Shown one piece after another: positions 1 to 64,000 of a stretch of DNA of 64,000 bases. The notes beneath the pieces are model-generated. The model had not been told where the DNA came from, searched no databases, and was given only the letters and a program-made list of their open reading frames with translations. Source of the DNA: Planctomycetes bacterium syqfu (GTDB taxonomy: Bacteria; Planctomycetota; Phycisphaerae; Phycisphaerales; Phycisphaeraceae); the NCBI GenBank assembly GCA_020974905.1, contig CP087563.1, positions 6,634,001 to 6,698,000 of the forward strand, written 5' to 3'. Each line of letters opens with the position of its first letter. Position 1 is the stretch's first letter. The position numbers and the translations under genes are program-made.

Positions 1-54
1 CACATAAACAACAGAATGCAATTGAACCATGATTTGATCATTTTCTGTTCCTGA

Positions 55-615
55 TTATTGCTGACTCTGCGAGGACGCCGGATTTACATCCGTTGTTGGC
101 AAATCATTCATCGTGATGGTCTGCAAGTTAATGGAGAGTGCCATTACCTTCTGAACGTATTGGCCTGCGGTGTAATCTGAGCCGTCTTGCCATTTTTCGA
201 GAATCGTCTGAGCGATTATGGCTTGGGCTTGTGGTGTTATTGTCACCAATTCACTGAGATCCGCAATTGAATTGACTTGATGGATCGCGCTGTGATAAAT
301 GTAGTGGGGGGAGTATCTGGCACCGGGCGAAAACGTGTTGACGCGTTGCCATGAGGGTTTGGCGTCTGTTTTGTTGATCTTTTGAGAAAGCCACGTGTCT
401 TTGACGGTTTCTGAGATTGGAAAGTACAGCAGGTATTGGATTTCTCTGGTTTTTCCAGTATTAATGTCAATCTCAATATGCTGACAGTTCAATTCGGACC
501 ATTGAAAGACCCCACTGGTCATCCATAGAATGACAATCGTCAACCCGACGAAAGTCAAACCGATTTTCATTCTTTTACTTTTAGGCCAATATTGCCGCCA
601 ACTCATTTTACGCAA
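55..615 (-). CDS. Hypothetical single-pass membrane protein
   Basis: A 186-residue protein that I do not recognise. It has a basic N-terminus (MRKMSWRQYWPKSKRMK), one hydrophobic segment at about residues 18-36, and a polar domain that would lie outside the membrane. The C-terminus is rich in Ser and Gln. No catalytic motif is visible. It lies 29 bases downstream of the 277-residue hypothetical gene on the same strand, so the two are probably co-transcribed. The GGGGGAG-like purine run just upstream of the ATG is consistent with the start chosen. Confidence 0.6.
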   Translation of the reverse strand: MRKMSWRQYWPKSKRMKIGLTFVGLTIVILWMTSGVFQWSELNCQHIEIDINTGKTREIQYLLYFPISETVKDTWLSQKINKTDAKPSWQRVNTFSPGARYSPHYIYHSAIHQVNSIADLSELVTITPQAQAIIAQTILEKWQDGSDYTAGQYVQKVMALSINLQTITMNDLPTTDVNPASSQSQQ

Positions 616-644
616 CTCCCCCTATGTTGGTCAGCTTGAATGAT

Positions 645-1478
645 TCATTCCTCAAACTCATTCAAACACCGCGCGGCATCGGCAAGCAAAATGCGACCCA
701 CACCCACCAGGCCGTATGCCTTGCAATCGTGAATCTGTTGCACGCCGAACATGCGTGTTTTCTCCGACCATAAAAAGCCGAACAGTCCCCACGGCTCCGA
801 CGTGCAGTGGTCCGGCTGGGTGTTGTAAAGGTGATGCATCGCCACTTCTTCAACACGATCCGCCCACTTGTCATTGCGGTCATACAACGCGGCATTGGCT
901 AGCGCGTGCAACCCAATCAACTCACGATACGTCCACGCATCAAGTGTGTCCTCGATGTCCTGAACCGTCAATGACTGTTCGGGAACTTCACGTTCAACGA
1001 CGGTATTGATCACCGTCTTGGCCAGCGCGATATCGTCGTCTGCATGACGCAGTGAGCCAATCAAGAGCAGTAGCCACGCCTGCCAAAGCACGGTATCCGT
1101 TTGCAGATAACTTGGCGGTGTGTCCTTGAACTGCTCAATGGCACGCAGCGGTTTAGCCAACGTTTCAAAGTCCGACGCAGCCGTCTCCCAGATACTGTCA
1201 GGCAACACCAGGTAGCGGCTGGCAAAGGCAGCTAAATGCACATGCATCGCCAGCAAAGGGTACACCGGGCGTTTATCCAACCCCTCGATTTTGTGTCCCG
1301 CTGCAAGCTTGCTGATCCCGTCGATGAGTGTTTGATGCGTTGCAGGATCATCTTCTATCATCAACTTGGCGACCGACATCAAGTCATCCAGATATGCCGT
1401 CTGCTTGGCTGAAAGGGGGGCCTGTTGGATCAGATCCATCACGATCTTACGATATTGGTTAAAATCATTATCTGTCAT
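645..1478 (-). CDS. Hypothetical soluble protein, mostly helical
   Basis: A 277-residue protein with no signal peptide or membrane segment. It is Leu/Ala-rich and looks all-helical; the C-terminal half (WGLFGFLWSEKTRMFG, then GRILLADAARCLNEF) resembles the helical-repeat architecture of unsaturated-rhamnogalacturonyl hydrolase or prenyltransferase-like folds, but this is only a visual impression. No family is assigned. It is divergent from the Rieske gene, with only 30 bases between the two starts, so both probably use the same short promoter region. It is upstream of the small membrane-protein gene at the window edge. Confidence 0.6.
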   Translation of the reverse strand: MTDNDFNQYRKIVMDLIQQAPLSAKQTAYLDDLMSVAKLMIEDDPATHQTLIDGISKLAAGHKIEGLDKRPVYPLLAMHVHLAAFASRYLVLPDSIWETAASDFETLAKPLRAIEQFKDTPPSYLQTDTVLWQAWLLLLIGSLRHADDDIALAKTVINTVVEREVPEQSLTVQDIEDTLDAWTYRELIGLHALANAALYDRNDKWADRVEEVAMHHLYNTQPDHCTSEPWGLFGFLWSEKTRMFGVQQIHDCKAYGLVGVGRILLADAARCLNEFEE

Positions 1479-1508
1479 GGTCCCAATATCCTATGAAAGA
1501 CAATCGTC

Positions 1509-1826
1509 ATGGCCAACTGGCAAGCCACTGTCAACGAAAATGAACTCCAGGATTCCAACCCCACACCCGTCACCATTGAAGGGCAATCCATCGTGCTCTG
1601 CAAGGTCAATGGCGAGGTTTCCGCCTTTGCCAACACCTGCCCGCACGCCGGTCTGCCTCTGGATGGTGGCCACGTTGATGATGATGGTGTGATCACCTGC
1701 CCGTTCCACGGCTACACCTACAATGTCTGCACAGGCAAGAACACCACTTTCGAAACCGACCCCCAACTTCAAACCTTCCCCGTCCGCATCACCGAAGGCA
1801 AAGTCGAAGTTCAAATCGAAGAATAA
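1509..1826 (+). CDS. Rieske [2Fe-2S] ferredoxin-like protein (NirD type)
   Basis: A 105-residue single-domain Rieske protein. The two cluster-binding motifs are clear: C44-P-H46 and C64-P-F-H67, separated by 17 residues, so Cys44/Cys64 and His46/His67 would hold the [2Fe-2S] cluster. There is no leader or transmembrane helix, so it is a soluble cytoplasmic electron carrier, like small NirD-type or dioxygenase-ferredoxin proteins. No oxygenase or nitrite reductase gene is adjacent, so its partner is unknown. It is divergent from the 277-residue hypothetical gene. Confidence 0.9.
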   Translation: MANWQATVNENELQDSNPTPVTIEGQSIVLCKVNGEVSAFANTCPHAGLPLDGGHVDDDGVITCPFHGYTYNVCTGKNTTFETDPQLQTFPVRITEGKVEVQIEE

Positions 1827-1840
1827 CACCCTCACAATAA

Positions 1841-2010
1841 CACAACCCGCCAGCCCCCGGAAGTTAACCACCGATTTAATCTGGTCAATGAACATGAGAA
1901 CAACACAAGCCGCCAACCCCCGGAAGTTAACCGCCGACTTGATCTGGCAATGAACGTAAAACACAAGCCGCCAGATGAACGACCAACGGGAGTGATTCTG
2001 ACGGGGCAAC
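1841..2010. repeat. Three spaced copies of a CACAAGCCGCCA repeat
   Basis: Three copies begin at about 1841, 1904 and 1962. The first two share a longer unit of roughly 58-63 bases, with CCCCCGGAAGTTAACC followed by GATTTAATCTGG or GACTTGATCTGG and AATGAAC. The third runs into CAGATGAACGACCAACGGGAG and GATTCTGACGGGG, which recur at 11562-11605. The stretch 1827-2103 has no credible gene. It lies between the Rieske gene and the M20 peptidase. Confidence 0.75.
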
Positions 2011-2103
2011 GAAAATCCAATCAACCCCAAAAACGCTTCACACCTCAGCCACCACCGCACGCGATCACTCTCTGCCCTTAACCCGCAATGGAATAACCCC
2101 AAC

Positions 2104-3498
2104 ATGCTCCAAGACGTTCTGGAATATCTCGACAAGCAACACAACGCAGCCGTCAACCGCATGGTCGATCTGCTGAAAATCCCCAGCGTCAGCACCGACT
2201 CGGCCTACGCCAAAGAAGTCCGCCAAGCTGCCAAGTGGGTCAATCAACATCTCCAGGAAGCCGGCCTGCAATCACAGATTTGTGAAACCGATCGGCATCC
2301 CATCGTGCTGGCAACCAACTGCGATTCGCCCGACGCTCCCAAGGATGCGCCGCATATTCTGTATTACGGTCACTATGACGTGCAGCCGCCCGACCCACTG
2401 GAAAAATGGGACACGCCGCCGTTCCAACCCACGATTCGTGACAATGCCGTCTTTGCCCGCGGTTCGTCTGATGATAAGGGACAGGTCTGCTGCATCCTCG
2501 AAGCGCTCATGGCATGGAAGAAAGTCGCAGGCAAAATCCCCGTCCGTATCACTGTCCTCATCGAAGGTGAAGAAGAGTGTGGCTCAGGTTCCCTGCACAG
2601 CTTTGTCGAAACACACAAAGAAAAACTCAAAGCCGACGTCTGCGTCATCTCCGACACCACCATGTGGAAGCCTGACACCGTTGCCATCACCTACGGCTTG
2701 CGTGGTCTACTGTACTTCGACCTTAAACTCCACGGTCCGGTACGCGATCTGCACTCAGGCATGTACGGCGGGATTCTCGCCAACCCATGCAACGAACTCA
2801 CCCGCGTGCTTGGCAAACTTTTCGATGATGATCACCGCGTCACCATCCCCGGGTATTACGACAACGTCCAACCCGTTACCGCTGAAGAACAACAGCAATG
2901 GGACGAACTGGACTTCGACGAAATGAAAGACTGCTTGACCCCCGTTGGCGTGGACACACCCTTCGGTGAAGCAGGCTACACCACGCTCCAACGTCGCTGG
3001 GCGCGCCCCGCATGTGACATCAACGGACTCTATGGCGGGTATGGTGGCGAAGGTGCCAAGACCGTCATCCCCAGTTTTGCAGGCGCCAAAGTCAGTTTCC
3101 GTCTAGCAGCAGGGCAGCATCCTGATCACATCGCAGAGATTTTCGAGAAGTGGCTCCGCGAGCAGGACACGCATGGCTGCAAATGGGAGATCACCAATTT
3201 CGGCGGTGCCGTCCCCGTTGCCGTCTCGCAGAATTCGCCTTACATGTCCGCTGCCGCCAAAGCCATCAACCAAAGCTCTGGCAAGCAGCCCGTCCTCATC
3301 CGCGAAGGTGCAACCATCCCCGTCGTCGGTCAATTCAAAGAAGACCTCGACCTTGATAGTTTGCTCATCGGTTTTGGTTTAACCGACGACGCGATCCATT
3401 CCCCCAACGAGAAGTTCAACCTGGATTGTTTCCGCTTAGGCTACCGCACCCACGCCGCATTAATCGCCGAATTCGCCAACCTCGAATGGTGGACCTGA
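2104..3498 (+). CDS. M20 family metallopeptidase (CNDP/PepV-like dipeptidase)
   Basis: A 464-residue soluble dinuclear-zinc peptidase. The zinc ligand motif GHYDVQPP places His90 and Asp92, SSDDKGQ supplies the bridging Asp near 123, EGEEECGSG at about 154-162 supplies the catalytic and metal-binding Glu, and a late His is in DDAIHSPNE near the C-terminus. The dimerisation/lid domain lies between, with DLHSGMYGG. Length and motif order match cytosolic nonspecific dipeptidases and carnosinases, which split short peptides. There is no signal peptide. The substrate cannot be told from sequence. A hairpin at 3521-3577 follows the gene and could terminate it. Confidence 0.92.
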   Translation: MLQDVLEYLDKQHNAAVNRMVDLLKIPSVSTDSAYAKEVRQAAKWVNQHLQEAGLQSQICETDRHPIVLATNCDSPDAPKDAPHILYYGHYDVQPPDPLEKWDTPPFQPTIRDNAVFARGSSDDKGQVCCILEALMAWKKVAGKIPVRITVLIEGEEECGSGSLHSFVETHKEKLKADVCVISDTTMWKPDTVAITYGLRGLLYFDLKLHGPVRDLHSGMYGGILANPCNELTRVLGKLFDDDHRVTIPGYYDNVQPVTAEEQQQWDELDFDEMKDCLTPVGVDTPFGEAGYTTLQRRWARPACDINGLYGGYGGEGAKTVIPSFAGAKVSFRLAAGQHPDHIAEIFEKWLREQDTHGCKWEITNFGGAVPVAVSQNSPYMSAAAKAINQSSGKQPVLIREGATIPVVGQFKEDLDLDSLLIGFGLTDDAIHSPNEKFNLDCFRLGYRTHAALIAEFANLEWWT

Positions 3499-3520
3499 GC
3501 GCATCACGCAACATGCAAGC

Positions 3521-3577
3521 AACCCGGTCAAGATGACCGGGCTATATCCACATAGCCGAGTCATCTTGACTCGGTTT
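3521..3577. terminator. Double-hairpin / long inverted repeat downstream of the M20 peptidase
   Basis: Two neighbouring stems, CCCGGTC-AAGAT-GACCGGG and CCGAGTC-ATCTT-GACTCGG, have complementary loops. The whole 57 bases also form one long hairpin, because the right arm is close to the reverse complement of the left (AACCCGGTCAAGATGACC against AAACCGAGTCAAGATGACTC). There is a short TTT after the second stem, so it may be a bidirectional terminator or a REP-like element. The remainder of 3499-3703 holds nothing else I can identify. Confidence 0.6.
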
Positions 3578-3703
3578 GCCTTGTAATATTGTGAGCCGAA
3601 TCAACTCAACGAACCGCGTGAATTTCATTGACACCCCAATCGCCACACCAGATAATCCACCCAACGTCACGGGGGACGTTCTCCCGTCTTAGAGTGTCTT
3701 CAA

Positions 3704-4075
3704 GTGTTAGAGATAAAAGTGGCATATAGTCCAAGCATAGCCGCTCAAAAAGCAGAGAATGCATTGGCCGTCATCAGGGCCATGCTCAAGCTTTTGGAAA
3801 CTTACAACATGCCCGAAGCTGCCCCTGTTTTCAGGGACATTGCCACGCTCTTGGAAGATGGACTGTATCGGGAAGCAGCCGCAGAATATTATTGGCGCAA
3901 AAGAAATCTCAATGGTGCTTTGGCATATCCATTTGTATCGGATGTCGCAGAAAGAAAAACACAGCAACATCTTTCTGCTGTAAAAAAAGCCTGCGGCAAT
4001 CTCAGAATATATCTAGACTATGATGTTGATCGCCCGTTGGTTTCGTTACCCGAACCGGCGAATGCCAAGGATTAA
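3704..4075 (+). CDS. Hypothetical small helical protein
   Basis: A 123-residue protein starting at GTG. It is unrecognised. It is soluble and mainly helical, with a hydrophobic-repeat N-terminal half (ALAVIRAMLKLLETYNMPEAA) that looks like a four-helix bundle. The stop is 6 bases before the next small gene, which suggests a three-gene operon ending in a lipoprotein (3704-4888). Confidence 0.55.
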   Translation: MLEIKVAYSPSIAAQKAENALAVIRAMLKLLETYNMPEAAPVFRDIATLLEDGLYREAAAEYYWRKRNLNGALAYPFVSDVAERKTQQHLSAVKKACGNLRIYLDYDVDRPLVSLPEPANAKD

Positions 4076-4081
4076 TTTTCA

Positions 4082-4399
4082 ATGCAAACTCCTGATGTGA
4101 TACAAGCACACATTCGTGACGGTCTACCACGTTTAGAGACACACATGGCAGCCTGGGTGACCGATCATCTGATTCAGCCCCGTCTGATTTCAGTACAGGA
4201 ATCAGACAGCACAGAAGAGACATTGGAAGTGTGGCTCGTTACGGATCACACAGGTGATAACGATGCATCACTTAGAATCGTGTTCGATGAAAAGACGAGG
4301 TTGTTTGGCCACGAGTTTCTGACTGAATCACCCAATCAATGCTCGTTGCTGCTTGAACTGATAAGTGAAGACTTTGCTGAAGTTGTTCAGGCCATGTGA
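4082..4399 (+). CDS. Hypothetical small protein
   Basis: A 105-residue protein of alpha/beta character with no signal, membrane segment or metal motif. It is acidic, with conserved-looking hydrophobic strands (LEVWLVTDHTG, ASLRIVFDEKTRLFGHEF). It is unrecognised. It begins 6 bases after the previous small gene and ends 27 bases before the lipoprotein gene, so the three are probably co-transcribed. Confidence 0.55.
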   Translation: MQTPDVIQAHIRDGLPRLETHMAAWVTDHLIQPRLISVQESDSTEETLEVWLVTDHTGDNDASLRIVFDEKTRLFGHEFLTESPNQCSLLLELISEDFAEVVQAM

Positions 4400-4426
4400 A
4401 ACCTGCGAAAGTGACGGGTTGGCGTA

Positions 4427-4888
4427 GTGAATAAACAAATGTACTTCAAGTTGATGGCTTTGGTGCTTATTGCATTGTTCACGGCTGTGGCCGGTTGCAG
4501 TCAATCCGGTCCCCCCAGCACGCATACACTCAGTTCATCTTTCAAGACGTTGGCGGAGCGAAAAGCATTTTTCAAACAGTACGTCAAAGTCGCGTGTGAT
4601 TATCAAACGCTGGACTTCGATATTCAATACCAGAACAACAGTCGTGGGATGGTACCCGCTCCTTCTGAGTGGGACATGCGGTTTGTTGCAACCATACCTG
4701 TGTCGCAGATTGATCGCTGGTTAAATGGTTTTGAATCAGTAGAGCAACCACCGGAACTTGATTGGTTGGAGACGCTGCCGACGGACGTTGATCTCATGAG
4801 CGTGAGTCAGTGGTATGTCAACGTCAACAATGTCATTGGCGTTGATCATGACAAGGGGATCGTGGTCGGTCGCATGCTTGCGATTTGA
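4427..4888 (+). CDS. Small lipoprotein of unknown function
   Basis: A 153-residue protein starting at GTG with a lipoprotein signal: basic start (MNKQMYFK), hydrophobic core (LMALVLIALFTA) and a lipobox VAGC with Cys near residue 24. The mature part is soluble and Trp-containing (SEWDMRF, DRWLNGF, SQWYVNV), with no known motif. It should be anchored to the periplasmic face of a membrane. It is the last gene of a possible three-gene operon. Confidence 0.65.
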   Translation: MNKQMYFKLMALVLIALFTAVAGCSQSGPPSTHTLSSSFKTLAERKAFFKQYVKVACDYQTLDFDIQYQNNSRGMVPAPSEWDMRFVATIPVSQIDRWLNGFESVEQPPELDWLETLPTDVDLMSVSQWYVNVNNVIGVDHDKGIVVGRMLAI

Positions 4889-5298
4889 GTTATTCAAGTC
4901 ATGTGAAACCTTCGAAAGTTTCTAGGAGCACCGGGTGTAAACCCGGTGCAGGTCTGTGCGTCGATTTCGATTCAGTGCGCTTTGACCGTGATCTGTGTCA
5001 ATCATTTTCTACTCAGAAAACTTATCCACAAGCGTGCTTTGAAAATTGCACTGGTGTCTCATGGCAGGGGTAATAAATCCTGTTTCGTGCAATGGAGAGG
5101 CTTTTTACCCCATTTTTACTCGTCTATTTCACTCTTTGAGCACAAAATGAACTTCGTGATGTCTCCGCGAGCCGGCTCGTGTCGAGCCGGTGGATTGGGC
5201 GATGTGTCCGTAGAGGATTTGTTGCTCGTTTGTCCTGTTGATCGTGGCGCTTTACATTGAGAGAGACTCCCGGACGTTTTACATGACAGGAGTACCTC
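4889..5298. other. 410-base intergenic region with two hairpins
   Basis: No credible gene. GCACCGGGT-GTAA-ACCCGGTGC at 4928-4949 is a perfect 9-bp stem and may terminate the lipoprotein operon. CCGGCTCG-TGT-CGAGCCGG at 5172-5190 is a perfect 8-bp stem lying about 110 bases before the NADH dehydrogenase start. Its position in the likely leader of that gene could be regulatory, but it resembles no riboswitch I know. Confidence 0.55.
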
Positions 5299-6639
5299 AT
5301 GATTGGATCGACAACAAGTTCAAAGCCACACGTGGTGATTGTAGGTGGCGGGTTTGGTGGTTTGCAGGCTGCCAAGGCGTTGGCGGATTCGGATGTCAGT
5401 GTGACATTGGTCGACCGCCGAAATCATCATCTCTTCCAACCGCTGCTTTACCAGGTGGCGACGGCAGCGTTATCACCAGCTGACATCGCATCCCCGATTC
5501 GCGGCTTACTGCATCAACAGAAAAACTGTCGCGTGGTGTTGGGGCAGGCGACCGGGGTGGACCTTGCAAAAAACGAATTGGTGTTTGATGAAGGTGCCAT
5601 GCCGTTTGATTGGCTAGTCCTTGCAGCCGGTGCGCGACATTCCTACTTCGGCAATGATCACTGGGAGAAATTCGCACCCGGTTTAAAGTCCGTCGAAGAT
5701 GCAACGGAAATCCGCCGGCGAATTTTACTGGCATTCGAAAATGCCGAACACGAAGGCGATGACGCATCACGTAAAGCTGCGTTGACCTTTGCCATCGTCG
5801 GGGGCGGGCCCACCGGCGTGGAGTTGGCGGGCGCGATCAAGGAGATTGCAGCCAAGACCATCCCGCGCGACTTTCGTAATATCGACACCCGTACCACGCG
5901 CGTGCTTCTCTTTGAAGCAAGTGACCGACTGCTTGGGGCGTTTGATCCAAAGAGCAGTGAGCAGGCACGCAAAGACCTGACACAGATGGGTGTCGAGGTG
6001 CGACTTAACGCGCGCATCACCGACATTCATGAACACAGCATTGAAATCGGTGAGGAGACTATCCAGGCCAACAACGTGTTCTGGGCAGCGGGTGTGCAGG
6101 CATCGCGTTTGACCAAGACGATGGAGGGGGTTGAGACGGATCGGGCAGGGCGCGTGATTGTCGAGTCGGACTTAAGTGTGCCGGGACATCGCAATGTGTT
6201 TGTGGTGGGGGACATGGCAGCAGCCAAGTCGGCGGACACGAACAAGCCGGTTCCCGGTGTCGCCCAAGGTGCGCTGCAGGGTGGTCGTCACGTGGGCAGG
6301 ATCATCGCCAAAGAGTTGGCTAACCCCGGCATGGAGATTGATCGACCTGCCTTTGTCTACAAGGATAAAGGGTCGATGGCCACGATCGGTCGCGCTCGCG
6401 CTGTCGCGGAGATTGGCAAACGCCGGATGCATGGCTTTATCGCGTGGTTCCTATGGTGTGTGATTCACGTGGCTTTTCTCGTGGAGTTCAAGAATCGTGC
6501 TGCTGTGATGCTTAGCTGGATATGGAACTGGTTCGTCTTTGCACGTGGTGCACGCTTGATCACCGGTGATGCCAAACTCACGCTTAAGAAGATCCGCAGG
6601 GATGAAGACGTGATCCCCAAAGATGAGGTGCGAGTCTGA
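5299..6639 (+). CDS. ndh: Type II NADH:quinone oxidoreductase (NDH-2)
   Basis: A 446-residue FAD-dependent oxidoreductase that would oxidise NADH and reduce membrane quinone without pumping protons. The FAD dinucleotide-binding motif VVIVGGGFGG is at 12-21, the NAD-binding motif AIVGGGPTGVELAG follows in the middle, and VFVVGDMAA near residue 300 contacts FAD. The C-terminal tail has a hydrophobic, Trp-rich stretch (FIAWFLWCVIHVAFLVEF) that should anchor it in the inner membrane, as in other NDH-2 enzymes. ATG at 5299 is preceded by AGGAG about 8 bases upstream. It is convergent with the DASS transporter. The symbol is by family. Confidence 0.9.
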   Translation: MIGSTTSSKPHVVIVGGGFGGLQAAKALADSDVSVTLVDRRNHHLFQPLLYQVATAALSPADIASPIRGLLHQQKNCRVVLGQATGVDLAKNELVFDEGAMPFDWLVLAAGARHSYFGNDHWEKFAPGLKSVEDATEIRRRILLAFENAEHEGDDASRKAALTFAIVGGGPTGVELAGAIKEIAAKTIPRDFRNIDTRTTRVLLFEASDRLLGAFDPKSSEQARKDLTQMGVEVRLNARITDIHEHSIEIGEETIQANNVFWAAGVQASRLTKTMEGVETDRAGRVIVESDLSVPGHRNVFVVGDMAAAKSADTNKPVPGVAQGALQGGRHVGRIIAKELANPGMEIDRPAFVYKDKGSMATIGRARAVAEIGKRRMHGFIAWFLWCVIHVAFLVEFKNRAAVMLSWIWNWFVFARGARLITGDAKLTLKKIRRDEDVIPKDEVRV

Positions 6640-6754
6640 AAGAAAGCTGCGACTCTCTTGTCTCCTGAGTCGCGGGTATCGTGTGTGATTGTTCTGTGTT
6701 ACAACCCGTGCTACAGGAAAGGCACAGCTTTTTGTGTGAGTGATCGAGTAACAT

Positions 6755-8236
6755 TTATTGCCCACCGGTCTCCACCTGCGCAGCGGGTGTCGGCTCGTGT
6801 TGAATGCCCAGACCCTTTTGCGGATCAAGCACGAAGTAGCACACAGCGGTGATCACGATCACGCCAATGAGGTTGAGCACCACACCATGGCGGACCATCT
6901 GCGGGATGGTGATGTGATCTGAGCCACCGAACACAATCGCGTTGGGCGGTGTCGCGACCGGTAACATGAATGCACAACTGGCGGACAACGCAGCAGGGAT
7001 CATCAGCATGGATGGCTCCACGCCGGCAGCAACTGCACTGGCGGCTAAGATCGGCATGAGCAAGGTTGTCGTTGCTGTGTTACTCGTCACTTCCGTCATG
7101 AACGTGACCGTCAGACAGATGATCGCGATGATCATCAACGGCGACATGCCATCGGTGAGTTGTTCCATCTGTTGACCGATGACAGCAGCAAGACCGGATG
7201 AACCAAAGGCCTTGGCAATGGCGATACCACCTGCAAAGAGTAAGAGAATGCCCCACGGGATATCACGTGCCGTCTTCCAGTCCAGCAGGTGATCGCGTTT
7301 GCCTTTTTCATCCTTGAGTCCGTTGGGAACCAGGAACATGACGACGACCATCAACAACGCAACCGTCGCATCCTGTGCCATCGGCATGTCCAGCCACTTG
7401 CTCCAACCACCCAAACCGAACGGCAGTTTACGGGTGATCCACAGCAGGGCGGTGAGGCCGAGTACAAACGTCACACGACGTTGCCCCGGAGTCCACGGGC
7501 CGAGCGGCTGTTGGGTGTAGTTGCCCCCACCTTTGACGAAAAACGTCAACACCACGCCACAGGCTATGAGCATTAACACACTCACCGGCACACCGATTTT
7601 CAGCCAACTCACAAAGTCAACCGGGATGTTGGTGGTCTTCTCGTAGATACCTGCGAAGACACCGTTGGGCGGTGTGCCGATGATGGTGGACATCCCGCCG
7701 ATGCTCGCACCGTAGGCGATGGCAAGCAGCAGACTCACAGCAAAGCGTTTGTCACTACCGGTGCGTTCAATCACGGCCATGGCAACGGGGAGCATGATCA
7801 ACGCGGTTGCGGTATTGGAGATCCACATCGAGCAGAACGCAGTGGCAAGCATGAAGCCGATGATGATTCGCCGATTGGATTGCGTGCCGACAAGTTTGAT
7901 CATGCCCTGAGCAACCCGCAGATGCGCCTTGGATTTTTCCGCAGCTTTACTGAGCATGAAACCGCCCATGAACAGCAACACGAATTTATCACCCAGCGCC
8001 CCAGCCAGCACTTTATGATCCAACACCCCAGCCAACGGGAACACTGCAAAGGGCACAATCGACGTCACGGGGATCGGCACGGCTTCGGTGCACCACCAGA
8101 CGGCGCAGAGAATCGTCACTGCCGCCGTCATGGCAGGCGCGTGTTCCATTCCCACGGAATCCTTGCAAAAGAAATATGTCGAGATGGCGAGAATCGGACC
8201 GAGAATCCGAAAGACGGTATTGAGGTGTGTGGACAT
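6755..8236 (-). CDS. DASS family sodium:dicarboxylate/sulfate symporter (SLC13-like)
   Basis: A 493-residue polytopic membrane protein with about 11 hydrophobic segments. The two sodium-binding SNT signatures of the divalent anion:Na+ symporter family are present: SMWISNTATALIMLP in the first half and TEVTSNTATTTLLMP in the second, with the family motif FSALPPPN-like TPPNGVFAG and TPPNAIVFGGSD loops. It should take up a dicarboxylate, sulfate or related anion with sodium. The substrate cannot be assigned from sequence, and no neighbouring catabolic gene helps. Confidence 0.9.
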   Translation of the reverse strand: MSTHLNTVFRILGPILAISTYFFCKDSVGMEHAPAMTAAVTILCAVWWCTEAVPIPVTSIVPFAVFPLAGVLDHKVLAGALGDKFVLLFMGGFMLSKAAEKSKAHLRVAQGMIKLVGTQSNRRIIIGFMLATAFCSMWISNTATALIMLPVAMAVIERTGSDKRFAVSLLLAIAYGASIGGMSTIIGTPPNGVFAGIYEKTTNIPVDFVSWLKIGVPVSVLMLIACGVVLTFFVKGGGNYTQQPLGPWTPGQRRVTFVLGLTALLWITRKLPFGLGGWSKWLDMPMAQDATVALLMVVVMFLVPNGLKDEKGKRDHLLDWKTARDIPWGILLLFAGGIAIAKAFGSSGLAAVIGQQMEQLTDGMSPLMIIAIICLTVTFMTEVTSNTATTTLLMPILAASAVAAGVEPSMLMIPAALSASCAFMLPVATPPNAIVFGGSDHITIPQMVRHGVVLNLIGVIVITAVCYFVLDPQKGLGIQHEPTPAAQVETGGQ

Positions 8237-8704
8237 ACTTAATTTTTGTATGACGCAGTCTTAACGTCAAGCAAATAATTTAATTTGGACATGCAAAAAA
8301 AGTGACTTGTATTTAGGAGTGTTTTGGCTGAATAGGTGAAAATTAAACGGATAACATAAGGATGCATTTACAGAGAGATTCGCTTTGGATGTTGGACATG
8401 CAAAAATCATTCTGTCCTTCCCGCGCAGGCGGGAATCCAGTGGCATTACGTAGACGCTTGCAGGTTCCACTGGACTCCCGCCTGCGCGGGAGTGACGGAT
8501 ACATGTCTGTCTATGCATGCGCGTGATTTTAACAACTCGAAAAATAGCTGCGACACCACGTGTCGCTAATGCCTTAACGTGATGGATAAATTAACAGCTT
8601 AAACTCCAAAGAAATTCTACAATGTGGCTTGATCACAGATGCAAACGTAAAATCTCAATTGTTATATTTGTAGCTACAATCCATCACCGTATTGGGGGTA
8701 ATTG
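8237..8704. other. 468-base intergenic region between divergent genes
   Basis: No credible gene. It contains the inverted-repeat element at 8411-8500 (separate entry), the small perfect hairpin GCGACAC-CAC-GTGTCGC at 8550-8566, and an AT-rich stretch (8567-8700) that should hold the promoter for the small membrane protein. The hairpin context ATAGCTGCGACA...GTGTCGCT recurs in diverged form at about 39428. Confidence 0.5.
8411..8500. repeat. Interspersed inverted repeat, copy 1 of 3
   Basis: The left arm CCCGCGCAGGCGGGAATCCAGTGG and the right arm CCACTGGACTCCCGCCTGCGCGGGAG are near-perfect inverted repeats around a 22-base spacer. Copies at 31690-31780 and 40935-41027 have the same arms and different spacers. 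The ATTCCC...GGGAAT core resembles the dRS3-type dispersed repeat described in Neisseria and seen in many genomes. No transposase is present. Confidence 0.85.
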
Positions 8705-9091
8705 ATGGTGTGTAATCTGAAAAAGTCGGCTAAGAAAATTACAAATCAAATGTTGCTAGGACTTATCCTTTTGGGATTGGGAGCGGCAATTAGTGTTTCA
8801 GTTTGCAGTTTTGCTGTTTCACAGAAACATGTCGCGGAAGCATCTCGTCAATTGATAGTTGAAAAGCGTAAATTGAAATTAGCATTGGAAGAAGCCAACA
8901 TTCCCAAGGATCAAATCCAAGAATTAATGGTCGTGCATCAACACTTGATGACGACTCAAATTATTATTCGCGATTGGTTGTTCTATGTGATAATGACAAT
9001 GCCTGGATTGATACTCGTGACAATCGGCGCCAATATCATTGTGTTCGCAATATTCAAAAATCAGCCTTCAAGCAACATCAATATGGAATGA
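8705..9091 (+). CDS. Hypothetical small membrane protein with two TM helices
   Basis: A 128-residue protein. A TM helix at about residues 16-38 (MLLGLILLGLGAAISVSVCSF) is followed by a charged, probably coiled-coil segment (VEKRKLKLALEEANIPKDQ) and a second TM helix near residues 92-117. It is unrecognised. GGGGG lies 8 bases before the ATG; an in-frame TTG directly precedes it and is less likely. Base composition is clearly AT-richer than its neighbours, which could reflect recent acquisition or weak constraint. Confidence 0.55.
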   Translation: MVCNLKKSAKKITNQMLLGLILLGLGAAISVSVCSFAVSQKHVAEASRQLIVEKRKLKLALEEANIPKDQIQELMVVHQHLMTTQIIIRDWLFYVIMTMPGLILVTIGANIIVFAIFKNQPSSNINME

Positions 9092-10213
9092 TCACACCCC
9101 AAACAAATTCTGCGGCGCGGGGAACATGCCTTGGTCTTCGAAGTATTTGAGTGCTTCCTCCGTCGAGCGGAACCACTTGGTGCTGGTTTCGGTGATGAAG
9201 GGTGACGGATTCTTTTTCGGCTTCCAGACGACGTAGACTTCCTTGCCATGTTCAAAGGCATGTTGGAGTTCGCGTTCAACGCCACTGGATAAACCGGGCA
9301 CGCCGCCGGGCAGTTCAGGGACCAGCGAGACGATCATGTCCGACTGGTCGATGAGCTTAAAGTCGCGCGCATAAATCTGACCATCGACATCGCCTGCAAT
9401 GTCGAGCACCTGCTTGACGGAGACGGGGAAGGTTTCTTTACCGCCTGCAAAGCTTCCGGCCTGCATCTCGATAAAGTCCTTGCCTTCCTTGGCAGCATCT
9501 ATCGCTGCATCAAGCAGCAGCTTTTCATCGACATCACCCGGATCAAACGCAACGAAATGCTTGGCCAACTCCGCACGAAACGCATCAATCTCAGCAAGCA
9601 CGTCCGGCATGCTCACCACATGTGTCATCGGGAACGACGGGTAAACCGTCTTCATGTCCGGCCGACAGATCAAGCGGTAACAGGTTTCCAGCGTGTCTTC
9701 CAAGCGACCGCGCGAGAGCACATAGAACTTGTTGGAACAGTCCAAGGCCTGGGCAACGAGTTCCGTTGCCATGATTTCTTCTTCACGCCAGACCATCAGG
9801 TCTTTGAGAGTTGCATCAATGGTATGTTCACCATGCAGGCGATGATGGACGACTTCAATGTTATCCACCAGGCAGATGAGCATGTCCGGCTTGAACTTTT
9901 TGAGTTGGTCAAAGTCGAATGCGCTAAACAAACCATGACGCCAACGGAAGGTGGCATGCGTGTTGACGATGACATTTTTCTGATCCTGCGAATCGTTGAT
10001 GATGTCTTTGAATACACTGCGACGCAGGCTGTTTAAACGTGAGAGCGGCAGGTCGAGAATGCGTCCGCCTTTGACGTCCGGCGCTTCCTTGTACATCAGG
10101 TCACCGACGTGATAGATGTCGATGTTATCCCCACGTTGACCCGCGAGATCGACAGCCGCGTTGAGATAGGTTTTTTTGTCCATGCCGACCTGGCCGGTGA
10201 TGATTGCACGCAT
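9092..10213 (-). CDS. P-loop nucleotide kinase-like protein with C-terminal deoxyribosyltransferase-like domain
   Basis: A 373-residue protein starting at ATG 10213, chosen because AAGGAGCATCGAAC precedes it; an upstream in-frame start at 10255 has no such site. The N-terminus is a Walker A in a kinase setting, ITGQVGMDKKTYL, with G7xxGxxKKT, as in archaeal-type adenylate kinases. The C-terminal ~100 residues (IDQSDMIVSLVPELPG, then SSGVERELQHAFEHGKEVYVVW) look like the nucleoside 2-deoxyribosyltransferase/toll-like fold, where an Asp senses a nucleotide and a Glu is catalytic. That domain call is from pattern only. No substrate is known. It is divergent from floA. Confidence 0.65.
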   Translation of the reverse strand: MRAIITGQVGMDKKTYLNAAVDLAGQRGDNIDIYHVGDLMYKEAPDVKGGRILDLPLSRLNSLRRSVFKDIINDSQDQKNVIVNTHATFRWRHGLFSAFDFDQLKKFKPDMLICLVDNIEVVHHRLHGEHTIDATLKDLMVWREEEIMATELVAQALDCSNKFYVLSRGRLEDTLETCYRLICRPDMKTVYPSFPMTHVVSMPDVLAEIDAFRAELAKHFVAFDPGDVDEKLLLDAAIDAAKEGKDFIEMQAGSFAGGKETFPVSVKQVLDIAGDVDGQIYARDFKLIDQSDMIVSLVPELPGGVPGLSSGVERELQHAFEHGKEVYVVWKPKKNPSPFITETSTKWFRSTEEALKYFEDQGMFPAPQNLFGV

Positions 10214-10396
10214 GTTCGATGCTCCTTGCCCGGAAGCGAAGTTTATCAGCGTCAAGATGCTTTCGACGAACTTCGACGACAGTGTCTTTTAGTCATAAAT
10301 TTGTATGAATACTGTAACTGTGGGTTGTGTTCATTGCCAGTTTAAGGGATCATGATAATCAATATTCAATGACTTTTTGGCACGGGAGTCCAGCTT

Positions 10397-11422
10397 ATGC
10401 CACCTCAATTACTATGGATCATCTTTGCAGTCGTCGCAGTTGTCGTTCTGATCGTCTGCATGTTCCTGCTCAAGTTCATCGGCCTGTGGGTTCAGGCGAT
10501 GATGTCCAAGGCCCCGGTGGGGATGACGGACCTGGTGGGGATGTGGTTTCGAAAAGTGGATCCACGCGAAATCGTCGAATCCCGTATTCAGGCGGCTCGT
10601 GCGGATTTACAGATCACCACGGCCATGCTCGAAACGCACTTTCTGGCAGTGGGTAAACAGCGTGGTCGTGTGCTGCGTGTGGTCAACTCACTGATCGCAG
10701 CTGACCGTGCCAAGATCGAACTCAACTGGGACACCGCCTGCGCCATCGACCTGGCGGGGCGTGATATTTTTGATGCGGTGCAAACCTCGGTGAATCCCAA
10801 GGTCATCGACTGCCCCAGCGCCAACTCCGGTCGCTCGACCATCGACGCGGTGGCACAGGATGGTGTGCAACTCAAAGCCCGCGCCCGTGTGACCGTGCGT
10901 GCCAATCTCAAACGCCTTATTGGTGGTGCAACCGAGGAAACCATCATCGCCCGTGTCGGTGAAGGTATTGTCACGACGATTGGTTCATCGGCATCGCACA
11001 AGAAGGTGCTCGAAAACCCCGACAGCATTTCCAAGACCGTGCTCAACAAGGGCCTTGATGCTGGCACCGCGTTCGAAATTCTCTCCATCGACATTGCAGA
11101 CATTGACGTGGGTGAAAACATCGGCGCCAAGCTGCAGGCCGACCAGGCCGAGTCGGACAAGCGTCGCTTCCAGGCCGAAGCCGAAAAACGCCGCGCGATG
11201 GCCGTCGCCCAGGAACAGGAATTCAAAGCCGAAATCCAGAAGAACCAGGCGCAAGTCGTCCTCGCCCAGGCCGAAGTTCCCAAAGCCATGGCCGAAGCCT
11301 TCCGCAGTGGTAATCTCGGTGTCATGGATTACTACCGCATGAAGAACATCCAGTCGGACACCGCGATGCGTGACAGCATTGCCGGCCCCGAAGGTGACAG
11401 TCGTGCGGACTCCACCGAGTAA
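10397..11422 (+). CDS. floA: Flotillin-like protein FloA
   Basis: A 341-residue bacterial flotillin that scaffolds functional membrane microdomains. It has an N-terminal membrane hairpin (residues 4-32, [21 protein letters not shown]), then the SPFH/band-7 region ([38 protein letters not shown]) and a long Ala/Glu/Lys-rich coiled coil ([21 protein letters not shown], residues about 250-300). Length and order match the FloA (YqfA) family closely. GGGAG lies about 10 bases before the ATG. It is monocistronic, ending in the terminator at 11458. Confidence 0.93.
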
Positions 11423-11457
11423 CACCAGTCGATTAACAGACTGAAAAAACAACACAG

Positions 11458-11498
11458 ACAGATGGTTTGCACACGATGTGAACCATCTGTTTTTTTTT
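11458..11498 (+). terminator. Rho-independent terminator of floA
   Basis: A 10-bp perfect stem ACAGATGGTT...AACCATCTGT with a 13-base loop is followed by eight or nine T residues. It lies 35 bases after the floA stop codon. This is the clearest intrinsic terminator in the window. Confidence 0.9.
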
Positions 11499-11560
11499 GT
11501 TGGGTGAGACCCTACTTCTTTGTGTCTGTCCGAGCAGTCATGTTTGGGATAGGAATGAAA

Positions 11561-11677
11561 AACACAAGCCGCCAGATGAGTGACCAAAGGGAGCGATTCT
11601 GACGGGCCGCATTACAGTAACCGGTCAGACCCGTCAGATTCACCCACCTTATGGGTTCATCTGGCGGCTTGTGTCAT
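11561..11677. repeat. Inverted repeat with CACAAGCCGCCAGATGA arms
   Basis: The left arm ACACAAGCCGCCAGATGA (11562-11579) is the exact reverse complement of TCATCTGGCGGCTTGTGT (11658-11675). An inner pair GATTCTGACGGG / CCCGTCAGATTC continues the hairpin. The left arm and the following GACCAA-GGGAG-GATTCTGACGGG recur at 1961-2007. It is a palindromic interspersed element between floA and the next gene. The rest of 11499-11769 shows no gene. Confidence 0.8.
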
Positions 11678-11769
11678 AAGCATATTTCTGAGAACCACTG
11701 GGATTGTCACGCGTGACCCCATGTCTTTTCAATTGTGTTTTAGCTGCTGTGATTTACAATGAGTTCTTA

Positions 11770-12687
11770 ATGCGTCGATCAAATTCTTATCATCTCATGT
11801 GTGTGTGTTTACTTCTTCTGACTGCGGCTTTACCCCTGCAGGCTCAGGAAGAATCCACACGCACCACCCTCGATGCCATCCACAAAAAACTCGACAATGG
11901 TTTACGTGGCACGCTTATGGCAAGCTTCATGGATCAAAGCTCCGACAGCTCGTTGGCAAGCATGATCGCTCGCATCAAGTATCGAACGCTTGTCCCTCCC
12001 ACTCTCTATAACATTCAAGACGAAACCTTCGTTCTGTATGTCCCCAAAGATTATGATCCGACCGTCAAGTACGGGCTGGTGGTCTATCTGAGCAATCTGC
12101 CTGCCATGGTACCGCCTGAGGATTGGCAGAAGGTGCTCGATGACCACAAACTCATCTGGGTCTCTGCGAACAATGCAGGCAAAGGCCAATCACCATACAA
12201 ACGCATGGGCCTTGCATTGGACGCACTCTTTAATGCAACGCTGCGGTACCGCATTGACACCGAGCGCATCTACGTCGCAGGCATGCACTCCGGTGCGCAG
12301 CTGGCAAGTGTGTTGGCAGTGCATTACCCCGAACACTTCGCAGGCGGACTCTTCATCCATGACTGCCTGTATCACCGCGACATCCGCGCGACCAAGGATG
12401 ATCCGACAGACGTCGATGAAGGCTATCGCAGGCCGATGATGGATAAACTCTATCGCGCCAAGACGGGCAACCGTTACGTGATCATGACCGGCGAGAAAGC
12501 CAGTGATTTGCCACGACTCAAAGCCATCGTCCATCGCGGTTTCGTTGAGGATCGCTTCAAGCATGTCCAGTTGATCACCATCCCGGATAGCAATACATCC
12601 CGGCCGGACGCCAACTGGTTTGCCAAGGCGATTAAGGCATTGGAACCGTTGCCCAAAGAGTTAACACCGTCAACTGACAAACACTGA
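11770..12687 (+). CDS. Secreted alpha/beta-hydrolase-like protein with altered nucleophile motif
   Basis: A 305-residue exported protein. I place the start at ATG 11770 because it gives a normal signal peptide (MRRSNSYHLMCVCLLLLTAALPLQAQ, cleavage near AQ|EE); the longer reading from GTG 11704 does not. The body reads like esterase/PHB-depolymerase-type hydrolases: FVLYVPKDYDP, GLVVYLSN, then RIYVAGMHSGAQLASVLA. In those families this position reads GxSxG (for example AGFSNGAQ); here it is G-M-H-S-G, so the nucleophile Ser is aligned with His. The protein may therefore be non-catalytic, a binding protein or a divergent enzyme. It is followed by the DinB-fold gene 23 bases on. Confidence 0.65.
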   Translation: MRRSNSYHLMCVCLLLLTAALPLQAQEESTRTTLDAIHKKLDNGLRGTLMASFMDQSSDSSLASMIARIKYRTLVPPTLYNIQDETFVLYVPKDYDPTVKYGLVVYLSNLPAMVPPEDWQKVLDDHKLIWVSANNAGKGQSPYKRMGLALDALFNATLRYRIDTERIYVAGMHSGAQLASVLAVHYPEHFAGGLFIHDCLYHRDIRATKDDPTDVDEGYRRPMMDKLYRAKTGNRYVIMTGEKASDLPRLKAIVHRGFVEDRFKHVQLITIPDSNTSRPDANWFAKAIKALEPLPKELTPSTDKH

Positions 12688-12710
12688 TTCAACAAGTAAA
12701 GGGGGCTACC

Positions 12711-13220
12711 ATGTCCGACATCAAGCCGATTCTAGCCAGCCAATATCACGCAGCACTCAAAACACTCAAGCAGGCAATTGATCGTTGCCCTGATGATCTG
12801 TGGTTACAGGTCGGACCGCAACCTGCACCGTATTGGCAGATTGTCTATCACGCACTTTTCTTTGCGGATCTCTATCTGCAAATCAGCGACAGCCACTTCA
12901 AAGCGTGGGCTTATCATCAACATGAATTCCCAGGTCTTGATCTGCTATCCCAAAACGATGGCAAACTTCCCGATGGCCTCGAACCCTACACCATCGCACA
13001 GATGCACGAATACTGGCAGATCGTTGATGACATGGTCGAACCTTGCTTACAACAGATGGACATCGCTTCACCTGAATCAGGTTTCCATTGGTACAAGGTC
13101 AGCAAACTCGAACACCAGATCATCAACATCCGACACATCCAGCATCATGCAGCCCAACTGGCCGACCGACTCCGCGTCGGTGCCAACGTCGGTGTGGATT
13201 GGGTGTCAGCAGGGGGGTAA
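12711..13220 (+). CDS. DinB-like fold protein (YfiT/DinB superfamily)
   Basis: A 169-residue four-helix-bundle protein. The metal-site pattern of the DinB superfamily is visible: a His in helix 2 (IVYHALFFADLYL, His47) and the late pair in NIRHIQHHAAQLADRL (about 138-150). Family members bind a divalent metal and include thiol-dependent transferases, but many are of unknown function. No catalytic assignment is possible. The start is supported by GGGGG 9 bases upstream of the ATG. Confidence 0.8.
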   Translation: MSDIKPILASQYHAALKTLKQAIDRCPDDLWLQVGPQPAPYWQIVYHALFFADLYLQISDSHFKAWAYHQHEFPGLDLLSQNDGKLPDGLEPYTIAQMHEYWQIVDDMVEPCLQQMDIASPESGFHWYKVSKLEHQIINIRHIQHHAAQLADRLRVGANVGVDWVSAGG

Positions 13221-13228
13221 ATACGACC

Positions 13229-13771
13229 GTGCATCAGCCATCTTTGGACCCAGTCGTCACGTCACCTGGCCCATCGTTTTTCAAACAATGGGCCAGGTCA
13301 ACCATTGGCAGTACGCCATTGCGCTACCTGTTTGGCGATCCATTGGCGGATATCAATCAGCCGTGTCAGTGCTTTGTTTTCTATCAGATTGGCAAAGAAC
13401 CCACACGATTGACGCAGGAAGTTAAAGGTCGTTTGCATGTCGATCAAACGGGTTTACACATTCGTGGCATCGTGCCGATTGACCTTGCATTTGATGCGAT
13501 TCAGGAGATCGGATTCACCCAGGCGGTTTTGAAAACGCAGTTGATGGTTCGCGCTCGATTGCGGGTTTACCTCACGCCGGTGCATTGTTATTTCGGGATG
13601 ATGAGTCTGCTGAATATGTACCACATGGTTCACATCTATTCACGATTGCATCGCAAAATCGGGGGCAAAGGTCGCTGCGCCAAGTGTGGGTACAACATGC
13701 TCATGACACTTGGGGATTGTCCCGAATGCGGTTGTGATCGTGTGTATCCTGGCGCGCCGTTGCGGTCTTGA
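13229..13771 (+). CDS. Zinc-ribbon protein of unknown function
   Basis: The reading frame is open from 13088, but the part before about 13217 overlaps the DinB-fold gene and is compositionally odd (Arg/Pro/Cys/Thr-rich). I start at GTG 13229, 8 bases after that gene's stop, giving 180 residues. The C-terminus has a zinc ribbon RCAKCGYNMLMTLGDCPECG, the pattern common in Planctomycetota membrane or hypothetical proteins. Hydrophobic stretches before it (TPVHCYFGMMSLLNMYHMVHI) may contact the membrane. The function is unknown. It is probably translationally linked to the DinB-fold gene. Confidence 0.6.
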   Translation: MHQPSLDPVVTSPGPSFFKQWARSTIGSTPLRYLFGDPLADINQPCQCFVFYQIGKEPTRLTQEVKGRLHVDQTGLHIRGIVPIDLAFDAIQEIGFTQAVLKTQLMVRARLRVYLTPVHCYFGMMSLLNMYHMVHIYSRLHRKIGGKGRCAKCGYNMLMTLGDCPECGCDRVYPGAPLRS

Positions 13772-13960
13772 TGTTGATCCAAACGTGACGCATGCACATT
13801 ACACCCGCAGGGTTGAAGCTTCGGGACGTTACGTGACGATCAACACAGATCACACAAGGTGTTTAAGGTGAGTGAAAACGGACACTCGTGTCAAGGAACC
13901 TGAACCACATGAACATGTTTGCCAAGTATGAACAATCTTGCCTGTGTCCAAGGACTTGGA

Positions 13961-13991
13961 ACTAAAGCCCGTGGGGTTTTAACCCCCGGGA
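13961..13991. terminator. Hairpin between convergent genes (GGAACTAAAGCCC type)
   Basis: GGAACTAAAG precedes a stem CCCGTGGGGTT...AACCCCCGGG with one mismatch. It sits in the gap between two convergent genes, just beyond the 3' end of dusB. The same GGAACTAAAGCCC lead plus hairpin occurs at 26669-26703, also between convergent genes, so a bidirectional terminator role is likely. The rest of 13772-14003 is empty. Confidence 0.55.
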
Positions 13992-14003
13992 TCATTGGCG
14001 AAC

Positions 14004-15023
14004 TTACGCCACCTGCGCTTCGTCCGTCTGAATTTGCTCAATCCCTGCGGCCATAAAATCTCGAAACGCGTTGACATCTTCGATGAATCGCACGTCCTGC
14101 CTCAGATGCGGCCAGGGTTGGAGATAGGGCGAGTATTTGCTGATGCGTTGGCGGATCATGTTCAATGCCACCCGATCACCACGGAATCGCAGCAGGTTTT
14201 CAAAGTGTTGCACGACAATCCGCGCACGATCCGCACGTGACAGCGGCTGGGGTAATTCACCGGTTGCAAGGTAATGAGCGGTGTCTCGGAAGATCCACGG
14301 CTGAGCCAACGCGCCGCGACCGATCATTACGCCATGACAGCCGGTAATATCCATCATCGCCTTGGCATGTTCGGGAGCAGTGACATCACCATTGCCAATC
14401 ACCGGGATGTCGGGGTGATACTTTGCCATCGACGCGACGACTTCACTGATCCCCGGCAGGCGGACGGTGCCTTTGAATTTCTGTTCGGTGGTCCTGCCAT
14501 GCACTGTCACCGCAGCGATGCCGACATCCGCCAGCGCGACGGGCAGCGTCTGCGTGATGTAGCTTTTGTCATCCCAACCAAGGCGAATCTTCGCGGTTAC
14601 CGGCACGTTCACCGCCTTGACCAATTCGCGGACGATCTCCACAGCAAGCAGTGGTTCGCAGAGCAGTTTCGAGCCACCATTTTTCTTGGTCACCTTGTCC
14701 ACCGGGCAACCCATGTTCACATCAATCGTCGTCGCACCATGTTGCTCGGCCCAGCGTCCAGCTTCAGCAAGGACATCCGGGTGACGCCCATAAAGCTGCA
14801 TGCACACCGGCTTGTCTTCTTCATTGGTCGCTGACAACCACAGTGATTTTTCATTCTCACGCAAAATCGCCTGCGGGCAAAGCAGGTCAGTACACGCCAA
14901 CCCCACCCCGCCATAATCACCACGGATACTGCGCACGACAAGGCGAAACGCCAGGTCACAGTAACCAGCAATCGGCGCCAGCAGCAGCGGTGTTTCAAGT
15001 TGAACAGGGCCAATTTTGAGCAT
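14004..15023 (-). CDS. dusB: tRNA-dihydrouridine synthase (DusB-like)
   Basis: A 339-residue FMN enzyme that reduces specific uridines of tRNA to dihydrouridine with NADPH. It has a TIM-barrel start LLLAPIAGYCDLAFR, the family signature with the catalytic Cys in VNMGCPVDKVTKKNGGSKLL (residues about 103-122), KIRLGWDD, the phosphate-binding VTVHGRTTEQKFKG, and the late GCHGVMIGRGALAQPWIF. The C-terminal helical RNA-binding domain follows. Paralogue choice (DusB rather than DusA/C) rests on the GCP...KNGGS form and is tentative. It is divergent from the helicase gene, with a palindromic element between them. Confidence 0.9.
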   Translation of the reverse strand: MLKIGPVQLETPLLLAPIAGYCDLAFRLVVRSIRGDYGGVGLACTDLLCPQAILRENEKSLWLSATNEEDKPVCMQLYGRHPDVLAEAGRWAEQHGATTIDVNMGCPVDKVTKKNGGSKLLCEPLLAVEIVRELVKAVNVPVTAKIRLGWDDKSYITQTLPVALADVGIAAVTVHGRTTEQKFKGTVRLPGISEVVASMAKYHPDIPVIGNGDVTAPEHAKAMMDITGCHGVMIGRGALAQPWIFRDTAHYLATGELPQPLSRADRARIVVQHFENLLRFRGDRVALNMIRQRISKYSPYLQPWPHLRQDVRFIEDVNAFRDFMAAGIEQIQTDEAQVA

Positions 15024-15067
15024 TGGGAGATTGTAGCAGATATTTCCGTGAAATCGGCATGGATGAC

Positions 15068-15165
15068 TTTAACCACAGAGTCACAGAGGTACTGAGAAAA
15101 TATGAAGAGAATCTTTATCTCTGCCTTTTTCGGGCTCTGTGTCTCTGTGCCTCGGTGGTTAAGAC
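15068..15165. repeat. Fold-back element, ACCACAGAG family, copy A
   Basis: The left arm TTTAACCACAGAGTCACAGAG and the right arm CTCTGTGTCTCTGTGCCTCGGTGGTTAA are imperfect inverted repeats. It lies in the divergent intergenic region between dusB and dinG. A half copy of the right side (CTTATCTCTGCCTTTTTC...GGTTAAGAC) recurs at 41068-41110, and related elements are at 17339-17528 and 40687-40880. Confidence 0.8.
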
Positions 15166-15224
15166 AATAAAAAAACTCATCACCAATCGACCATCAACGA
15201 ACCATAACAACCACCAAACACGCT

Positions 15225-17303
15225 ATGATGGTCACCATGCCAATGGAGTTGTCACATGTTCTGGCTACGGATGGCCCGATCGCCCGCAGGTTGGGTGAGC
15301 GCTTTGAAGTGCGCCCGCAACAGGCTCAGATGATCGAAGCCGTCGACCATGTCCTCCAGGAGGGCGGCACCGGTGTCATCGAAGCAGGCACCGGGGTCGG
15401 CAAGAGTTTTGCCTACCTGCTCCCCGCTGCCAAGTACATCATGGATATGCAGGAGTCCGGCCAGGCGGATAAAAACATCGGCCGCGGTCGCGTGGTCATC
15501 TCCACGCACACCATCGCGCTTCAGGAACAACTGCTCAACAAAGACATCCCCCTCATCCAGGCGATCTCCGGCGGGGAGTTCTCCGCAGTCCTCGTCAAAG
15601 GGCGTGCCAACTACGTTTCACTGCGGCGACTCAAACGTGCTTCTCAGCAGCAACAGGAACTCTTCCCCGATCCCGAAGATGTCAACTCCATCGACGTCAT
15701 CGAACGCTGGGCACAAAGCACCACCGATGGTTCTCTGGCAACGTTACCCCAACTCTCGCGCCCGTCAGTGTGGTCGCGCGTGGCATCGGATCATGAAGAC
15801 TGCATGGGACGTCGCTGCCCGACATTTAACAAGTGTTTCTATCAGGCAGCGCGACGTCGCATGGAGAATGCGGATTTATTGGTCGTCAACCATGCACTGT
15901 TTTTTGCAGACCTTGCGATGCGCCGTGAAGGCTTTGGATTTTTACCACCCTATGACCATGTAATCCTCGATGAAGCGCATACCGTCGAGTCCGTTGCCAG
16001 CGATTACTTTGGCATTCAGGTCAGCCGATACCAGGTGCACTTGCTGCTTTCGACGCTAGCCAATGCCCGGCGTCAGAAGGGTTTTCTCTACGCGCAACTC
16101 CGTAAATATGGTTCGGAAACACCGGGTCTCCAACGGGCGATGGATCAGGTGTATGTCGCGCATCGTGCGATGGAAAACCTGTTCGGCGAACTCATCGGTT
16201 GGCAGGAAAACGCAGGCCGTTCCAACGGCAGAGTCCAGCAACCCAACATCGTCACCAACGAGCTTTCGCCTGTTTTAAAGGAACTTGCTTCGTCTCTCAA
16301 ACTTGTGCGCGATTGCACGGAGGATGATGATGAACGCCTGGAACTTGCCAGCTACATTAATCGCGCTCAGTCCATTGCTGGTGCATTGACCGCGTTAATT
16401 GAACAGACCGTGGAAGACTCGGTGTACTGGATTGAAATGCAGACGGAGCATCGCATCCCACGCGTGAAGTTGGTCTGCGCCCCGATTGAAGTCGGGCCGT
16501 TACTCTCTGAGCATTTGTACAACAAGTCCAACGAAGATGGGCTCAAGGGTGGCGTCATCCTCACGTCCGCGACGCTGGCGACCGGCAAAGCAGAGTCGGG
16601 CGACACATCAGGTAAAGCGTTTAAGCATTTGTTTGACCGATTGGGGTTGCCATCTGACAGCATTACATTGTTGCTGGGTTCGCCGTTTGACTATGCCAAT
16701 CAGGCGCAGTTGCATGTTGCTTCATCGCTGCCTGACCCGAATCACAAAGAGTATGCCAACAAGGTCAGCCCGTTGATTCTGGAGCATCTGGATCAAACCG
16801 ATGGCGGGGCGTTTGTGCTGTTTACCAGTTTCAAATTGCTCCGTGAAGTGAGTCAATGGTTAGAGCCGTTTTTGGCTCAGCGTGACATGCCGATGTTGGT
16901 GCATGGCAGTGGTGTCCAGCGGTCGGAGTTACTGGAAACCTTCAAACGCAATCCGCGCAGTGTGCTTCTGGGGGCGGACAGTTTCTGGCAGGGGGTGGAT
17001 GTCATCGGTGATGGTCTGCGGAATGTGATCATCACAAGGTTGCCATTCGTCCCGCCGGATCAACCCTTGGTTGAAGCACGCACTGAGCAGATTCGACTTA
17101 AGGGGGGCAACCCGTTTAGCCAATATTCATTGCCTGAAGCGGTGCTCAAGTTCAAGCAGGGCTTTGGGCGATTGATCCGATCCAAACAGGATGAGGGACG
17201 CGTGGTCGTGCTGGACAATCGGATCGTGAGTAAGAGTTACGGTCGAGCGTTCATTGATGCGCTGCCACGTGTGCCGGTGTATGTGGATCAGGTGACAGTG
17301 TGA
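15225..17303 (+). CDS. DinG/XPD-family superfamily 2 ATP-dependent DNA helicase
   Basis: A 692-residue helicase acting on damaged or structured DNA. Walker A IEAGTGVGKSFAYLLP is near residue 52, Walker B is the DEAH box VILDEAHTVES, and later motifs are VILTSATLATG and SVLLGADSFWQGVDV with RLPFVPPDQPL. The iron-sulfur domain retains three Cys (EDCMGRRCPTFNKCFYQ), but the usual first ligand in KGRxNYxC is Ser here (KGRANYVSLRRL). Several ATGs are possible (15225, 15228, 15237, 15243), and none has a strong ribosome binding site. It is followed by recG on the same strand. Confidence 0.88.
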   Translation: MMVTMPMELSHVLATDGPIARRLGERFEVRPQQAQMIEAVDHVLQEGGTGVIEAGTGVGKSFAYLLPAAKYIMDMQESGQADKNIGRGRVVISTHTIALQEQLLNKDIPLIQAISGGEFSAVLVKGRANYVSLRRLKRASQQQQELFPDPEDVNSIDVIERWAQSTTDGSLATLPQLSRPSVWSRVASDHEDCMGRRCPTFNKCFYQAARRRMENADLLVVNHALFFADLAMRREGFGFLPPYDHVILDEAHTVESVASDYFGIQVSRYQVHLLLSTLANARRQKGFLYAQLRKYGSETPGLQRAMDQVYVAHRAMENLFGELIGWQENAGRSNGRVQQPNIVTNELSPVLKELASSLKLVRDCTEDDDERLELASYINRAQSIAGALTALIEQTVEDSVYWIEMQTEHRIPRVKLVCAPIEVGPLLSEHLYNKSNEDGLKGGVILTSATLATGKAESGDTSGKAFKHLFDRLGLPSDSITLLLGSPFDYANQAQLHVASSLPDPNHKEYANKVSPLILEHLDQTDGGAFVLFTSFKLLREVSQWLEPFLAQRDMPMLVHGSGVQRSELLETFKRNPRSVLLGADSFWQGVDVIGDGLRNVIITRLPFVPPDQPLVEARTEQIRLKGGNPFSQYSLPEAVLKFKQGFGRLIRSKQDEGRVVVLDNRIVSKSYGRAFIDALPRVPVYVDQVTV

Positions 17304-17338
17304 TTGGCTTTGATTCAGATGTATGGTTTTAAGACAAA

Positions 17339-17528
17339 TTAACCACAGATGCACACAGATGAACACAGATAAAGGCATTAAGACATGACTCACGCTAAGC
17401 CGCAAAGTCGCCAAGAAAAGCAAGAGTTAAATTCTGACAATTTTAAACTCCGCGTCTTTGCGTCTTGAGCGAAGCGAGCGTGATTAATTGGCTTGTCATC
17501 TGTGTTAATCTGTGTTCATCTGTGGTTA
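17339..17528. repeat. Fold-back element, ACCACAGAG family, copy B
   Basis: Terminal inverted repeats: TTAACCACAGATGCACACAG at the left and CTGTGTTCATCTGTGGTTAA at the right. An inner region CGCTAAGCCGCAAAGTCGCC pairs with CGTCTTTGCGTCTTGAGCGAAG. It is a ~190-base hairpin with no coding capacity, between dinG and recG, which are on the same strand. The remainder of 17304-17566 is the recG leader. Confidence 0.85.
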
Positions 17529-17566
17529 AATGACTTTAAACGTGAAACGAACAAAACTACAAAACC

Positions 17567-19714
17567 ATGCCCGACACCGATTCCCAATCTGAACTCACGC
17601 TTTCCTCGCCGGTGAAGGGCTTGCCGGGGGTGGGTAAAGCCAAGGCAGCATCGCTGCGGAAGATGGGGATTGAGAATGTCAGTGACCTGCTGCGTCACCT
17701 GCCGATGCGGTATGAGTTTTTAGCTGGCGAATCGTCGATCGCCCAACTCCAGGCGGACACCATCGGGACGGCACGTGGCATTGTTGCGGCCAAGCGTTGG
17801 GTTCCCGGGGGTAGAGGTAAAGGGCGGCTTGAAGTCACGTTGCAGGATGATGTCGATACACTGCGGATGGTCTGGTTCAACGCTGCGTATCTCCAGGACA
17901 AACTCTTCCCCGGCATTCACATTCGCGTTACCGGCAAAGTCCAGCACTTCGGCGGATACCCGCAGATGGTCAACCCCAAGTTTGAGCCCCTCGCCCATGA
18001 TGCGGTGCCGGAACCCTTGCCGTCCTATCGGCGTCCAATTTACCCGGCGACGGAGAAGCTGCCATCCTCGCAGATTGAAAGCTTGATCGAACATTGCCTG
18101 GATCAGTTGGGTGATACGATCCCCGATCCACTGCCTGCCGAATTGCTCAAGCATCATGAAATGCCATCGCTATCCGACGCGTTGAAATTGGTGCATCGCC
18201 CGACCATGCCCGATGATCCGGGGGTTGGCAGACGTCGTTTGGCATTCAATGAATTGTTACTGCTGCAACTTGGGATTGAACTCAAACGACAGTACAACCA
18301 TGACAAACTCCAATCGCCGTCGCTGCATTTTTCGGATGCCAAGGACGAACACATCCGCCAGCGTTTTGGCTTTGAACTCACGGCATCACAGCAGCAGGTG
18401 GTCAGCGAAATTGCTGGTGATCTGCAACGCGATGTCCCCATGAACCGACTGGTGCAAGGCGATGTGGGGTCGGGTAAAACCGTGATCGCGCTCTATGCCT
18501 TACTCATGGCTGTGGCTGATCGCTATCAAGGCGCACTCATGGCTCCGACGGAGTTACTCGCTGAGCAGCATTACCTGTCGATGAGCAAAATGCTCGAAGG
18601 TTCGTCGGTGAAGATCGCATTACTCACTGCCGGGCAGGCCACCGCCAAATCCGCAGCACGTAAGGAAATCGAAGCCCAGATTGAGTCCGGTGAAATCGAC
18701 ATCATCATCGGCACGCAAGCCTTGGTCAGTGAATCCGTCAAGTTCAATAACCTTGCCGTCGTTGTCGTCGATGAGCAGCATCGCTTTGGTGTGCTCCAGC
18801 GTGCAGCGTTTCGTTCCAAGATGAGCCAGCAGGTGCAGGCAGGGCGGATTGCTTCGCCGCATTACCTGGTGATGACAGCAACGCCGATCCCGCGGACATT
18901 GAGTCTGACGCTCTTTGGTGATCTGGATGTCTCGACGATTCATGGCCTGCCCCCCGGACGCAAACCGATCATCACGCGCGTGGTCGGCAGCGAGAAGTCC
19001 GACGATGTGTATGAATACATTGCATCACGCGTTGCCAAAGGCGAACAGGTTTATGTCGTCGTGCCTGCGATTGATGAAGCCGAGGAAGAGTCGGAGAATC
19101 AACTCAAAAGTGTGGCAGCGCATTCACGACTGTTACAGGAAAAATATTTCGCCGACTTCACGGTCGCCTCCATGCATGGCAGACTCAAACCGGCGGAACG
19201 TGACCAAATCATGGGGCGTTTCCGCGATGGTAGTGTTCATGTGCTTGTTGCAACCACGGTGATTGAAGTGGGCGTGGATGTCCCCAACGCAACGATGATT
19301 GTCATTGAACATGCAGAGCGCTTCGGCTTGGCGCAGCTTCACCAATTGCGCGGTCGTATCGGGCGTGGCACCAAGGACGTCAAGAACCTTTGCGTGCTCA
19401 TCGCAGACCCTGTCACCGATGAAGGACAGCAACGCGTCGAAGCGATTGCAGCATCAACCGACGGATTTAAGATCGCAGAGAAAGACCTTGAAATTCGCGG
19501 GATGGGTGACTTCTTCGGCACGCGGCAACATGGCATGCCCCCATTGCGTGTTGCAAAAATTCCCGAGGATATGGACTTGTTGCAACTTGCTAAACGCGAT
19601 GCAGTGGAGATGGTCAAGGCGGATGCGCAATTGAAGCTGGCAAGCAATCAGACCCTGCGCAAGATTCTGCTCAAACAGTACGGCACAGCACTGGGACTCA
19701 TCGATGTGGGGTAA
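17567..19714 (+). CDS. recG: ATP-dependent DNA helicase RecG
   Basis: A 715-residue helicase that remodels stalled replication forks and Holliday junctions. An N-terminal HhH-like element (VKGLPGVGKAKAASLRKMGI) and the wedge/OB domain (residues about 60-190) lead into the motor: Walker A LVQGDVGSGKTVIAL, DEQH box VVVVDEQHRFGVLQR, motif III MTATPIPRTLSLTLFGDLD, and the late RGRIGRG and EIRGMGDFFGTRQHG typical of RecG. Length is slightly above the usual 680-700. The frame starts at ATG 17567 without a convincing Shine-Dalgarno. Confidence 0.95.
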   Translation: MPDTDSQSELTLSSPVKGLPGVGKAKAASLRKMGIENVSDLLRHLPMRYEFLAGESSIAQLQADTIGTARGIVAAKRWVPGGRGKGRLEVTLQDDVDTLRMVWFNAAYLQDKLFPGIHIRVTGKVQHFGGYPQMVNPKFEPLAHDAVPEPLPSYRRPIYPATEKLPSSQIESLIEHCLDQLGDTIPDPLPAELLKHHEMPSLSDALKLVHRPTMPDDPGVGRRRLAFNELLLLQLGIELKRQYNHDKLQSPSLHFSDAKDEHIRQRFGFELTASQQQVVSEIAGDLQRDVPMNRLVQGDVGSGKTVIALYALLMAVADRYQGALMAPTELLAEQHYLSMSKMLEGSSVKIALLTAGQATAKSAARKEIEAQIESGEIDIIIGTQALVSESVKFNNLAVVVVDEQHRFGVLQRAAFRSKMSQQVQAGRIASPHYLVMTATPIPRTLSLTLFGDLDVSTIHGLPPGRKPIITRVVGSEKSDDVYEYIASRVAKGEQVYVVVPAIDEAEEESENQLKSVAAHSRLLQEKYFADFTVASMHGRLKPAERDQIMGRFRDGSVHVLVATTVIEVGVDVPNATMIVIEHAERFGLAQLHQLRGRIGRGTKDVKNLCVLIADPVTDEGQQRVEAIAASTDGFKIAEKDLEIRGMGDFFGTRQHGMPPLRVAKIPEDMDLLQLAKRDAVEMVKADAQLKLASNQTLRKILLKQYGTALGLIDVG

Positions 19715-19727
19715 ATCAATCCCAGAG

Positions 19728-20069
19728 TTACTCTTTGTTTTGCAATGGAGAGTAGGTGAAGGCGCCCATCTTCATCCATCTGACGTTGTAGACTTTGTCA
19801 TCCCAGAAATAGACGCGCACCTGATTCATCCCACTGTTCGGTAAAGACCATGTGCAGATGCCCAAGCCGCGGCCGTAGTTCGGACCGAGAATTTGTGCGA
19901 CTTGCTCTTCGGTCATGCCTTTTTCGATCTGGTCTAATTTGGCTGCAAACTCTTTCTCATTATCCGTCATCTTGGCTACGGCTTGTGCGCCTGAGGCACA
20001 GCCATACAAAAAGCCAATTGTCATGAATAAGAGAAATAGACGGCAGGCATTCAGAAAATATTGATGCAT
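19728..20069 (-). CDS. Small lipoprotein, BamE/SmpA-like fold
   Basis: A 113-residue lipoprotein with signal LFLLFMTIGFLYGC (lipobox LYGC, Cys near residue 24). The mature part contains QIEKGMTEEQVAQILGPNYG, which is the helix-turn pattern of BamE/SmpA and related small outer-membrane lipoproteins, followed by beta strands (NQVRVYFWDDKVYNVRWM). BamE helps outer-membrane protein assembly, but many proteins share this fold and no Bam gene is nearby. It is convergent with recG and downstream of the large secreted protein, 39 bases away on the same strand. Confidence 0.65.
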   Translation of the reverse strand: MHQYFLNACRLFLLFMTIGFLYGCASGAQAVAKMTDNEKEFAAKLDQIEKGMTEEQVAQILGPNYGRGLGICTWSLPNSGMNQVRVYFWDDKVYNVRWMKMGAFTYSPLQNKE

Positions 20070-20108
20070 GTTATTCCCAGAATAATGAATAAAAATTTGA
20101 GCTTTCGA

Positions 20109-21707
20109 TCACTGCTTGACCAACTGCACCTGTGTGATCATCTGCTGAGCGTCGTCGCGGTAGACGTTGATCTGCACGGACTGAATATGATTTAACGCTT
20201 CACAGACATCTTCAATGCGGATGGGACGGTAACGCAGATACAGGCGGCGGTTGTTGGCGGGGGGGACGACTTCGGGTTTGTCAGGATCGACAAAACGCTT
20301 GAGATGCTCAATGAGAACCTGCGGCTTGAATTGCAACTTGGCAACGCGAACACCCGGTTCGTCAGCCTGAACGGGCTTGGCACCAAGTGCAGCGACCGGC
20401 TTGACCAGTGAGGCTTTGTTGTCCGAGTGATCAATGCTCTGACAGAACGTGTCCTTGTCCGAGCAGATGACATACCAGTCATTGATGCGGCCCCAACTCA
20501 GTTGGATGGGGGTGATCATCGTCATGCCCTGCTGCACCATTTTGAGATTGGCAACGGGAGCGGTGCGGTATGCCGTCTGGTTATGGGTGACCAACATCGG
20601 TTGAACCGGCGGGGCGGGTGCATCCTTGGCGTCCGGCTGATGCGGGCGACGTTTTTCAAGGGACATGCTGGTGACCACCATGACGTTCTTCATGAAGGTA
20701 TCCATGTCCGATGCCAGGTCGGTGTCCTTCATCTGAACCGCAACGCCGACGGCAGGCAGCATCTGCAACTGGGTCGGTTTGTTGAGATACAACACCATGG
20801 ATTGCCCAAGCTTGGGCTGGATGTCAGCAGCAAAGGACTTGGGCGCCAGAATTTTGTCGAACATGGCAACGGTCTGCGGCTTGATCTTGCTCAGGTTCAC
20901 AGACATGGCAGCCATGCAGTCAGGTGGCAGGGGACCAAAATGATGCGGCTGGGTTGCACCGAGTTGCGAAAGGACATTGGCGATCTGAGGCATGTTGCCA
21001 ACGTATTGGCCGGTGAGACCCTGATCGTTCTGGGTGACGAAGAAAGTATGTTTCTGCTGATCGTCATCACTGCGGATGTAGCCTTTGAGCACACTGTCAG
21101 CAGGCACGGAAGCCAGATACTTTTTGAACTTGGCATCGTCCTTGAGCAGGGGCTCAGTCTTGGCAGCATCAATCAAACGCTTCAGATATGGCGTATTGCG
21201 TTCGGAAGTGAGAATGATCGTGGGCGTGGTGTCATGCAGCGAGAGAATCGCACCCGCATCAGGCGTCTGGTAAATGTGATGGTCAGCATAGACTTCACGT
21301 TCGACCAGTTGGAGTTTGGCAATCATGTCCATCGCCGTCTGTCGGTCATTTAAACGCGAAGCAATGACCATGGGCGAGGAGGGGTTGGTGTGGGCAGCAA
21401 GCAGGATGACGGACTTGCCAAAGTAATTGTCGACCATCTGAGCGCTGGTCTGATCGAGCATGCGCTGCATGCGTCGCCAACCACGGATAAAACGATTGGC
21501 AGGGGAGAAGCGGATGAGCATCTGCCCGAGTTGGTTGTTGCCAAAGTCTTCGGACCACTGGCCGGCTTGGGTGACTTCCACGACCACCGCGGTGTCCTGG
21601 GGGATCCAGTCACCAAACGGCGCAGTCGTCAGGGAACTGTCCTGAGCCGGTGCAGCGACAACACTAAGCCAACCCGAAAGTATGAGAGCGAATCCACTGA
21701 TCGGCAT
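20109..21707 (-). CDS. Large secreted protein of the sigma-factor operon
   Basis: A 532-residue protein taking ATG 21707 as start. This gives a signal peptide (MPISGFALILSGWLSVVAAPAQ) and places the ATG 5 bases beyond the upstream stop with GGAG upstream; a longer in-frame start at 21758 overlaps the upstream gene. The mature protein has no recognised enzyme motif. It contains periodic beta/alpha segments such as DTAVVVEVTQAGQWSEDF and SPMVIASRLNDRQTAMDMI, resembling planctomycete DUF3352-like extracytoplasmic proteins. As the third gene after a sigma factor and an anti-sigma-like protein, it is a candidate signal or effector of that regulon. Confidence 0.65.
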   Translation of the reverse strand: MPISGFALILSGWLSVVAAPAQDSSLTTAPFGDWIPQDTAVVVEVTQAGQWSEDFGNNQLGQMLIRFSPANRFIRGWRRMQRMLDQTSAQMVDNYFGKSVILLAAHTNPSSPMVIASRLNDRQTAMDMIAKLQLVEREVYADHHIYQTPDAGAILSLHDTTPTIILTSERNTPYLKRLIDAAKTEPLLKDDAKFKKYLASVPADSVLKGYIRSDDDQQKHTFFVTQNDQGLTGQYVGNMPQIANVLSQLGATQPHHFGPLPPDCMAAMSVNLSKIKPQTVAMFDKILAPKSFAADIQPKLGQSMVLYLNKPTQLQMLPAVGVAVQMKDTDLASDMDTFMKNVMVVTSMSLEKRRPHQPDAKDAPAPPVQPMLVTHNQTAYRTAPVANLKMVQQGMTMITPIQLSWGRINDWYVICSDKDTFCQSIDHSDNKASLVKPVAALGAKPVQADEPGVRVAKLQFKPQVLIEHLKRFVDPDKPEVVPPANNRRLYLRYRPIRIEDVCEALNHIQSVQINVYRDDAQQMITQVQLVKQ

Positions 21708-21711
21708 CGAA

Positions 21712-22302
21712 TCAACGCTCCTGGTAACTGGCCTGACTGACCGGGGTGAATTCGACATTGCTCAGGTTCATCATCGAACCAAAAGCAGCAAAGACATTGG
21801 CCGGCTGTTCTTCGTAAGTCTGATCCATGTCCTGAACCAGTGAGGTTAACGGGTGACGGCGGTCACGTACGCCAGGCCGCGGACCATCTTCCAGGGCAAC
21901 CTGCGTGTTGTTGTTGTTGTTATCGGGGATTGTCGCTTCAGGTGCGTTAAACCACATCGCAATGGCAATGGCGGCAGCGGCGACGAGCCAACCGGCGGAG
22001 AACGCAGCGGACTTCCAGTGAATTCTGGCAAGCACCGGGCGGGTGTCAGCATCCCACTGGTCAAGCACGGCGTTGGCAAAAGCGCGGTTGGCCTGCTTGT
22101 CGGCGGTGGCTGTCGGGATCGCATTGGCCTGGATCACCGGCTGATCATGCAGCGCGTCAAGCCACTGTGATTCGGCATCGAAGAGGGCCTGCTGATCAGG
22201 GTGCTCCAACAGGTACTGCTCAAAACGCGCCTTGTCCGCTGCCGAGATGTCACCATCACGGTAGGCGTCCCATAACGCTTCGATGGTCAGTTGATCATTC
22301 AC
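21712..22302 (-). CDS. Anti-sigma-factor-like membrane protein
   Basis: A 196-residue protein overlapping the sigma gene by 4 bases, the usual arrangement for an anti-sigma factor. The N-terminal ~50 residues (LWDAYRDGDISAADKARFEQYLLEHPDQQ) resemble the putative zinc-finger-less anti-sigma helical domain. One TM helix lies at about residues 97-117 (SAAFSAGWLVAAAAIAIAMWF). The tail has a run of five Asn (DNNNNNT) and would be periplasmic. The HxxxCxxC motif of zinc-binding anti-sigma factors is absent. The role is inferred from position and topology. Confidence 0.65.
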   Translation of the reverse strand: MNDQLTIEALWDAYRDGDISAADKARFEQYLLEHPDQQALFDAESQWLDALHDQPVIQANAIPTATADKQANRAFANAVLDQWDADTRPVLARIHWKSAAFSAGWLVAAAAIAIAMWFNAPEATIPDNNNNNTQVALEDGPRPGVRDRRHPLTSLVQDMDQTYEEQPANVFAAFGSMMNLSNVEFTPVSQASYQER

Positions 22303-22919
22303 GATTCGATAACCTCCACATTGGGTTGAAGTATCTTCCTTAATGCCGCCCGTGCGCGGTGAAGATGACTCTTGACGGTCCCCTCGGGCATTTTCATGAC
22401 CTTGGCAACCTCGCCCACCGGTAGTTCCTGCTGATGAAACAAGACCAGTGCCGTACGCTGCGGCTCGGTGAGCTGAGTCATGGCTTCACTGAGTAGCTTG
22501 CGTGTGTGGTCCAACTGGTCTTCTCTCTGAAGTGTCATGGCCGGTCCTGGTGTCGATTCGGACATTTGCTCATAACTGGTATTGTGCGTTTGATTGTCCT
22601 TGCGTCTGAGATGATTCAGCCATAGCCGCCGGGCAATGGTCAGCAGCCAAGTGATCATCTTGAATTGAGGATCATAACGCTTGGCATATTTCAGGACGCG
22701 TACAAAAGTTTCCTGTGCAATATCGTCAGCAACGTCGGCGTCACCACTGAGCTTCAGCAGAAACGAACGTACCGGGGCCTGGTAGCGCTCGATTAACTCG
22801 CCCGCTGCAGCACGGTCACCCTGTGCAATCAGCCTGGCAAGCTCAGCATCATCCCGATGCTCCTGTTGACCGGCCGACACATCTCGTTCGGTCAGCTTCA
22901 ATGGCTCCACGTCATTCAT
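22299..22919 (-). CDS. ECF-type RNA polymerase sigma factor
   Basis: A 206-residue sigma-70 family protein of ECF type. Region 2 is clear (DDIAQETFVRVLKYAKRYDP, then MITWLLTIARRLWLNHLRR), followed by region 4 with the helix-turn-helix (LPVGEVAKVMKMPEGTVKSH, then LHRARAALRKIL). There is no region 1 or 3. It is the first gene of a three-gene operon with the anti-sigma-like and secreted protein genes. It probably redirects RNA polymerase to an envelope-response regulon; the target promoters are unknown. Confidence 0.93.
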   Translation of the reverse strand: MNDVEPLKLTERDVSAGQQEHRDDAELARLIAQGDRAAAGELIERYQAPVRSFLLKLSGDADVADDIAQETFVRVLKYAKRYDPQFKMITWLLTIARRLWLNHLRRKDNQTHNTSYEQMSESTPGPAMTLQREDQLDHTRKLLSEAMTQLTEPQRTALVLFHQQELPVGEVAKVMKMPEGTVKSHLHRARAALRKILQPNVEVIES

Positions 22920-23750
22920 TACCCGTTGCCTTTCACACCGGTTGCATGCATCTTAGCAGAATCCAGACCTTTTGTACCGATTCGAATCACCGTATCGAGA
23001 CGTTTGAAGGGGGATGAAGGGTTTGTGTTAATATCTTGATGTTAATGAATAATTTAAAAACATTGCGGTTGGTTTTGGATCAAAATGGGTAGAGCATGTG
23101 ATTGTCCGATAAGCAGGTGTCCAAAGGAAGGATGTATCAAGCGACCCTTGGTTCGCTTGCAGGCCGGAAGGTGCTGGGAATTGAGCGATTGTTTGATTCA
23201 TGCCAGGGAGTTTCGCCCCCCGGACCCCCTTGCGAGTTCGATGTGTTAGGGCAAGAGGCGTTGTGTTGTTGCATTCAAAGGAATTGAAGATAGAGATTAT
23301 ATGGGGCTCTGCCCCAAACCCCGCCAGCGTTCCGCCGCTGGATCACGCCCCCCAGGAAGGGCAGGCCTTGGATTCTGGTGTACGTGAATTGAACTGGTTA
23401 ATCGGATATCTTTCCGATCACCAATACGCATGGCATGTTCATCGTCCGATTAACACGCTGTCAACGCACTTTTTGAATCAATCGAATAACCCCAGCTCCG
23501 GGGGCTTCCGGGGGCAGCGATCCAACGGCTGCCCGTTGGCGGGGTTTGGGGTAGCACCCCATCGCAACATGGTCTTCAATCATTTAGATGCAAGACGTGA
23601 TCGAATCTGACCTTCATACACCCGATCTCGCAAGGGGGACCGGGGGGCGAAGCTCCCTGGCCAGGAATCAGATGAATAATCTCACATCAACCCAAGAATT
23701 CACTTCCGCAGCTTGTACCCATACGCTTTTGGACTTACGATTTTCCCTCT
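22920..23750. other. 831-base intergenic region, no credible gene
   Basis: The region between the divergent sigma factor and exporter genes. It is dominated by the nested fold-back at 23203-23660 (separate entry). Open frames across it, such as the 136-codon one at 23200-23610, follow the repeat arms and have Pro/Arg/Gly-rich translations without homology features, so they are not annotated. Confidence 0.6.
23203..23660. repeat. Nested long fold-back (about 458 bases)
   Basis: Three nested inverted pairs are visible. The outer pair is at 23203-23236 and 23627-23660, starting CCAGGGAGTTTCGCCCCCCG and matching the reverse complement of the right arm at 32 of 34 positions. The inner pair is at 23301-23344 and 23523-23566, with ATGGGGCTCTGCCCCAAACC against ATGGGGTGCTACCCCAAACC on the reversed right arm. 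The innermost pair is GTTAATCGGA at 23397-23406 with TCCGATTAAC at 23445-23454. No transposase or attachment-site feature is recognised. Confidence 0.85.
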
Positions 23751-26558
23751 ATGGTCAAGAACCGACGCTATTTCATCCTTGGAGCATGGGCACGTCTGGT
23801 CGCACACAGACCACGAACCATTCTCCTGCTGGCTGCGTTGCTGGCGATCCTGTCGGTCTGGGTGACCGCAACAAAACTCCAGTTCCAACCCAACCGAAAT
23901 GACCTGATCTCTCCCGACCTGCCGTGGAACCAAATCTTCATCGATTGGCAGGCCAACTTCCCCGGATCACGTGATCTGATCATTGTTGTTGATGCTGGAC
24001 CAACGAAAATAACAGATGATGGAAAATTGGGAGCACTTACTGAGCAAAAACGCATCGGCCAATGGGTCAATGCAGAGCTTGCAAAGCATTTTGTCTCAAC
24101 TCTGACGCCCAAACTCGATGCTTTGCCGTTAACCGGAAAAGTCACAAGCACACTCGATACGGCTGACTTTTCACCACGTGCGATCCGGTTGGCTCCTTTG
24201 GATACGTTCAACAAACACCTGCAGCAAATCCAAAATGCCTGCATGGTTCTGCAATCGCAATCTCCCTCGGATTTGTTGGCAAACAGTATTCGCGAACTTC
24301 GCCAGTCGGCAAAAGATGACAAAAATAATTCATCGCAAACCACGCAACAAACCGTTCAACGTATCGCACGCTTTAACCAACTCATCCAAGCGTATCACCA
24401 AGTCCTTTCAGGCCAGACAGAACAATTGCCGGAACTCACTTACACAGATGGCAATGACAACAAAACACAGTATCTCACCAGCTCTAATGGCAGGCTCTAT
24501 TTCATCCGCATCACCCCATTGGAGGAGCCCGACAAGCTCAATGCGCTCAAAGGCGCGATTGACAGCATTCAGCAAGTTCTCACAGAGCAACTGAACTATC
24601 CTGAGTACCAAGACCATAACCTCCAAGCTGGACTCACCGGCATCGAAGTTGTCGAAGGGGAGGAAACCGCCATCGCCACGCGCGATTCGACCATCGCCAC
24701 TATCATTGCATCCATCCTCATTGCCATCCTGCTCATGCTCGCATTTCACAGTGTCCGTGGCCCGCTGCTTGCCATGATCGCCTTGTTCATTGGCATTGCC
24801 TGGTCCTTTGGTGTGCTGACGGTCACCATCGGACACCTGCAGGTGATCAGTGTTGTCTTCACTGTCATCCTGCTGGGGTTGGGCATCGACTTTGCCATCC
24901 ATCTCAAATCGAGTTTCGAAAATCTGCGTCACGATCATGATGACTCCGAAGAAGGTTTCCGTGATGCGCTGGTCCAAACTTTCCGCATCACCGGCCCAGG
25001 CATTCTCACCGGCGCCCTCACCACGGCATCGGCATTCATGACCACATTACTCACTGACTTCACCGGCGTGGCGGAGATGGGTTTTATTGCCAGCATTGGT
25101 GTTTTACTGTGTCTGCTTGTGATGTTCACCGTGTACCCGGCATTGCTGCGATTGGTCAAACCCGGTCACGAGCATTTCAAGCCAATGGAAAATCGCAAGC
25201 TCCATTTTTTCGATACACGCTGGGTGATACCCTTTGCCCGACATCCACGGAAGACGGTGGTGATTGCACTGGGTTTGACGGTCATCAGCAGTTACTTTGC
25301 CATCACGCATGTTCGCTTTGATTACGATTTGCTCAAGCTTCAACCGGCCAACGCACCAGCGATGAATTGGGCCAAACGCACCATCACCGATGGCGGCGAA
25401 TCGATTTACTTCGGCGTCAGTGTCTGCAAGGATATCGATCAGGCGCGAACGCGTATGAACCAGTTTGCTAAGCTTGATCAGGTGCGCCCGAATTTCGGTG
25501 GCATCGGCATGCTTTTCCCCGCTGACGATCAGGCAAAACGAGAGGCGCTCTCAGCCATCAAGACACAATTAGGTGATGCGCTCACGCCCCAACCCATCGC
25601 CAATGAGCCAGCAACTCTGCAACAGGTCGAACAGCTCAAGACGCAATTCCAGGCGTTACAACTTGCTGTCAATGGTGCGACTTTTTTCAAAATGCCCGAA
25701 GAAATCAAAGCGGCCTTGACGCAAACCGGGCAGTCGATTCTCGCAGTCAATCAGGACCTGCTCAATTGGCCTGCCGACTCCTTACCCAAACGCGTGGGGC
25801 GTTTGCATCACTGGTTTAATCAATTGCAGATGTTCGTTGCCCAGCAGATCCAGCCTGTGTTGGATACATCACCGTTGACCACCGATGATGTGCCCGATGC
25901 CTTGCTTGATGCGTATCGCGATGACCGCGGGCGATGGACGTTGGAGGTGTATCCGAAACTTGAGCAAGGGCAAAGTCCTTTGGCGCCGGAGTTCCTGCCC
26001 GGTTTTGTCAAGCAGATGAAGACCGTGGACCCCAAAATCACCGGCGTGCTCATGCAGATTTACCAGTCCGGCAAACTCATCCGCGATGCCTATATCAAAG
26101 CCGGGGCGTTGGCATTGATGATCGTCTTCATCATCGTGCTCATCGACTTCCGCAATGTCCACGATGCATTGCTTGCCATGCTGCCCGTGGCCATCGGTTT
26201 TTCAGTGACCTTTGCGATCATGCAACTCTTTGGCATGCAGATCAATCCTGCGAACATCATCGTCTTGCCACTGATGTTCGGCATTGGTGTCGACAGTGGC
26301 GTGCATGTCCTGCATCGCTATCGTCAACATCCCGAAGACGATCCACCCGGACTCACGCAGGCCACCGGCAAAGGCATCACCATCACCACCATGACCACCG
26401 TCATTGGGTTTGCCTGCATGATGCTCGCATCTCATCGTGGGATTCAAAGCCTGGGATTCGTCGTGAGTTTAGGATTGGTCTTGACGCTCATCAGCTGCTG
26501 GACCGTCATGCCCGCATGGTTGGTGCTAACCCAACGCATCCGCGCGAAACGCGCTTAA
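23751..26558 (+). CDS. MMPL/RND family exporter (HpnN-like)
   Basis: A 935-residue polytopic membrane protein with two RND halves, each with a first TM helix, a large periplasmic domain and a five-helix bundle (first bundle about residues 310-465, second about 780-930). It has the MMPL-type bundle motifs GLGIDFAIHLKSSFENLRHD and FGIGVDSGVHVLHRYRQ, where the Asp residues lie in the proton-relay position. The N-terminal NRNDLISPDLPWNQ resembles hopanoid transporter HpnN. It probably moves a lipid or hydrophobic compound across the inner membrane. No hopanoid gene is adjacent, so the cargo is not fixed. Confidence 0.85.
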   Translation: MVKNRRYFILGAWARLVAHRPRTILLLAALLAILSVWVTATKLQFQPNRNDLISPDLPWNQIFIDWQANFPGSRDLIIVVDAGPTKITDDGKLGALTEQKRIGQWVNAELAKHFVSTLTPKLDALPLTGKVTSTLDTADFSPRAIRLAPLDTFNKHLQQIQNACMVLQSQSPSDLLANSIRELRQSAKDDKNNSSQTTQQTVQRIARFNQLIQAYHQVLSGQTEQLPELTYTDGNDNKTQYLTSSNGRLYFIRITPLEEPDKLNALKGAIDSIQQVLTEQLNYPEYQDHNLQAGLTGIEVVEGEETAIATRDSTIATIIASILIAILLMLAFHSVRGPLLAMIALFIGIAWSFGVLTVTIGHLQVISVVFTVILLGLGIDFAIHLKSSFENLRHDHDDSEEGFRDALVQTFRITGPGILTGALTTASAFMTTLLTDFTGVAEMGFIASIGVLLCLLVMFTVYPALLRLVKPGHEHFKPMENRKLHFFDTRWVIPFARHPRKTVVIALGLTVISSYFAITHVRFDYDLLKLQPANAPAMNWAKRTITDGGESIYFGVSVCKDIDQARTRMNQFAKLDQVRPNFGGIGMLFPADDQAKREALSAIKTQLGDALTPQPIANEPATLQQVEQLKTQFQALQLAVNGATFFKMPEEIKAALTQTGQSILAVNQDLLNWPADSLPKRVGRLHHWFNQLQMFVAQQIQPVLDTSPLTTDDVPDALLDAYRDDRGRWTLEVYPKLEQGQSPLAPEFLPGFVKQMKTVDPKITGVLMQIYQSGKLIRDAYIKAGALALMIVFIIVLIDFRNVHDALLAMLPVAIGFSVTFAIMQLFGMQINPANIIVLPLMFGIGVDSGVHVLHRYRQHPEDDPPGLTQATGKGITITTMTTVIGFACMMLASHRGIQSLGFVVSLGLVLTLISCWTVMPAWLVLTQRIRAKRA

Positions 26559-26579
26559 ACACAAACGCGCATCCGCGCC

Positions 26580-26672
26580 AGCCACGCAACGAACATCGAT
26601 ATCAAACATCTACACCAGCCACGCAACGATTATAGATATCAAACATCTACACCAACCACGCTACGAATATGG
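26580..26672. repeat. 37-base tandem repeat, 2.5 copies
   Basis: Two full 37-base units, 26580-26616 and 26617-26653, share AGCCACGCAACGA and GATATCAAACATCTACACC; a third partial copy (AACCACGCTACGAATATGG) follows. They lie at the end of the MMPL exporter gene between convergent genes. Confidence 0.8.
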
Positions 26673-26703
26673 AACTAAAGCCCTGGGACTTCTGTCCCAG
26701 GGA
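26669..26703. terminator. Perfect hairpin between convergent genes (GGAACTAAAGCCC type)
   Basis: GGAACTAAAG leads into CCCTGGGAC-TTCT-GTCCCAGGG, a perfect 9-bp stem at 26681-26702. It lies 9 bases beyond the 3' end of the SGNH gene and 120 bases beyond the exporter stop. It has the same lead sequence and setting as the hairpin at 13961. Confidence 0.6.
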
Positions 26704-26711
26704 CGTTGTGC

Positions 26712-27872
26712 TCACTTTAACCACTCAACCAGCATCGGCGCAATCAACTTCGAATACTGCATCCGTCCAGCACGATTGGTATGCGAGATATCCGAAAACT
26801 TGTCGTCTTCCAACGCATCCCGCATATCCACAATCTCCGGCGCAACATCCCCAAACGTCTGATCCAAATTCGTCTTCAAACGCTGCATCGCAACAGTCGG
26901 TACAGACTCCCGCAGTCGGCTATGTTCGGGCATCAACATGATCACCACCTTGGCACCGCGCTGCTGAGATTGCTTGATGATCGTATTGAGCGCATCATGC
27001 TCGGCAGTGATCCAATCGGGCTGATAGGACTCTACTTCAAACAACCCGCGGTTGGCATAGCTCTGGATTTGTGCGTTGTAAGTCGCTTCGCTTGCCTTCT
27101 CCGGGCCGTCAATGCGAATCATTTCACGCCAGGGGCTGGTGACTTCCTGGACGCCACTTTGCGATGTCGTGTTGAACACCTGTAACAGACCTGCGTTGAC
27201 CGATGCCAGATTTTCCGTGATTACGGTATTTACATCACGGCGGCGTTCGTAAACCCAAACACGCTCCCGTGTGTCGTGATACGCCTTACGGATATCACCT
27301 TTAACCAGCGGTGAAACGATCGGCAGGCCCGTCTCTTGAACTTCCTCAGTCTCCGGCTTTTTGTGTTGAGCAATGACCAGCGGATCGACCTGGTGATACA
27401 GGTTAATGCCGATGATCACGAGATCGGGTTTGAGTTCACTTTCAAGTAACGCGGCACCTTGTTGCTGCATCGTTGCCAAACTCGCGCCGGCACCACAGAG
27501 TCCAAGATACTTCGCATCAATGCCATCAAGCTCCGTCAGGGTGGCAAGGTCCACGGACTCGCGTTGGCTGGAAAGCCCTAAAAACACAGCCAATTTCTCG
27601 TTGGCTAATTCGGGATTGCTGGCAAACGCAGCCTCCGCAGCATTGACGCGCTGCGTGATATCCTTCTGAAACCCCGTGCCCGACATCTTGTGGGGCAGCC
27701 AGGTCGGCCAAAGGGTCGAACTGAGATTCAGCAGTACGTTGACAATCAAAGCTGCGATCACCAACCCAAAGAGTACACGTCCCACACCGGTGATGCGGTC
27801 ACAGGCGGTTTGAACCGGGGCAGTTTCCTTTTCAAGTTGTTCCGGTGCTTCCGGGGGGGGAGTTTCAGTCAT
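26712..27872 (-). CDS. DltD/AlgJ-like SGNH-fold membrane protein, final transferase of the acylation operon
   Basis: A 386-residue protein starting at ATG 27872, two bases after the microprotein stop. One TM helix near residues 30-50 (VLFGLVIAALIVNVLLNL) is followed by an extracytoplasmic SGNH-like domain: block I AVFLGLSSQRE (Ser101/102), block II-like YLGLCGAGASLA, GINLYHQ, and the terminal catalytic D-x-x-H in FSDISHTNRAG. The layout is that of DltD and AlgJ/AlgX proteins, which transfer an acyl group exported by an MBOAT partner to an envelope polymer. It is the last gene of the operon. The acceptor is unknown. Confidence 0.75.
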   Translation of the reverse strand: MTETPPPEAPEQLEKETAPVQTACDRITGVGRVLFGLVIAALIVNVLLNLSSTLWPTWLPHKMSGTGFQKDITQRVNAAEAAFASNPELANEKLAVFLGLSSQRESVDLATLTELDGIDAKYLGLCGAGASLATMQQQGAALLESELKPDLVIIGINLYHQVDPLVIAQHKKPETEEVQETGLPIVSPLVKGDIRKAYHDTRERVWVYERRRDVNTVITENLASVNAGLLQVFNTTSQSGVQEVTSPWREMIRIDGPEKASEATYNAQIQSYANRGLFEVESYQPDWITAEHDALNTIIKQSQQRGAKVVIMLMPEHSRLRESVPTVAMQRLKTNLDQTFGDVAPEIVDMRDALEDDKFSDISHTNRAGRMQYSKLIAPMLVEWLK

Positions 27873-27874
27873 GA

Positions 27875-28030
27875 TCAAAATGCCTGATAGAAAAACGGAT
27901 TGTCCTGCTGAGCCATGCAATAAGCGAGCATGAACATGAGGATCACCGTGATGAGTTTGAGGTAGTACAACCACGCAGGCATGTCCTGCACGGGATTAAG
28001 CCAGTTTTTAAGGGTTGATATGAGTTTCAT
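27875..28030 (-). CDS. DltX-like microprotein, 51 residues, C-terminal FFYQAF
   Basis: A 51-residue protein starting at ATG 28030, whose A is shared with the TGA stop of the MBOAT gene (TGATG), and ending two bases before the SGNH gene start. It has a basic N-terminus, one TM helix (about residues 21-39, LYYLKLITVILMFMLAYCM) and a short tail ending DNPFFYQAF. Gram-positive DltX proteins are likewise about 50 residues with one TM helix and a terminal F-x-Y-x-x-F-type motif whose Tyr carries the acyl group between MBOAT DltB and DltD. Size, topology, motif and position all agree, so Tyr48 is the proposed carrier. Confidence 0.7.
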   Translation of the reverse strand: MKLISTLKNWLNPVQDMPAWLYYLKLITVILMFMLAYCMAQQDNPFFYQAF

Positions 28031-29250
28031 CAGACTCCGCCTCCGCCGGTCATAAAGCTGATTAACCACCAGAACCCATCGAGCATCTGGTCGGTGTTAA
28101 AGAAGAAGGTCAGGTGACTGATGGCAACCCATTCAAACGTGATCGCCATGGCCACCGCTTTGATCCATGGGTTGGCCATGTATTTTTTGACACCCTTGGA
28201 TTTGAGTTTTTTCGACAGGCGTTTCTTGTACAGGTTGACGATGATCAAGCCCGATGCATGCATCACACCCCAGACGACAAAGTTCCACGCGATGCCATGC
28301 CAAAGTCCGCAGAGCAGGAATGAAACCATAAACGCAAACGAAGCACACCACATCGGCCAACGATTGCCGGTGACACGCAGCGCAGCGATTTGGGTCGGGT
28401 AAAACAGGTTCCGGCGAATCCACATCGACAGGGAAATATGCCAACGCTCCCAGAAGACGGTGATGTTGCGAGCCAGGTAAGGACGGTTAAAGTTCTCCGG
28501 CGTATGCACGCCAATGATCCGGCCGATCCCCACCGCAATGTCACTGTAAGCTGAGAAGTCAATGTAAAGCCAGATGAAAAACATCTGTGCTTCAAGCGCC
28601 CAATAGCCGTTGCCTGCGGTGAAGTCAGTGAGGAAAATTTTCTGAATCACAAATGCAAGGACGAACTTCTTAAACACACCAAAACCAAGACGCTCAAAGC
28701 CCCGCAGGACTTCACGCGGTTCCACGCGACGTGGTTCGTCGGGTTGGGTGATGAACTCTTCATAGGATTGAATCGGACCTGCTGCAAGCATGTGAAACGG
28801 CAAGCAGTAATTGATCACCTGAATCAGATTCGGGTAAGGCAGACGTTCTTCCCAGAGACTGCGGTACATGTCAATCAGTCGCAGACACACATACGAAAAC
28901 GCGATCACCGAGAGAATCGGCGCTGCGCCCTGGAGTTTGATTGCTTGGCCAATGCCATGGATTTTGTGCATCAAAAACAGGCCGATACACAATAACAAAG
29001 CAACAGTCACGAAGACGGGGCGGAGCTTTTTGTTCTTGATCGCAACGGTGAGTCCCCACGCGACCAGGCTGCCGGATAGCAGGACAGCACCACCTTGCCA
29101 ACCCAGCAGGGCGGTGAGAAAACCCATGTTTATCAGGGCAAAACGCAGGGACCGGAACTGCCCGTTGGCCATGGGAGCCAATAGCAGGATCGCAGCCATG
29201 AACGTCACCCAGAACTCGGGTTTGGCCAGATCAATGATGTAACTGCTCAT
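28030..29250 (-). CDS. MBOAT family O-acyltransferase (DltB/AlgI-like)
   Basis: A 406-residue polytopic inner-membrane protein with about 10-11 hydrophobic segments. It carries the MBOAT signatures: FNRPYLARNITVFWERWHIS with His271, and the active-site His318 in CGLWHGIAWNFVVWG. In DltB and AlgI, proteins of this type take an acyl group from a cytoplasmic carrier and pass it across the membrane. The gene overlaps the FkbH gene by 4 bases and the microprotein ATG by one base, so all three are translationally coupled. Confidence 0.92.
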   Translation of the reverse strand: MSSYIIDLAKPEFWVTFMAAILLLAPMANGQFRSLRFALINMGFLTALLGWQGGAVLLSGSLVAWGLTVAIKNKKLRPVFVTVALLLCIGLFLMHKIHGIGQAIKLQGAAPILSVIAFSYVCLRLIDMYRSLWEERLPYPNLIQVINYCLPFHMLAAGPIQSYEEFITQPDEPRRVEPREVLRGFERLGFGVFKKFVLAFVIQKIFLTDFTAGNGYWALEAQMFFIWLYIDFSAYSDIAVGIGRIIGVHTPENFNRPYLARNITVFWERWHISLSMWIRRNLFYPTQIAALRVTGNRWPMWCASFAFMVSFLLCGLWHGIAWNFVVWGVMHASGLIIVNLYKKRLSKKLKSKGVKKYMANPWIKAVAMAITFEWVAISHLTFFFNTDQMLDGFWWLISFMTGGGGV

Positions 29251-31157
29251 GCGTCAGCGTCCACCTTTGCCAAAAAAGTCTTACGTTCCTCAGCCTCGTG
29301 GACATTCAGTTCATACGTCACCGTGCCATCCTCTGCCGTGTTAATCGGCGTAAAGCCAAGTCGGTCGTAGAGGTCTTTGACCAGCACGTTCTTGGCGGTG
29401 GGGATGTAGGTCCCGATGACATAGTCCGCGTTGCGATTTTTGGCAGCATTGAGCAGCGTGTTGTAACAGAACTCTTCTACAGTCCGCCCAATCACGCGAC
29501 AGCTCATCAGCCATGTGTCGATTTCAAAGGCTTTGCCAGTGCTTCCGGGGGTACCCAAGGGATGATCCTTGAGGACTGCAAGCAGCACCGCAACCAGACC
29601 GTGATCACCAAACCGATCTGCCACGCGGAGGGTGATACCCATGTTGTTACTGTCAGCAAGCATCTGCTGGACAACCTGCGGGCTGTGACGACGGGTGGTG
29701 AGATTGAATTGATTGGTCTTGCCCAGCAGTTGGATGACGCGGGCAAAATCTTCTTCGTTGATCAGTCGCGCGTCAGCGGACATTTTTAATGATTCGAGAT
29801 AGTCATCCATCGACGTGAAACTGGATTGGACTTCACGACGCTGCGCTTCAGCGCGGTATTGCTCGACACGTTGGGCGTCGGCCTTGGTGACGTTCATCGA
29901 CTCAAACCACAAACCATGTTCCAAGGCGTGGACATACTCGCTGGCATCTTCGCCAACTTCCACGACCTCGACATCAGGCAGCATCTGGCGGACATGTTCG
30001 CGTTCCACCGGGTTGTCATCCAGAAACACAAAACTATCCAACCCCAAACGCAACGTTTGCGCGATGCGCTGGATGGCGACGGCCTTGGGATCCCACGAGG
30101 CTTCGAAGGCTGCAAAGTCTTCGAGCTTGAGGATCATGTCGGGATTTTTCTCAAACGGTTCACGGGCATCCGCGTCATTGTTCTTGGAACAGACTGCAAG
30201 CAGAATCCCCTTGTTTTGCAGGCTTTTTGCGTAACGTTGCAACGCACGATGTGCTTCGCCATCTGGGCTGTCACCGATACCAATACCCAATGGGCCGGTT
30301 TCACCGACCACGCCACCCCAGACGGTGTTGTCCAGGTCGAGGACGAGGACTTTCTTCGGGCCGTTGACCATGGTGCGGTAGGCCGCGAAGACATGTTCGG
30401 AGAGGCGAGCGGTGCCGACTTCAGAAAAGGGTTGCTTGGTCCAGTAGTAGCGACGGGCATCGTAGAAATTCTCTCGCCCGAGCATGCCGGAGATTTGATC
30501 AATGTCGACGAAGAAGCTCATCTCGGGCAGGTTCGCGCGGAGGGCTTCGTTGACCTGTCGAACGAGATTGATGTGACCGCCTGGTTGTCCGCCAAGGTGA
30601 TGTCCCTGGTAGCCGGGGGATTTGTAGTCGTAACCGATCTGGATGAGTCGGGTGTTGAGTTGGCCGGTGACGAAGTTCCAGGCTTGTTGCCAGAAGGTGA
30701 TTTCGTCATCAATGCGTTGCTTCGCATCGCGGTCACCTTCAGCAAGCAGACGCGTGTTCCAGGGCAGCAGCACCACGGCATCATATTTCACATCACCCGA
30801 TGCTGCAGCCATGAGTTCCTGCATGACATTGTCATACTGGCCTTCGGTCGCCATGACGGATATCCCGCCTGCGTAGGCAGAAGCGGTGAGGCAGTTACAC
30901 AGCCAATTGGTGGTGCATTGCCCGAGGACGAGGACGTTTTGCGTTTTGACTTGATGCGTTTTGAAATGCTTGATGATCTGGCGCCCGGCTTTTTCGATCC
31001 CCTCAGCAGAGAGCCAGTGTCGGCGCATGGCATTACGCAGCGTACTCAATGCTTCGTCATGTTTGTTTTCTTTACGGAGTTTTCGCGAATGGTTAAACAC
31101 CGTGATTTCGTCAAAACGTTCGGTGTCCTGATTTTGTTGTGCGTTTAAAGTCGTCAT
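29247..31157 (-). CDS. FkbH-like HAD-IIIC protein (acyl-ACP loading)
   Basis: A 636-residue protein. The N-terminal ~250 residues form an SGNH-like domain (VLVLGQCTTNWL near 76-86). The HAD core has motif I VLVLDLDNTVWGGVVGE with Asp274/Asp276, motif II LAVCSKNN and motif III FVFLDDNPVERE. The C-terminal ~170 residues resemble a GNAT domain (RFGDHGLVAVLLA, DTWLMSCRVIGRTVE). FkbH enzymes dephosphorylate 1,3-bisphosphoglycerate while loading a glyceryl group onto an acyl carrier protein. A carrier protein gene lies upstream and the MBOAT gene overlaps by 4 bases, so it probably supplies the acyl group here. Confidence 0.88.
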   Translation of the reverse strand: MTTLNAQQNQDTERFDEITVFNHSRKLRKENKHDEALSTLRNAMRRHWLSAEGIEKAGRQIIKHFKTHQVKTQNVLVLGQCTTNWLCNCLTASAYAGGISVMATEGQYDNVMQELMAAASGDVKYDAVVLLPWNTRLLAEGDRDAKQRIDDEITFWQQAWNFVTGQLNTRLIQIGYDYKSPGYQGHHLGGQPGGHINLVRQVNEALRANLPEMSFFVDIDQISGMLGRENFYDARRYYWTKQPFSEVGTARLSEHVFAAYRTMVNGPKKVLVLDLDNTVWGGVVGETGPLGIGIGDSPDGEAHRALQRYAKSLQNKGILLAVCSKNNDADAREPFEKNPDMILKLEDFAAFEASWDPKAVAIQRIAQTLRLGLDSFVFLDDNPVEREHVRQMLPDVEVVEVGEDASEYVHALEHGLWFESMNVTKADAQRVEQYRAEAQRREVQSSFTSMDDYLESLKMSADARLINEEDFARVIQLLGKTNQFNLTTRRHSPQVVQQMLADSNNMGITLRVADRFGDHGLVAVLLAVLKDHPLGTPGSTGKAFEIDTWLMSCRVIGRTVEEFCYNTLLNAAKNRNADYVIGTYIPTAKNVLVKDLYDRLGFTPINTAEDGTVTYELNVHEAEERKTFLAKVDADA

Positions 31158-31181
31158 GCGTTGTCTCGTTTTCCCATTACG

Positions 31182-31577
31182 TCATGCGGTTTTGTTCTGG
31201 ATGTACTCGACGGTAATGCCACGCGTGTAAATCGGTGGCAGGAAGTTGATGAGAATCGGGCCGGCATCGACCGCCTTTTGCTCAAGCAACTGCATGTCCA
31301 TGGCTTTGAGTTCGTCGGTGACCTGATCCAAGTCGTCGACCTGGATGGCAATGTGATGCAGACCGCCCATGCCTTTGTTGAACTTGGCAAGTTTGGGGCC
31401 CTTGGGCACGATGAATTCAATGACGCCCAGCGCACCTTCGGTGAAGATGCACAGTGCTTCGTATTCCTCGACGTACTGCGTCCGACCGAGTTTTAAACCG
31501 AACACCTGTGCGAGTTCAGGGACTCGTTCCTCTTCGTGCACAATGATACCGATGTGATGTAATTGACCTAAGAACAT
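31182..31577 (-). CDS. VOC family protein, methylmalonyl-CoA epimerase-like
   Basis: A 131-residue protein starting at ATG 31577 (the frame extends to 31640 with an implausible N-terminus). It has two VOC half-folds: LHHIGIIV with His8, IEFIVPKGPKLAKF, GGLHHIAIQVDDLDQV with His75, and GITVEYI with Glu124. The pattern matches methylmalonyl-CoA epimerase, where these residues bind the metal. It lies 24 bases upstream of the FkbH gene in the same operon. In this context it may act on the carrier-bound or CoA-bound acyl group, for instance to set the stereochemistry; that is inference. No methylmalonyl-CoA mutase is nearby. Confidence 0.8.
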   Translation of the reverse strand: MFLGQLHHIGIIVHEEERVPELAQVFGLKLGRTQYVEEYEALCIFTEGALGVIEFIVPKGPKLAKFNKGMGGLHHIAIQVDDLDQVTDELKAMDMQLLEQKAVDAGPILINFLPPIYTRGITVEYIQNKTA

Positions 31578-31689
31578 GCGTCTTTTCCCGTGTAATGCGT
31601 CTGTGAGATAACAGCGATTGCATTGCGCATGGCTACGCAACTGCTATTGCTTGGAGCCGATCAAAAAATGATCTCCATAGCCTCATCTT

Positions 31690-31780
31690 TTTCGTCATTC
31701 CCGCGCAGGCGGGAATCCAGTGGCATGCAGTTGTCGCTTGCACATTTCACTGGACTCCCGCTTACGCGGGAGTGTCGGAT
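31690..31780. repeat. Interspersed inverted repeat, copy 2 of 3, inside the acylation operon
   Basis: CGTCATTCCCGCGCAGGCGG at the left and CACTGGACTCCCGCTTACGCGGGAG at the right, around a ~30-base spacer. It sits in the 249-base gap between the acyl carrier protein gene and the VOC gene. It might attenuate or process the operon transcript, or be a recent insertion. See 8411-8500 for the family. Confidence 0.85.
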
Positions 31781-31826
31781 GGTGGAGCTATATTGTTTGA
31801 ACTGCTCTAGCTCTTCAAAGCATCCG

Positions 31827-32072
31827 TTAGCTGGCGACGGCGGTTTTTGAGTCGATCAAAGCGACGAGTTCGCCGATGTTTTTCAGACCAGCCACTTCGG
31901 AACTGGCAAAGCGAATGCCGAAGGCCTTTTCCAGGTTAAGCATCAGTGTGACGTGCATCAGTGAGTCCCATGCATCGACATCTTCAGCGGTCGTCTCGGG
32001 TTCGAGTTCGATTTCGTCATCATCGAACACATCACAAAAAACTTCGGTGACTTTGCTAAGCGTATCTGACAT
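31827..32072 (-). CDS. Acyl carrier protein
   Basis: An 81-residue acidic protein starting at ATG 32072, chosen because GAAGGAATTGAGAAG precedes it; the longer open frame to 32312 is not credible. The phosphopantetheine site is in DAWDSLMHVTLML, with Ser37 following Asp36. It is very acidic around residues 17-35, as usual for acyl or D-alanyl carrier proteins. It is the first gene of the putative acylation operon and the likely acceptor of the group loaded by the FkbH-like protein, in the role DltC has in teichoic acid alanylation. Confidence 0.88.
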   Translation of the reverse strand: MSDTLSKVTEVFCDVFDDDEIELEPETTAEDVDAWDSLMHVTLMLNLEKAFGIRFASSEVAGLKNIGELVALIDSKTAVAS

Positions 32073-32285
32073 CTTCTCAATTCCTTCCATGTCATAGGCG
32101 GTATTTGACGGATAAACCCCGTGCGCAGGGCATGGGTTACAAGCTTCAAATATCACGCGTGCCAAACAAAGCAAGAAAATCAAGGCAATTGCGATGAAAA
32201 ACGTATCGGTTGTGACGTTTGGGAGGGCAGTGTGCATGATTGGGAAAAACGCATCACATGTGATGCGGCTCAATGGAGCAATAGA

Positions 32286-32319
32286 AAACCGCGTGATGGA
32301 ACAGGGCATCACGCGGTTT
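32286..32319. terminator. Hairpin terminator downstream of the GH-A hydrolase gene
   Basis: AAACCGCGTGATG-gaacaggg-CATCACGCGGTTT is a perfect 13-bp stem with an 8-base loop, 28 bases beyond the 3' end of the hydrolase gene. Read on the minus strand it ends in GGTTTTCTATT, a weak T-tract. It separates the hydrolase module from the acylation operon, whose promoter must lie in 32073-32285. Confidence 0.7.
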
Positions 32320-32346
32320 GAGAATCAGTTGAGTTTGTTGATCGAC

Positions 32347-34632
32347 TTAGTCGAGCTTAAGTCCTTCGACGATCAAGGGGGCACCGTCGAGGATCAGTTC
32401 GACCTTGTTGTTGGCAGCCTTATAGGTCTTGATCCGACCCAGTGTATCACGCGTGGTCACGGTGTCACCGGTGGTTTGGAATGTCATGGTCACCTTGGTT
32501 TTCCAGGTGTCCATCCAGGGTTCGGGCGATGCGTAGGGGCGTTTCTTTTCGGTGAGTTGGTAACCGTCTGCACGATGCCAGAGGATGGCAAGGTTGCCTG
32601 AAGGTTTGGTGTAGAGAAGACCCTTGGCTTTGTCATCCGATTCAAAGCTCAGATGCTTGACGAAGGTGGCTTGGTCCATGGCTTCAGCAACATTGATAAA
32701 ACCCATCATGGAAGGCTTGAAGCTCAGGTCACGGTTGAGCAGTCCGAAGTGGAACTCGCGATCCGTGTGACGAACGCCGCCTTTTTTCCACCAGACACTG
32801 TCCTGTAACTGATACCAGTAAATACGATGGACACCTTCAGCTTGTGAGATGGCACAGGTGAGAACGATGTTTTCACTGGCATGACGCAGGGAGTCTTCCC
32901 AGAAGTTGTTGGGGAAGGTTGGAGCATAAACTTCGCTGAGAATCAGGGGTTTTTCGCCGAACTCTTTGTTGAGTCGTTTCATGGTGCGGAGTGCACCGTA
33001 GAAGTTCCAGTAGTTGCCATGCTGCCCGACGACACCCGGCGCGTTGGGATCGTAGTCCGGGGTGAAGTTGCCACGCCCCGGATGCAGGTTGACGAAGTCG
33101 AACATGTCCCATGCACCGAGTTCATACATTTTGCGCAGGAAACCTTGATCCATGCCTGCCAAACCGAGCATCGTGAGTTTGACTTTGCTGTTGCGTTCCT
33201 TGAGGACGTTGTGAATGACTTTGAGATAGTTGTTGACGTAGGTCGGCGCCATGTAGGCTTTGCCGATGCCGCCGCGCATGTTCCATTCGTTACAGAACTC
33301 GATTTGTTCGCAGTTGAATTTTTCAGCCTTGTCCACCATCTCACGGATGCGTTTTTCGATGGCCTGTTTCTCTTGATCCGTCGGATTCACCTTGGCAGGG
33401 TGGAAGTTAAAGTGCAGCGACGGGCTGAGCCAATCGGGGTAATCCTCGGGATTGGGGAGAATGATGCTACGCGTGTGACGGACACCCATGCGCTTGAGCA
33501 AGGCAAGCATGTCATCCTGCGAGGGCATCGGCCATGCAGCAGCAATGCCAAACATGCTGGTTTTGGAATCCTGTTTGAATTCATATTCCGGCAGCACTGC
33601 GATGTTCGTGCGGTCGAAGGCTTCGTAGTGATTTTCGTGAATGCTGGTTTCGACAAAATAGAGATTACGCTTGTCAGAAGGCAATTTGAATTCGATGACT
33701 TGCTTGCCATACGGTTCCATGCTCATACGTTGGCTGTAGTCGTAGACAATGTTGCCATCAAAATCACGGACACTGATTTCAGCGTCAAAGGATTGGTGAG
33801 CATTGGTGGGATTGGCGGCAATGACCTGCTGTGTGATTGTTTCACCGATCTTGTACATGTTGTAAGGTTGATCACGCGTGATCTTCACGGCCAGGGCTCG
33901 GTCATTGAGCATGGCATTGAAGATGTTGGTGGGGATGTCCAAATCTGTCAGGATCAGATCAAACTTGGCCTGATAATGCTGCTCGTCCACTTTGATCGTC
34001 GGCAGGTGCGTTTCCCACGCGGTTTTCCATTCAGGATTGGATTTTTGACACACCAGGCCAATACGCATGGTGTCGGTGTCGTGATAGTAGAGCGTGCCTT
34101 CAGCCACTTCGTAGGGGATACCGCCGTTGGGATCGCGGACCCAGTTGGCCATGTGTTCGCTGATGCGGTCGGAAGCCTTTTGGGTGACGTGCAGTTGGGC
34201 CATGGCACCGCTGAGCCATTTCCGGAACTTGTCTGAGTCGTTGCCGGTTGTCTTGAGATTGTAGGTGACGGTCAGGTGGCGGGGTGAGTTGATTTTGATC
34301 AGTCCGGTGAGGGTGAGATCTTTGTAGGTGGTGTTCTTCTGGTAGTCGGTTTCGTAGGCGATTTGCCAGGTATTGTGCTGACCTTCAATGGGCGTTAGTG
34401 CGGTGGCTTTAAAGACGGTGGAGGGACCCCATGGCGCCTTGTAGGTTCCGATGTACATCACGTCCTGACCGTCAGCACTCTTGATGTGGATTTTGTTATT
34501 CTTGAAGGTCAGCGTTGGGAATTTGTCTTGGGCCTGCAAGGTGTTGGGCATGAGCAGGGCAGCAAGGATAGCCAGCATGGGCAGACACATTTTGCCCAGG
34601 CGTGATGTTGAATGTGAGACGAAAAGAGACAT
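32347..34632 (-). CDS. Secreted glycoside hydrolase, clan GH-A (GH39-like)
   Basis: A 761-residue exported protein. ATG 34632 is preceded by GGAG at the right distance and gives a signal peptide (CLPMLAILAALLMPNTLQAQ, cleavage after AQ). An N-terminal beta-rich region (about 40-340) precedes a TIM-barrel domain. The proposed acid/base is the Glu in EFCNEWNMRGG near residue 446, and the nucleophile is the Glu in LILSEVYAPTF near residue 565; such an Asn-Glu pair is typical of clan GH-A. The exact family is uncertain. It is the last gene of a LacI regulator -> prepilin-like -> hydrolase module. Confidence 0.75.
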   Translation of the reverse strand: MSLFVSHSTSRLGKMCLPMLAILAALLMPNTLQAQDKFPTLTFKNNKIHIKSADGQDVMYIGTYKAPWGPSTVFKATALTPIEGQHNTWQIAYETDYQKNTTYKDLTLTGLIKINSPRHLTVTYNLKTTGNDSDKFRKWLSGAMAQLHVTQKASDRISEHMANWVRDPNGGIPYEVAEGTLYYHDTDTMRIGLVCQKSNPEWKTAWETHLPTIKVDEQHYQAKFDLILTDLDIPTNIFNAMLNDRALAVKITRDQPYNMYKIGETITQQVIAANPTNAHQSFDAEISVRDFDGNIVYDYSQRMSMEPYGKQVIEFKLPSDKRNLYFVETSIHENHYEAFDRTNIAVLPEYEFKQDSKTSMFGIAAAWPMPSQDDMLALLKRMGVRHTRSIILPNPEDYPDWLSPSLHFNFHPAKVNPTDQEKQAIEKRIREMVDKAEKFNCEQIEFCNEWNMRGGIGKAYMAPTYVNNYLKVIHNVLKERNSKVKLTMLGLAGMDQGFLRKMYELGAWDMFDFVNLHPGRGNFTPDYDPNAPGVVGQHGNYWNFYGALRTMKRLNKEFGEKPLILSEVYAPTFPNNFWEDSLRHASENIVLTCAISQAEGVHRIYWYQLQDSVWWKKGGVRHTDREFHFGLLNRDLSFKPSMMGFINVAEAMDQATFVKHLSFESDDKAKGLLYTKPSGNLAILWHRADGYQLTEKKRPYASPEPWMDTWKTKVTMTFQTTGDTVTTRDTLGRIKTYKAANNKVELILDGAPLIVEGLKLD

Positions 34633-34723
34633 TGAAAACTCCATTGGTGATAGCGTGAGGATGATCGTGCTCTGTGTGATAACGTGACTGTGATGTGAAT
34701 TGTTTTACTTCAGTGCGTTTGGA

Positions 34724-35404
34724 TCAGTGCCCGCCGGATTCCCAGTAGTAGTCGGGATGGAAGTCGCGTGAAACGAGGTAGGAACGGCTGCTTCCTGCCC
34801 GTTGGGGTGCATTGCCACTGAGTGTTGCAATGTGCCCGTCGAGCATGGAGATGTTCAGGGCGTTGTTGTGTCGGAAGGCAAAGTCGTACCACGAACCACC
34901 GTTGTGCCAGTTGTTGGTCGGATAGCCGCCTTGGAAGTTATTGTTTTTTTGCAGGTCATCCCAGAAGAGAACGAGTTTGGATAAGGGCGCGGTGAGGTTG
35001 TCGATTTTGCTTTGTGTGAAGCCGGACTTGGGACGGATGCGTCCGTTGCCGTTGGATGAATGTCCGCCGTACTCTTTACCCCATGGACTGGTTGAATGGG
35101 GCACATACTCCGGGCAGGGGGGCGTTTTGATGGTGTAACCGGTGCGCTGGACTTTCTTCAGACCATAATCATAGAGATAGTTCCACCAACTTGAATGACT
35201 GGAGAGATAGCCATGGTAATCCTGGGTGTACATCAGGCTGGCGGTCATCAGGAAACGAATCTGCGTTTGACATTGGACATTGCGTGCAGCTTTGCGAGCG
35301 TTGCCCAAAGCAGGTAGCAGGATGGCAATAAGCAGTGAGATAATCGAGATGACGACAAGGAGCTCGATGAGCGTAAAGCCGTTGATGTTTCTGCGTGTGG
35401 ACAT
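34724..35404 (-). CDS. Prepilin-like protein, module 1
   Basis: A 226-residue protein starting at ATG 35404. It has the type IV prepilin N-terminus: short basic leader, [21 protein letters not shown] with the cleavage after Gly and Glu5, followed by the helix [13 protein letters not shown]. The soluble C-terminal domain ends near [13 protein letters not shown], the beta-rich motif (FxDGHV-type) of planctomycete DUF1559-like proteins. Such proteins are processed by a prepilin peptidase and may form pseudopilus-like or surface structures. It lies between a LacI regulator and a hydrolase gene on the same strand. Confidence 0.9.
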
Positions 35405-35467
35405 TTCAAACTCCATGTTCGTGGATGCGTCTTTTGGTTACCCCGGTCAAGGCAAACAATAAGTGAT

Positions 35468-35490
35468 GCAACAGGTACTGTTGATCAACC
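35468..35490. promoter_or_regulatory. Candidate operator upstream of prepilin-like gene 1
   Basis: CAACAG-GTA-CTGTTG (35469-35483) and the overlapping palindrome GTTGATCAAC lie 64-86 bases before the prepilin-like ATG, between it and the LacI regulator's 3' end. This is a plausible but weak operator candidate; no matching second copy was found. Confidence 0.35.
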
Positions 35491-35517
35491 ACGTCTTATT
35501 CAGTGTTTTCTTACAAT

Positions 35518-36603
35518 CTAACCCGACCCAACGACATGTTGCGTCGATACGGAATTTCCTTCCAAAATCTCCATCGGGATAAACACCCGGTGCGGCATGG
35601 GACTGATTTGTTTTTCCTGAATCATTTGGATCAGTCGCTCAGATCCTTTATGGCCGGTCTGGTAAGGGTGTGTCTTCAAGACCGTCGGCTTGATGTGATA
35701 CGACTCCACGTGATGGGCGCCAAAGGCAATAAAACTGTAATCCTCAGGGCATTTGAGATGATGCTTGGTGAGTACCAACTCCATGGCCAAAAAGGACTCG
35801 ACATAAGGCAAGATCACAGCGGGGGGACATTCACCGCTCAGAAGCCACTCCTCAAACGCACGGGCGACTTCCGTCATGTCCGTGTTCTTGGCACAGTGAC
35901 TGTGGAAGTGACCTTCACCCAGCGTGATGTCGGTCATGATCTTGGCACCGTGTTTGTTTTCCTGCCAGCTTTTGACCGACTGCGAACCCATCAGATAGCC
36001 GATCTCGGTAAAGCCACGATCCAGGAAATACTTGGCTGCCAACTGACCGCCCTGAATTGCATCACTGGTGACAATGTTGATCGGCAGGTCCATATGACAC
36101 GGACCCAGGAGCACCATGTTCTTGTTGATCTGATTGACCTTGGCGATCAAAGCTTCGGACGGGTTACCCATCATCAGAATCCCGTCAGCCTTGTAAAGCT
36201 GATCGAGAATGCGCTTGTTGATCGGATGTGAATCGGGCTCTCTGACGGACCATGTGCTGATGCGGTTGATTGCGATGTCCGTTGCAGCAAGATGGTTTTC
36301 GATCCCCTCAATCATGCGACTGAAGTGTGTCAATGCCATCATGTTCGCCTGCTCAGGCAAAGGGCAGAGCAAGGTCTCAATGTGAATCGTCTTTGCCTTT
36401 TTACGCGAAGCACGGGCCTGAGCTTTGCGTTCAATCGCCTGGGCGTCATAGCCAAGCTTTTGCACCACCGTGAACACACGCTTGGAAGTCCGCTCACTGA
36501 TCCGCGGGTGCTTGTTGAGCACGCGGGACACCGTGGACTGGGAAACACCCGCCCGTTTGGCGACGTCTGAAAGCGTGACATTGGTTGATGGTGACTGAGC
36601 CAT
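35518..36603 (-). CDS. LacI family transcriptional regulator, module 1
   Basis: A 361-residue repressor-type protein. The helix-turn-helix is VTLSDVAKRAGVSQSTVSRVLN at about residues 9-30 (hinge ISERTSKRVFTVVQKLGYDAQ), and the sugar-binding periplasmic-protein-like domain follows (NIVTSDAIQGGQLAAKYFLD, EDYSFIAFGAHHVESY). The ligand is unknown. It is upstream of a prepilin-like gene and a secreted hydrolase on the same strand and probably controls them. The minus-strand region before its ATG carries a repeated AATTGTGCA motif around 36661-36681. Confidence 0.93.
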   Translation of the reverse strand: MAQSPSTNVTLSDVAKRAGVSQSTVSRVLNKHPRISERTSKRVFTVVQKLGYDAQAIERKAQARASRKKAKTIHIETLLCPLPEQANMMALTHFSRMIEGIENHLAATDIAINRISTWSVREPDSHPINKRILDQLYKADGILMMGNPSEALIAKVNQINKNMVLLGPCHMDLPINIVTSDAIQGGQLAAKYFLDRGFTEIGYLMGSQSVKSWQENKHGAKIMTDITLGEGHFHSHCAKNTDMTEVARAFEEWLLSGECPPAVILPYVESFLAMELVLTKHHLKCPEDYSFIAFGAHHVESYHIKPTVLKTHPYQTGHKGSERLIQMIQEKQISPMPHRVFIPMEILEGNSVSTQHVVGSG

Positions 36604-36658
36604 ACTTACAGGTTATGCAAGTTTGCGGAGCAGTCAAAGCATAATCAGGAAAACTTTA

Positions 36659-36682
36659 AAATTGCACAATTATGCACAATTA
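36659..36682 (-). promoter_or_regulatory. Possible promoter/operator of LacI gene 1
   Basis: On the minus strand, AATTGTGCATAATTGTGCAA is a direct repeat of AATTGTGCA with 11-base spacing. Its second TTGTGC is followed 17 bases later by GATTAT, a possible -35/-10 pair for the regulator gene. The region is AT-rich. It is tentative. Confidence 0.35.
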
Positions 36683-36810
36683 GTCATTAAGATTGTGTTT
36701 AATAATATTTTAAGTTAATTGTTATGGTGTTTTATGCAGTTGATATGTGCAAAATCTGCCGTATTGTGTATGTGCACTTGACGGATTTGAATGCGATTAT
36801 GCAGCAATTT

Positions 36811-37377
36811 TCAAGAACGCGGGTGGGAGACGAGGCCTAAAACCACACCCACCAGGCCAAGCAGCATCACCCATGGGCGCAGGCTGCCGGTGGTCAGTCG
36901 GACGAATGCCGTGTCCAACGGTTGCGGGGGTTGGTTCAGAAGGGGCATTTGACCGGGTTGAAGTACCGAATCAAAAACGTCCTGCCCGGACGCAGACGCC
37001 GAAGTTGGCGCAGAAAACCACCCGTCGGTTTGCTGGGTGGTGTAGGTAGGTTGACCGACGGGTGGCAGGGGTTGATCTGGATGTAGGGGGCCGGTCCCTT
37101 GCGGGATGAGCCCAAGTTGCGTGTAGGCAAGACGTTCGAGCAGGATGGGGTCTTCAGCATCCAGCGCCTTGTCGAACCTACTGTAAATACCCGCTTGATC
37201 TTCGAGCAGATGCATCTGCGAACTGAGCGTCTGCTCACGCCACTGCATCATGCGATATTCCTGCAGCGCAGGCATCAGCAGGCAGGCCATCACCGTCCCC
37301 AACCCAGCCAGCAGAAACACCCAGCCGGGCAACAACTGGACCAGTGATTTAAAGATTGTTCGATCTGAATTACTCAT
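36811..37377 (-). CDS. FtsB/DivIC-like (septum formation initiator) membrane protein
   Basis: A 188-residue protein. The N-terminal TM helix (residues about 15-37, LLPGWVFLLAGLGTVMACLL) is followed by a coiled-coil segment (YRMMQWREQTLSSQMHLLEDQ) and DPILLERLAYTQLGLIPQG, the ERxARxxLGLxxPG-like signature of FtsB/DivIC/FtsL-type division proteins. A second TM helix lies near the C-terminus (LRPWVMLLGLVGVVLGLV), which ordinary FtsB lacks. The Gln/Pro-rich linker between is low-complexity. The division role is inferred. Confidence 0.55.
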   Translation of the reverse strand: MSNSDRTIFKSLVQLLPGWVFLLAGLGTVMACLLMPALQEYRMMQWREQTLSSQMHLLEDQAGIYSRFDKALDAEDPILLERLAYTQLGLIPQGTGPLHPDQPLPPVGQPTYTTQQTDGWFSAPTSASASGQDVFDSVLQPGQMPLLNQPPQPLDTAFVRLTTGSLRPWVMLLGLVGVVLGLVSHPRS

Positions 37378-37785
37378 CGTCTATTCTTTTTATCGTCTTT
37401 TGTGACTTTTTTTCATCAACATGACTTTTGTATTTTTTACAGAGTTCGGGCAATTTGGCCAGAAAATCTGATTTCAAGGCAGTTTAACCGCCAAGACGCC
37501 AAGAACGCCAAGATATCAAGACAGAGAAAGACCTAAATTACCGTAGCGAACTCATAAAACAGCGATCATATCAGCAAAACAGGTGGCTTTGCCGAATGCT
37601 GTTTGTATGTTTTTGTTTCATGTCATCGACTCTCTTAACTTGGCGTTCTTGGCGTCTTGGCGGTTAAAAATGACTTCACTCAAATCCAGAAATCCCACAA
37701 TAGACTTCAAATCTGCTTTTTTTCATGGTATCATCTCCGATTCGCCATAAACTGACCCCCCGGAACCCAGCCCCCGGACACCGCC
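37378..37785. repeat. Fold-back element, ACCGCCAAGACGCC family, copy C, in a divergent gap
   Basis: The 408-base gap between the FtsB-like gene and miaB contains TTTAACCGCCAAGACGCCAAG at 37481-37501 and its inverted partner CTTGGCGTCTTGGCGGTTAAA at 37650-37670, with inner AACGCC/GGCGTT extensions. The ~100-base spacer (AAACAGCGATCATATCAGC) has no open frame of interest. It is the same general fold-back type as the ACCACAGAG elements at 15068, 17339 and 40687, with a different arm sequence. Confidence 0.75.
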
Positions 37786-39360
37786 ATGACTGATACACAA
37801 GACACATCCCGACAGGTTTACCTCGAAACGTTCGGCTGCCAGATGAACGTGCTCGATTCCCAATTAGTCAAGAGCCAGCTTACCGGCCTGGGCTATCAGT
37901 TCACCGACAACTGGAAGAAAGCTGACGTCATCCTCTACAACACCTGTTCCGTTCGCGAACATGCTGAACAGAAGGTCTACAGCCGCATTGGGATTGTCTC
38001 CAAATACAAAAAAGAACAGCAGAACCGCAACATCATCCTCGGTGTCATCGGTTGCATGGCTGAACGCGAAGGCACTGACATGGCGGTCCGTCATCAGGAT
38101 ATCGACCTGCTCTGTGGCCCCGGTGAACTCGATAAAGTCCCCATGCTCATCGACAATGCCATCAAGACCCATCCCGACTTCCGTGGCGGGAAAGCCAATG
38201 TCCGCGCAGCACTGCAAGGCAATACGCATCGTCGATCCTCCACCTTTGCAGCAGCCGAAGACGAACTGGAAATGCTCGACCTGGCGCGCAGCTTCTCACC
38301 GGACGAACATGCCGGCTCAGCCTACGTCCGAATCACCCGTGGCTGTAACAAGTTCTGTACCTACTGCGTGGTCCCCAACACCCGTGGTGCTGAAGTGCAT
38401 CGTCCGCCGCAGCACATCATTGATGAATGCAAAAAACTCGTGGACTCAGGCGTCATTGAAATCACGCTCCTGGGACAGACGGTTAACCACTACCACTATG
38501 ACAACGCTGCTGCCGTGATGTCCGAACATGGTCACGCTCAACCGCAGGTCGGCAGTGTCATCACCATCAACGGTTCGCGCAAGAGCAGTGACGATGTGAC
38601 CACCTTTGCCAACCTGCTTCACCGGATTCATGAAGAAGTGCCCGGCCTCAAGCGTCTGCGTTTTGTCACCAGTTTTCCGCGTGACTTTGGTGATGACATT
38701 TTACAAGTCATGCGTGATAGCCCGCGCATCTGCCAATACCTGCATTTGCCCGTACAGTCCGGCTCGGATCGTGTGCTTAAGCTCATGAATCGTGACTACA
38801 CCGTGAGCATGTTCCAGGACCTGCTCGGCCGCGTGCGTCACTACCTGCCCGACTGTCAGATTGCATCGGACCTCATCTGCGGTTTCCCCACCGAGACCGA
38901 AGAAGATCACCAGATGACCGCGAAACTGCTTGAGGAAAGTCGCTTCAAGAACTGCTTCATCTTCAAGTATTCCCCACGCCCTGGCACCGCTGCCATCGAG
39001 CGTTTTGAAGATGATGTCGATGAAGCAACCAAGAAGCGTCGCAACAACGAACTCCTGGCCATCCAGAACAAGGTCTCCACGCAGATTCATCAATCGATGA
39101 TTGGCAAGACGGTGCGCGTGTTCGTTGAATCGCTGAGTAAGCAATCGCAAAAGGAATCGGTCAGTGCTGCAGACCCGTCGATCACCCTCGGCTGGGAAAA
39201 GCCCCGCAGCACCACACAGCTTTGCGGTCGCACCGACGGAGACCTCATCGTCATGCTCGACGGTGATACCTCCATGATCGGCAGCATCGTCGAAGCCCAG
39301 ATCGATTCCGCCATGCCGCTAACGTTGTTCGGTAAACTCATCGGTGAACCCGTCGGTTAA
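37786..39360 (+). CDS. miaB: tRNA-2-methylthio-N6-dimethylallyladenosine synthase MiaB
   Basis: A 524-residue radical SAM methylthiotransferase that converts i6A37 to ms2i6A37 in tRNA. The N-terminal UPF0004 domain supplies auxiliary-cluster Cys18 (TFGCQMN), Cys54 (NTCSVRE) and Cys90 (GCMAERE). The radical SAM motif RGCNKFCTYCVVPNTRG holds Cys187, Cys191 and Cys194. A TRAM domain is at the C-terminus. A ~25-residue polar insertion (SVITINGSRKSSDD) near 240-262 makes it longer than the usual 440-480. ATG 37786 follows a weak ribosome binding site. Confidence 0.95.
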   Translation: MTDTQDTSRQVYLETFGCQMNVLDSQLVKSQLTGLGYQFTDNWKKADVILYNTCSVREHAEQKVYSRIGIVSKYKKEQQNRNIILGVIGCMAEREGTDMAVRHQDIDLLCGPGELDKVPMLIDNAIKTHPDFRGGKANVRAALQGNTHRRSSTFAAAEDELEMLDLARSFSPDEHAGSAYVRITRGCNKFCTYCVVPNTRGAEVHRPPQHIIDECKKLVDSGVIEITLLGQTVNHYHYDNAAAVMSEHGHAQPQVGSVITINGSRKSSDDVTTFANLLHRIHEEVPGLKRLRFVTSFPRDFGDDILQVMRDSPRICQYLHLPVQSGSDRVLKLMNRDYTVSMFQDLLGRVRHYLPDCQIASDLICGFPTETEEDHQMTAKLLEESRFKNCFIFKYSPRPGTAAIERFEDDVDEATKKRRNNELLAIQNKVSTQIHQSMIGKTVRVFVESLSKQSQKESVSAADPSITLGWEKPRSTTQLCGRTDGDLIVMLDGDTSMIGSIVEAQIDSAMPLTLFGKLIGEPVG

Positions 39361-39564
39361 GCATTCCCCGATTTAGCAGCATCAGTTGTGATGCGCCATG
39401 TCATGTTGAACTGATGCGATTTATCACATACCCCAATAGCTGCAACATTGCGTGTTGCTGTTGTGTTGCAGACACAAATCAATCCGACCCATCCAATCGG
39501 TGAAAACAATTTAAAATGCGATATGCTTATACCTATCGCATTACCTTTTCACGGACGAACCGAC

Positions 39565-40674
39565 ATGCCTTCACTCATCTTCGACGCCCATCTCGACCTG
39601 GCCTGGAACGCACTGCAATATGACCGCGATCAACGGCTCGATGTCATGCAGATGCGGTCACTCGAATCCCACATGATCACCGACACGCGCGGTCAATGCA
39701 CCGTGAGCTTGCCGGCCATGCGGCAGGGCGGTGTGGCACTCTGCTGTGCGACCTTACTCGCCCGTGTACTCCCCAACGGTTTTGGTCAGCCCCAGCATCC
39801 ATCCCAACGTACACCCAAAGTCGCCTTCGCCCGTGAGGATATCGACTTTGCAGACAGCACCATCGCCTACGGCACGGCCTACGGGCAACTCGGTTATTAC
39901 CGACTCCTGGAATCCATGGGTGAGATCACACTCATCACCCATCAACAACAACTCAAAAACCACATCACCAACTGGCAACCCACCTCACCCATCGGCGTGA
40001 TCCTCTGCATGGAGGGGACCGACCCCATCGTTACCCCCGATCAGGCAAAGCACTGGTTCGACCTTGGCATGCGCATTGCCTGTCTTGCACACTTTGGCCA
40101 AAGCGCCCATGCCATGGGGACCGGCTTTGACGGACCGTTAACCCCAGCAGGTGTCGAACTCGTCAAACAATTCGACGAACACGGCATTATTCTCGACCTC
40201 GTCCACACCGCCGACCTGGCCATCGATCAAGCGTTGGACTTGTACAGCAAACCCGTGTGTGTCAGCCATGCCAATGTCCGCAGTCTCGTCAAAGGGGATC
40301 GCCAACTTTCCGATGGTCAGATTCAACAGGTTGCAAACCGCAACGGTGTCATTGGTATGGCCATGTACAACAACATGATCAAACCCACTGATCCCAACAC
40401 CAAGCTCCAACGCGAACAAGTCAGTCTCACCGATGTTGCCAATCATATCGACCACATCTGCCAACTCCTCGGCAATGCCAACAACGTCGGTATCGGTTCG
40501 GACATGGACGGCGGCTTCGGCGTCGACAGTATCCCACGTGAACTGCAAACCATCGCCGACCTGCCCAAACTCGCAGACACCTTAAACACCCGCGGCTTCA
40601 CCGACGAAGACATCAACAAAATCATGATCGGCAACTGGGTGAGGTTCTTCACGGACAATTTACCAGTCATGTGA
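39565..40674 (+). CDS. M19 family dipeptidase (membrane dipeptidase-like)
   Basis: A 369-residue dinuclear-zinc dipeptidase. I start at ATG 39565, since residues upstream in the open frame (from 39448) are not conserved-looking. Zinc ligands are in SLIFDAHLDLAWN (His9, Asp11), MEGTDP, the later LDLVHTADLAI and PVCVSHANVRS His residues, and GIGSDMDGGFG Asp. It cleaves dipeptides, including D-amino-acid-containing ones in some homologues. There is no signal peptide. It is convergent with addA. Confidence 0.85.
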   Translation: MPSLIFDAHLDLAWNALQYDRDQRLDVMQMRSLESHMITDTRGQCTVSLPAMRQGGVALCCATLLARVLPNGFGQPQHPSQRTPKVAFAREDIDFADSTIAYGTAYGQLGYYRLLESMGEITLITHQQQLKNHITNWQPTSPIGVILCMEGTDPIVTPDQAKHWFDLGMRIACLAHFGQSAHAMGTGFDGPLTPAGVELVKQFDEHGIILDLVHTADLAIDQALDLYSKPVCVSHANVRSLVKGDRQLSDGQIQQVANRNGVIGMAMYNNMIKPTDPNTKLQREQVSLTDVANHIDHICQLLGNANNVGIGSDMDGGFGVDSIPRELQTIADLPKLADTLNTRGFTDEDINKIMIGNWVRFFTDNLPVM

Positions 40675-40686
40675 TCAGAATTTCTG

Positions 40687-40880
40687 CCACAGATGCACAC
40701 AGATAAACACAGATGAAAAGACAATTCTCACGCCCGCTTCGCTCAAGCCGCAGAGACGCAAAGAAAGACAAAATCGGGATTAAATTTTCTTTGTTTTCTC
40801 AACTTGGCGTCTTTGCGGCTTGGCGTGAGTCTCTGACTTACTGCCTTGATCTGTGTTTATCTCTGTGCCTCTGTGGCTAA
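40687..40880. repeat. Fold-back element, ACCACAGAG family, copy D
   Basis: The left arm CCACAGATGCACACAGATAA and the right arm TTATCTCTGTGCCTCTGTGG are inverted, with a second inner pair CTCAAGCCGCAGAGACGCAAAG and CTTTGCGGCTTGGCGTGAG. It is closest to copy B at 17339-17528. It lies between convergent genes. Confidence 0.85.
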
Positions 40881-40934
40881 ATTCTTAAAACCCCGGATTG
40901 TTTCAAGCAATTGATCTCTACAACACCATTGATT

Positions 40935-41027
40935 TCGTCATTCCCGCGCAGGCGGGAATCCAGTGGCATTCTGTGCGCAGTTGCATATTCCACTGGACTC
41001 CAGACTTCCGGGGCGCGGGAGTGACGA
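40935..41027. repeat. Interspersed inverted repeat, copy 3 of 3
   Basis: CGTCATTCCCGCGCAGGCGG and CCACTGGACTCC...GCGCGGGAGTGACG. The right arm is slightly diverged (CAGACTTCCGGGGCGCGGGAG). See 8411-8500. Confidence 0.85.
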
Positions 41028-41067
41028 GAAGCTGAAGGTTGATTCGTTAAAATACTCTAAATGAGTC

Positions 41068-41110
41068 TTATCTCTGCCTTTTTCAGGCTCTGTGTCTCTG
41101 TGGTTAAGAC
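41068..41110. repeat. Half copy (E) of the ACCACAGAG fold-back element
   Basis: CTTATCTCTGCCTTTTTCAGG followed by CTCTGTGTCTCTGTGGTTAAGAC, nearly identical to the right half of the element at 15113-15165 (with an 8-base deletion). It ends 6 bases before the addA stop codon and has no left arm. Confidence 0.75.
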
Positions 41111-41115
41111 AAAAA

Positions 41116-44100
41116 TCAAACGTCCTTCACAACCCCATCCCGCACAAAAATCAGTTTTGCTTTGACCTTCGTCATAGGCAATTTACGCATCGCTGCTAAC
41201 GCCTTGCGGTAAGCCTGAATCTGCGGACGGTAGTGATCAACCAATGCATCGTAGCCATCTTTTCCGGGGGCTTCCGGGTGGGGCGTGTCGGTTTTGTAAT
41301 CCAGAATCATGGCGCGGTCCGGCCAGATATGCACGCGGTCAAGCTGGCCTTGCACCAGTCTCCCGTCCATGACCACCGCAAAACTCTTTTCCTGCCAAAG
41401 CTGACATTGATCATCATCCCAATCCGCAGGGCGTGTTAACGCATTAATCACCGCAGGCATTTGCAGCATGCCCATGAAACTCTCGGTGAACTCTGGCTCG
41501 TGTTCCAAGCCTTCAGCATCGAGCATCGCAATGAGTTGCTGACGGTCGGGCAATGCGATGTTATCACCGAGCCAGTCCACTTCTTCAAAGAGTCGATGGA
41601 TCACTGTGCCCCGCGATTGGCCCGAGGACTTACTCAATGCCAACAGGTCCGCGACGTTGACACTACCACCGCCTTCGAGTTGCGATGGGGCGATGCGTTG
41701 AAGCGAGCGTTTACCCGTGGTGGACTGGAGTTTGATGGTTGCGGTCTTGTGCGGATCAACCAGATGCTCGCGGGTTTTCTTGCGTGGCGGGCGTTGGCGA
41801 ACTTGATGCCAATGTGGATCACCATGCGTGTAAAGCACGCGGCCTGCGTCAGGTTCGATTTGATCGGGGGACAGCAACGCATGTCGAAGAATCGCAGCAG
41901 CGGAGGAGTCGGTGTAACCGGCGGTTTTGAGTTTGTCACCTTTTTTATTCAGTTGCAGCGGTTGGGCGAAGAGATACATCGCATGCTTGGCACGCGTCAT
42001 CGCCACATACAGTCCGCACAGATCATCACTGAATCGACGCTGCCATTCCTGTGCATGGGCTTGAACCAATGGTGCATAGGTCTGACGCAATTCCTTGTAG
42101 CCCGACGCATACACATACGCTACCGGGTCCGTGGGTGTGGGGCGGGTGAGGAAACACGTGCTCTGATGCATGTATCCAAGCTGCTTGCTGAGGACCGGCA
42201 GGATCACCGCATCAAACTCCAAACCTTTTGACTTATGCACCGTCATCACCTGCACCGGTGATTGCTGACTGATGGGGACCTGCTTGGAGCGCACATAACT
42301 GGAAAAGTCCGACGGTTTGAGGCTTGCGGATTGTGACGCTTCAAAGTTCGTTGCCAATTGGACGAGTAATGTCAGACGCTCACTGCCACGCGCATCAGCG
42401 TGTTCTGATAGCCAGTTGGCCCATTGACCGATGAGTCGCGGGTAACCGAGTCCTGCAAGCTGCACGCGAATCCGCCAGGCGATGGGGTTCACATCGGTGC
42501 GCGTGTAACCGGTCATGCCCAGGTATTGACCCAGTGGTGAATTGAGCACTTCAAACGCCGCTGCCGAGTTGTCCGGCCTGTCTGCCATGTACAGGGCAGC
42601 AAGGATGCACGACACTGCCGGATCATCATGCAGGTAAACCCCGCCTTCGCTGGCAACGTCAATATGCAGCGTCCGCAGCCGCGTCATGTACTTCTGGACA
42701 TCCGCATTTTTCCAGACCAGAACACCGATAGTCTGATGCGGTGCTTGGTGATGTAATGCCGCGATGTGGTTACAGACATCAATGGTGTGATCATCCATCG
42801 CCGGATCATCTTCGGTGTCCATGGGTTGGTCGTCAGGGACAACTTCGACATTGCCGGTGACTTCAAAATGGACATAGCCGGGTAGGTCGCGGGCAGCCTC
42901 GTGATCCGCAAAACCCTTTTGCCAATCGTCGGACCATTCGACCAGTTCATCACTACCAAGGCCTGCATTTTGCGCCAGTTGATTGAACGTGAGGTTCACT
43001 GCATCGAGCACGATCTGACTGGAGCGATAGCTTAAATCCATCGAGACCATCGCAGCGTCCGGGAGATTCAGATCCTGGCCGATATGATTGAAAATTTCCG
43101 CACACCCGCCACGCCAACCATAAATCGCTTGCTTGATATCACCGACGCAGAAGAACCGACGGCTTGCATACTGGTCCACATGCGAACAGATTTCCAGCGC
43201 CTGTTCGCGGAGAATATTCCATTGTTGCAGGCTGGTATCCTGAAATTCATCGAGCATCATGTGATCAATTTTTTGATCCATGCGATAGGCAAGGTCGGAA
43301 ATAAACGCTGCATCCGGATCGGAAAAAGCCTGTTCCAATTTCTCGGGGATATCGCTGTGCATCAGCGCACGTGCATCCAGTCGCAGTTGATCAAACACCT
43401 GCGCATACTGCTTGGCAAGGGTGTACCGCGCCAGGTTCAACTGCTTCTGTTCATCGAGTAACGCACCACGGGCATGCTGAATAAGCAGGTCATACGTACG
43501 GATCAGGGGTTCAGAAAGCTGGGCGCGATTGAAAATGTCTTTGCCTTCACAACGCGCTTTGGCGATCCCGTTTTTAATGAACTCACGCCAATTGTTTTCC
43601 TCGATGAGCACCTGATCCTTAAGCCATGCCTTGGAGGCAACGAGCTGCGGACTGCCATCCTTTTTCTTGGGCAGTTCGTCTTCAAGTGATGCGTGGATTT
43701 GAGCCAGTTGTTTTAAGCCATCGTCATCAAGCATGCCATGTGTGTCATAGTGCGTCCACTGATCTTCATCGGGCGCGAGTTTGTAGACATCGTAGAGATC
43801 ACTGACGATGTTTTGCAGGATGGAGACCACCTTGCCACCACCTGCAGCATTGCTGTGATACAGTCTGCGCATCAGGTCCAAGAGTACGAACGGCTCGTTG
43901 GCCGTGAGGACCTGTTCAATCGCCTGTTGCTGAAGCTTGAGCATGGCAAAGTCGTTGGACTCAAAAATCTGCGCGTTGGATGGCAGTTGCAATTCCATCG
44001 CAAAGCATCGCCCCATTTTCTGAAACAGACTGTCGAGCGTGCTGATCATCAGCCGATGCAGGTTCGTTGTCAGCGATTTGAGAAACGGCGTTAAAGCCTT

Positions 44101-44307
44101 GTTTTTAAGGGCATTTTCGGCAGCGGTCTCGATGACACGTTCCAGAATTTCATTCGCAGCCTTACGCGTGAACGTGGTGGCAAGAATCGATTGAGGCGGC
44201 GCAGCATCATGGACCATCTTCAAATACTGCTGCGTCAGTTGATAGGTCTTGCCCGTCCCGGCTGATGCGCGGATGATCAGGTGCGGCAGGTCAGGAAGCG
44301 TACTCAT
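41116..44307 (-). CDS. addA: AddA-like UvrD-family helicase-nuclease
   Basis: A 1063-residue protein with an N-terminal UvrD helicase and a C-terminal PD-(D/E)XK nuclease, the plan of AddA/RecB. Walker A is IIRASAGTGKTYQL (14-21), the helicase motif II MMLDEFQDTS follows, and VMTVHKSKGLEFDAV is in the second motor domain. The nuclease motif is AMILDYKTDTPH near residue 1000, with GQLDRVHIW before it. Together with the upstream AddB-like protein it should resect double-strand breaks for recombination. It overlaps addB by 4 bases. It is shorter than the usual 1150-1250. Confidence 0.88.
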   Translation of the reverse strand: MSTLPDLPHLIIRASAGTGKTYQLTQQYLKMVHDAAPPQSILATTFTRKAANEILERVIETAAENALKNKALTPFLKSLTTNLHRLMISTLDSLFQKMGRCFAMELQLPSNAQIFESNDFAMLKLQQQAIEQVLTANEPFVLLDLMRRLYHSNAAGGGKVVSILQNIVSDLYDVYKLAPDEDQWTHYDTHGMLDDDGLKQLAQIHASLEDELPKKKDGSPQLVASKAWLKDQVLIEENNWREFIKNGIAKARCEGKDIFNRAQLSEPLIRTYDLLIQHARGALLDEQKQLNLARYTLAKQYAQVFDQLRLDARALMHSDIPEKLEQAFSDPDAAFISDLAYRMDQKIDHMMLDEFQDTSLQQWNILREQALEICSHVDQYASRRFFCVGDIKQAIYGWRGGCAEIFNHIGQDLNLPDAAMVSMDLSYRSSQIVLDAVNLTFNQLAQNAGLGSDELVEWSDDWQKGFADHEAARDLPGYVHFEVTGNVEVVPDDQPMDTEDDPAMDDHTIDVCNHIAALHHQAPHQTIGVLVWKNADVQKYMTRLRTLHIDVASEGGVYLHDDPAVSCILAALYMADRPDNSAAAFEVLNSPLGQYLGMTGYTRTDVNPIAWRIRVQLAGLGYPRLIGQWANWLSEHADARGSERLTLLVQLATNFEASQSASLKPSDFSSYVRSKQVPISQQSPVQVMTVHKSKGLEFDAVILPVLSKQLGYMHQSTCFLTRPTPTDPVAYVYASGYKELRQTYAPLVQAHAQEWQRRFSDDLCGLYVAMTRAKHAMYLFAQPLQLNKKGDKLKTAGYTDSSAAAILRHALLSPDQIEPDAGRVLYTHGDPHWHQVRQRPPRKKTREHLVDPHKTATIKLQSTTGKRSLQRIAPSQLEGGGSVNVADLLALSKSSGQSRGTVIHRLFEEVDWLGDNIALPDRQQLIAMLDAEGLEHEPEFTESFMGMLQMPAVINALTRPADWDDDQCQLWQEKSFAVVMDGRLVQGQLDRVHIWPDRAMILDYKTDTPHPEAPGKDGYDALVDHYRPQIQAYRKALAAMRKLPMTKVKAKLIFVRDGVVKDV

Positions 44308-47090
44308 GCGTCACCTCCTGCGCTGGCGGCAGTCAACGTTTCAAGACGACGATACGGATAGGCATCCTGACAAATCCCCCCCAAGCCATCATCATATGCT
44401 GGCGGATCGCTGGGCGGCCAGAAGACACCGTTACGCACATCACGAATAATCTGCCTGGCAATCCCAAGTGCGTCATCCAATTCATCAAGTGACCAATCCG
44501 CATGATCAAAACCGATCTTTTTCAGATCCTTACCCAATTGACAGTAGCCCAGTTGGACCTTGTTGTCATAAATCTCCGATGCAGCAAGCACACGGTATAA
44601 CGGCAACTGCAAATCCACCCATGCCATGGATTGATCGGTCTCCTTGCGGCGGTGTTTGCTGTCTGGATCAATGCTCGATTCGCTGGTTTTGTAGTCCATG
44701 ATCCGTAACTCGCCGGTCATCTCGTGGCGATCCATGCGGTCGATGCGACCCACCAGCGTGAACGGTTCGTCGTTGACCATGAGCTGGACTTTATGTGCGG
44801 ATTCAATCTGGGGTGTGATGATTTTCCAACCTTCGCTGCGCATCCTTGCCTGCTTCTGAGCAAAGACACCAAGGCGAAGCCGCAGTTGTTCACGTTGGAT
44901 GACGACCGCAGGCAGGGGGTTCTTCCCATAGTGCTGATTGCAGAATTTGTCGAGTAATTCCGAGAAATATTGCTCCAGCGCCTTGTCGTCCGTGCAGTCA
45001 ATCCAATCACTTTTACCAAAGGTCTCAAAGATGTGATGTGCCAGGTTCCCGATCGCCATGGTCGAAAGCTCCGGGACGTACTCTTCATGCCCCCGGAGTT
45101 TGCGAACATGTTTGAGATAGAACCGGTAAGGACATTGAATGTAATCCTTAAACGCTGTGACCGGCAATTGGTTGATCGGTTTTTCCGGCGGGATGGGGCG
45201 ATGCAAAAGAAAGTCCGACTGAGCCTTGCTTGGTAACAGCGGGGCATCAAACCGTGGCGGTGATTGGAAATAATCAATCACCGTCTGAGCCAATCGCGCA
45301 TCAGAACACTGAAGCATCAGTCGGCTGGGGAGCATGGGTTCGTTCCGCAGATTCATCTTGCCTGCGATAAGACGCAGATGCTTGCGGCTGCGCATGATCG
45401 CTTCGAGCATGTATCGGTCACGTGCTAACCGTGATTTATCGCAGGTCAATCCGAGCTTCTCACAAATACTGTCCGGCAAGAACGGATCAATCTTCACATC
45501 GCCGGGGACGAAGCCTTCATTGAAGTTGAGCACGTACAGATGCGGCGCATCATCCAGATGCAATTCCAGCCAACCCAGAATTTCCACTACGGATTCAGTA
45601 CCGGGCGACGGTAAAGGTGTGTTGGCAATCTCAGCACGCAGTAACTCGGCAGCCTGTTGCAGATCCAGATTTTCTACCAACTGATCCACTGCAGGTGAAA
45701 CGCTGAACCATTCACGCAGGACGCGCGCGATGTGCGTCAAAGGCTCAATGAGAATGGCGTCTTCAGGGTTGTGCGGTTTGAGTTGATGACTGGCATAAAT
45801 CTCTGAAAGCAGATCACTGAATCGCTGGGCCCAATGTGACAAATGCGTTTTGCCTGACAGATGCGTTTTGATCAGTTCCTTGATGTGGTTGCTGACTTCA
45901 AGGAGCATGCCATGTTTGGGCTCAATGCCGGGACTGGATTGGGTGATCTGGTTTTGCAGATGCTCGATCATGTAAACGTCGAGTTCGGTGTGATCCAGTT
46001 CGGGCAATTGCTGATAGAGAAACTGCTGCATGTCCGGGTGCCGCAGCAGGCTTGCCAGGTCGACGGTCTGGTTGCTGCGGGCGTATTGCGTGATGGCAGC
46101 AAGCAGTGTCACCGGCCGGGAAAACATGATCTCGCGTTGTTGATGCCAACGTGATTTGAGTCCAGATTTTTCGGTGAGTTGTTCAACCATGGGGCCGAGT
46201 TGTTCGTCAGCCACGCCGATGGTTAACTGATCATTGCTGATGATTTTCGCTGCACTGAGCGATTGCAAATCACTGAGCATGGCAGCGACCTGATCTGCGG
46301 GTTGATGGGTGACGATGCACATATCCTGCGGGATATCCAGGGGCGCCTGATGCCAGTGTTGCGTATCGAGTTGCCCGTAATCGCCAAAGTGATTGGCTTG
46401 TGATTGGGGCGCATGAATCAGGGCGGTGATCGGGCTGGTGACCTGATCGAGCATCTGACAGGTGAGTTGGTTGATGTCGACTGTGCCGATGAGCGTGATC
46501 GGGCCGGTGTAAGCGATGCGGTTTTCTTCAAGAGCTTTGATGCGTTCAAGGTTCAGATCATGCAGGTTCAATTGCTCAAGGAGTTGGACATATTGCTGAT
46601 GAATCTGCGTGACCACTTCCCACCGTTGATGCTGGGCAAAGTCCGGCCAATCGGTGCTTTGCTGCATGACATCACCGGGGATCAGACCGGCTGAGCCGAG
46701 CATGTTCAGGAGGCGCTCAATGGGCTGGATCAGTGACATCCATGCCAGCGTCTGCGAGTGGTCGGGGATGTTGGGCGTGAGTTGTTTGAGTTGTTCGGGG
46801 TCGATCTGCTGGGCTGCATGGATGAGGGTGAGTTGCAATGCAGATGGGCAGGTGATGGCTGGTAAATCGGTGATGAGTTTTTCAGCGATTGAACCGATGG
46901 TAGTGATGGTTGGGGGATCGACCAGGCTGCCGTCGGCTTTTTCAAGTAGCAGTTCCAAAAGTCGACGGCCGGCACGTGAACCGGGTAGAACGATAAGGTG
47001 ATCTGCGGGCAGGTCCTGATCGCGTAGCCAGCTTGCTGCTTCTGTGAGTGCCGATTGCTGCCAATCCAGGTAAAAGCGTTGCGTTGGCAT
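44304..47090 (-). CDS. addB: AddB-like nuclease subunit
   Basis: A 928-residue partner of AddA, translated just upstream of it. The N-terminus is a degenerate helicase domain (HLIVLPGSRAGRRLLELL), and the C-terminus has a PD-(D/E)XK nuclease with CPYRFYLKHVRKL, TLVGRIDRMDRHE and LRIMDYKTSES near residue 820. The C-terminal Cys-rich pattern that binds an iron-sulfur cluster in Bacillus AddB is not seen; only one Cys remains in GGICQDAYPYRR. AddA/AddB together process DNA ends into 3' overhangs for RecA. The gene starts the addBA pair. Confidence 0.82.
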   Translation of the reverse strand: MPTQRFYLDWQQSALTEAASWLRDQDLPADHLIVLPGSRAGRRLLELLLEKADGSLVDPPTITTIGSIAEKLITDLPAITCPSALQLTLIHAAQQIDPEQLKQLTPNIPDHSQTLAWMSLIQPIERLLNMLGSAGLIPGDVMQQSTDWPDFAQHQRWEVVTQIHQQYVQLLEQLNLHDLNLERIKALEENRIAYTGPITLIGTVDINQLTCQMLDQVTSPITALIHAPQSQANHFGDYGQLDTQHWHQAPLDIPQDMCIVTHQPADQVAAMLSDLQSLSAAKIISNDQLTIGVADEQLGPMVEQLTEKSGLKSRWHQQREIMFSRPVTLLAAITQYARSNQTVDLASLLRHPDMQQFLYQQLPELDHTELDVYMIEHLQNQITQSSPGIEPKHGMLLEVSNHIKELIKTHLSGKTHLSHWAQRFSDLLSEIYASHQLKPHNPEDAILIEPLTHIARVLREWFSVSPAVDQLVENLDLQQAAELLRAEIANTPLPSPGTESVVEILGWLELHLDDAPHLYVLNFNEGFVPGDVKIDPFLPDSICEKLGLTCDKSRLARDRYMLEAIMRSRKHLRLIAGKMNLRNEPMLPSRLMLQCSDARLAQTVIDYFQSPPRFDAPLLPSKAQSDFLLHRPIPPEKPINQLPVTAFKDYIQCPYRFYLKHVRKLRGHEEYVPELSTMAIGNLAHHIFETFGKSDWIDCTDDKALEQYFSELLDKFCNQHYGKNPLPAVVIQREQLRLRLGVFAQKQARMRSEGWKIITPQIESAHKVQLMVNDEPFTLVGRIDRMDRHEMTGELRIMDYKTSESSIDPDSKHRRKETDQSMAWVDLQLPLYRVLAASEIYDNKVQLGYCQLGKDLKKIGFDHADWSLDELDDALGIARQIIRDVRNGVFWPPSDPPAYDDGLGGICQDAYPYRRLETLTAASAGGDA

Positions 47091-47298
47091 GTGTGCGAGG
47101 TCCCCTGTAAGCCCAATGATTGCTCAAGGCATTGTAACGTGGAGTGATGCAGGATTTGGCTGTCCTCTTGAAAAGGTTTGAGCGATTTTTGATTCTGTTG
47201 CCCAGCGTCAACATTACCCATCGCGGCAGGCAGTCCCAAACATCAGCCGGATCACGTTGTTACTGCAATTGTCTGATAGGTCCATGTTTACATTGTTT

Positions 47299-47314
47299 TG
47301 GAAAACGTTTTCCA
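47299..47314. promoter_or_regulatory. Operator palindrome for LacI regulator 2
   Basis: TGGAAAACGTTTTCCA is a perfect 16-bp palindrome with the central CG of LacI-family (cre-like) operators. It lies 19 bases upstream of the TTGACT -35 box and 131 bases before the regulator's ATG, suggesting autoregulation. Confidence 0.75.
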
Positions 47315-47332
47315 GTTTTTCGGACGCAATGC

Positions 47333-47360
47333 TTGACTCTGAAAACCGGGCGCCTAGGAT
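47333..47360 (+). promoter_or_regulatory. Predicted promoter of LacI gene 2
   Basis: TTGACT at 47333-47338, a 16-base spacer and TAGGAT at 47355-47360. It lies about 85 bases before the ATG, just downstream of the palindromic operator. Confidence 0.55.
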
Positions 47361-47444
47361 TATTTTGTCATCAATTTGATCGCGCAACCAAATTGAACGC
47401 GCTGTCGAAAACAGGGCTTTCTACACCGGGGCTTTGGGGAAATC

Positions 47445-48449
47445 ATGGACACCATTGAGCAAATCGCAACTGAAGTCGGCGTCTCCGTCACCACCGTCCG
47501 GCGGGTTCTGCGGGGGGGAAACAAGGAGACTTGGCCCAGCGCGATGCGTCGGGCACGGATGATTCGCGAAGCGGCAGATCGGTTGGGGTACAAGGCCAAC
47601 TGGTGTGCGGCATCACTGGCCCGCAAGAGTACGCGGACGATCGCACTGGTGCATCACATGGTGGTCCCGGTTCCCACGGATCAGTGGCTGCACATCATGG
47701 AAGAAACCGTCGAAGTGTTGCACCAGGCGGGTTACGATCTGCAGTTTGTGGCAGGGGGTTCAGCCAGGGCACCGCAGATGCTCATGGAGCAGCGCTTTGA
47801 TGCATGTATCGTCGTGCATCGTCTTCTGCCGGAGATTAAGCGCGCGGTGGAGCAGGCGAATTTGCCGATGGTTCAGCTTAATTGTGCAGAATCGGCAAAG
47901 CATCCGAGCATTATCAATGACGATACAGCCAGTGCAAAAACTCTGACCGATCACCTGATCAAGCTCGGACACAGGCGCATTGCCTACTATCACCGGTCTC
48001 CGGAAAACCAGGGGCATATCAGTGTACAGACGCGTTTATCTGGCGTGACCAAGGCGATGGCGCAAGCCGGGCTGCCTGCTGCGCCGGTGACGTTTTACGA
48101 AGACGAGCAGGCTGCAATTGATCAGATCATGCAGATGGCTGAGCGTCCGACTGCGGTGGTGACGTATGACGATTACGACGCTTTGCCGTTGCAGCATGCC
48201 TGTTGGCAGCGTGGGATCAAGGTGCCTGATGATTTGAGCATTGCCACGTTCAATGACACACGACAGGCACGATATGCCACACCACCGTTGACGACGATGG
48301 ATGTCCCTGCTGCCGATGCCGCCCGTGCAGCGGTGAATGTGTTGTTGCAATGGTTAGGCGGTGATGCCGACATGCAGCAGTTGCCTCAGCAGTTACTCGC
48401 TGCCTCTTTGATTGTCCGTCAATCCACCGGGCCTGCCCCGGATTGTTGA
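47445..48449 (+). CDS. LacI family transcriptional regulator, module 2
   Basis: A 334-residue regulator with the N-terminal helix-turn-helix MDTIEQIATEVGVSVTTVRRVL at residues 1-22 and hinge AREAADRLGYKANW-like segment (IREAADRLGYKANW). The ligand domain follows (TIALVHHMVVPVPTDQW, SIINDDTASAKTLTDHLIKL, PTAVVTYDDYDALPLQ). The recognition helix (VTTVRRVLRG) has Arg where the common family has SRVLN, which fits its own operator sequence. It lies upstream of a prepilin-like gene, a GH10 enzyme and a cytoplasmic glycosidase gene, all on the plus strand. Confidence 0.93.
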   Translation: MDTIEQIATEVGVSVTTVRRVLRGGNKETWPSAMRRARMIREAADRLGYKANWCAASLARKSTRTIALVHHMVVPVPTDQWLHIMEETVEVLHQAGYDLQFVAGGSARAPQMLMEQRFDACIVVHRLLPEIKRAVEQANLPMVQLNCAESAKHPSIINDDTASAKTLTDHLIKLGHRRIAYYHRSPENQGHISVQTRLSGVTKAMAQAGLPAAPVTFYEDEQAAIDQIMQMAERPTAVVTYDDYDALPLQHACWQRGIKVPDDLSIATFNDTRQARYATPPLTTMDVPAADAARAAVNVLLQWLGGDADMQQLPQQLLAASLIVRQSTGPAPDC

Positions 48450-48513
48450 GTTTTTTACCCGTTTTGTTTGTATGAATAATGCCTGTTGAATCTCATGGGA
48501 AAGGCGCTTGAAC

Positions 48514-49320
48514 ATGCCTGACAAACACAAGGCGTTCACACTCATCGAGCTATTGGTTGTGATTTCGATCATCGCGTTGTTGATCTCAATTCTTCTGCCG
48601 GCGTTGCAATCGGCAAGGGAGTCCGCCAGGGCAGCATCGTGTCTGAGTAACCAAAAACAGCTTGCAATCTGCGTTGCCATTTATCAAACCGATCACGATT
48701 CGTTTATGCCGATTTCCATGTGGCAGGGGGATTGGGATCCGGTGTCCAACCCGTCTGCAACGCCCAGCTATGCCGTCTTTGCCCAAGGGGAAAACATCGG
48801 TTGGAAAATCCAGCTTTCCCAAGCCAATGGCAAACGTCTGACCAGTAACACGCAAATGAATCAGACCCTTGCCCATGGCATGTACCGTTGTCCCAGTACG
48901 CTGGTGAAATTCGATAACGATGTCAATGAAGCGTATTCCAAGGTTGAAAAACTCGAAGGGGGTTATGGTTGGAATAACACCTACATGGGCTGGTGGTATG
49001 TCAATCCCAATAACAACAACGTGGCCTACGGACGCTGGCCGATGCGACAGGATCTGATGACCCATCCTTCGGATAGCATTCTGATGGGCGATACGTTTGA
49101 AGACAGCTTTGACGGCAGCAGGTTCCCCACGATCAACACCGGCCAACGCAGTTACAACACCATCGCAGTCCCATCCAAAAAACCGTCCTATGTTTCCAGA
49201 CGTCATACCGACACCGGCAACTTCACGTTTGCTGACGGTCATTGTTCGCGCATCTCATGGGAAGAGAATGCGTACGGCAGAGATGGTGATCTGGACTATT
49301 ACTACCGCTATGACAAGTAA
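48514..49320 (+). CDS. Prepilin-like protein, module 2
   Basis: A 268-residue prepilin-like protein. I use ATG 48514 rather than the upstream TTG. The leader MPDKHK is followed by [21 protein letters not shown], in which the residue before FTLIE is Ala rather than Gly, so prepilin peptidase cleavage may be weaker. The C-terminal domain ends with [15 protein letters not shown], the DUF1559-like DGH motif. It begins 64 bases after the LacI stop and ends 39 bases before the GH10 gene. Confidence 0.88.
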
Positions 49321-49359
49321 GCACGCAACACCGGGCTATCAATCGCAAAAGGAAAACAG

Positions 49360-51882
49360 ATGACACGACCAATCAATGCCTGCATGATGGCATGCCTGCT
49401 ATCACTGATGATGTACCTGGCCGCAGGGCAGCTTCACGCACAGCAAGTCCATGCTGAATATGAAAAACAGATCGCAGCTTTGCCAACGCCGCAAAGCATG
49501 CTTGATCCGACGGACTTCTCGACATGGCGGGCGCGACATGCTGGTGAATATGGCGATTTTCAGATCGTCGATGTCAAAGACATGCCGTTTGACAAAGCCA
49601 TTCGACTGACCAGTACCAGGTTCTCCCGCGATTCATACATGCTCCAGATTGCACAGCCTGCCATTCTGCCGGGCAAGGCCGGTGATGTGTGTCTGCTGAC
49701 GTATTACGGTCGTGTGATTGAATCTTCCAACGAGTCAGGCGAAGGAACGGCCAAGCTGTTTTTTCGGCGCAGCAAGCCGCCATTCGGTGGCAGCGGGGGA
49801 CGCGCACCGCGGCAGGTGGGGCTCCAATCCCAATGGAAAAAGTTCTATTATCCCTTTGAACTGGATCTTGGACGCGGCATCACCAGCGCGCCGGCACAGG
49901 ATTTGGAAATCTGTATCAATGCTTGCTTCAACAAGCACCAGGTGATTGAAATTGCCGATGTCCGCGTGGTGCGGTTCCCTTCACCAGTGACCTTTGCGGA
50001 CCTGCCTGAATCCAAGGACACCTATCCCGGCAGAGAGCTTGACGCGCCATGGCGTGTTGATGCAGCCAAACGCATTGAACAGTACCGCAAAGGCGATCTG
50101 ACCATCAACGTTGTCGACCACAACGGCAAACCCATCCCCGATGCGCAGATTCATGTCCAGATGACCAGGCATGGTTTTGATTTCGGCTGTGCACTCAACG
50201 CGGTGTATTGGCAGAAGGCGATGAAAAAGCCGCGTACCGTGCAGAAGTTCAATCGACTCTTCACCAAATACTTCACCACCGGTTCACACATCGGGTCACT
50301 GAAATGGCCTCAGTGGCTCGAAGACCGACAACGCGCCATTGACAGTGTCGATTGGATGCTGGCTAACGGCATGAAGGTCCGCGGGCATAATCTCGTCTGG
50401 CCGCGTTGGGATAAAACACCCTTTGCCAAAGACACACAACAACAGAAATATTTCGAAAAATATCCCGATAAACTCCAACAAGCCATCCTCGAACACATCC
50501 GTGATGAAGCTGGAGAATTCAAAGGCAAAATCTACGAATGGGATGTCTACAACGAACCTTGGAGTCATTACCAGTTGGCAGAGTTGGTCGGATATGAAAA
50601 CGTGGCACAGTGGTTCAAGGTGGCACATGAAGTTGATCCCGATGCGCACCTGGTGCTCAATGAAGGGGGCAAGCTCTCCAAGGCCGATCTCCATGAATCG
50701 GCTCATCAGAGTTTTCTCAAACTCATCCAGACTTTACGACAATACAACGCGCCGATTCACGGTGTTGGTTTTGAAGCCCACTTTCGTTGGGGATGTCCTG
50801 ATCCCAACAAGGTCATCGAAATTCTGGACTACTATCAGCACCAGGTTGGCCTGCCTGTCTCCATCACCGAGTTTGACCACCGTATCGATGATGAACAACT
50901 CCAGGCAGATTGGGAACGCGATTTTCTGACCCTCTGTTTCAGTCATCCCAATGTCCGATCCTTCGTACGCTGGGGTTGGTGGAACGGCATATCCAGTGGC
51001 GGTTTCCTGAATAAGAATTTCCAACCCAAACCCAACGGCGAAGTCTTTGAGAAACTGGTGTTCAAAGATTGGTGGACCGATCAGCAGGGACAGTCTGCAG
51101 GCAATGGGCAGTACAAACTCCGCGCGTTCTACGGTGAGTATGACATCAAAATCACCCATGCGGGAAAGACATGGCGGTTCCCGTTCACACTCACCCAAAC
51201 CAACGGCACACTCCAGGCCCAACTCACTGAAAAAGTCCTGCAGGAACTCTCAGCTACCCGTAAGGCAAAGCGTTTGGCCAGCAAAAAGGCCATCGCAGCT
51301 ATCGAAGAACGTGTCACCAATCGTAGCAATGCCCAAAGCAATGCATCACAGGTGCAAACGCAAACACTTGAAGCTGCAACGCACGGTGACGCACGTATCA
51401 ACCTGGGTAACCGTGATGGGAAAATCAAACTGTCGCTGGTCGATGCTGAGCAACCCACCCGTGCCAGTTACGCGACATGGCTGGCGCCCAACCAGCAGCA
51501 ATACATCATTCTCGCTCAGCGTCCGGCATCCCCCGACGATTGGCAGCAAATCCGGGTAACGTTCACCGCTTCAAGCGATGGGCAGGTGCCCCTGAGTCTG
51601 GCGGGTGAGTTTAACAAGAAAGGACCTGCAGTCTGGGTCTATTATGACGATGTCACCGTCACCGGTGCGACACTGGCTAACGGTGACTTTGAACAGGCTG
51701 ATGGTCATAACCCCGCCCAATGGAAACTCAAGAAAAGTCGTCAGGCTGCAGCACGATATGAAGAGATCGACGGCAGCAAAGTCATCCTCGTGAGCTTTGG
51801 GGCAGCCGCATCACAAATGCTCCATGTCAAAGCCAACCAACCCGTCACCATTACCGCCAAAGTGCGTTTATATCAGCCATAA
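49360..51882 (+). CDS. Secreted GH10 endo-beta-1,4-xylanase-like enzyme
   Basis: An 840-residue exported enzyme. A signal peptide (ACLLSLMMYLAAGQLHAQ) is followed by a beta-sandwich, carbohydrate-binding-like region (about 45-235), the GH10 TIM barrel (about 250-575) and a C-terminal CBM-like domain (about 690-835). GH10 motifs: MKVRGHNLVW with His343, EWDVYNEPW with acid/base Glu399, and VSITEFDHRID with nucleophile Glu504. The enzyme should cut xylan or a related beta-1,4-linked polymer outside the cell. It follows the prepilin-like gene and precedes a cytoplasmic glycosidase gene. Confidence 0.9.
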   Translation: MTRPINACMMACLLSLMMYLAAGQLHAQQVHAEYEKQIAALPTPQSMLDPTDFSTWRARHAGEYGDFQIVDVKDMPFDKAIRLTSTRFSRDSYMLQIAQPAILPGKAGDVCLLTYYGRVIESSNESGEGTAKLFFRRSKPPFGGSGGRAPRQVGLQSQWKKFYYPFELDLGRGITSAPAQDLEICINACFNKHQVIEIADVRVVRFPSPVTFADLPESKDTYPGRELDAPWRVDAAKRIEQYRKGDLTINVVDHNGKPIPDAQIHVQMTRHGFDFGCALNAVYWQKAMKKPRTVQKFNRLFTKYFTTGSHIGSLKWPQWLEDRQRAIDSVDWMLANGMKVRGHNLVWPRWDKTPFAKDTQQQKYFEKYPDKLQQAILEHIRDEAGEFKGKIYEWDVYNEPWSHYQLAELVGYENVAQWFKVAHEVDPDAHLVLNEGGKLSKADLHESAHQSFLKLIQTLRQYNAPIHGVGFEAHFRWGCPDPNKVIEILDYYQHQVGLPVSITEFDHRIDDEQLQADWERDFLTLCFSHPNVRSFVRWGWWNGISSGGFLNKNFQPKPNGEVFEKLVFKDWWTDQQGQSAGNGQYKLRAFYGEYDIKITHAGKTWRFPFTLTQTNGTLQAQLTEKVLQELSATRKAKRLASKKAIAAIEERVTNRSNAQSNASQVQTQTLEAATHGDARINLGNRDGKIKLSLVDAEQPTRASYATWLAPNQQQYIILAQRPASPDDWQQIRVTFTASSDGQVPLSLAGEFNKKGPAVWVYYDDVTVTGATLANGDFEQADGHNPAQWKLKKSRQAAARYEEIDGSKVILVSFGAAASQMLHVKANQPVTITAKVRLYQP

Positions 51883-51896
51883 ACACGGAGTTTGGT

Positions 51897-54020
51897 ATGT
51901 CTTTGAATACAGTCGCGGGGGATCAACGCCCCTATTTCCCAATGCTTCTGGGTAACGGCAATGACCATGTGCTCATCGGCTACACCGGCGCGATGGGGGG
52001 CGGGGGGTCGCATGAACAATGGATCTATGATCATGCAGTTCTCACCGGCTGGTTCAAGTCCGACCGACGTGGTGAAAACCATCGTGTGATGAATCTGATC
52101 CAATGTGGTTACGTGCTGACCAACGGACTGCGTGCTGTGGGGATCGATCACTATGAGCAGCGTTTTGATCCGCAATCAGCAACACTCATTACGCAATGTC
52201 GCTACGGCAAAACAAGGCTCAAAGTTCAGACACGCTTAACGCAACAACATCAACTCATTCACCAGTTTGATATCAAACCTGCCACAGACGGCATGTGTCT
52301 GCAGATGTTCATCAAGGCGCCCAACTTCTGGTGGGCTTCGGCTCAGGTGGACCAACCCGTCACGTTGGATGCTACGCTCAAACGCAAGCATGTCGACTTC
52401 ACTATCCAATCAGCATGTGTTGAAAATCTCCACGGCCAACTCACGTCGGACGCTTCAAAAGCAACCGCAGTCAACACCTTTGCGCGCACACCTGGCATCT
52501 GCATCCCGCTGGATCAACACCCTTCATCAACCGTGTCCCTGCAATTGCTCGATCAACAGGACAAGGAGTACCAGGCAAAGCTTTTGCCACTCAATAAGCC
52601 TGCAAAGACTCAAACGGTCATCGCATCTCACGACAAGTCGTGGCGTAATTTTCACAAGCAAAGCAGTGTTAAACTTCCCAAAAAACTGCAGCAGATTTAC
52701 GATACCAGTCAGTATGTTTGTTGCTCGCATCAACATCCCATCACCGGCGGGATACCTGCAGGGGCGTACCCGCTGATGTGGCATTCGGATATCAATGCGT
52801 TTGATATGGCGTTTTCGCTGATGACTTTCACGACATCCAATCACCGGGCGCAGGCGAAGAAGGTACTTGATTTCTGGAAGCAGGCCTTGCCGGTGATGCA
52901 ACAGCGCGCTGCATCCGTCGGACTTTCCGGCGCGTGTGCCATGTCCAGTGTCATGCAATCCGGCGTTGAAGTCCCACCACTCCCCAAAGACAAACAGGCA
53001 CGCAAACACGCGATTCTAGATGGCAAACATTTTGTCACCGCGCATGCCCCCATCCATGTCTGGCAGGTGTATCAGCATACCGGTGATCCCAATATCCTTC
53101 GTGAATACTGGGATGTGATGGCAAAGCCCATGGCATTTCTCATGAATCATGTGGTCATCGAAGAAGATGATATGGCCTTGATCATTCGCTCCAGCGGACC
53201 TAACGGCAAGGAACGCGTCAACGGCAAGTCCGTCCATCATCGCAACCCGACACGCTCCCTGCAGGCAGTGATCGAGGCGATCAAAGCGGTTATGGGCGCC
53301 AGTGATGTATTGGGCATCACCCGTGATCCATGTTGCGATCGCCTGCTTCCCAAACTCATCAAGGGGATTGAACGCAATCGCAAGGACGGCATCATCGGAC
53401 GCAATGATGAGATGCCATCACCCCATGCCGACCCCTGTCTGACGGGTTTGTTCAATGCCCCCATAGACCGCCGGACTTTCAAGGCTGCATTGAAAAGACA
53501 CCGTAATTCAAGGGGGTTTCAGTATTGGGAAGATCACGGGTATGCATCAGTCCCATGGCTTGATCTGCATGCAGCTGCAACCTTCCTGAGACTGGATCAG
53601 ACCGATCAGGCGATCAAACACATGGAACATGCAGCAGGCCTGACCACGTCGCTTAACGCTTTTCCAGAAGGTGTCCGGCCGGATGGTGTGTACTGGAAGA
53701 CATGGTATGCCACCGTGCATGGCGCTTTTGCGCATGCAATCAACATTCTGTTTTTACGACGATCCGGCAATCGGCTTGCAATCTTTCATGGCGTACCCGC
53801 TGCGTGGGGGGATGTGTCGATGACCAACCTTTGCGCGCCTGTTGGTCTTCAAGTCCGGGCATCACGTCAAGGCAGCAAGATCAAGGCAAGGATTACCAAT
53901 GAGTCGCCGATAATCCAGTCGCTGAGCATCCATTTGGGGGGTGCCAATGGCAAAGGTGGTTTCGTTCATGATCAAACTCTCAAGCCACAGCAGACGGTCA
54001 CCTGTCAATCGGACACTTGA
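51897..54020 (+). CDS. Cytoplasmic (alpha/alpha)6-barrel glycosidase-like protein
   Basis: A 707-residue protein with no signal peptide. It has an N-terminal beta-sandwich (FPMLLGNGNDHVLIGYTGAMGGGG) and a helical barrel (QQRAASVGLSGACAMSSV, AHAPIHVWQVYQHTGDPNILREYWDVM), followed by a small beta domain. This is the GH65/GH95/GH127-like plan; exact family not assigned. Repeated acidic residues at the barrel (EEDD, EGVRPDG) are possible catalytic groups. It begins 14 bases after the GH10 gene stop, so it may finish degradation of imported oligosaccharides. It ends overlapping the 3' end of the oxoprolinase gene by 16 bases. Confidence 0.65.
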   Translation: MSLNTVAGDQRPYFPMLLGNGNDHVLIGYTGAMGGGGSHEQWIYDHAVLTGWFKSDRRGENHRVMNLIQCGYVLTNGLRAVGIDHYEQRFDPQSATLITQCRYGKTRLKVQTRLTQQHQLIHQFDIKPATDGMCLQMFIKAPNFWWASAQVDQPVTLDATLKRKHVDFTIQSACVENLHGQLTSDASKATAVNTFARTPGICIPLDQHPSSTVSLQLLDQQDKEYQAKLLPLNKPAKTQTVIASHDKSWRNFHKQSSVKLPKKLQQIYDTSQYVCCSHQHPITGGIPAGAYPLMWHSDINAFDMAFSLMTFTTSNHRAQAKKVLDFWKQALPVMQQRAASVGLSGACAMSSVMQSGVEVPPLPKDKQARKHAILDGKHFVTAHAPIHVWQVYQHTGDPNILREYWDVMAKPMAFLMNHVVIEEDDMALIIRSSGPNGKERVNGKSVHHRNPTRSLQAVIEAIKAVMGASDVLGITRDPCCDRLLPKLIKGIERNRKDGIIGRNDEMPSPHADPCLTGLFNAPIDRRTFKAALKRHRNSRGFQYWEDHGYASVPWLDLHAAATFLRLDQTDQAIKHMEHAAGLTTSLNAFPEGVRPDGVYWKTWYATVHGAFAHAINILFLRRSGNRLAIFHGVPAAWGDVSMTNLCAPVGLQVRASRQGSKIKARITNESPIIQSLSIHLGGANGKGGFVHDQTLKPQQTVTCQSDT

Positions 54021-57000
54021 CCGTAACCACCGCCACCGGGCGTCTGAATCGTCAGGATATCATGGGCATTGACTGAAACCTGAACCAGTGATCCCAGGTC
54101 GGTGATGTTGTCTTTATCAACGCGTTTGAGTTGGTTTTTTCCGATACTTCCCGGCTTGCCACCATCAAGTCCGAAGGGCGGTCTTGTGCGGCGCTGGGTG
54201 AGCATGGAAACCTCAAGGTCTTTGAGAAATTCAATCTCGCGGATGACGCCATCACCGCCAGTGTGTTGACCTTTGCCACCTGAGTTTTGACGAATCGCAA
54301 ACTGTCGGAGTCTGGCGGGGTATTGGGTCTCAAAGACTTCCACATCGGTCATGCGCGTGTTGGTCATGTGCGAGTGAACCGCTGACGCGCCATTACTGGT
54401 CGATGTCGCACCGACCCCGCCGCAGATCGTTTCGTAGTATCCGAATTGCCCATCACCGAAAATGAAGTTGTTCATCGTGCCCTGGCAACCTGCCATGATG
54501 TTCAGCGCACCGAAGAACATATCCACCACGCGTTGAGACAGTTCGACATTGCCCGCAGCGACAGCAGCATGTTCCAATGGATTATCACAGGCAGGCGGGT
54601 TGAGCATGCAGGTTGGCAGGATGATGTTGATCGGCTCCATGACACCACTGTTAAGCGGGATATCCTGCTGGATGATGCATCGCATGCAATAGAGGATGGC
54701 GGACGCCACGATCGCGCGGTTGGCATTGAACGCATTGGCATTCACGTCACCCGTGCCGGTGAAGTCGACGGTCATTTGGTCGGCATTGATGGTGATGGTT
54801 AACGCCAATGGACTGCCGTCATCAAGAGCATCAGCAAAGTGATATTGCCCGTCTTTGATCGCAGCAATGGCATGACGACATTGGCTGGAAGCAGCCTCTC
54901 GGATGTGCTGCATGTAAGCCTTGACGACGGGCCATGTCTGTTGCGTGATGAGGCTTTTGAGTTCACGCATGCCGATGGTGTTGGCTGCCATGGCTGCGCG
55001 GATGTCCGCGATGTTTTCCTCCGGCGCACGCGATGGGTAGGGGCCGGACGTTAATGCGGATCGCAAGGCAGCTTCGTCAAAGTGTCCATTCCGCGCCAGT
55101 CGGAGATTGCTGAAAACCACGCCTTCTTCCGCGAGATTCTTGGCAAAGGGGAAGGTCGAGCCCGGTCGCGCACCACCAATCTCAGCGTGATGCGCTCGGC
55201 TGGCGGTGAAGAACTGTAACTGCTCACCGGCATCATCAAACACCGGTGTGATCACCGTCAAATCAGGCAAATGTGAGCCACCCATGTCCGGGTTGTTGGA
55301 CAGATACACATCACCGGGCCGAATGTCAGCGACATGTTCAAGTAAGCCCTTAACCGTCGCCCCCATCGCGCCAAGATGCACCGGGATATGCGGCGCGTTG
55401 ACCACCAACTCACCGTGGCGATCCAGAATCGCGCAGGAAAAGTCCAGCCGCTCTTTGACGTTCACCGACAGGGAGGTCCGCTGCAAGGTCAAGCCCATTT
55501 GCGTGGCGATGTGCGTGAAGTGATTGTTGAATAACTCCAGACGAATCGGATCACAGGTTGTGTCCATCGCCGCGTCTTCATCCGGCTTTGCATGGTCGGT
55601 TAACAGCAAGTCAAAATGCTCGGTGACCTTGGCAGACCAACCCGGATCAACCACGATGGTGCTCAGGTCTTCGTAGATCACCGCAGGGCCTTGTAACTCA
55701 TCACCGGGAGATAATTGCTCACGCTCATAGCAGTCTGCCTGGTGCGGCTTTGCATCGAAATACACCGTGGTTTGCGAAGTTGGTTTTGCTTTGCACTGCA
55801 CAACAGGTTGGCTCGCAGATTTGGGTTTGGGCATGTGGCCGGTGACTTCAAGCCGGAGTGTGAGGATTTGAATGTCACGGTCGGTATGAGCATGACCGTA
55901 AAGCTGTTGATGCATCTTCTCGAATGCAGCCGCCCAGTTGCCGTCATCCGGTTGGGCGATGGTGATGGGCGTTTGCTCACCGACATATCGCAGGTCAAGG
56001 AGCATCAAAGGCGGATCGATGTGTTCCGCTGCGACACCTTCCTGTTGGACCTGTTTTCGCAGATCGTTTGCCAATTGCTCACAGGTGGGTTGGAGAGCTG
56101 TGAGTGTTTGCGCGTTGAGTGTTTGGAGAATGGTCTGCTCTGCAAACCGTTTGACGTCCGCCATGCTGATGCCGTGCGCACTGAGGACACCTGCAAGGGG
56201 ATGAAGCAGAATATGCTGTATTTTCAGGGATCTGGCGATGGCGCAGGCATGTTGAGCAGCCGCGCCACCAAAGGCAACAAGCACGTGATCAGCAGGGTTA
56301 TAGCCACGGGCGGTACTGATGCGTTTGATGGCCGACGCCATTTTCAGGTTGGCAACGCGCGTAAATCCGTCTGCGATTTGATGCAGTGACAGGTTTTGAT
56401 CCATGCGTTTTGCAAGCTGGGTTAAGCGCTGTTTGACAGCATCCAGATCAAGTTCAAATGGGAAACGCGCCGGATCAATCTTGCCATTGAACAGGTTGAT
56501 GTCGGTGATCGCCAGCGGGCCGTCTTTGCCGTAGCACGCAGGACCGGGATCCGCACCAGCACTCTCCGGGCCGACGGTGAGGCGTTGGCCGTCAAAGTCA
56601 CAGATCGAGCCCCCGCCTGCAGCGACGGTGTGAATCGCGAGCATAGGGGTGACCACGCGGATGTCATCAATCTGCCCGGCATATTCGTATTCATAGCGTC
56701 CGTCGTAACGACTCACATCGGTACTCGTCCCACCCATGTCAAAACCGATGGCCTGCGAGAAACCGGCTTGCGTTGAAGCGTTGGCGAAACCGACAACGCC
56801 ACCTGCCGGACCTGACAGCAGTGAGTCTTTACCTGCAAAGTTCTGCCAATGCACCATGGCGCCCGCGGAGGTCATCACCTTCATGTCTCCAAGCTGCTTG
56901 CTGAGATTGGCAAGATACTGCCGGACCACCGGCGAGAGATATGCATCAAGCACCGTGGTGTCGAAGCGATCCAGCGCTTTGATGGTGGGCGAGATTTCCG

Positions 57001-57556
57001 AGGAGACGGAGACCTGTTTGAATCCCATCTGTCGAGCCAACGTTGCGACGCGCTGTTCGTGGGTGTCATTGAGATAGCTGTGAAGCAGGCAGATGGCAAG
57101 GCTGTCAATGCCTCGCGCTTTGAGGTCCGTGAGGATGTCGGTGACCTGTTTTTCATCCAAGGGGGTGAGGACCTTGCCGGCTGCGTCCAGGCGTTCATCC
57201 AGTTCAAGAACATGTTCATGAAGCAGGGGATGTTTCTGGATGTCCAGTGCAAAGAGGTCCGGCCGAGCCTGCGTGCCGATGGCAAGGAGGTCAGCAAAGC
57301 CGCGCGTGGTGATCAGGGCAACCGACGCGCCGTTGCGTTCGAGCAAGGCGTTGGTCCCACGCGTGGTCCCCAGGTGTACAGTGACCGTTGGCAGGGGAGC
57401 GTCGTTGGGCAATTGCATCAATGTCCGGATGGCCGTCACCGGCGAATCGTCACTGCTGAGCACCTTCGTGCGATGGTATTGGCCATGCGGGTCCATACCG
57501 ATGCAATCGGTAAACGTCCCGCCGACATCAATCCAGAATGTCCAGTTTCCTGCCAT
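54005..57556 (-). CDS. 5-oxoprolinase (fused hydantoinase A/B-type)
   Basis: A 1183-residue ATP-dependent enzyme that opens 5-oxoproline (or a hydantoin-type ring). The HyuA half starts with FWIDVGGTFTDCIGM at 7-21 (ATP-phosphate binding) and has AIGFDMGGTSTDVSRYDG in the middle. The HyuB half begins near residue 675 and contains YLSNNPDMGGSHLPDLTV and MTVDFTGTGDVNANAFNANRA. Fusion of both halves is usual for OplA-type 5-oxoprolinases. It lies between two LacI modules on the opposite strand, with no clear functional link. Confidence 0.9.
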   Translation of the reverse strand: MAGNWTFWIDVGGTFTDCIGMDPHGQYHRTKVLSSDDSPVTAIRTLMQLPNDAPLPTVTVHLGTTRGTNALLERNGASVALITTRGFADLLAIGTQARPDLFALDIQKHPLLHEHVLELDERLDAAGKVLTPLDEKQVTDILTDLKARGIDSLAICLLHSYLNDTHEQRVATLARQMGFKQVSVSSEISPTIKALDRFDTTVLDAYLSPVVRQYLANLSKQLGDMKVMTSAGAMVHWQNFAGKDSLLSGPAGGVVGFANASTQAGFSQAIGFDMGGTSTDVSRYDGRYEYEYAGQIDDIRVVTPMLAIHTVAAGGGSICDFDGQRLTVGPESAGADPGPACYGKDGPLAITDINLFNGKIDPARFPFELDLDAVKQRLTQLAKRMDQNLSLHQIADGFTRVANLKMASAIKRISTARGYNPADHVLVAFGGAAAQHACAIARSLKIQHILLHPLAGVLSAHGISMADVKRFAEQTILQTLNAQTLTALQPTCEQLANDLRKQVQQEGVAAEHIDPPLMLLDLRYVGEQTPITIAQPDDGNWAAAFEKMHQQLYGHAHTDRDIQILTLRLEVTGHMPKPKSASQPVVQCKAKPTSQTTVYFDAKPHQADCYEREQLSPGDELQGPAVIYEDLSTIVVDPGWSAKVTEHFDLLLTDHAKPDEDAAMDTTCDPIRLELFNNHFTHIATQMGLTLQRTSLSVNVKERLDFSCAILDRHGELVVNAPHIPVHLGAMGATVKGLLEHVADIRPGDVYLSNNPDMGGSHLPDLTVITPVFDDAGEQLQFFTASRAHHAEIGGARPGSTFPFAKNLAEEGVVFSNLRLARNGHFDEAALRSALTSGPYPSRAPEENIADIRAAMAANTIGMRELKSLITQQTWPVVKAYMQHIREAASSQCRHAIAAIKDGQYHFADALDDGSPLALTITINADQMTVDFTGTGDVNANAFNANRAIVASAILYCMRCIIQQDIPLNSGVMEPINIILPTCMLNPPACDNPLEHAAVAAGNVELSQRVVDMFFGALNIMAGCQGTMNNFIFGDGQFGYYETICGGVGATSTSNGASAVHSHMTNTRMTDVEVFETQYPARLRQFAIRQNSGGKGQHTGGDGVIREIEFLKDLEVSMLTQRRTRPPFGLDGGKPGSIGKNQLKRVDKDNITDLGSLVQVSVNAHDILTIQTPGGGGYGQVSD

Positions 57557-57725
57557 GGGGAGCCATTATAGGTTGCCGGAGAATTGATGTTGGCCGGGGC
57601 TCAGAGATGTCATGATCAGGCTATTGCTCAGTGTCTGTAAGGTTTTGTAAAAAAGTCATTTGAGACGAAAAAGGGGCCGAGTGGGTTCTGGCATGTTAAA
57701 CTACCTGTCAAGTAAAACTAAAATA

Positions 57726-57739
57726 CTTCAACGTTGAAG
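57726..57739. promoter_or_regulatory. Operator 1 of LacI gene 3
   Basis: CTTCAACGTTGAAG is a perfect 14-bp palindrome, directly upstream of the -35 box. An identical copy lies 23 bases downstream (centre to centre). Confidence 0.85.
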
Positions 57740-57740
57740 C

Positions 57741-57769
57741 TTGACTCGCTTCAACGTTGAAGGAATAAT
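57741..57769 (+). promoter_or_regulatory. Predicted sigma-70 promoter of LacI gene 3
   Basis: TTGACT at 57741-57746, a 17-base spacer and AATAAT at 57764-57769. The spacer holds operator 2 almost exactly, so repressor binding there should block RNA polymerase. Confidence 0.8.
57749..57762. promoter_or_regulatory. Operator 2 of LacI gene 3
   Basis: A second CTTCAACGTTGAAG, identical to operator 1, lies between the -35 and -10 boxes. The central CG and length fit a LacI-family operator. Confidence 0.85.
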
Positions 57770-57888
57770 CAGGTGTTGGGGCAATGCAGTTGATCCGAGA
57801 CTTGGATGGGGGTGGAGCTGAGTCGGATTCAACGCATTGGCATCATGATTTTGGACACGGGATTTTCAAGCAGCATCGGATCGTGACC

Positions 57889-59025
57889 ATGACCACACGC
57901 TTGGTTGACATCGCGGAAAAAGCCGGCGTCAGTGCCTCTGCCGTCAGTCGTGTGCTGCGCAATCCCGGCAAGAAAATCGACATCAGCCAGGATGCTCGTG
58001 ATCGCATTGTCCGCATTGCACGGGAACTCAACTACCGTCCACATGCTGGCGCTCGGTCAATGAAGAACAAGAAGTTCGATGCTGTGGGGGTGCTTGCCAA
58101 CCCGATCGGCGGATGTGATGGGGCGTTGATTCAGTTGCTCCCGTATCACCGTGCGCTGATTCAGCAACTGAGTAAACACCAACTCAACGTCATCATCATG
58201 AGTACCGGCGGGGACACGCTGCCCGAGCAGGACATCCCCTCGCAAATGACCGACCGACGCTTTGACGGTCTCGTGGTTACCGTCGATGTCAATGACAAAC
58301 TTGAGCAGGTCATCAACGGTTTGGACATCCCCATACTCTGGCTCAACAGTCAGAAACGGCGTGGCATGAACACCATCTGTCCCGACGACCGCATGCTCGG
58401 TTATCTCAATGCCCTGGCGTTGCTGGCCATTGGTCATCGCAAAATTGCCGTGTGCAATGCATCCCAATGTCAGTCCTTTGACCAGCATCGACTTGAAGGT
58501 TTTTGTCATGCACATAAGCAGTTCGGCATCACCCCCGACCCAACCGTCAAACAAAATGTCCAACGTCACGAACACACCCAGCAGTTCCAAACGCTCATGT
58601 CCCAACAGGACGATCCCTACACTGCCTACGTTGGCATGAACCCGATGATCTCAGAATGTCTGGGGGCATACATGCTCCGCCATCGCTGTTTCCCGGGACA
58701 GGATATGGCGCTTGTCAGCATGGACCGCGGGGAATGGGAACATCTCTACCCCTGCATCTCCGGCATGCAGGTTCCGGGGGTGACACTCGGCCATGTTGCA
58801 GCGGATCGCTTTGACAACATCATCAAAAAACGCAGGACCGGCAAGGCTCATTATGACATCGCTCCCCAATGGCACGGCGGTGAAACACTAACGCCCGGCA
58901 ATGACAGTCACGAAGCGCGTGTGCTCTGTGACGAATTGATGCAGCCTGATGCGGATATTCTCAAACTACTCAAACACTGGATCGACCCGAATTGGATCAC
59001 CCAGGATGCCACCCAATACCGTTGA
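57889..59025 (+). CDS. LacI family transcriptional regulator, module 3
   Basis: A 378-residue regulator taking ATG 57889, which gives the normal LacI N-terminus MTTRLVDIAEKAGVSASAVSRV with the helix-turn-helix at residues 5-24 and hinge IVRIARELNYRPHAGARSMK. The effector-binding domain follows (DAVGVLANPIGG, RFDGLVVTVDVNDK, QDMALVSMDRGEWEH). It is preceded by two identical operators and a strong promoter, so it is probably autoregulated. It is followed by a prepilin-like gene and a GH2-like hydrolase gene on the same strand. Confidence 0.93.
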   Translation: MTTRLVDIAEKAGVSASAVSRVLRNPGKKIDISQDARDRIVRIARELNYRPHAGARSMKNKKFDAVGVLANPIGGCDGALIQLLPYHRALIQQLSKHQLNVIIMSTGGDTLPEQDIPSQMTDRRFDGLVVTVDVNDKLEQVINGLDIPILWLNSQKRRGMNTICPDDRMLGYLNALALLAIGHRKIAVCNASQCQSFDQHRLEGFCHAHKQFGITPDPTVKQNVQRHEHTQQFQTLMSQQDDPYTAYVGMNPMISECLGAYMLRHRCFPGQDMALVSMDRGEWEHLYPCISGMQVPGVTLGHVAADRFDNIIKKRRTGKAHYDIAPQWHGGETLTPGNDSHEARVLCDELMQPDADILKLLKHWIDPNWITQDATQYR

Positions 59026-59048
59026 GCCCACCCGTACTGGAGGTCACC

Positions 59049-59783
59049 ATGCATAAGCATCAACCAACACATTTTTGCTGCAAATCAAGGGGATTTACGC
59101 TCATTGAGTTACTCGTCGTGATCTCCATCATCAGCCTGCTCATTGCCATTCTGCTTCCGGCATTGGCCTCGGCTCGGGCGACTTCGCAGCGCATCAAATG
59201 CGCGACCGGTGAACGTCAGATCGGCTTGGCCATCTTCATGTATGCTGACAGTTTTCGTGACTATGTTCCGCGTGTTGGTCGCGTTGGTACGACTTGGGAA
59301 CACACCAACATTTGGAGCAGCAATGTCAGTGACCCATGGTCGCGTGTCCTCATGGAATACGATTTTATCAAGGAGCCCGCAGCACGCACCGCAGGCACCT
59401 TCCCACGCACGCAGCATCCGTTTTACTGTCCATCGGATAACTCCGACTATGGTGGCGGGTCCAATGCCGGCAAGCGCAGCTACAGCATGAGTGAAGCCTA
59501 CGTCTGGAACGGTACGGTGACCACACCCAAACGGCGCAGTGATATCTTGTCACCAGCCAATGTTATGTTGACCGCTGAAGACTCGGGCATCTATCACTTT
59601 GCCCTGGGCGGTAGTGCTGTGGGTTACTACCACTTTAAATCACTGGACGGCACATCATCCGTCGGCATGAATTATCACCACCTGGGCGATACGGCCAACA
59701 TCCTCTTTGGTGACGGTCATGTGCAGGCTGCGGATCGAGAAGCGGCGGGTAACTTCATTTTCAAGAACGCAGATCTTCCTTAA
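59049..59783 (+). CDS. Prepilin-like protein, module 3
   Basis: A 244-residue prepilin-like protein starting at ATG 59049 with GGAGG 6 bases upstream; the open frame to 58992 overlaps the LacI gene and is not used. [22 protein letters not shown] follows a short basic leader (MHKHQPTHFCCKSR). Gly precedes Phe1 and Glu5 is present. The C-terminal part ends with ANILFGDGHVQAADREAAGN, the DUF1559-like DGHV motif. It begins 23 bases after the LacI gene and ends 32 bases before the hydrolase gene. Confidence 0.92.
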   Translation: MHKHQPTHFCCKSRGFTLIELLVVISIISLLIAILLPALASARATSQRIKCATGERQIGLAIFMYADSFRDYVPRVGRVGTTWEHTNIWSSNVSDPWSRVLMEYDFIKEPAARTAGTFPRTQHPFYCPSDNSDYGGGSNAGKRSYSMSEAYVWNGTVTTPKRRSDILSPANVMLTAEDSGIYHFALGGSAVGYYHFKSLDGTSSVGMNYHHLGDTANILFGDGHVQAADREAAGNFIFKNADLP

Positions 59784-59815
59784 TCTGCTTTTAAAAAGAC
59801 ACACAGGATCACATC

Positions 59816-62800
59816 ATGTTTGCATTATTTCGATTGGCGATGATCACTTCGATCATCATCGCGGTCACTATGCCCACGCTTCACGCTCAAGTCCAACTCC
59901 AACCCTTGGAGCGTGAATCCCAATCCGCTGTGGATCAGACGGTGACCGTCCCGCTGACCTTTCTGAATCTCGAACCCCAATCACAAACCGTCACCGGGCA
60001 GTGGCGATGGATCAGCTATCAGCAACAGGTCATTGCAACGGGCAAACTCGATGCGATCACCATTGATTCCAAAGCGACATGGACCCATCAACTGACATTA
60101 CCCGTCGGGGCATCCACACATTACAAACTCGTTTTCGATTGGACGTTTGGAAATCAGTCTCAGCAGAGCATCTTGGATATCACCACCGACGCACCCAAAG
60201 CGCAAACTCCGACCTTGCTACTCAGCGGTCAATGGCAGCAGGCGCAGACCAAAGGCTTTTGGCCGTTTGCCAAAGACCAGCGTGATGCTGTCCCCGATAT
60301 CCCATCGGACTTGAAATTCAAGGATGTCCAACTGCCACGCAATGTCGGGGCGACTTCGGATAAGGCAGGGCGGATTCACTGGTACCGCAAACAATTGACT
60401 TTGCCCAACTGGTTAAAAGGTCAACGTTACGAACTCAAATTTGACGGCATAGGTAAACGCGCTCACATCTGGGTTAACGGCAAGCACATCACTTACCTCG
60501 AAGGCGCCTGGACGACCTACCGGTTTGATATCACTGATGCGCTGCATGTCGATGGGGAGAATCAAATCCTCATCGCCGCTGCCGATCACATCGCACAAAA
60601 GCAGGACCCCAAACGCGGGACCAAATTCAACTGGCCCGTCGGACACAAAGGCAATGCCCTGGCTGGTGTCTATGACCATTGCTATCTCATTGCTACCCCC
60701 AGGACCTACATTGATCGTTGGCAATGGCAATTGGATCACGATAAAAAACAACTGCAAATCAAGGCACTTTTAGTTAACACCGCCAAGACCGCATTGACCA
60801 ACAATGCTGCTTTGCAAGTCCAACTGCTTGATGGTGACAACGTCGCATTTGTTGGACAGCAGGATGTGAAGATCAATCCCGATGGCCAGCAACTGGTCAT
60901 GATCAACATGGATATCACCGACGCCAAACGCTGGTGGCCTGCCATGACCGATGCCCCGGGAACCCCCGGAACCCCCGGCTCCCCATTCCTCTACGGGATC
61001 AAGCTCAATCTCAAGCAAGGTGATCAACTGCTTCACCAGATTCACGATCGCATCGGTCTTCGCAGCATTCAGGTCAAAGAGGGGTTGTATGTCATCAACG
61101 GCGTCCCCATTCACCCCGTCGCTCGCGGCATGGGCGGTTGGACCGGCGCACGATCATGGGCCAACGCGCGCAAGATCACCGCGCCTGGTTATGGCGATAT
61201 CTCCCGCATACATTGCAATCCGTTGACCATCAACGTGGTCCAGGCAGCAGAGGAATCCGGGCATTTGATCCAGATGGAAACGCCATTCACAGCCAGCGGC
61301 TATCAGTATCCATTGGACGATCCGGACTTCTGGGATAACTTCCGCACGCAGACCGGCAAGCTCATCGACACGTATCACAATCTCGCTTCGGTCATCTCGC
61401 TGAGTCTGTCCAATGAAGTCTTTCTCTGCGGTGCAGAGCGATATCCCAATGCGTTGGATCAGATGGCAGCCATCTGGCGATGGTCCACGGATCGCACGCC
61501 GGATTGGCCGGTGGTGGTCAACGGTGATGGTGATCTGCGTGGCAGGATTACAACGAGCAATCTCCATTATCCCAGGCATCTTTCGCGACATCCACTTTTG
61601 CCGATGTCCGCGTATTGGCTCGAACATGATGTTGAGCAGAAGCTTGATTTGTATCCGGGTTCCTTTACATGGAAAGAGGATCAACTGCTTGAGATTGGCG
61701 AGGACCAATGGAACGGTTTTTCGGCTTGGCCGCACGGTTGTGCGATCATGGCAGGCGATCAGGTTTATGCCAGCGACGAAGCAGCATTGGCTGGACATGA
61801 TGCAGCAGCGATCCAGTACATGCTCGGCTATCGAGATGCGAATGTGGCATATCACCAGCCGTGGTCCAGGACCAGCGAACGCGCTCGTGCCTATGCCAAC
61901 CAACCCATCGCTGCTTATCTCGTGGACCAGTATGCAACGACGCAACCTGGCGCCACCATCCGTTGGCAGGTCAATGTGTTTAACGATGCCTTGATCAAAC
62001 ACGAATTGACCTTGCGTGCAACGAGCAGTCTGTTTGATGTCACCTTGGATAAGCTTATTGTCCTTGATCCTGCCCAGAAAAAACGGGTGTCGCTGAGTCT
62101 TGCGATACCAGAAAAACTTGCGGACATTGATGTGCCATGGACGTTGACGTTGACGGATAACAAAGGCAAGGTGCGCTTTACCGATCAACACACTTTGCGC
62201 ATCCGAAACCGTGCTCTGATCAAGCAACCTGCGACCGCGTTGTATGTCATGCAGGGTGACGGGCGACTGATATCAAAACTCAAGCAACTCAAACTCAAAT
62301 ATCAAAAAATCACGGGTTTTACAGACTTAACCGACATCAATGCCGGACTCCTGCTGGTGGGCGCCAATGCTGCATTGCAGGGGGCCAACAGTCACGATCG
62401 TGATGCGCTAGCAGCGTTTACCCAACGTGGTGGCAAGGTCATGTTCTTGACGCAGGAGCAATATCCGTCGTGGTCCATGGTCCCTGCACGGATCAGTCAG
62501 GACACCGGCCATGATGCAACGTTGGCACATCTCTCGGTCAAAGACCATCCGGTGTTGGCAGGTTTAGCCAGTGAGGATTTTCAGTATTGGCCCAACGGTC
62601 ATCGCGTGAGTCGCAATGACTTTTACAAATCTCAATCCGATGGCGTGCTGTCACTTTTAACCACCGGCGGACGTATTGGGTTGGCATGGTCACCACTGCT
62701 GTATGTGCCATCCGGACAGGGTTGGTTTGTTATGAGTCAGTTGGATTTGCTCGACCAGTTTGATGCACACCCAACCCCATCGCGACTGCTTGCCAACGTG

Positions 62801-64000
62801 TTTTCGCTGGCCGATCAATCGCATGTCAAACAGACTGCCAAGCTGTATCTGGTGGGGCAATCGCCAGCATGGGAGTCTGCTTTGGAGAAGGTGGGCATTG
62901 CGTATCACCGACTTGAATCTCCTCAAGAACTTGATGCCTTGGATACAAACCATTGGTTGCTCATTCCCGATGGACAATGGGCAGAGCCATGGACGCAGCC
63001 CGTCATGGCGTATGTCCAGAAGGGGGGCAAACTCTGGCTGATGGATTGGCAATCTGCTGGCTTTGATCAACTCGATCAACAGTACGGCATTCGCCCACTC
63101 AAGCGTGATCTGAGTGATTACAGCCTTGCAATCAACGCCAAGCATCCCTATCTCAACCAACTCATGGGTTACGACTGTTTCTGGGCTCAGCCGACGCAGG
63201 GCGATCCCAAGCCCTATACCAACATCGCGCGATTAGCACTGGTGGATTACGATCCCAACTGTCTTCGTATTGAATTGGCGGACATGAAACTTGATACCGC
63301 AGGAACCAAAGATTCGCTGAGTTCATGGGGCGTTCCAAAGGGGTATCACGGTGTGTTCAACTTCAAGAACACCAAGCAGAATCTCCAGTGGACTGTCCCT
63401 GCGGACAAGGCAGGCACGTATTACGTTGGCATTCAAGGTCGTGTTGCACATCGCATCCCAAAGAAGGTCGAACAACTCTCCGTCGCGTATCTCTCCGAAC
63501 CGTTCTCGTGGAGTTTGGCAAAGCATTATGTTCTCAAACGCAATGGGCAGGAAATTGATCTGCAGACGTCCGGCGATCAGGTGCAGGTTCCGGTAGTCGC
63601 GGATGGTTGGGCGATGCCGTATGGCAGCATGGTCAGCTTCAAACCCATCACGCTTAATGCAGGTGATGTCCTTTCCATTCATACCACCAATGCAGGCAGT
63701 GAATGGGTCGCGGGACTTGATCTCTATCGGCCACGCACCGACAGTCGCATCCAAAGTCTCACGCAGCCGGCGGTGCTTAATGTCCTGCAGGTTGGCCAAG
63801 GCCAGGTGCTCCTTGACGGCATTCATTGGCAAGGTGGTTTTGACCACGCGGACCGTTTGGCAACGATGATGCTTAACAATCTGGCGTCGGGTATGGGACT
63901 TGATTTTAAAGCCTATCAGCCCAAGTTACACACCGGTTCGGTCAGCAGTAAACTCATGGCCGATGATGCCAAACTCACGCAGGATGCCGGCTTGCCGACG
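59816..64000 (+). CDS. Secreted GH2-like beta-glycosidase, truncated by window end
   Basis: The reading frame is open from ATG 59816 to the window end, 1395 codons without a stop. A signal peptide (FRLAMITSIIIAVTMPTLHAQ) precedes a GH2-type sugar-binding jellyroll (HIWVNGKHITYLEGAWTTY, about residues 210-240), an immunoglobulin-like domain and a TIM barrel. The likely acid/base is Glu534 in SLSLSNEVF and the likely nucleophile the Glu of LLEIGEDQW. A Rossmann-like domain (TQRGGKVMFLTQEQ) follows the barrel. Tandem GTPGTPG (60958-60985) lies in a linker. Fold and function: beta-galactosidase/mannosidase-like; exact specificity unknown. Confidence 0.75.
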   Translation, partial: MFALFRLAMITSIIIAVTMPTLHAQVQLQPLERESQSAVDQTVTVPLTFLNLEPQSQTVTGQWRWISYQQQVIATGKLDAITIDSKATWTHQLTLPVGASTHYKLVFDWTFGNQSQQSILDITTDAPKAQTPTLLLSGQWQQAQTKGFWPFAKDQRDAVPDIPSDLKFKDVQLPRNVGATSDKAGRIHWYRKQLTLPNWLKGQRYELKFDGIGKRAHIWVNGKHITYLEGAWTTYRFDITDALHVDGENQILIAAADHIAQKQDPKRGTKFNWPVGHKGNALAGVYDHCYLIATPRTYIDRWQWQLDHDKKQLQIKALLVNTAKTALTNNAALQVQLLDGDNVAFVGQQDVKINPDGQQLVMINMDITDAKRWWPAMTDAPGTPGTPGSPFLYGIKLNLKQGDQLLHQIHDRIGLRSIQVKEGLYVINGVPIHPVARGMGGWTGARSWANARKITAPGYGDISRIHCNPLTINVVQAAEESGHLIQMETPFTASGYQYPLDDPDFWDNFRTQTGKLIDTYHNLASVISLSLSNEVFLCGAERYPNALDQMAAIWRWSTDRTPDWPVVVNGDGDLRGRITTSNLHYPRHLSRHPLLPMSAYWLEHDVEQKLDLYPGSFTWKEDQLLEIGEDQWNGFSAWPHGCAIMAGDQVYASDEAALAGHDAAAIQYMLGYRDANVAYHQPWSRTSERARAYANQPIAAYLVDQYATTQPGATIRWQVNVFNDALIKHELTLRATSSLFDVTLDKLIVLDPAQKKRVSLSLAIPEKLADIDVPWTLTLTDNKGKVRFTDQHTLRIRNRALIKQPATALYVMQGDGRLISKLKQLKLKYQKITGFTDLTDINAGLLLVGANAALQGANSHDRDALAAFTQRGGKVMFLTQEQYPSWSMVPARISQDTGHDATLAHLSVKDHPVLAGLASEDFQYWPNGHRVSRNDFYKSQSDGVLSLLTTGGRIGLAWSPLLYVPSGQGWFVMSQLDLLDQFDAHPTPSRLLANVFSLADQSHVKQTAKLYLVGQSPAWESALEKVGIAYHRLESPQELDALDTNHWLLIPDGQWAEPWTQPVMAYVQKGGKLWLMDWQSAGFDQLDQQYGIRPLKRDLSDYSLAINAKHPYLNQLMGYDCFWAQPTQGDPKPYTNIARLALVDYDPNCLRIELADMKLDTAGTKDSLSSWGVPKGYHGVFNFKNTKQNLQWTVPADKAGTYYVGIQGRVAHRIPKKVEQLSVAYLSEPFSWSLAKHYVLKRNGQEIDLQTSGDQVQVPVVADGWAMPYGSMVSFKPITLNAGDVLSIHTTNAGSEWVAGLDLYRPRTDSRIQSLTQPAVLNVLQVGQGQVLLDGIHWQGGFDHADRLATMMLNNLASGMGLDFKAYQPKLHTGSVSSKLMADDAKLTQDAGLPT

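Follow-up and report, generated by a model that had tools for sequence, protein, structure and literature searches.

Gene Organization of the Operon

The window analyzed here, a stretch of 64,000 nucleotides from the genome of Planctomycetes bacterium syqfu (contig CP087563.1), carries six genes on its minus strand between positions 26712 and 32072. The first gene (31827..32072) encodes a stand-alone acyl carrier protein (ACP) of 81 amino acids with a DSL phosphopantetheine site (PF00550, 1e-8). It is followed by genes of a 131-amino acid VOC protein, a relative of methylmalonyl-CoA epimerase (31182..31577; Glyoxalase_4, 1.4e-13), and of a 636-amino acid FkbH-type protein consisting of a HAD domain and a C-terminal region (29247..31157; TIGR01686). 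The last three genes code for a DltB-like MBOAT of 406 amino acids with an LWHG motif (28030..29250; PF03062, 2.3e-19), a 51-amino acid microprotein with one transmembrane segment and a C-terminal FFYQAF (27875..28030), and an SGNH-fold protein of 386 amino acids with an N-terminal helix at residues 23-53 (26712..27872).

The FkbH and MBOAT genes overlap by 4 nt and the MBOAT and microprotein genes by 1 nt; 2 nt separate the microprotein gene from the SGNH gene, and 24 nt lie between the VOC and FkbH genes. The first-pass annotation of this DNA had listed the same six genes in this order, with the DSL and WHG motifs, overlaps of 1–4 nt and a final gap of 2 nt. All six open reading frames are indeed present, the coordinates agree, and the ACP, VOC, FkbH and MBOAT assignments are matched by profiles. 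The ACP and VOC genes are separated by 249 nt that hold an inverted-repeat element; in an operon from the same genus (L033), the corresponding spacer is 27 nt. Neither this spacer with its repeat nor the FFYQAF end of the microprotein had been recorded in that annotation. Five neighbouring genes were also scanned, and no glycan polymer genes were found adjoining the operon.

The Carrier Protein and Its Putative Loader

The D and S of the ACP site are present in all 27 aligned ACP sequences. The next best ACP match in the same genome has an E-value of 2e-4, i.e., there is no close second ACP. The FkbH-type protein matches TIGR01686 with 289.7 bits (2.6e-86), above the cut-off of 146.65, as well as the FkbH_N profile PF21211 (1.6e-7), and is the only FkbH match in its genome. 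In an alignment of 22 rows (the window and 21 loci; fragments in L047 and L064 were left out), the HAD motif DxDxT (D274, D276, T278) is conserved, and D274, D276, S324, D380, D381 and C553 are at least 95% conserved. The N-terminal Cys81 was considered as the nucleophile and rejected, being a cysteine in just 11 of the 22 rows, compared with the conserved C553; position 323 is likewise a cysteine in 11 rows. Judging from family membership, the FkbH-type protein may load the ACP with a glyceryl group from 1,3-bisphosphoglycerate.

Scans with Pfam and NCBIfam profiles revealed no DltA among the six operon genes. In the single genome concerned, the best match to the DltA profile TIGR01734 reached 287.8 bits against a cut-off of 559.85, and two long frames, of 1538 and 1542 amino acids, matched an adenylation-ligase profile.

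Possible Editing of the Carrier-Bound Group

The VOC protein scores 49.5 bits with TIGR03081 (5.8e-13), below the equivalog cut-off of 114.95, and by this measure is a relative of the methylmalonyl-CoA epimerase equivalog and not a member of it. It also matches epimerases of known structure (1jc4, 8e-7; 3rmu, 4e-6). Inspection of the alignment by eye revealed H, E, H and E positions common to five VOC rows from related operons, which we take to be metal ligands. The protein could act as a 2-epimerase on ACP-bound glyceryl.

A methyltransferase is encoded in 12 of 23 FkbH loci, with weak matches in four more, and the genus of the window has the VOC epimerase-like protein instead. Since nine of the 12 strong methyltransferase matches are seeds of the profile, and all VOC matches are either seeds or same-genus copies of the window protein, these counts are descriptive and do not amount to a test. 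The possibility that a methyltransferase is encoded elsewhere in the genome of the window was rejected, the search returning only a weak match (3.6e-6). FkbH had been proposed as the loader in the first-pass annotation; that view is supported, but the methyltransferase of many relatives was invisible to it. Two dehydrogenases accompany FkbH and ACP in the methoxymalonyl-ACP operon; none was found among the six genes or the five scanned neighbours.

Proposed Transfer Proteins

The MBOAT matches the DltB profile TIGR04091 with 182.8 bits (1.1e-53), short of the equivalog cut-off of 375; by profile score it is related to the DltB equivalog and not a member. The same profile matches all 20 aligned MBOATs at 1e-3, and W317 and H318 are invariant in these 20 rows. 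Profile matches to PDB entries at E-values up to 0.01 are to DltB only (6bug/8jem). When the predicted model was searched with Foldseek, DltB was again closest (1e-13, TM 0.75-0.77); HHAT, PORCN and LPCAT3 were also among the PDB matches. The protein ends in FMTGGGGV; the PatA-type fused FxYxxF is absent from it, the motif being located on the separate microprotein.

The final residues of that microprotein, FFYQAF, fit FxYxxF, the acyl-shuttle motif of DltX, whose tyrosine carries D-Ala from DltB to DltD (PMC12148441). F46, Y48 and F51 are the sole invariant residues among 27 aligned microproteins (the window and 26 of the 29 loci with a separate microprotein). The motif is present in all 27 and is followed by one residue in L057. 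The Pfam DltX profile (PF12459) does not match the window microprotein and matches two of the 27 weakly (best E-value, 0.032). A chance origin of the motif was considered and set aside: across the 60 loci studied, 11,246 frames close with a stop codon, and 58 of them terminate in F.Y..F, genuine ones included. By analogy, we propose that the microprotein may be a DltX-like acyl shuttle carrying the acyl group on Tyr48. The DltX mechanism is reportedly the subject of a 2023 Nature Microbiology paper.

By itself, the SGNH protein yielded no Pfam or NCBIfam match at E-values up to 1, and the DltD profile matched none of 18 SGNH members. In an alignment of 18 rows, S101, D361 and H364 are invariant; three divergent proteins of an earlier 19-row version (L063, L064, L066) were dropped because they were misaligned at the serine. 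All three are GDSL/SGNH proteins by Pfam (E-values of 9e-7 or lower), only that of L064 scoring above the cut-off. The AlphaFold2 model of the window protein has a pLDDT of 78. Foldseek matched this model to 12 structures at E-values under 1e-3, every one of them DltD (2.1e-6 to 1.9e-4, TM 0.36-0.40). With VIA-align, DltD gave a Z of 11.8 over 232-240 residues, and other SGNH proteins scored higher, up to 14.3. We propose that this protein is a candidate DltD-like terminal transferase employing S101, D361 and H364.

Related Loci

Using two MBOAT sequence patterns, we fetched 60 MBOAT loci. A separate FxYxxF microprotein follows the MBOAT in 29 of them, and FkbH is present in 20 of these 29; 23 loci encode a fusion of MBOAT and motif, and none of these contains FkbH. 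The Fisher test value for this difference (8e-8) is descriptive only, since the loci share ancestry and their retrieval relied on the two MBOAT patterns. The same genes recur in varying order in several phyla, as in L057 (MBOAT, microprotein, SGNH, a weak methyltransferase match, VOC, ACP, FkbH) and L125 (ACP, MBOAT, SGNH, FkbH, microprotein), and the gene set is therefore not a chance assembly. A neighbourhood search for ACP, FkbH, MBOAT and microprotein had been suggested by the first-pass annotation, and its core idea, a Dlt-like export and transfer route with FkbH loading the carrier in place of DltA, is supported by these linkage data together with the motif and the predicted folds.

The annotation had also named homologous operons lacking FkbH as evidence that would count against it, and such operons do exist: next to the 20 with FkbH, nine of the 29 have none in the locus, some of them on contigs that end close by. 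In the seven genomes that these nine loci come from, near full-length FkbH is encoded elsewhere in four, one has a distant partial match only, and two have none. Two sphingomonad operons encode a GNAT protein in place of FkbH. Given these GNAT genes and the operons without local FkbH, the loader appears exchangeable; and with two of the seven genomes lacking FkbH altogether and GNAT genes in its place elsewhere, no single acyl group defines the family. One locus (L070) contains FkbH, ACP and a short MBOAT, with no FxYxxF found. A same-genus genome that is 78% complete (G002) encodes distant MBOATs only.

A branch with 100/99 support in the MBOAT tree sets 35 rows of the kind described here apart from the DltB-like L088 and L089; the label for FkbH with a separate microprotein also took in L059 (whose sequence is cut before its microprotein), L070, L072 and L120, where no separate strict-motif microprotein was seen. 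The named members of these rows represent seven phyla. Five long-branch rows, L120 and L121 among them, are unsurely placed. Glycan genes are found beside several relatives: GT2/GT9 in L063, Wzy_C in L056 and L108, and Poly_export in L108. L062 adjoins genes of a sugar aminotransferase and a UDP-sugar dehydrogenase.

Proposed Mechanism and Alternatives

We conclude that the operon probably encodes a Dlt-like system for acylation across the membrane in which another loader, FkbH, is used. In the first step, FkbH would take phosphoglyceryl from 1,3-bisphosphoglycerate and strip the phosphate, leaving glyceryl on the ACP arm. In the genus of the window, the VOC protein may then invert the glyceryl group on the ACP at C2; many relatives would instead, or in addition, use a methyltransferase to yield O-methylglyceryl-ACP. 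Next, by the mechanism of DltX and PatA, the MBOAT would move the acyl group from cytoplasmic ACP to the tyrosine of the C-terminal FxYxxF of the microprotein outside. Finally, the SGNH protein would accept the group on its serine and transfer it as an ester to an acceptor in the envelope, for which a surface glycan is the likeliest candidate. The architectural evidence for the MBOAT-microprotein-SGNH relay is strong; family assignment and gene linkage point to the two preceding steps.

The same machine might export a group other than plain glyceryl, if VOC or other enzymes convert it further, e.g., into a group of the lactyl, hydroxymalonyl or pyruvyl type. Editing of the group on the ACP is indeed suggested by the VOC protein of the operon and by the methyltransferases of the FkbH loci, and in polyketide pathways glyceryl-ACP has been proposed to lie on the way to hydroxy- and methoxymalonyl-ACP (PMC7489565). 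Nevertheless, further conversion is unlikely: no dehydrogenase was found among the genes scanned, and kin of methylmalonyl-CoA epimerase would most simply epimerise. Slightly less probable still is that a lipid, protein or small molecule serves as acceptor in place of a glycan. Other MBOATs do modify lipids and proteins, HHAT, PORCN and LPCAT3 are among the structural matches, acylation of the suomilide sugar has been ascribed tentatively to an MBOAT, and no glycan locus adjoins the window operon. Against this, several relatives adjoin polysaccharide genes, and the known free-microprotein system acylates a wall polymer (PMC12148441).

A role of FkbH and ACP in specialised metabolism, next to an unconnected MBOAT/SGNH pair that uses acetyl-CoA, is very improbable. 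FkbH proteins with stand-alone ACPs are best known from polyketide and peptide clusters, and the 1538- and 1542-amino acid frames might seem to fit such a pathway; yet FkbH tracks separate-microprotein MBOATs across phyla, and neither the operon nor its five scanned neighbours include a recognised synthase. Ordinary D-alanylation with DltA encoded in trans and an unrelated FkbH is hardly credible and was rejected: the predicted MBOAT structure is most like DltB, the Foldseek matches of the SGNH model are DltD and the genome has adenylation-type matches, but none is a DltA above the family cut-off, the microprotein lacks a Pfam DltX match, FkbH is found in most of the related loci with a separate microprotein, and planctomycetes are not known to have teichoic acids.

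Returning to FkbH-dependent envelope acylation, a broader formulation seems to us evenly poised between right and wrong: that of a multi-phylum class in which 1,3-bisphosphoglycerate both powers the reaction and supplies the acyl group, FkbH acts without an adenylation ligase, VOC sets chirality or methylation occurs, DltB/DltX/DltD-like proteins export the group onto surface glycans, and the loader (FkbH, GNAT or adenylation ligase) is swappable on a shared carrier-dependent core. If true, glycolysis-fed, ligase-free chemistry joins envelope acylation, (methyl)glycerate esters are predicted on the surfaces of operon-carrying planctomycetes, myxobacteria and Nitrospinota, and the carrier/microprotein branch of MBOAT proteins gains a testable history.

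Comparison with Known Systems

The first-pass annotation was aware of no description of an FkbH-loaded MBOAT/microprotein/SGNH combination, and we found none in the open-licence literature. In our searches of it, FkbH occurred with MBOAT only for aeruginosin/suomilide-type peptides, and neither FkbH or HAD-IIIC with SGNH or DltB, nor FkbH with DltX or a microprotein, was found. For suomilide and varlaxin, FkbH has been proposed to attach glycerate to a carrier, with methylation of the glycerate by a methyltransferase. These pathways and those of tetronate and methoxymalonate polyketides share FkbH and a carrier with the operon and, with many of its relatives, a methyltransferase as well. In contrast to them, the operon has no recognised polyketide or peptide synthase, and the predicted user of acyl-ACP is the MBOAT.

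The HAD-IIIC and ACP genes of the Campylobacter jejuni locus may be linked to its glyceroyl group. The di-O-methylglyceroyl pseudaminic acid of C. jejuni flagellin is likewise a glyceryl-type acyl on a bacterial surface glycan; it is an amide on the sugar, is seen also on the CMP-activated form and depends on Cj1295; in the searched text of PMC3068675, which reports this, neither Cj1302 nor an acyl carrier or a phosphatase is mentioned.

PatA/PatB and other fused-motif systems share with the operon an MBOAT, an SGNH protein and the FxYxxF acyl-Tyr shuttle. In those systems, however, motif and MBOAT form one fused protein and the donor is acyl-CoA, with no carrier, whereas the operon encodes its microprotein separately and has an ACP; according to the same 2025 paper (PMC12148441), Dlt is the only MBOAT/SGNH pathway with a carrier protein and with a microprotein of the DltX kind. 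A clade spanning several phyla appears to have both, with a loader different from that of Dlt. The Gram-positive Dlt system (DltX-A-B-C-D) has in common with the operon a stand-alone carrier, a DltB-like MBOAT, a separate one-TM FxYxxF microprotein and an SGNH protein, which in the operon is a candidate DltD-like one. It differs in having DltA where FkbH is found here, to which VOC or a methyltransferase is added, and in gene order, the microprotein gene adjoining that of the MBOAT here and dltX lying mostly upstream of dltA (PMC5541007). The set described here is further set apart from Dlt by microproteins outside the Pfam DltX profile, by MBOATs on a separate branch and by its occurrence in phyla other than Firmicutes.

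Composition of the operon

The minus strand carries all six genes of the operon at 26712-32072, with overlaps as described in the first-pass annotation. The ACP belongs to PF00550, the FkbH protein exceeds its curated cut-off (289.7 bits versus 146.65), and the VOC protein is related to methylmalonyl-CoA epimerase (a TIGR03081 match below its cut-off, and matches to the PDB epimerases 1jc4 and 3rmu). DltB was the sole NCBIfam match of the MBOAT, at 182.8 bits versus a cut-off of 375. Family scans of the 51-residue microprotein returned no significant family. The SGNH protein has no family match of its own and was called from its predicted fold and from residues S101, D361 and H364, which are invariant across 18 aligned relatives; three divergent rows, SGNH/GDSL proteins as well, had been left out of this alignment beforehand. 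The genome contains only one FkbH match, and neither a close second ACP nor a DltA over cut-off was found in it.

An inverted-repeat element is located in the ACP-VOC gap (31694-31790). Its 25-base arm has four matches in the window at up to three mismatches versus none in shuffles, with copies at 8414-8438, 8472-8496 and 40937-40961. The ACP-VOC gap of the same-genus operon L033 is 27 nt long and lacks the element.

Predicted structures

The model of the MBOAT (pLDDT 84.7) was best matched by DltB structures 6bug and 8jem (E 1e-13, TM 0.75-0.77), and DltB alone was retrieved at E up to 0.01 when PDB sequences were searched with a profile. The model of the SGNH protein (pLDDT 78.3) has an N-terminal helix at 23-53. 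All 12 Foldseek matches under 1e-3 were DltD chains, at a TM of just 0.36-0.40; in a second structural comparison, DltD gave the longest alignments (232-240 residues) with a Z of 11.8, and smaller SGNH proteins reached a Z of 14.3. The modelled SGNH fold can thus be considered well supported, and a special kinship to DltD likely but not proven.

Proposed loading and tailoring of the acyl group

Proposals for suomilide and varlaxin biosynthesis have an FkbH domain put glycerate on a carrier and a methyltransferase domain add a methyl group to it. Among 23 FkbH loci, a class I methyltransferase adjoins FkbH by strong profile match in 12, nine of which had been seeds of the profile, and four further loci contain a weaker match. 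The genome studied here gave a weak match only; in this genus, a VOC protein stands in place of the methyltransferase. VOC proteins are also found close to the ACP or MBOAT in L053, L047, L057 and L070 (L numbers denote MBOAT loci). The simplest role of the VOC protein would be to epimerize the ACP-bound glyceryl group at C2.

Distribution and locus types

Few genomes in the phylum sample contain a close MBOAT homologue (E up to 1e-40): 3 of 392, this one counted. Among 61 genomes (this one and 60 relatives), the system was found here, in two of three further genomes of the genus and in one more genome of the family; the third genome of the genus (78% complete) yielded distant MBOATs only. Searches at the same threshold, queries included, retrieved homologues in 4 of 282 genomes in the phylum of L056, 6 of 77 in that of L063 and 2 of 249 in the family of L062.

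A scan with one genome per species provided 60 MBOAT loci. In 29, a separate microprotein with a C-terminal FxYxxF motif follows the MBOAT, and FkbH and ACP each occur in 20 of the 29. Another 23 carry the motif fused to the MBOAT itself; none of them has FkbH and one has an ACP. The other eight have neither form: the contig of L059 stops within the MBOAT, the microprotein of L072 comes close to the motif (IVLYQAF), L070 has FkbH and ACP with no FxYxxF motif found, and the remaining five lack FkbH. A fused-type MBOAT, ending VQFIYFQF, is also encoded elsewhere in the genome studied here (L035, 2938-4656, minus strand).

The gene set is constant and its order variable: ACP-methyltransferase-FkbH-MBOAT-microprotein-SGNH (e.g., L040 and L056), methyltransferase-FkbH-ACP-MBOAT-microprotein-SGNH (L063 and L066), MBOAT-microprotein-SGNH-(weak methyltransferase)-VOC-ACP-FkbH (L057) and ACP-MBOAT-SGNH-FkbH-microprotein (L125). 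Tandem MBOAT-microprotein(-SGNH) units lie within single planctomycete loci, L046 (1-5244) and L050 (952-7322), the latter adjoining one FkbH; several transferases may thus be served by one donor.

A 100/99 branch in the maximum-likelihood tree built from 67 MBOATs separates 35 rows of this type, L059 (cut before its microprotein) among them, from DltB-like L088/L089 and from the fused-motif MBOATs; 25 of the 35 come with FkbH and 10 without it. Their named members represent Planctomycetota, Armatimonadota, Acidobacteriota, Myxococcota, Nitrospinota, Thermodesulfobacteriota and Pseudomonadota. L069, L070, L072 and L120 fall just outside. L120 (5625-8085, minus strand) has a short MBOAT next to FkbH and ACP genes, and a nearby 57-residue frame ends ALVAYQRF, a looser form of the motif.

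Operons without FkbH

The first-pass annotation had regarded homologous operons without FkbH as evidence against its reading, and 9 of the 29 separate-type loci are such operons, though in L041, L046, L049 and L052 the contig stops within ~2 kb upstream of the matched MBOAT. The claim is therefore limited to the FkbH-bearing majority. The nine are spread over seven genomes: four encode an almost complete FkbH at another site (E 3.4e-209 or lower), G433 has a distant, partial match only (3.3e-54), and G434 and G435 have no FkbH match. An ACP-GNAT-MBOAT-microprotein-SGNH operon was found in Sphingopyxis (L062, 5084-8283) and in a second sphingomonad-family genome (L108, 5357-9056). Both adjoin polysaccharide genes and have a short MBOAT and an FxYxxF microprotein; GNAT was assigned by Pfam in both, the other L108 parts by similarity. 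Since operons without FkbH exist, these included, loaders other than FkbH can probably supply the carrier-dependent export core.

Locus L121 (7585-10748), from the phylum of L056, contains an AMP-binding ligase (PF00501), an ACP-like protein recognized by eye and a short MBOAT; the scan found no FxYxxF microprotein there. In L086 (4143-7281), a fused-FxYxxF MBOAT lies beside an ACP and an AMP-binding ligase (PF00501, 3e-40) and is a carrier-fed system of the fused type.

Gene neighbourhood and possible acceptor

No acceptor-indicating gene is present among the neighbours of the operon. Downstream lies a convergent gene for an MMPL-family protein; the upstream side has two proteins of 765 and 188 aa that belong to no family, together with a pseudopilin-like protein and a LacI regulator. 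A LacI-like regulator paired with an N-terminal-methylation (pseudopilin-like) protein recurs in the window at 34724-36603 (assigned by Pfam), 47445-49320 and 57784-59783 (both by eye). Related operons, chosen for their glycan-like look and cited as examples rather than as a count, adjoin genes for glycosyltransferases of families 2 and 9 (L063), for an O-antigen ligase-family protein (L056 and L108), for a protein of polysaccharide export (L108), and for a sugar aminotransferase with a UDP-sugar dehydrogenase (L062). A surface polysaccharide is our leading guess for the acceptor.

The microprotein and comparison with Dlt

According to PMC12148441, FXYXXF is the acyl-shuttle motif. In the Dlt system it forms the C-terminus of the microprotein DltX, and its Tyr takes D-Ala from DltB and passes it to a DltD Ser; PatA and further MBOATs carry it as a fusion. 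The microprotein of the operon ends in FFYQAF, and across 27 aligned microproteins (this one and 26 of the 29 separate-type loci) no residues are invariant except the motif's F, Y and F. The Pfam DltX profile did not match it and matched 2 of the 27 weakly, so we propose that it works like DltX without filing it as a DltX member.

The interpretation of the operon as Dlt-like, with FkbH in place of DltA, holds up well. New findings beside it are a DltX-type motif, linkage of ACP and FkbH across phyla, DltB/DltD-like predicted folds, a methyltransferase in many relatives and a probably exchangeable loader. The open-licence literature searched contained no description of this combination. The operon represents a Dlt-like variant with the DltX arrangement: the C-terminus of its MBOAT lacks the motif, which is supplied by the separate microprotein.
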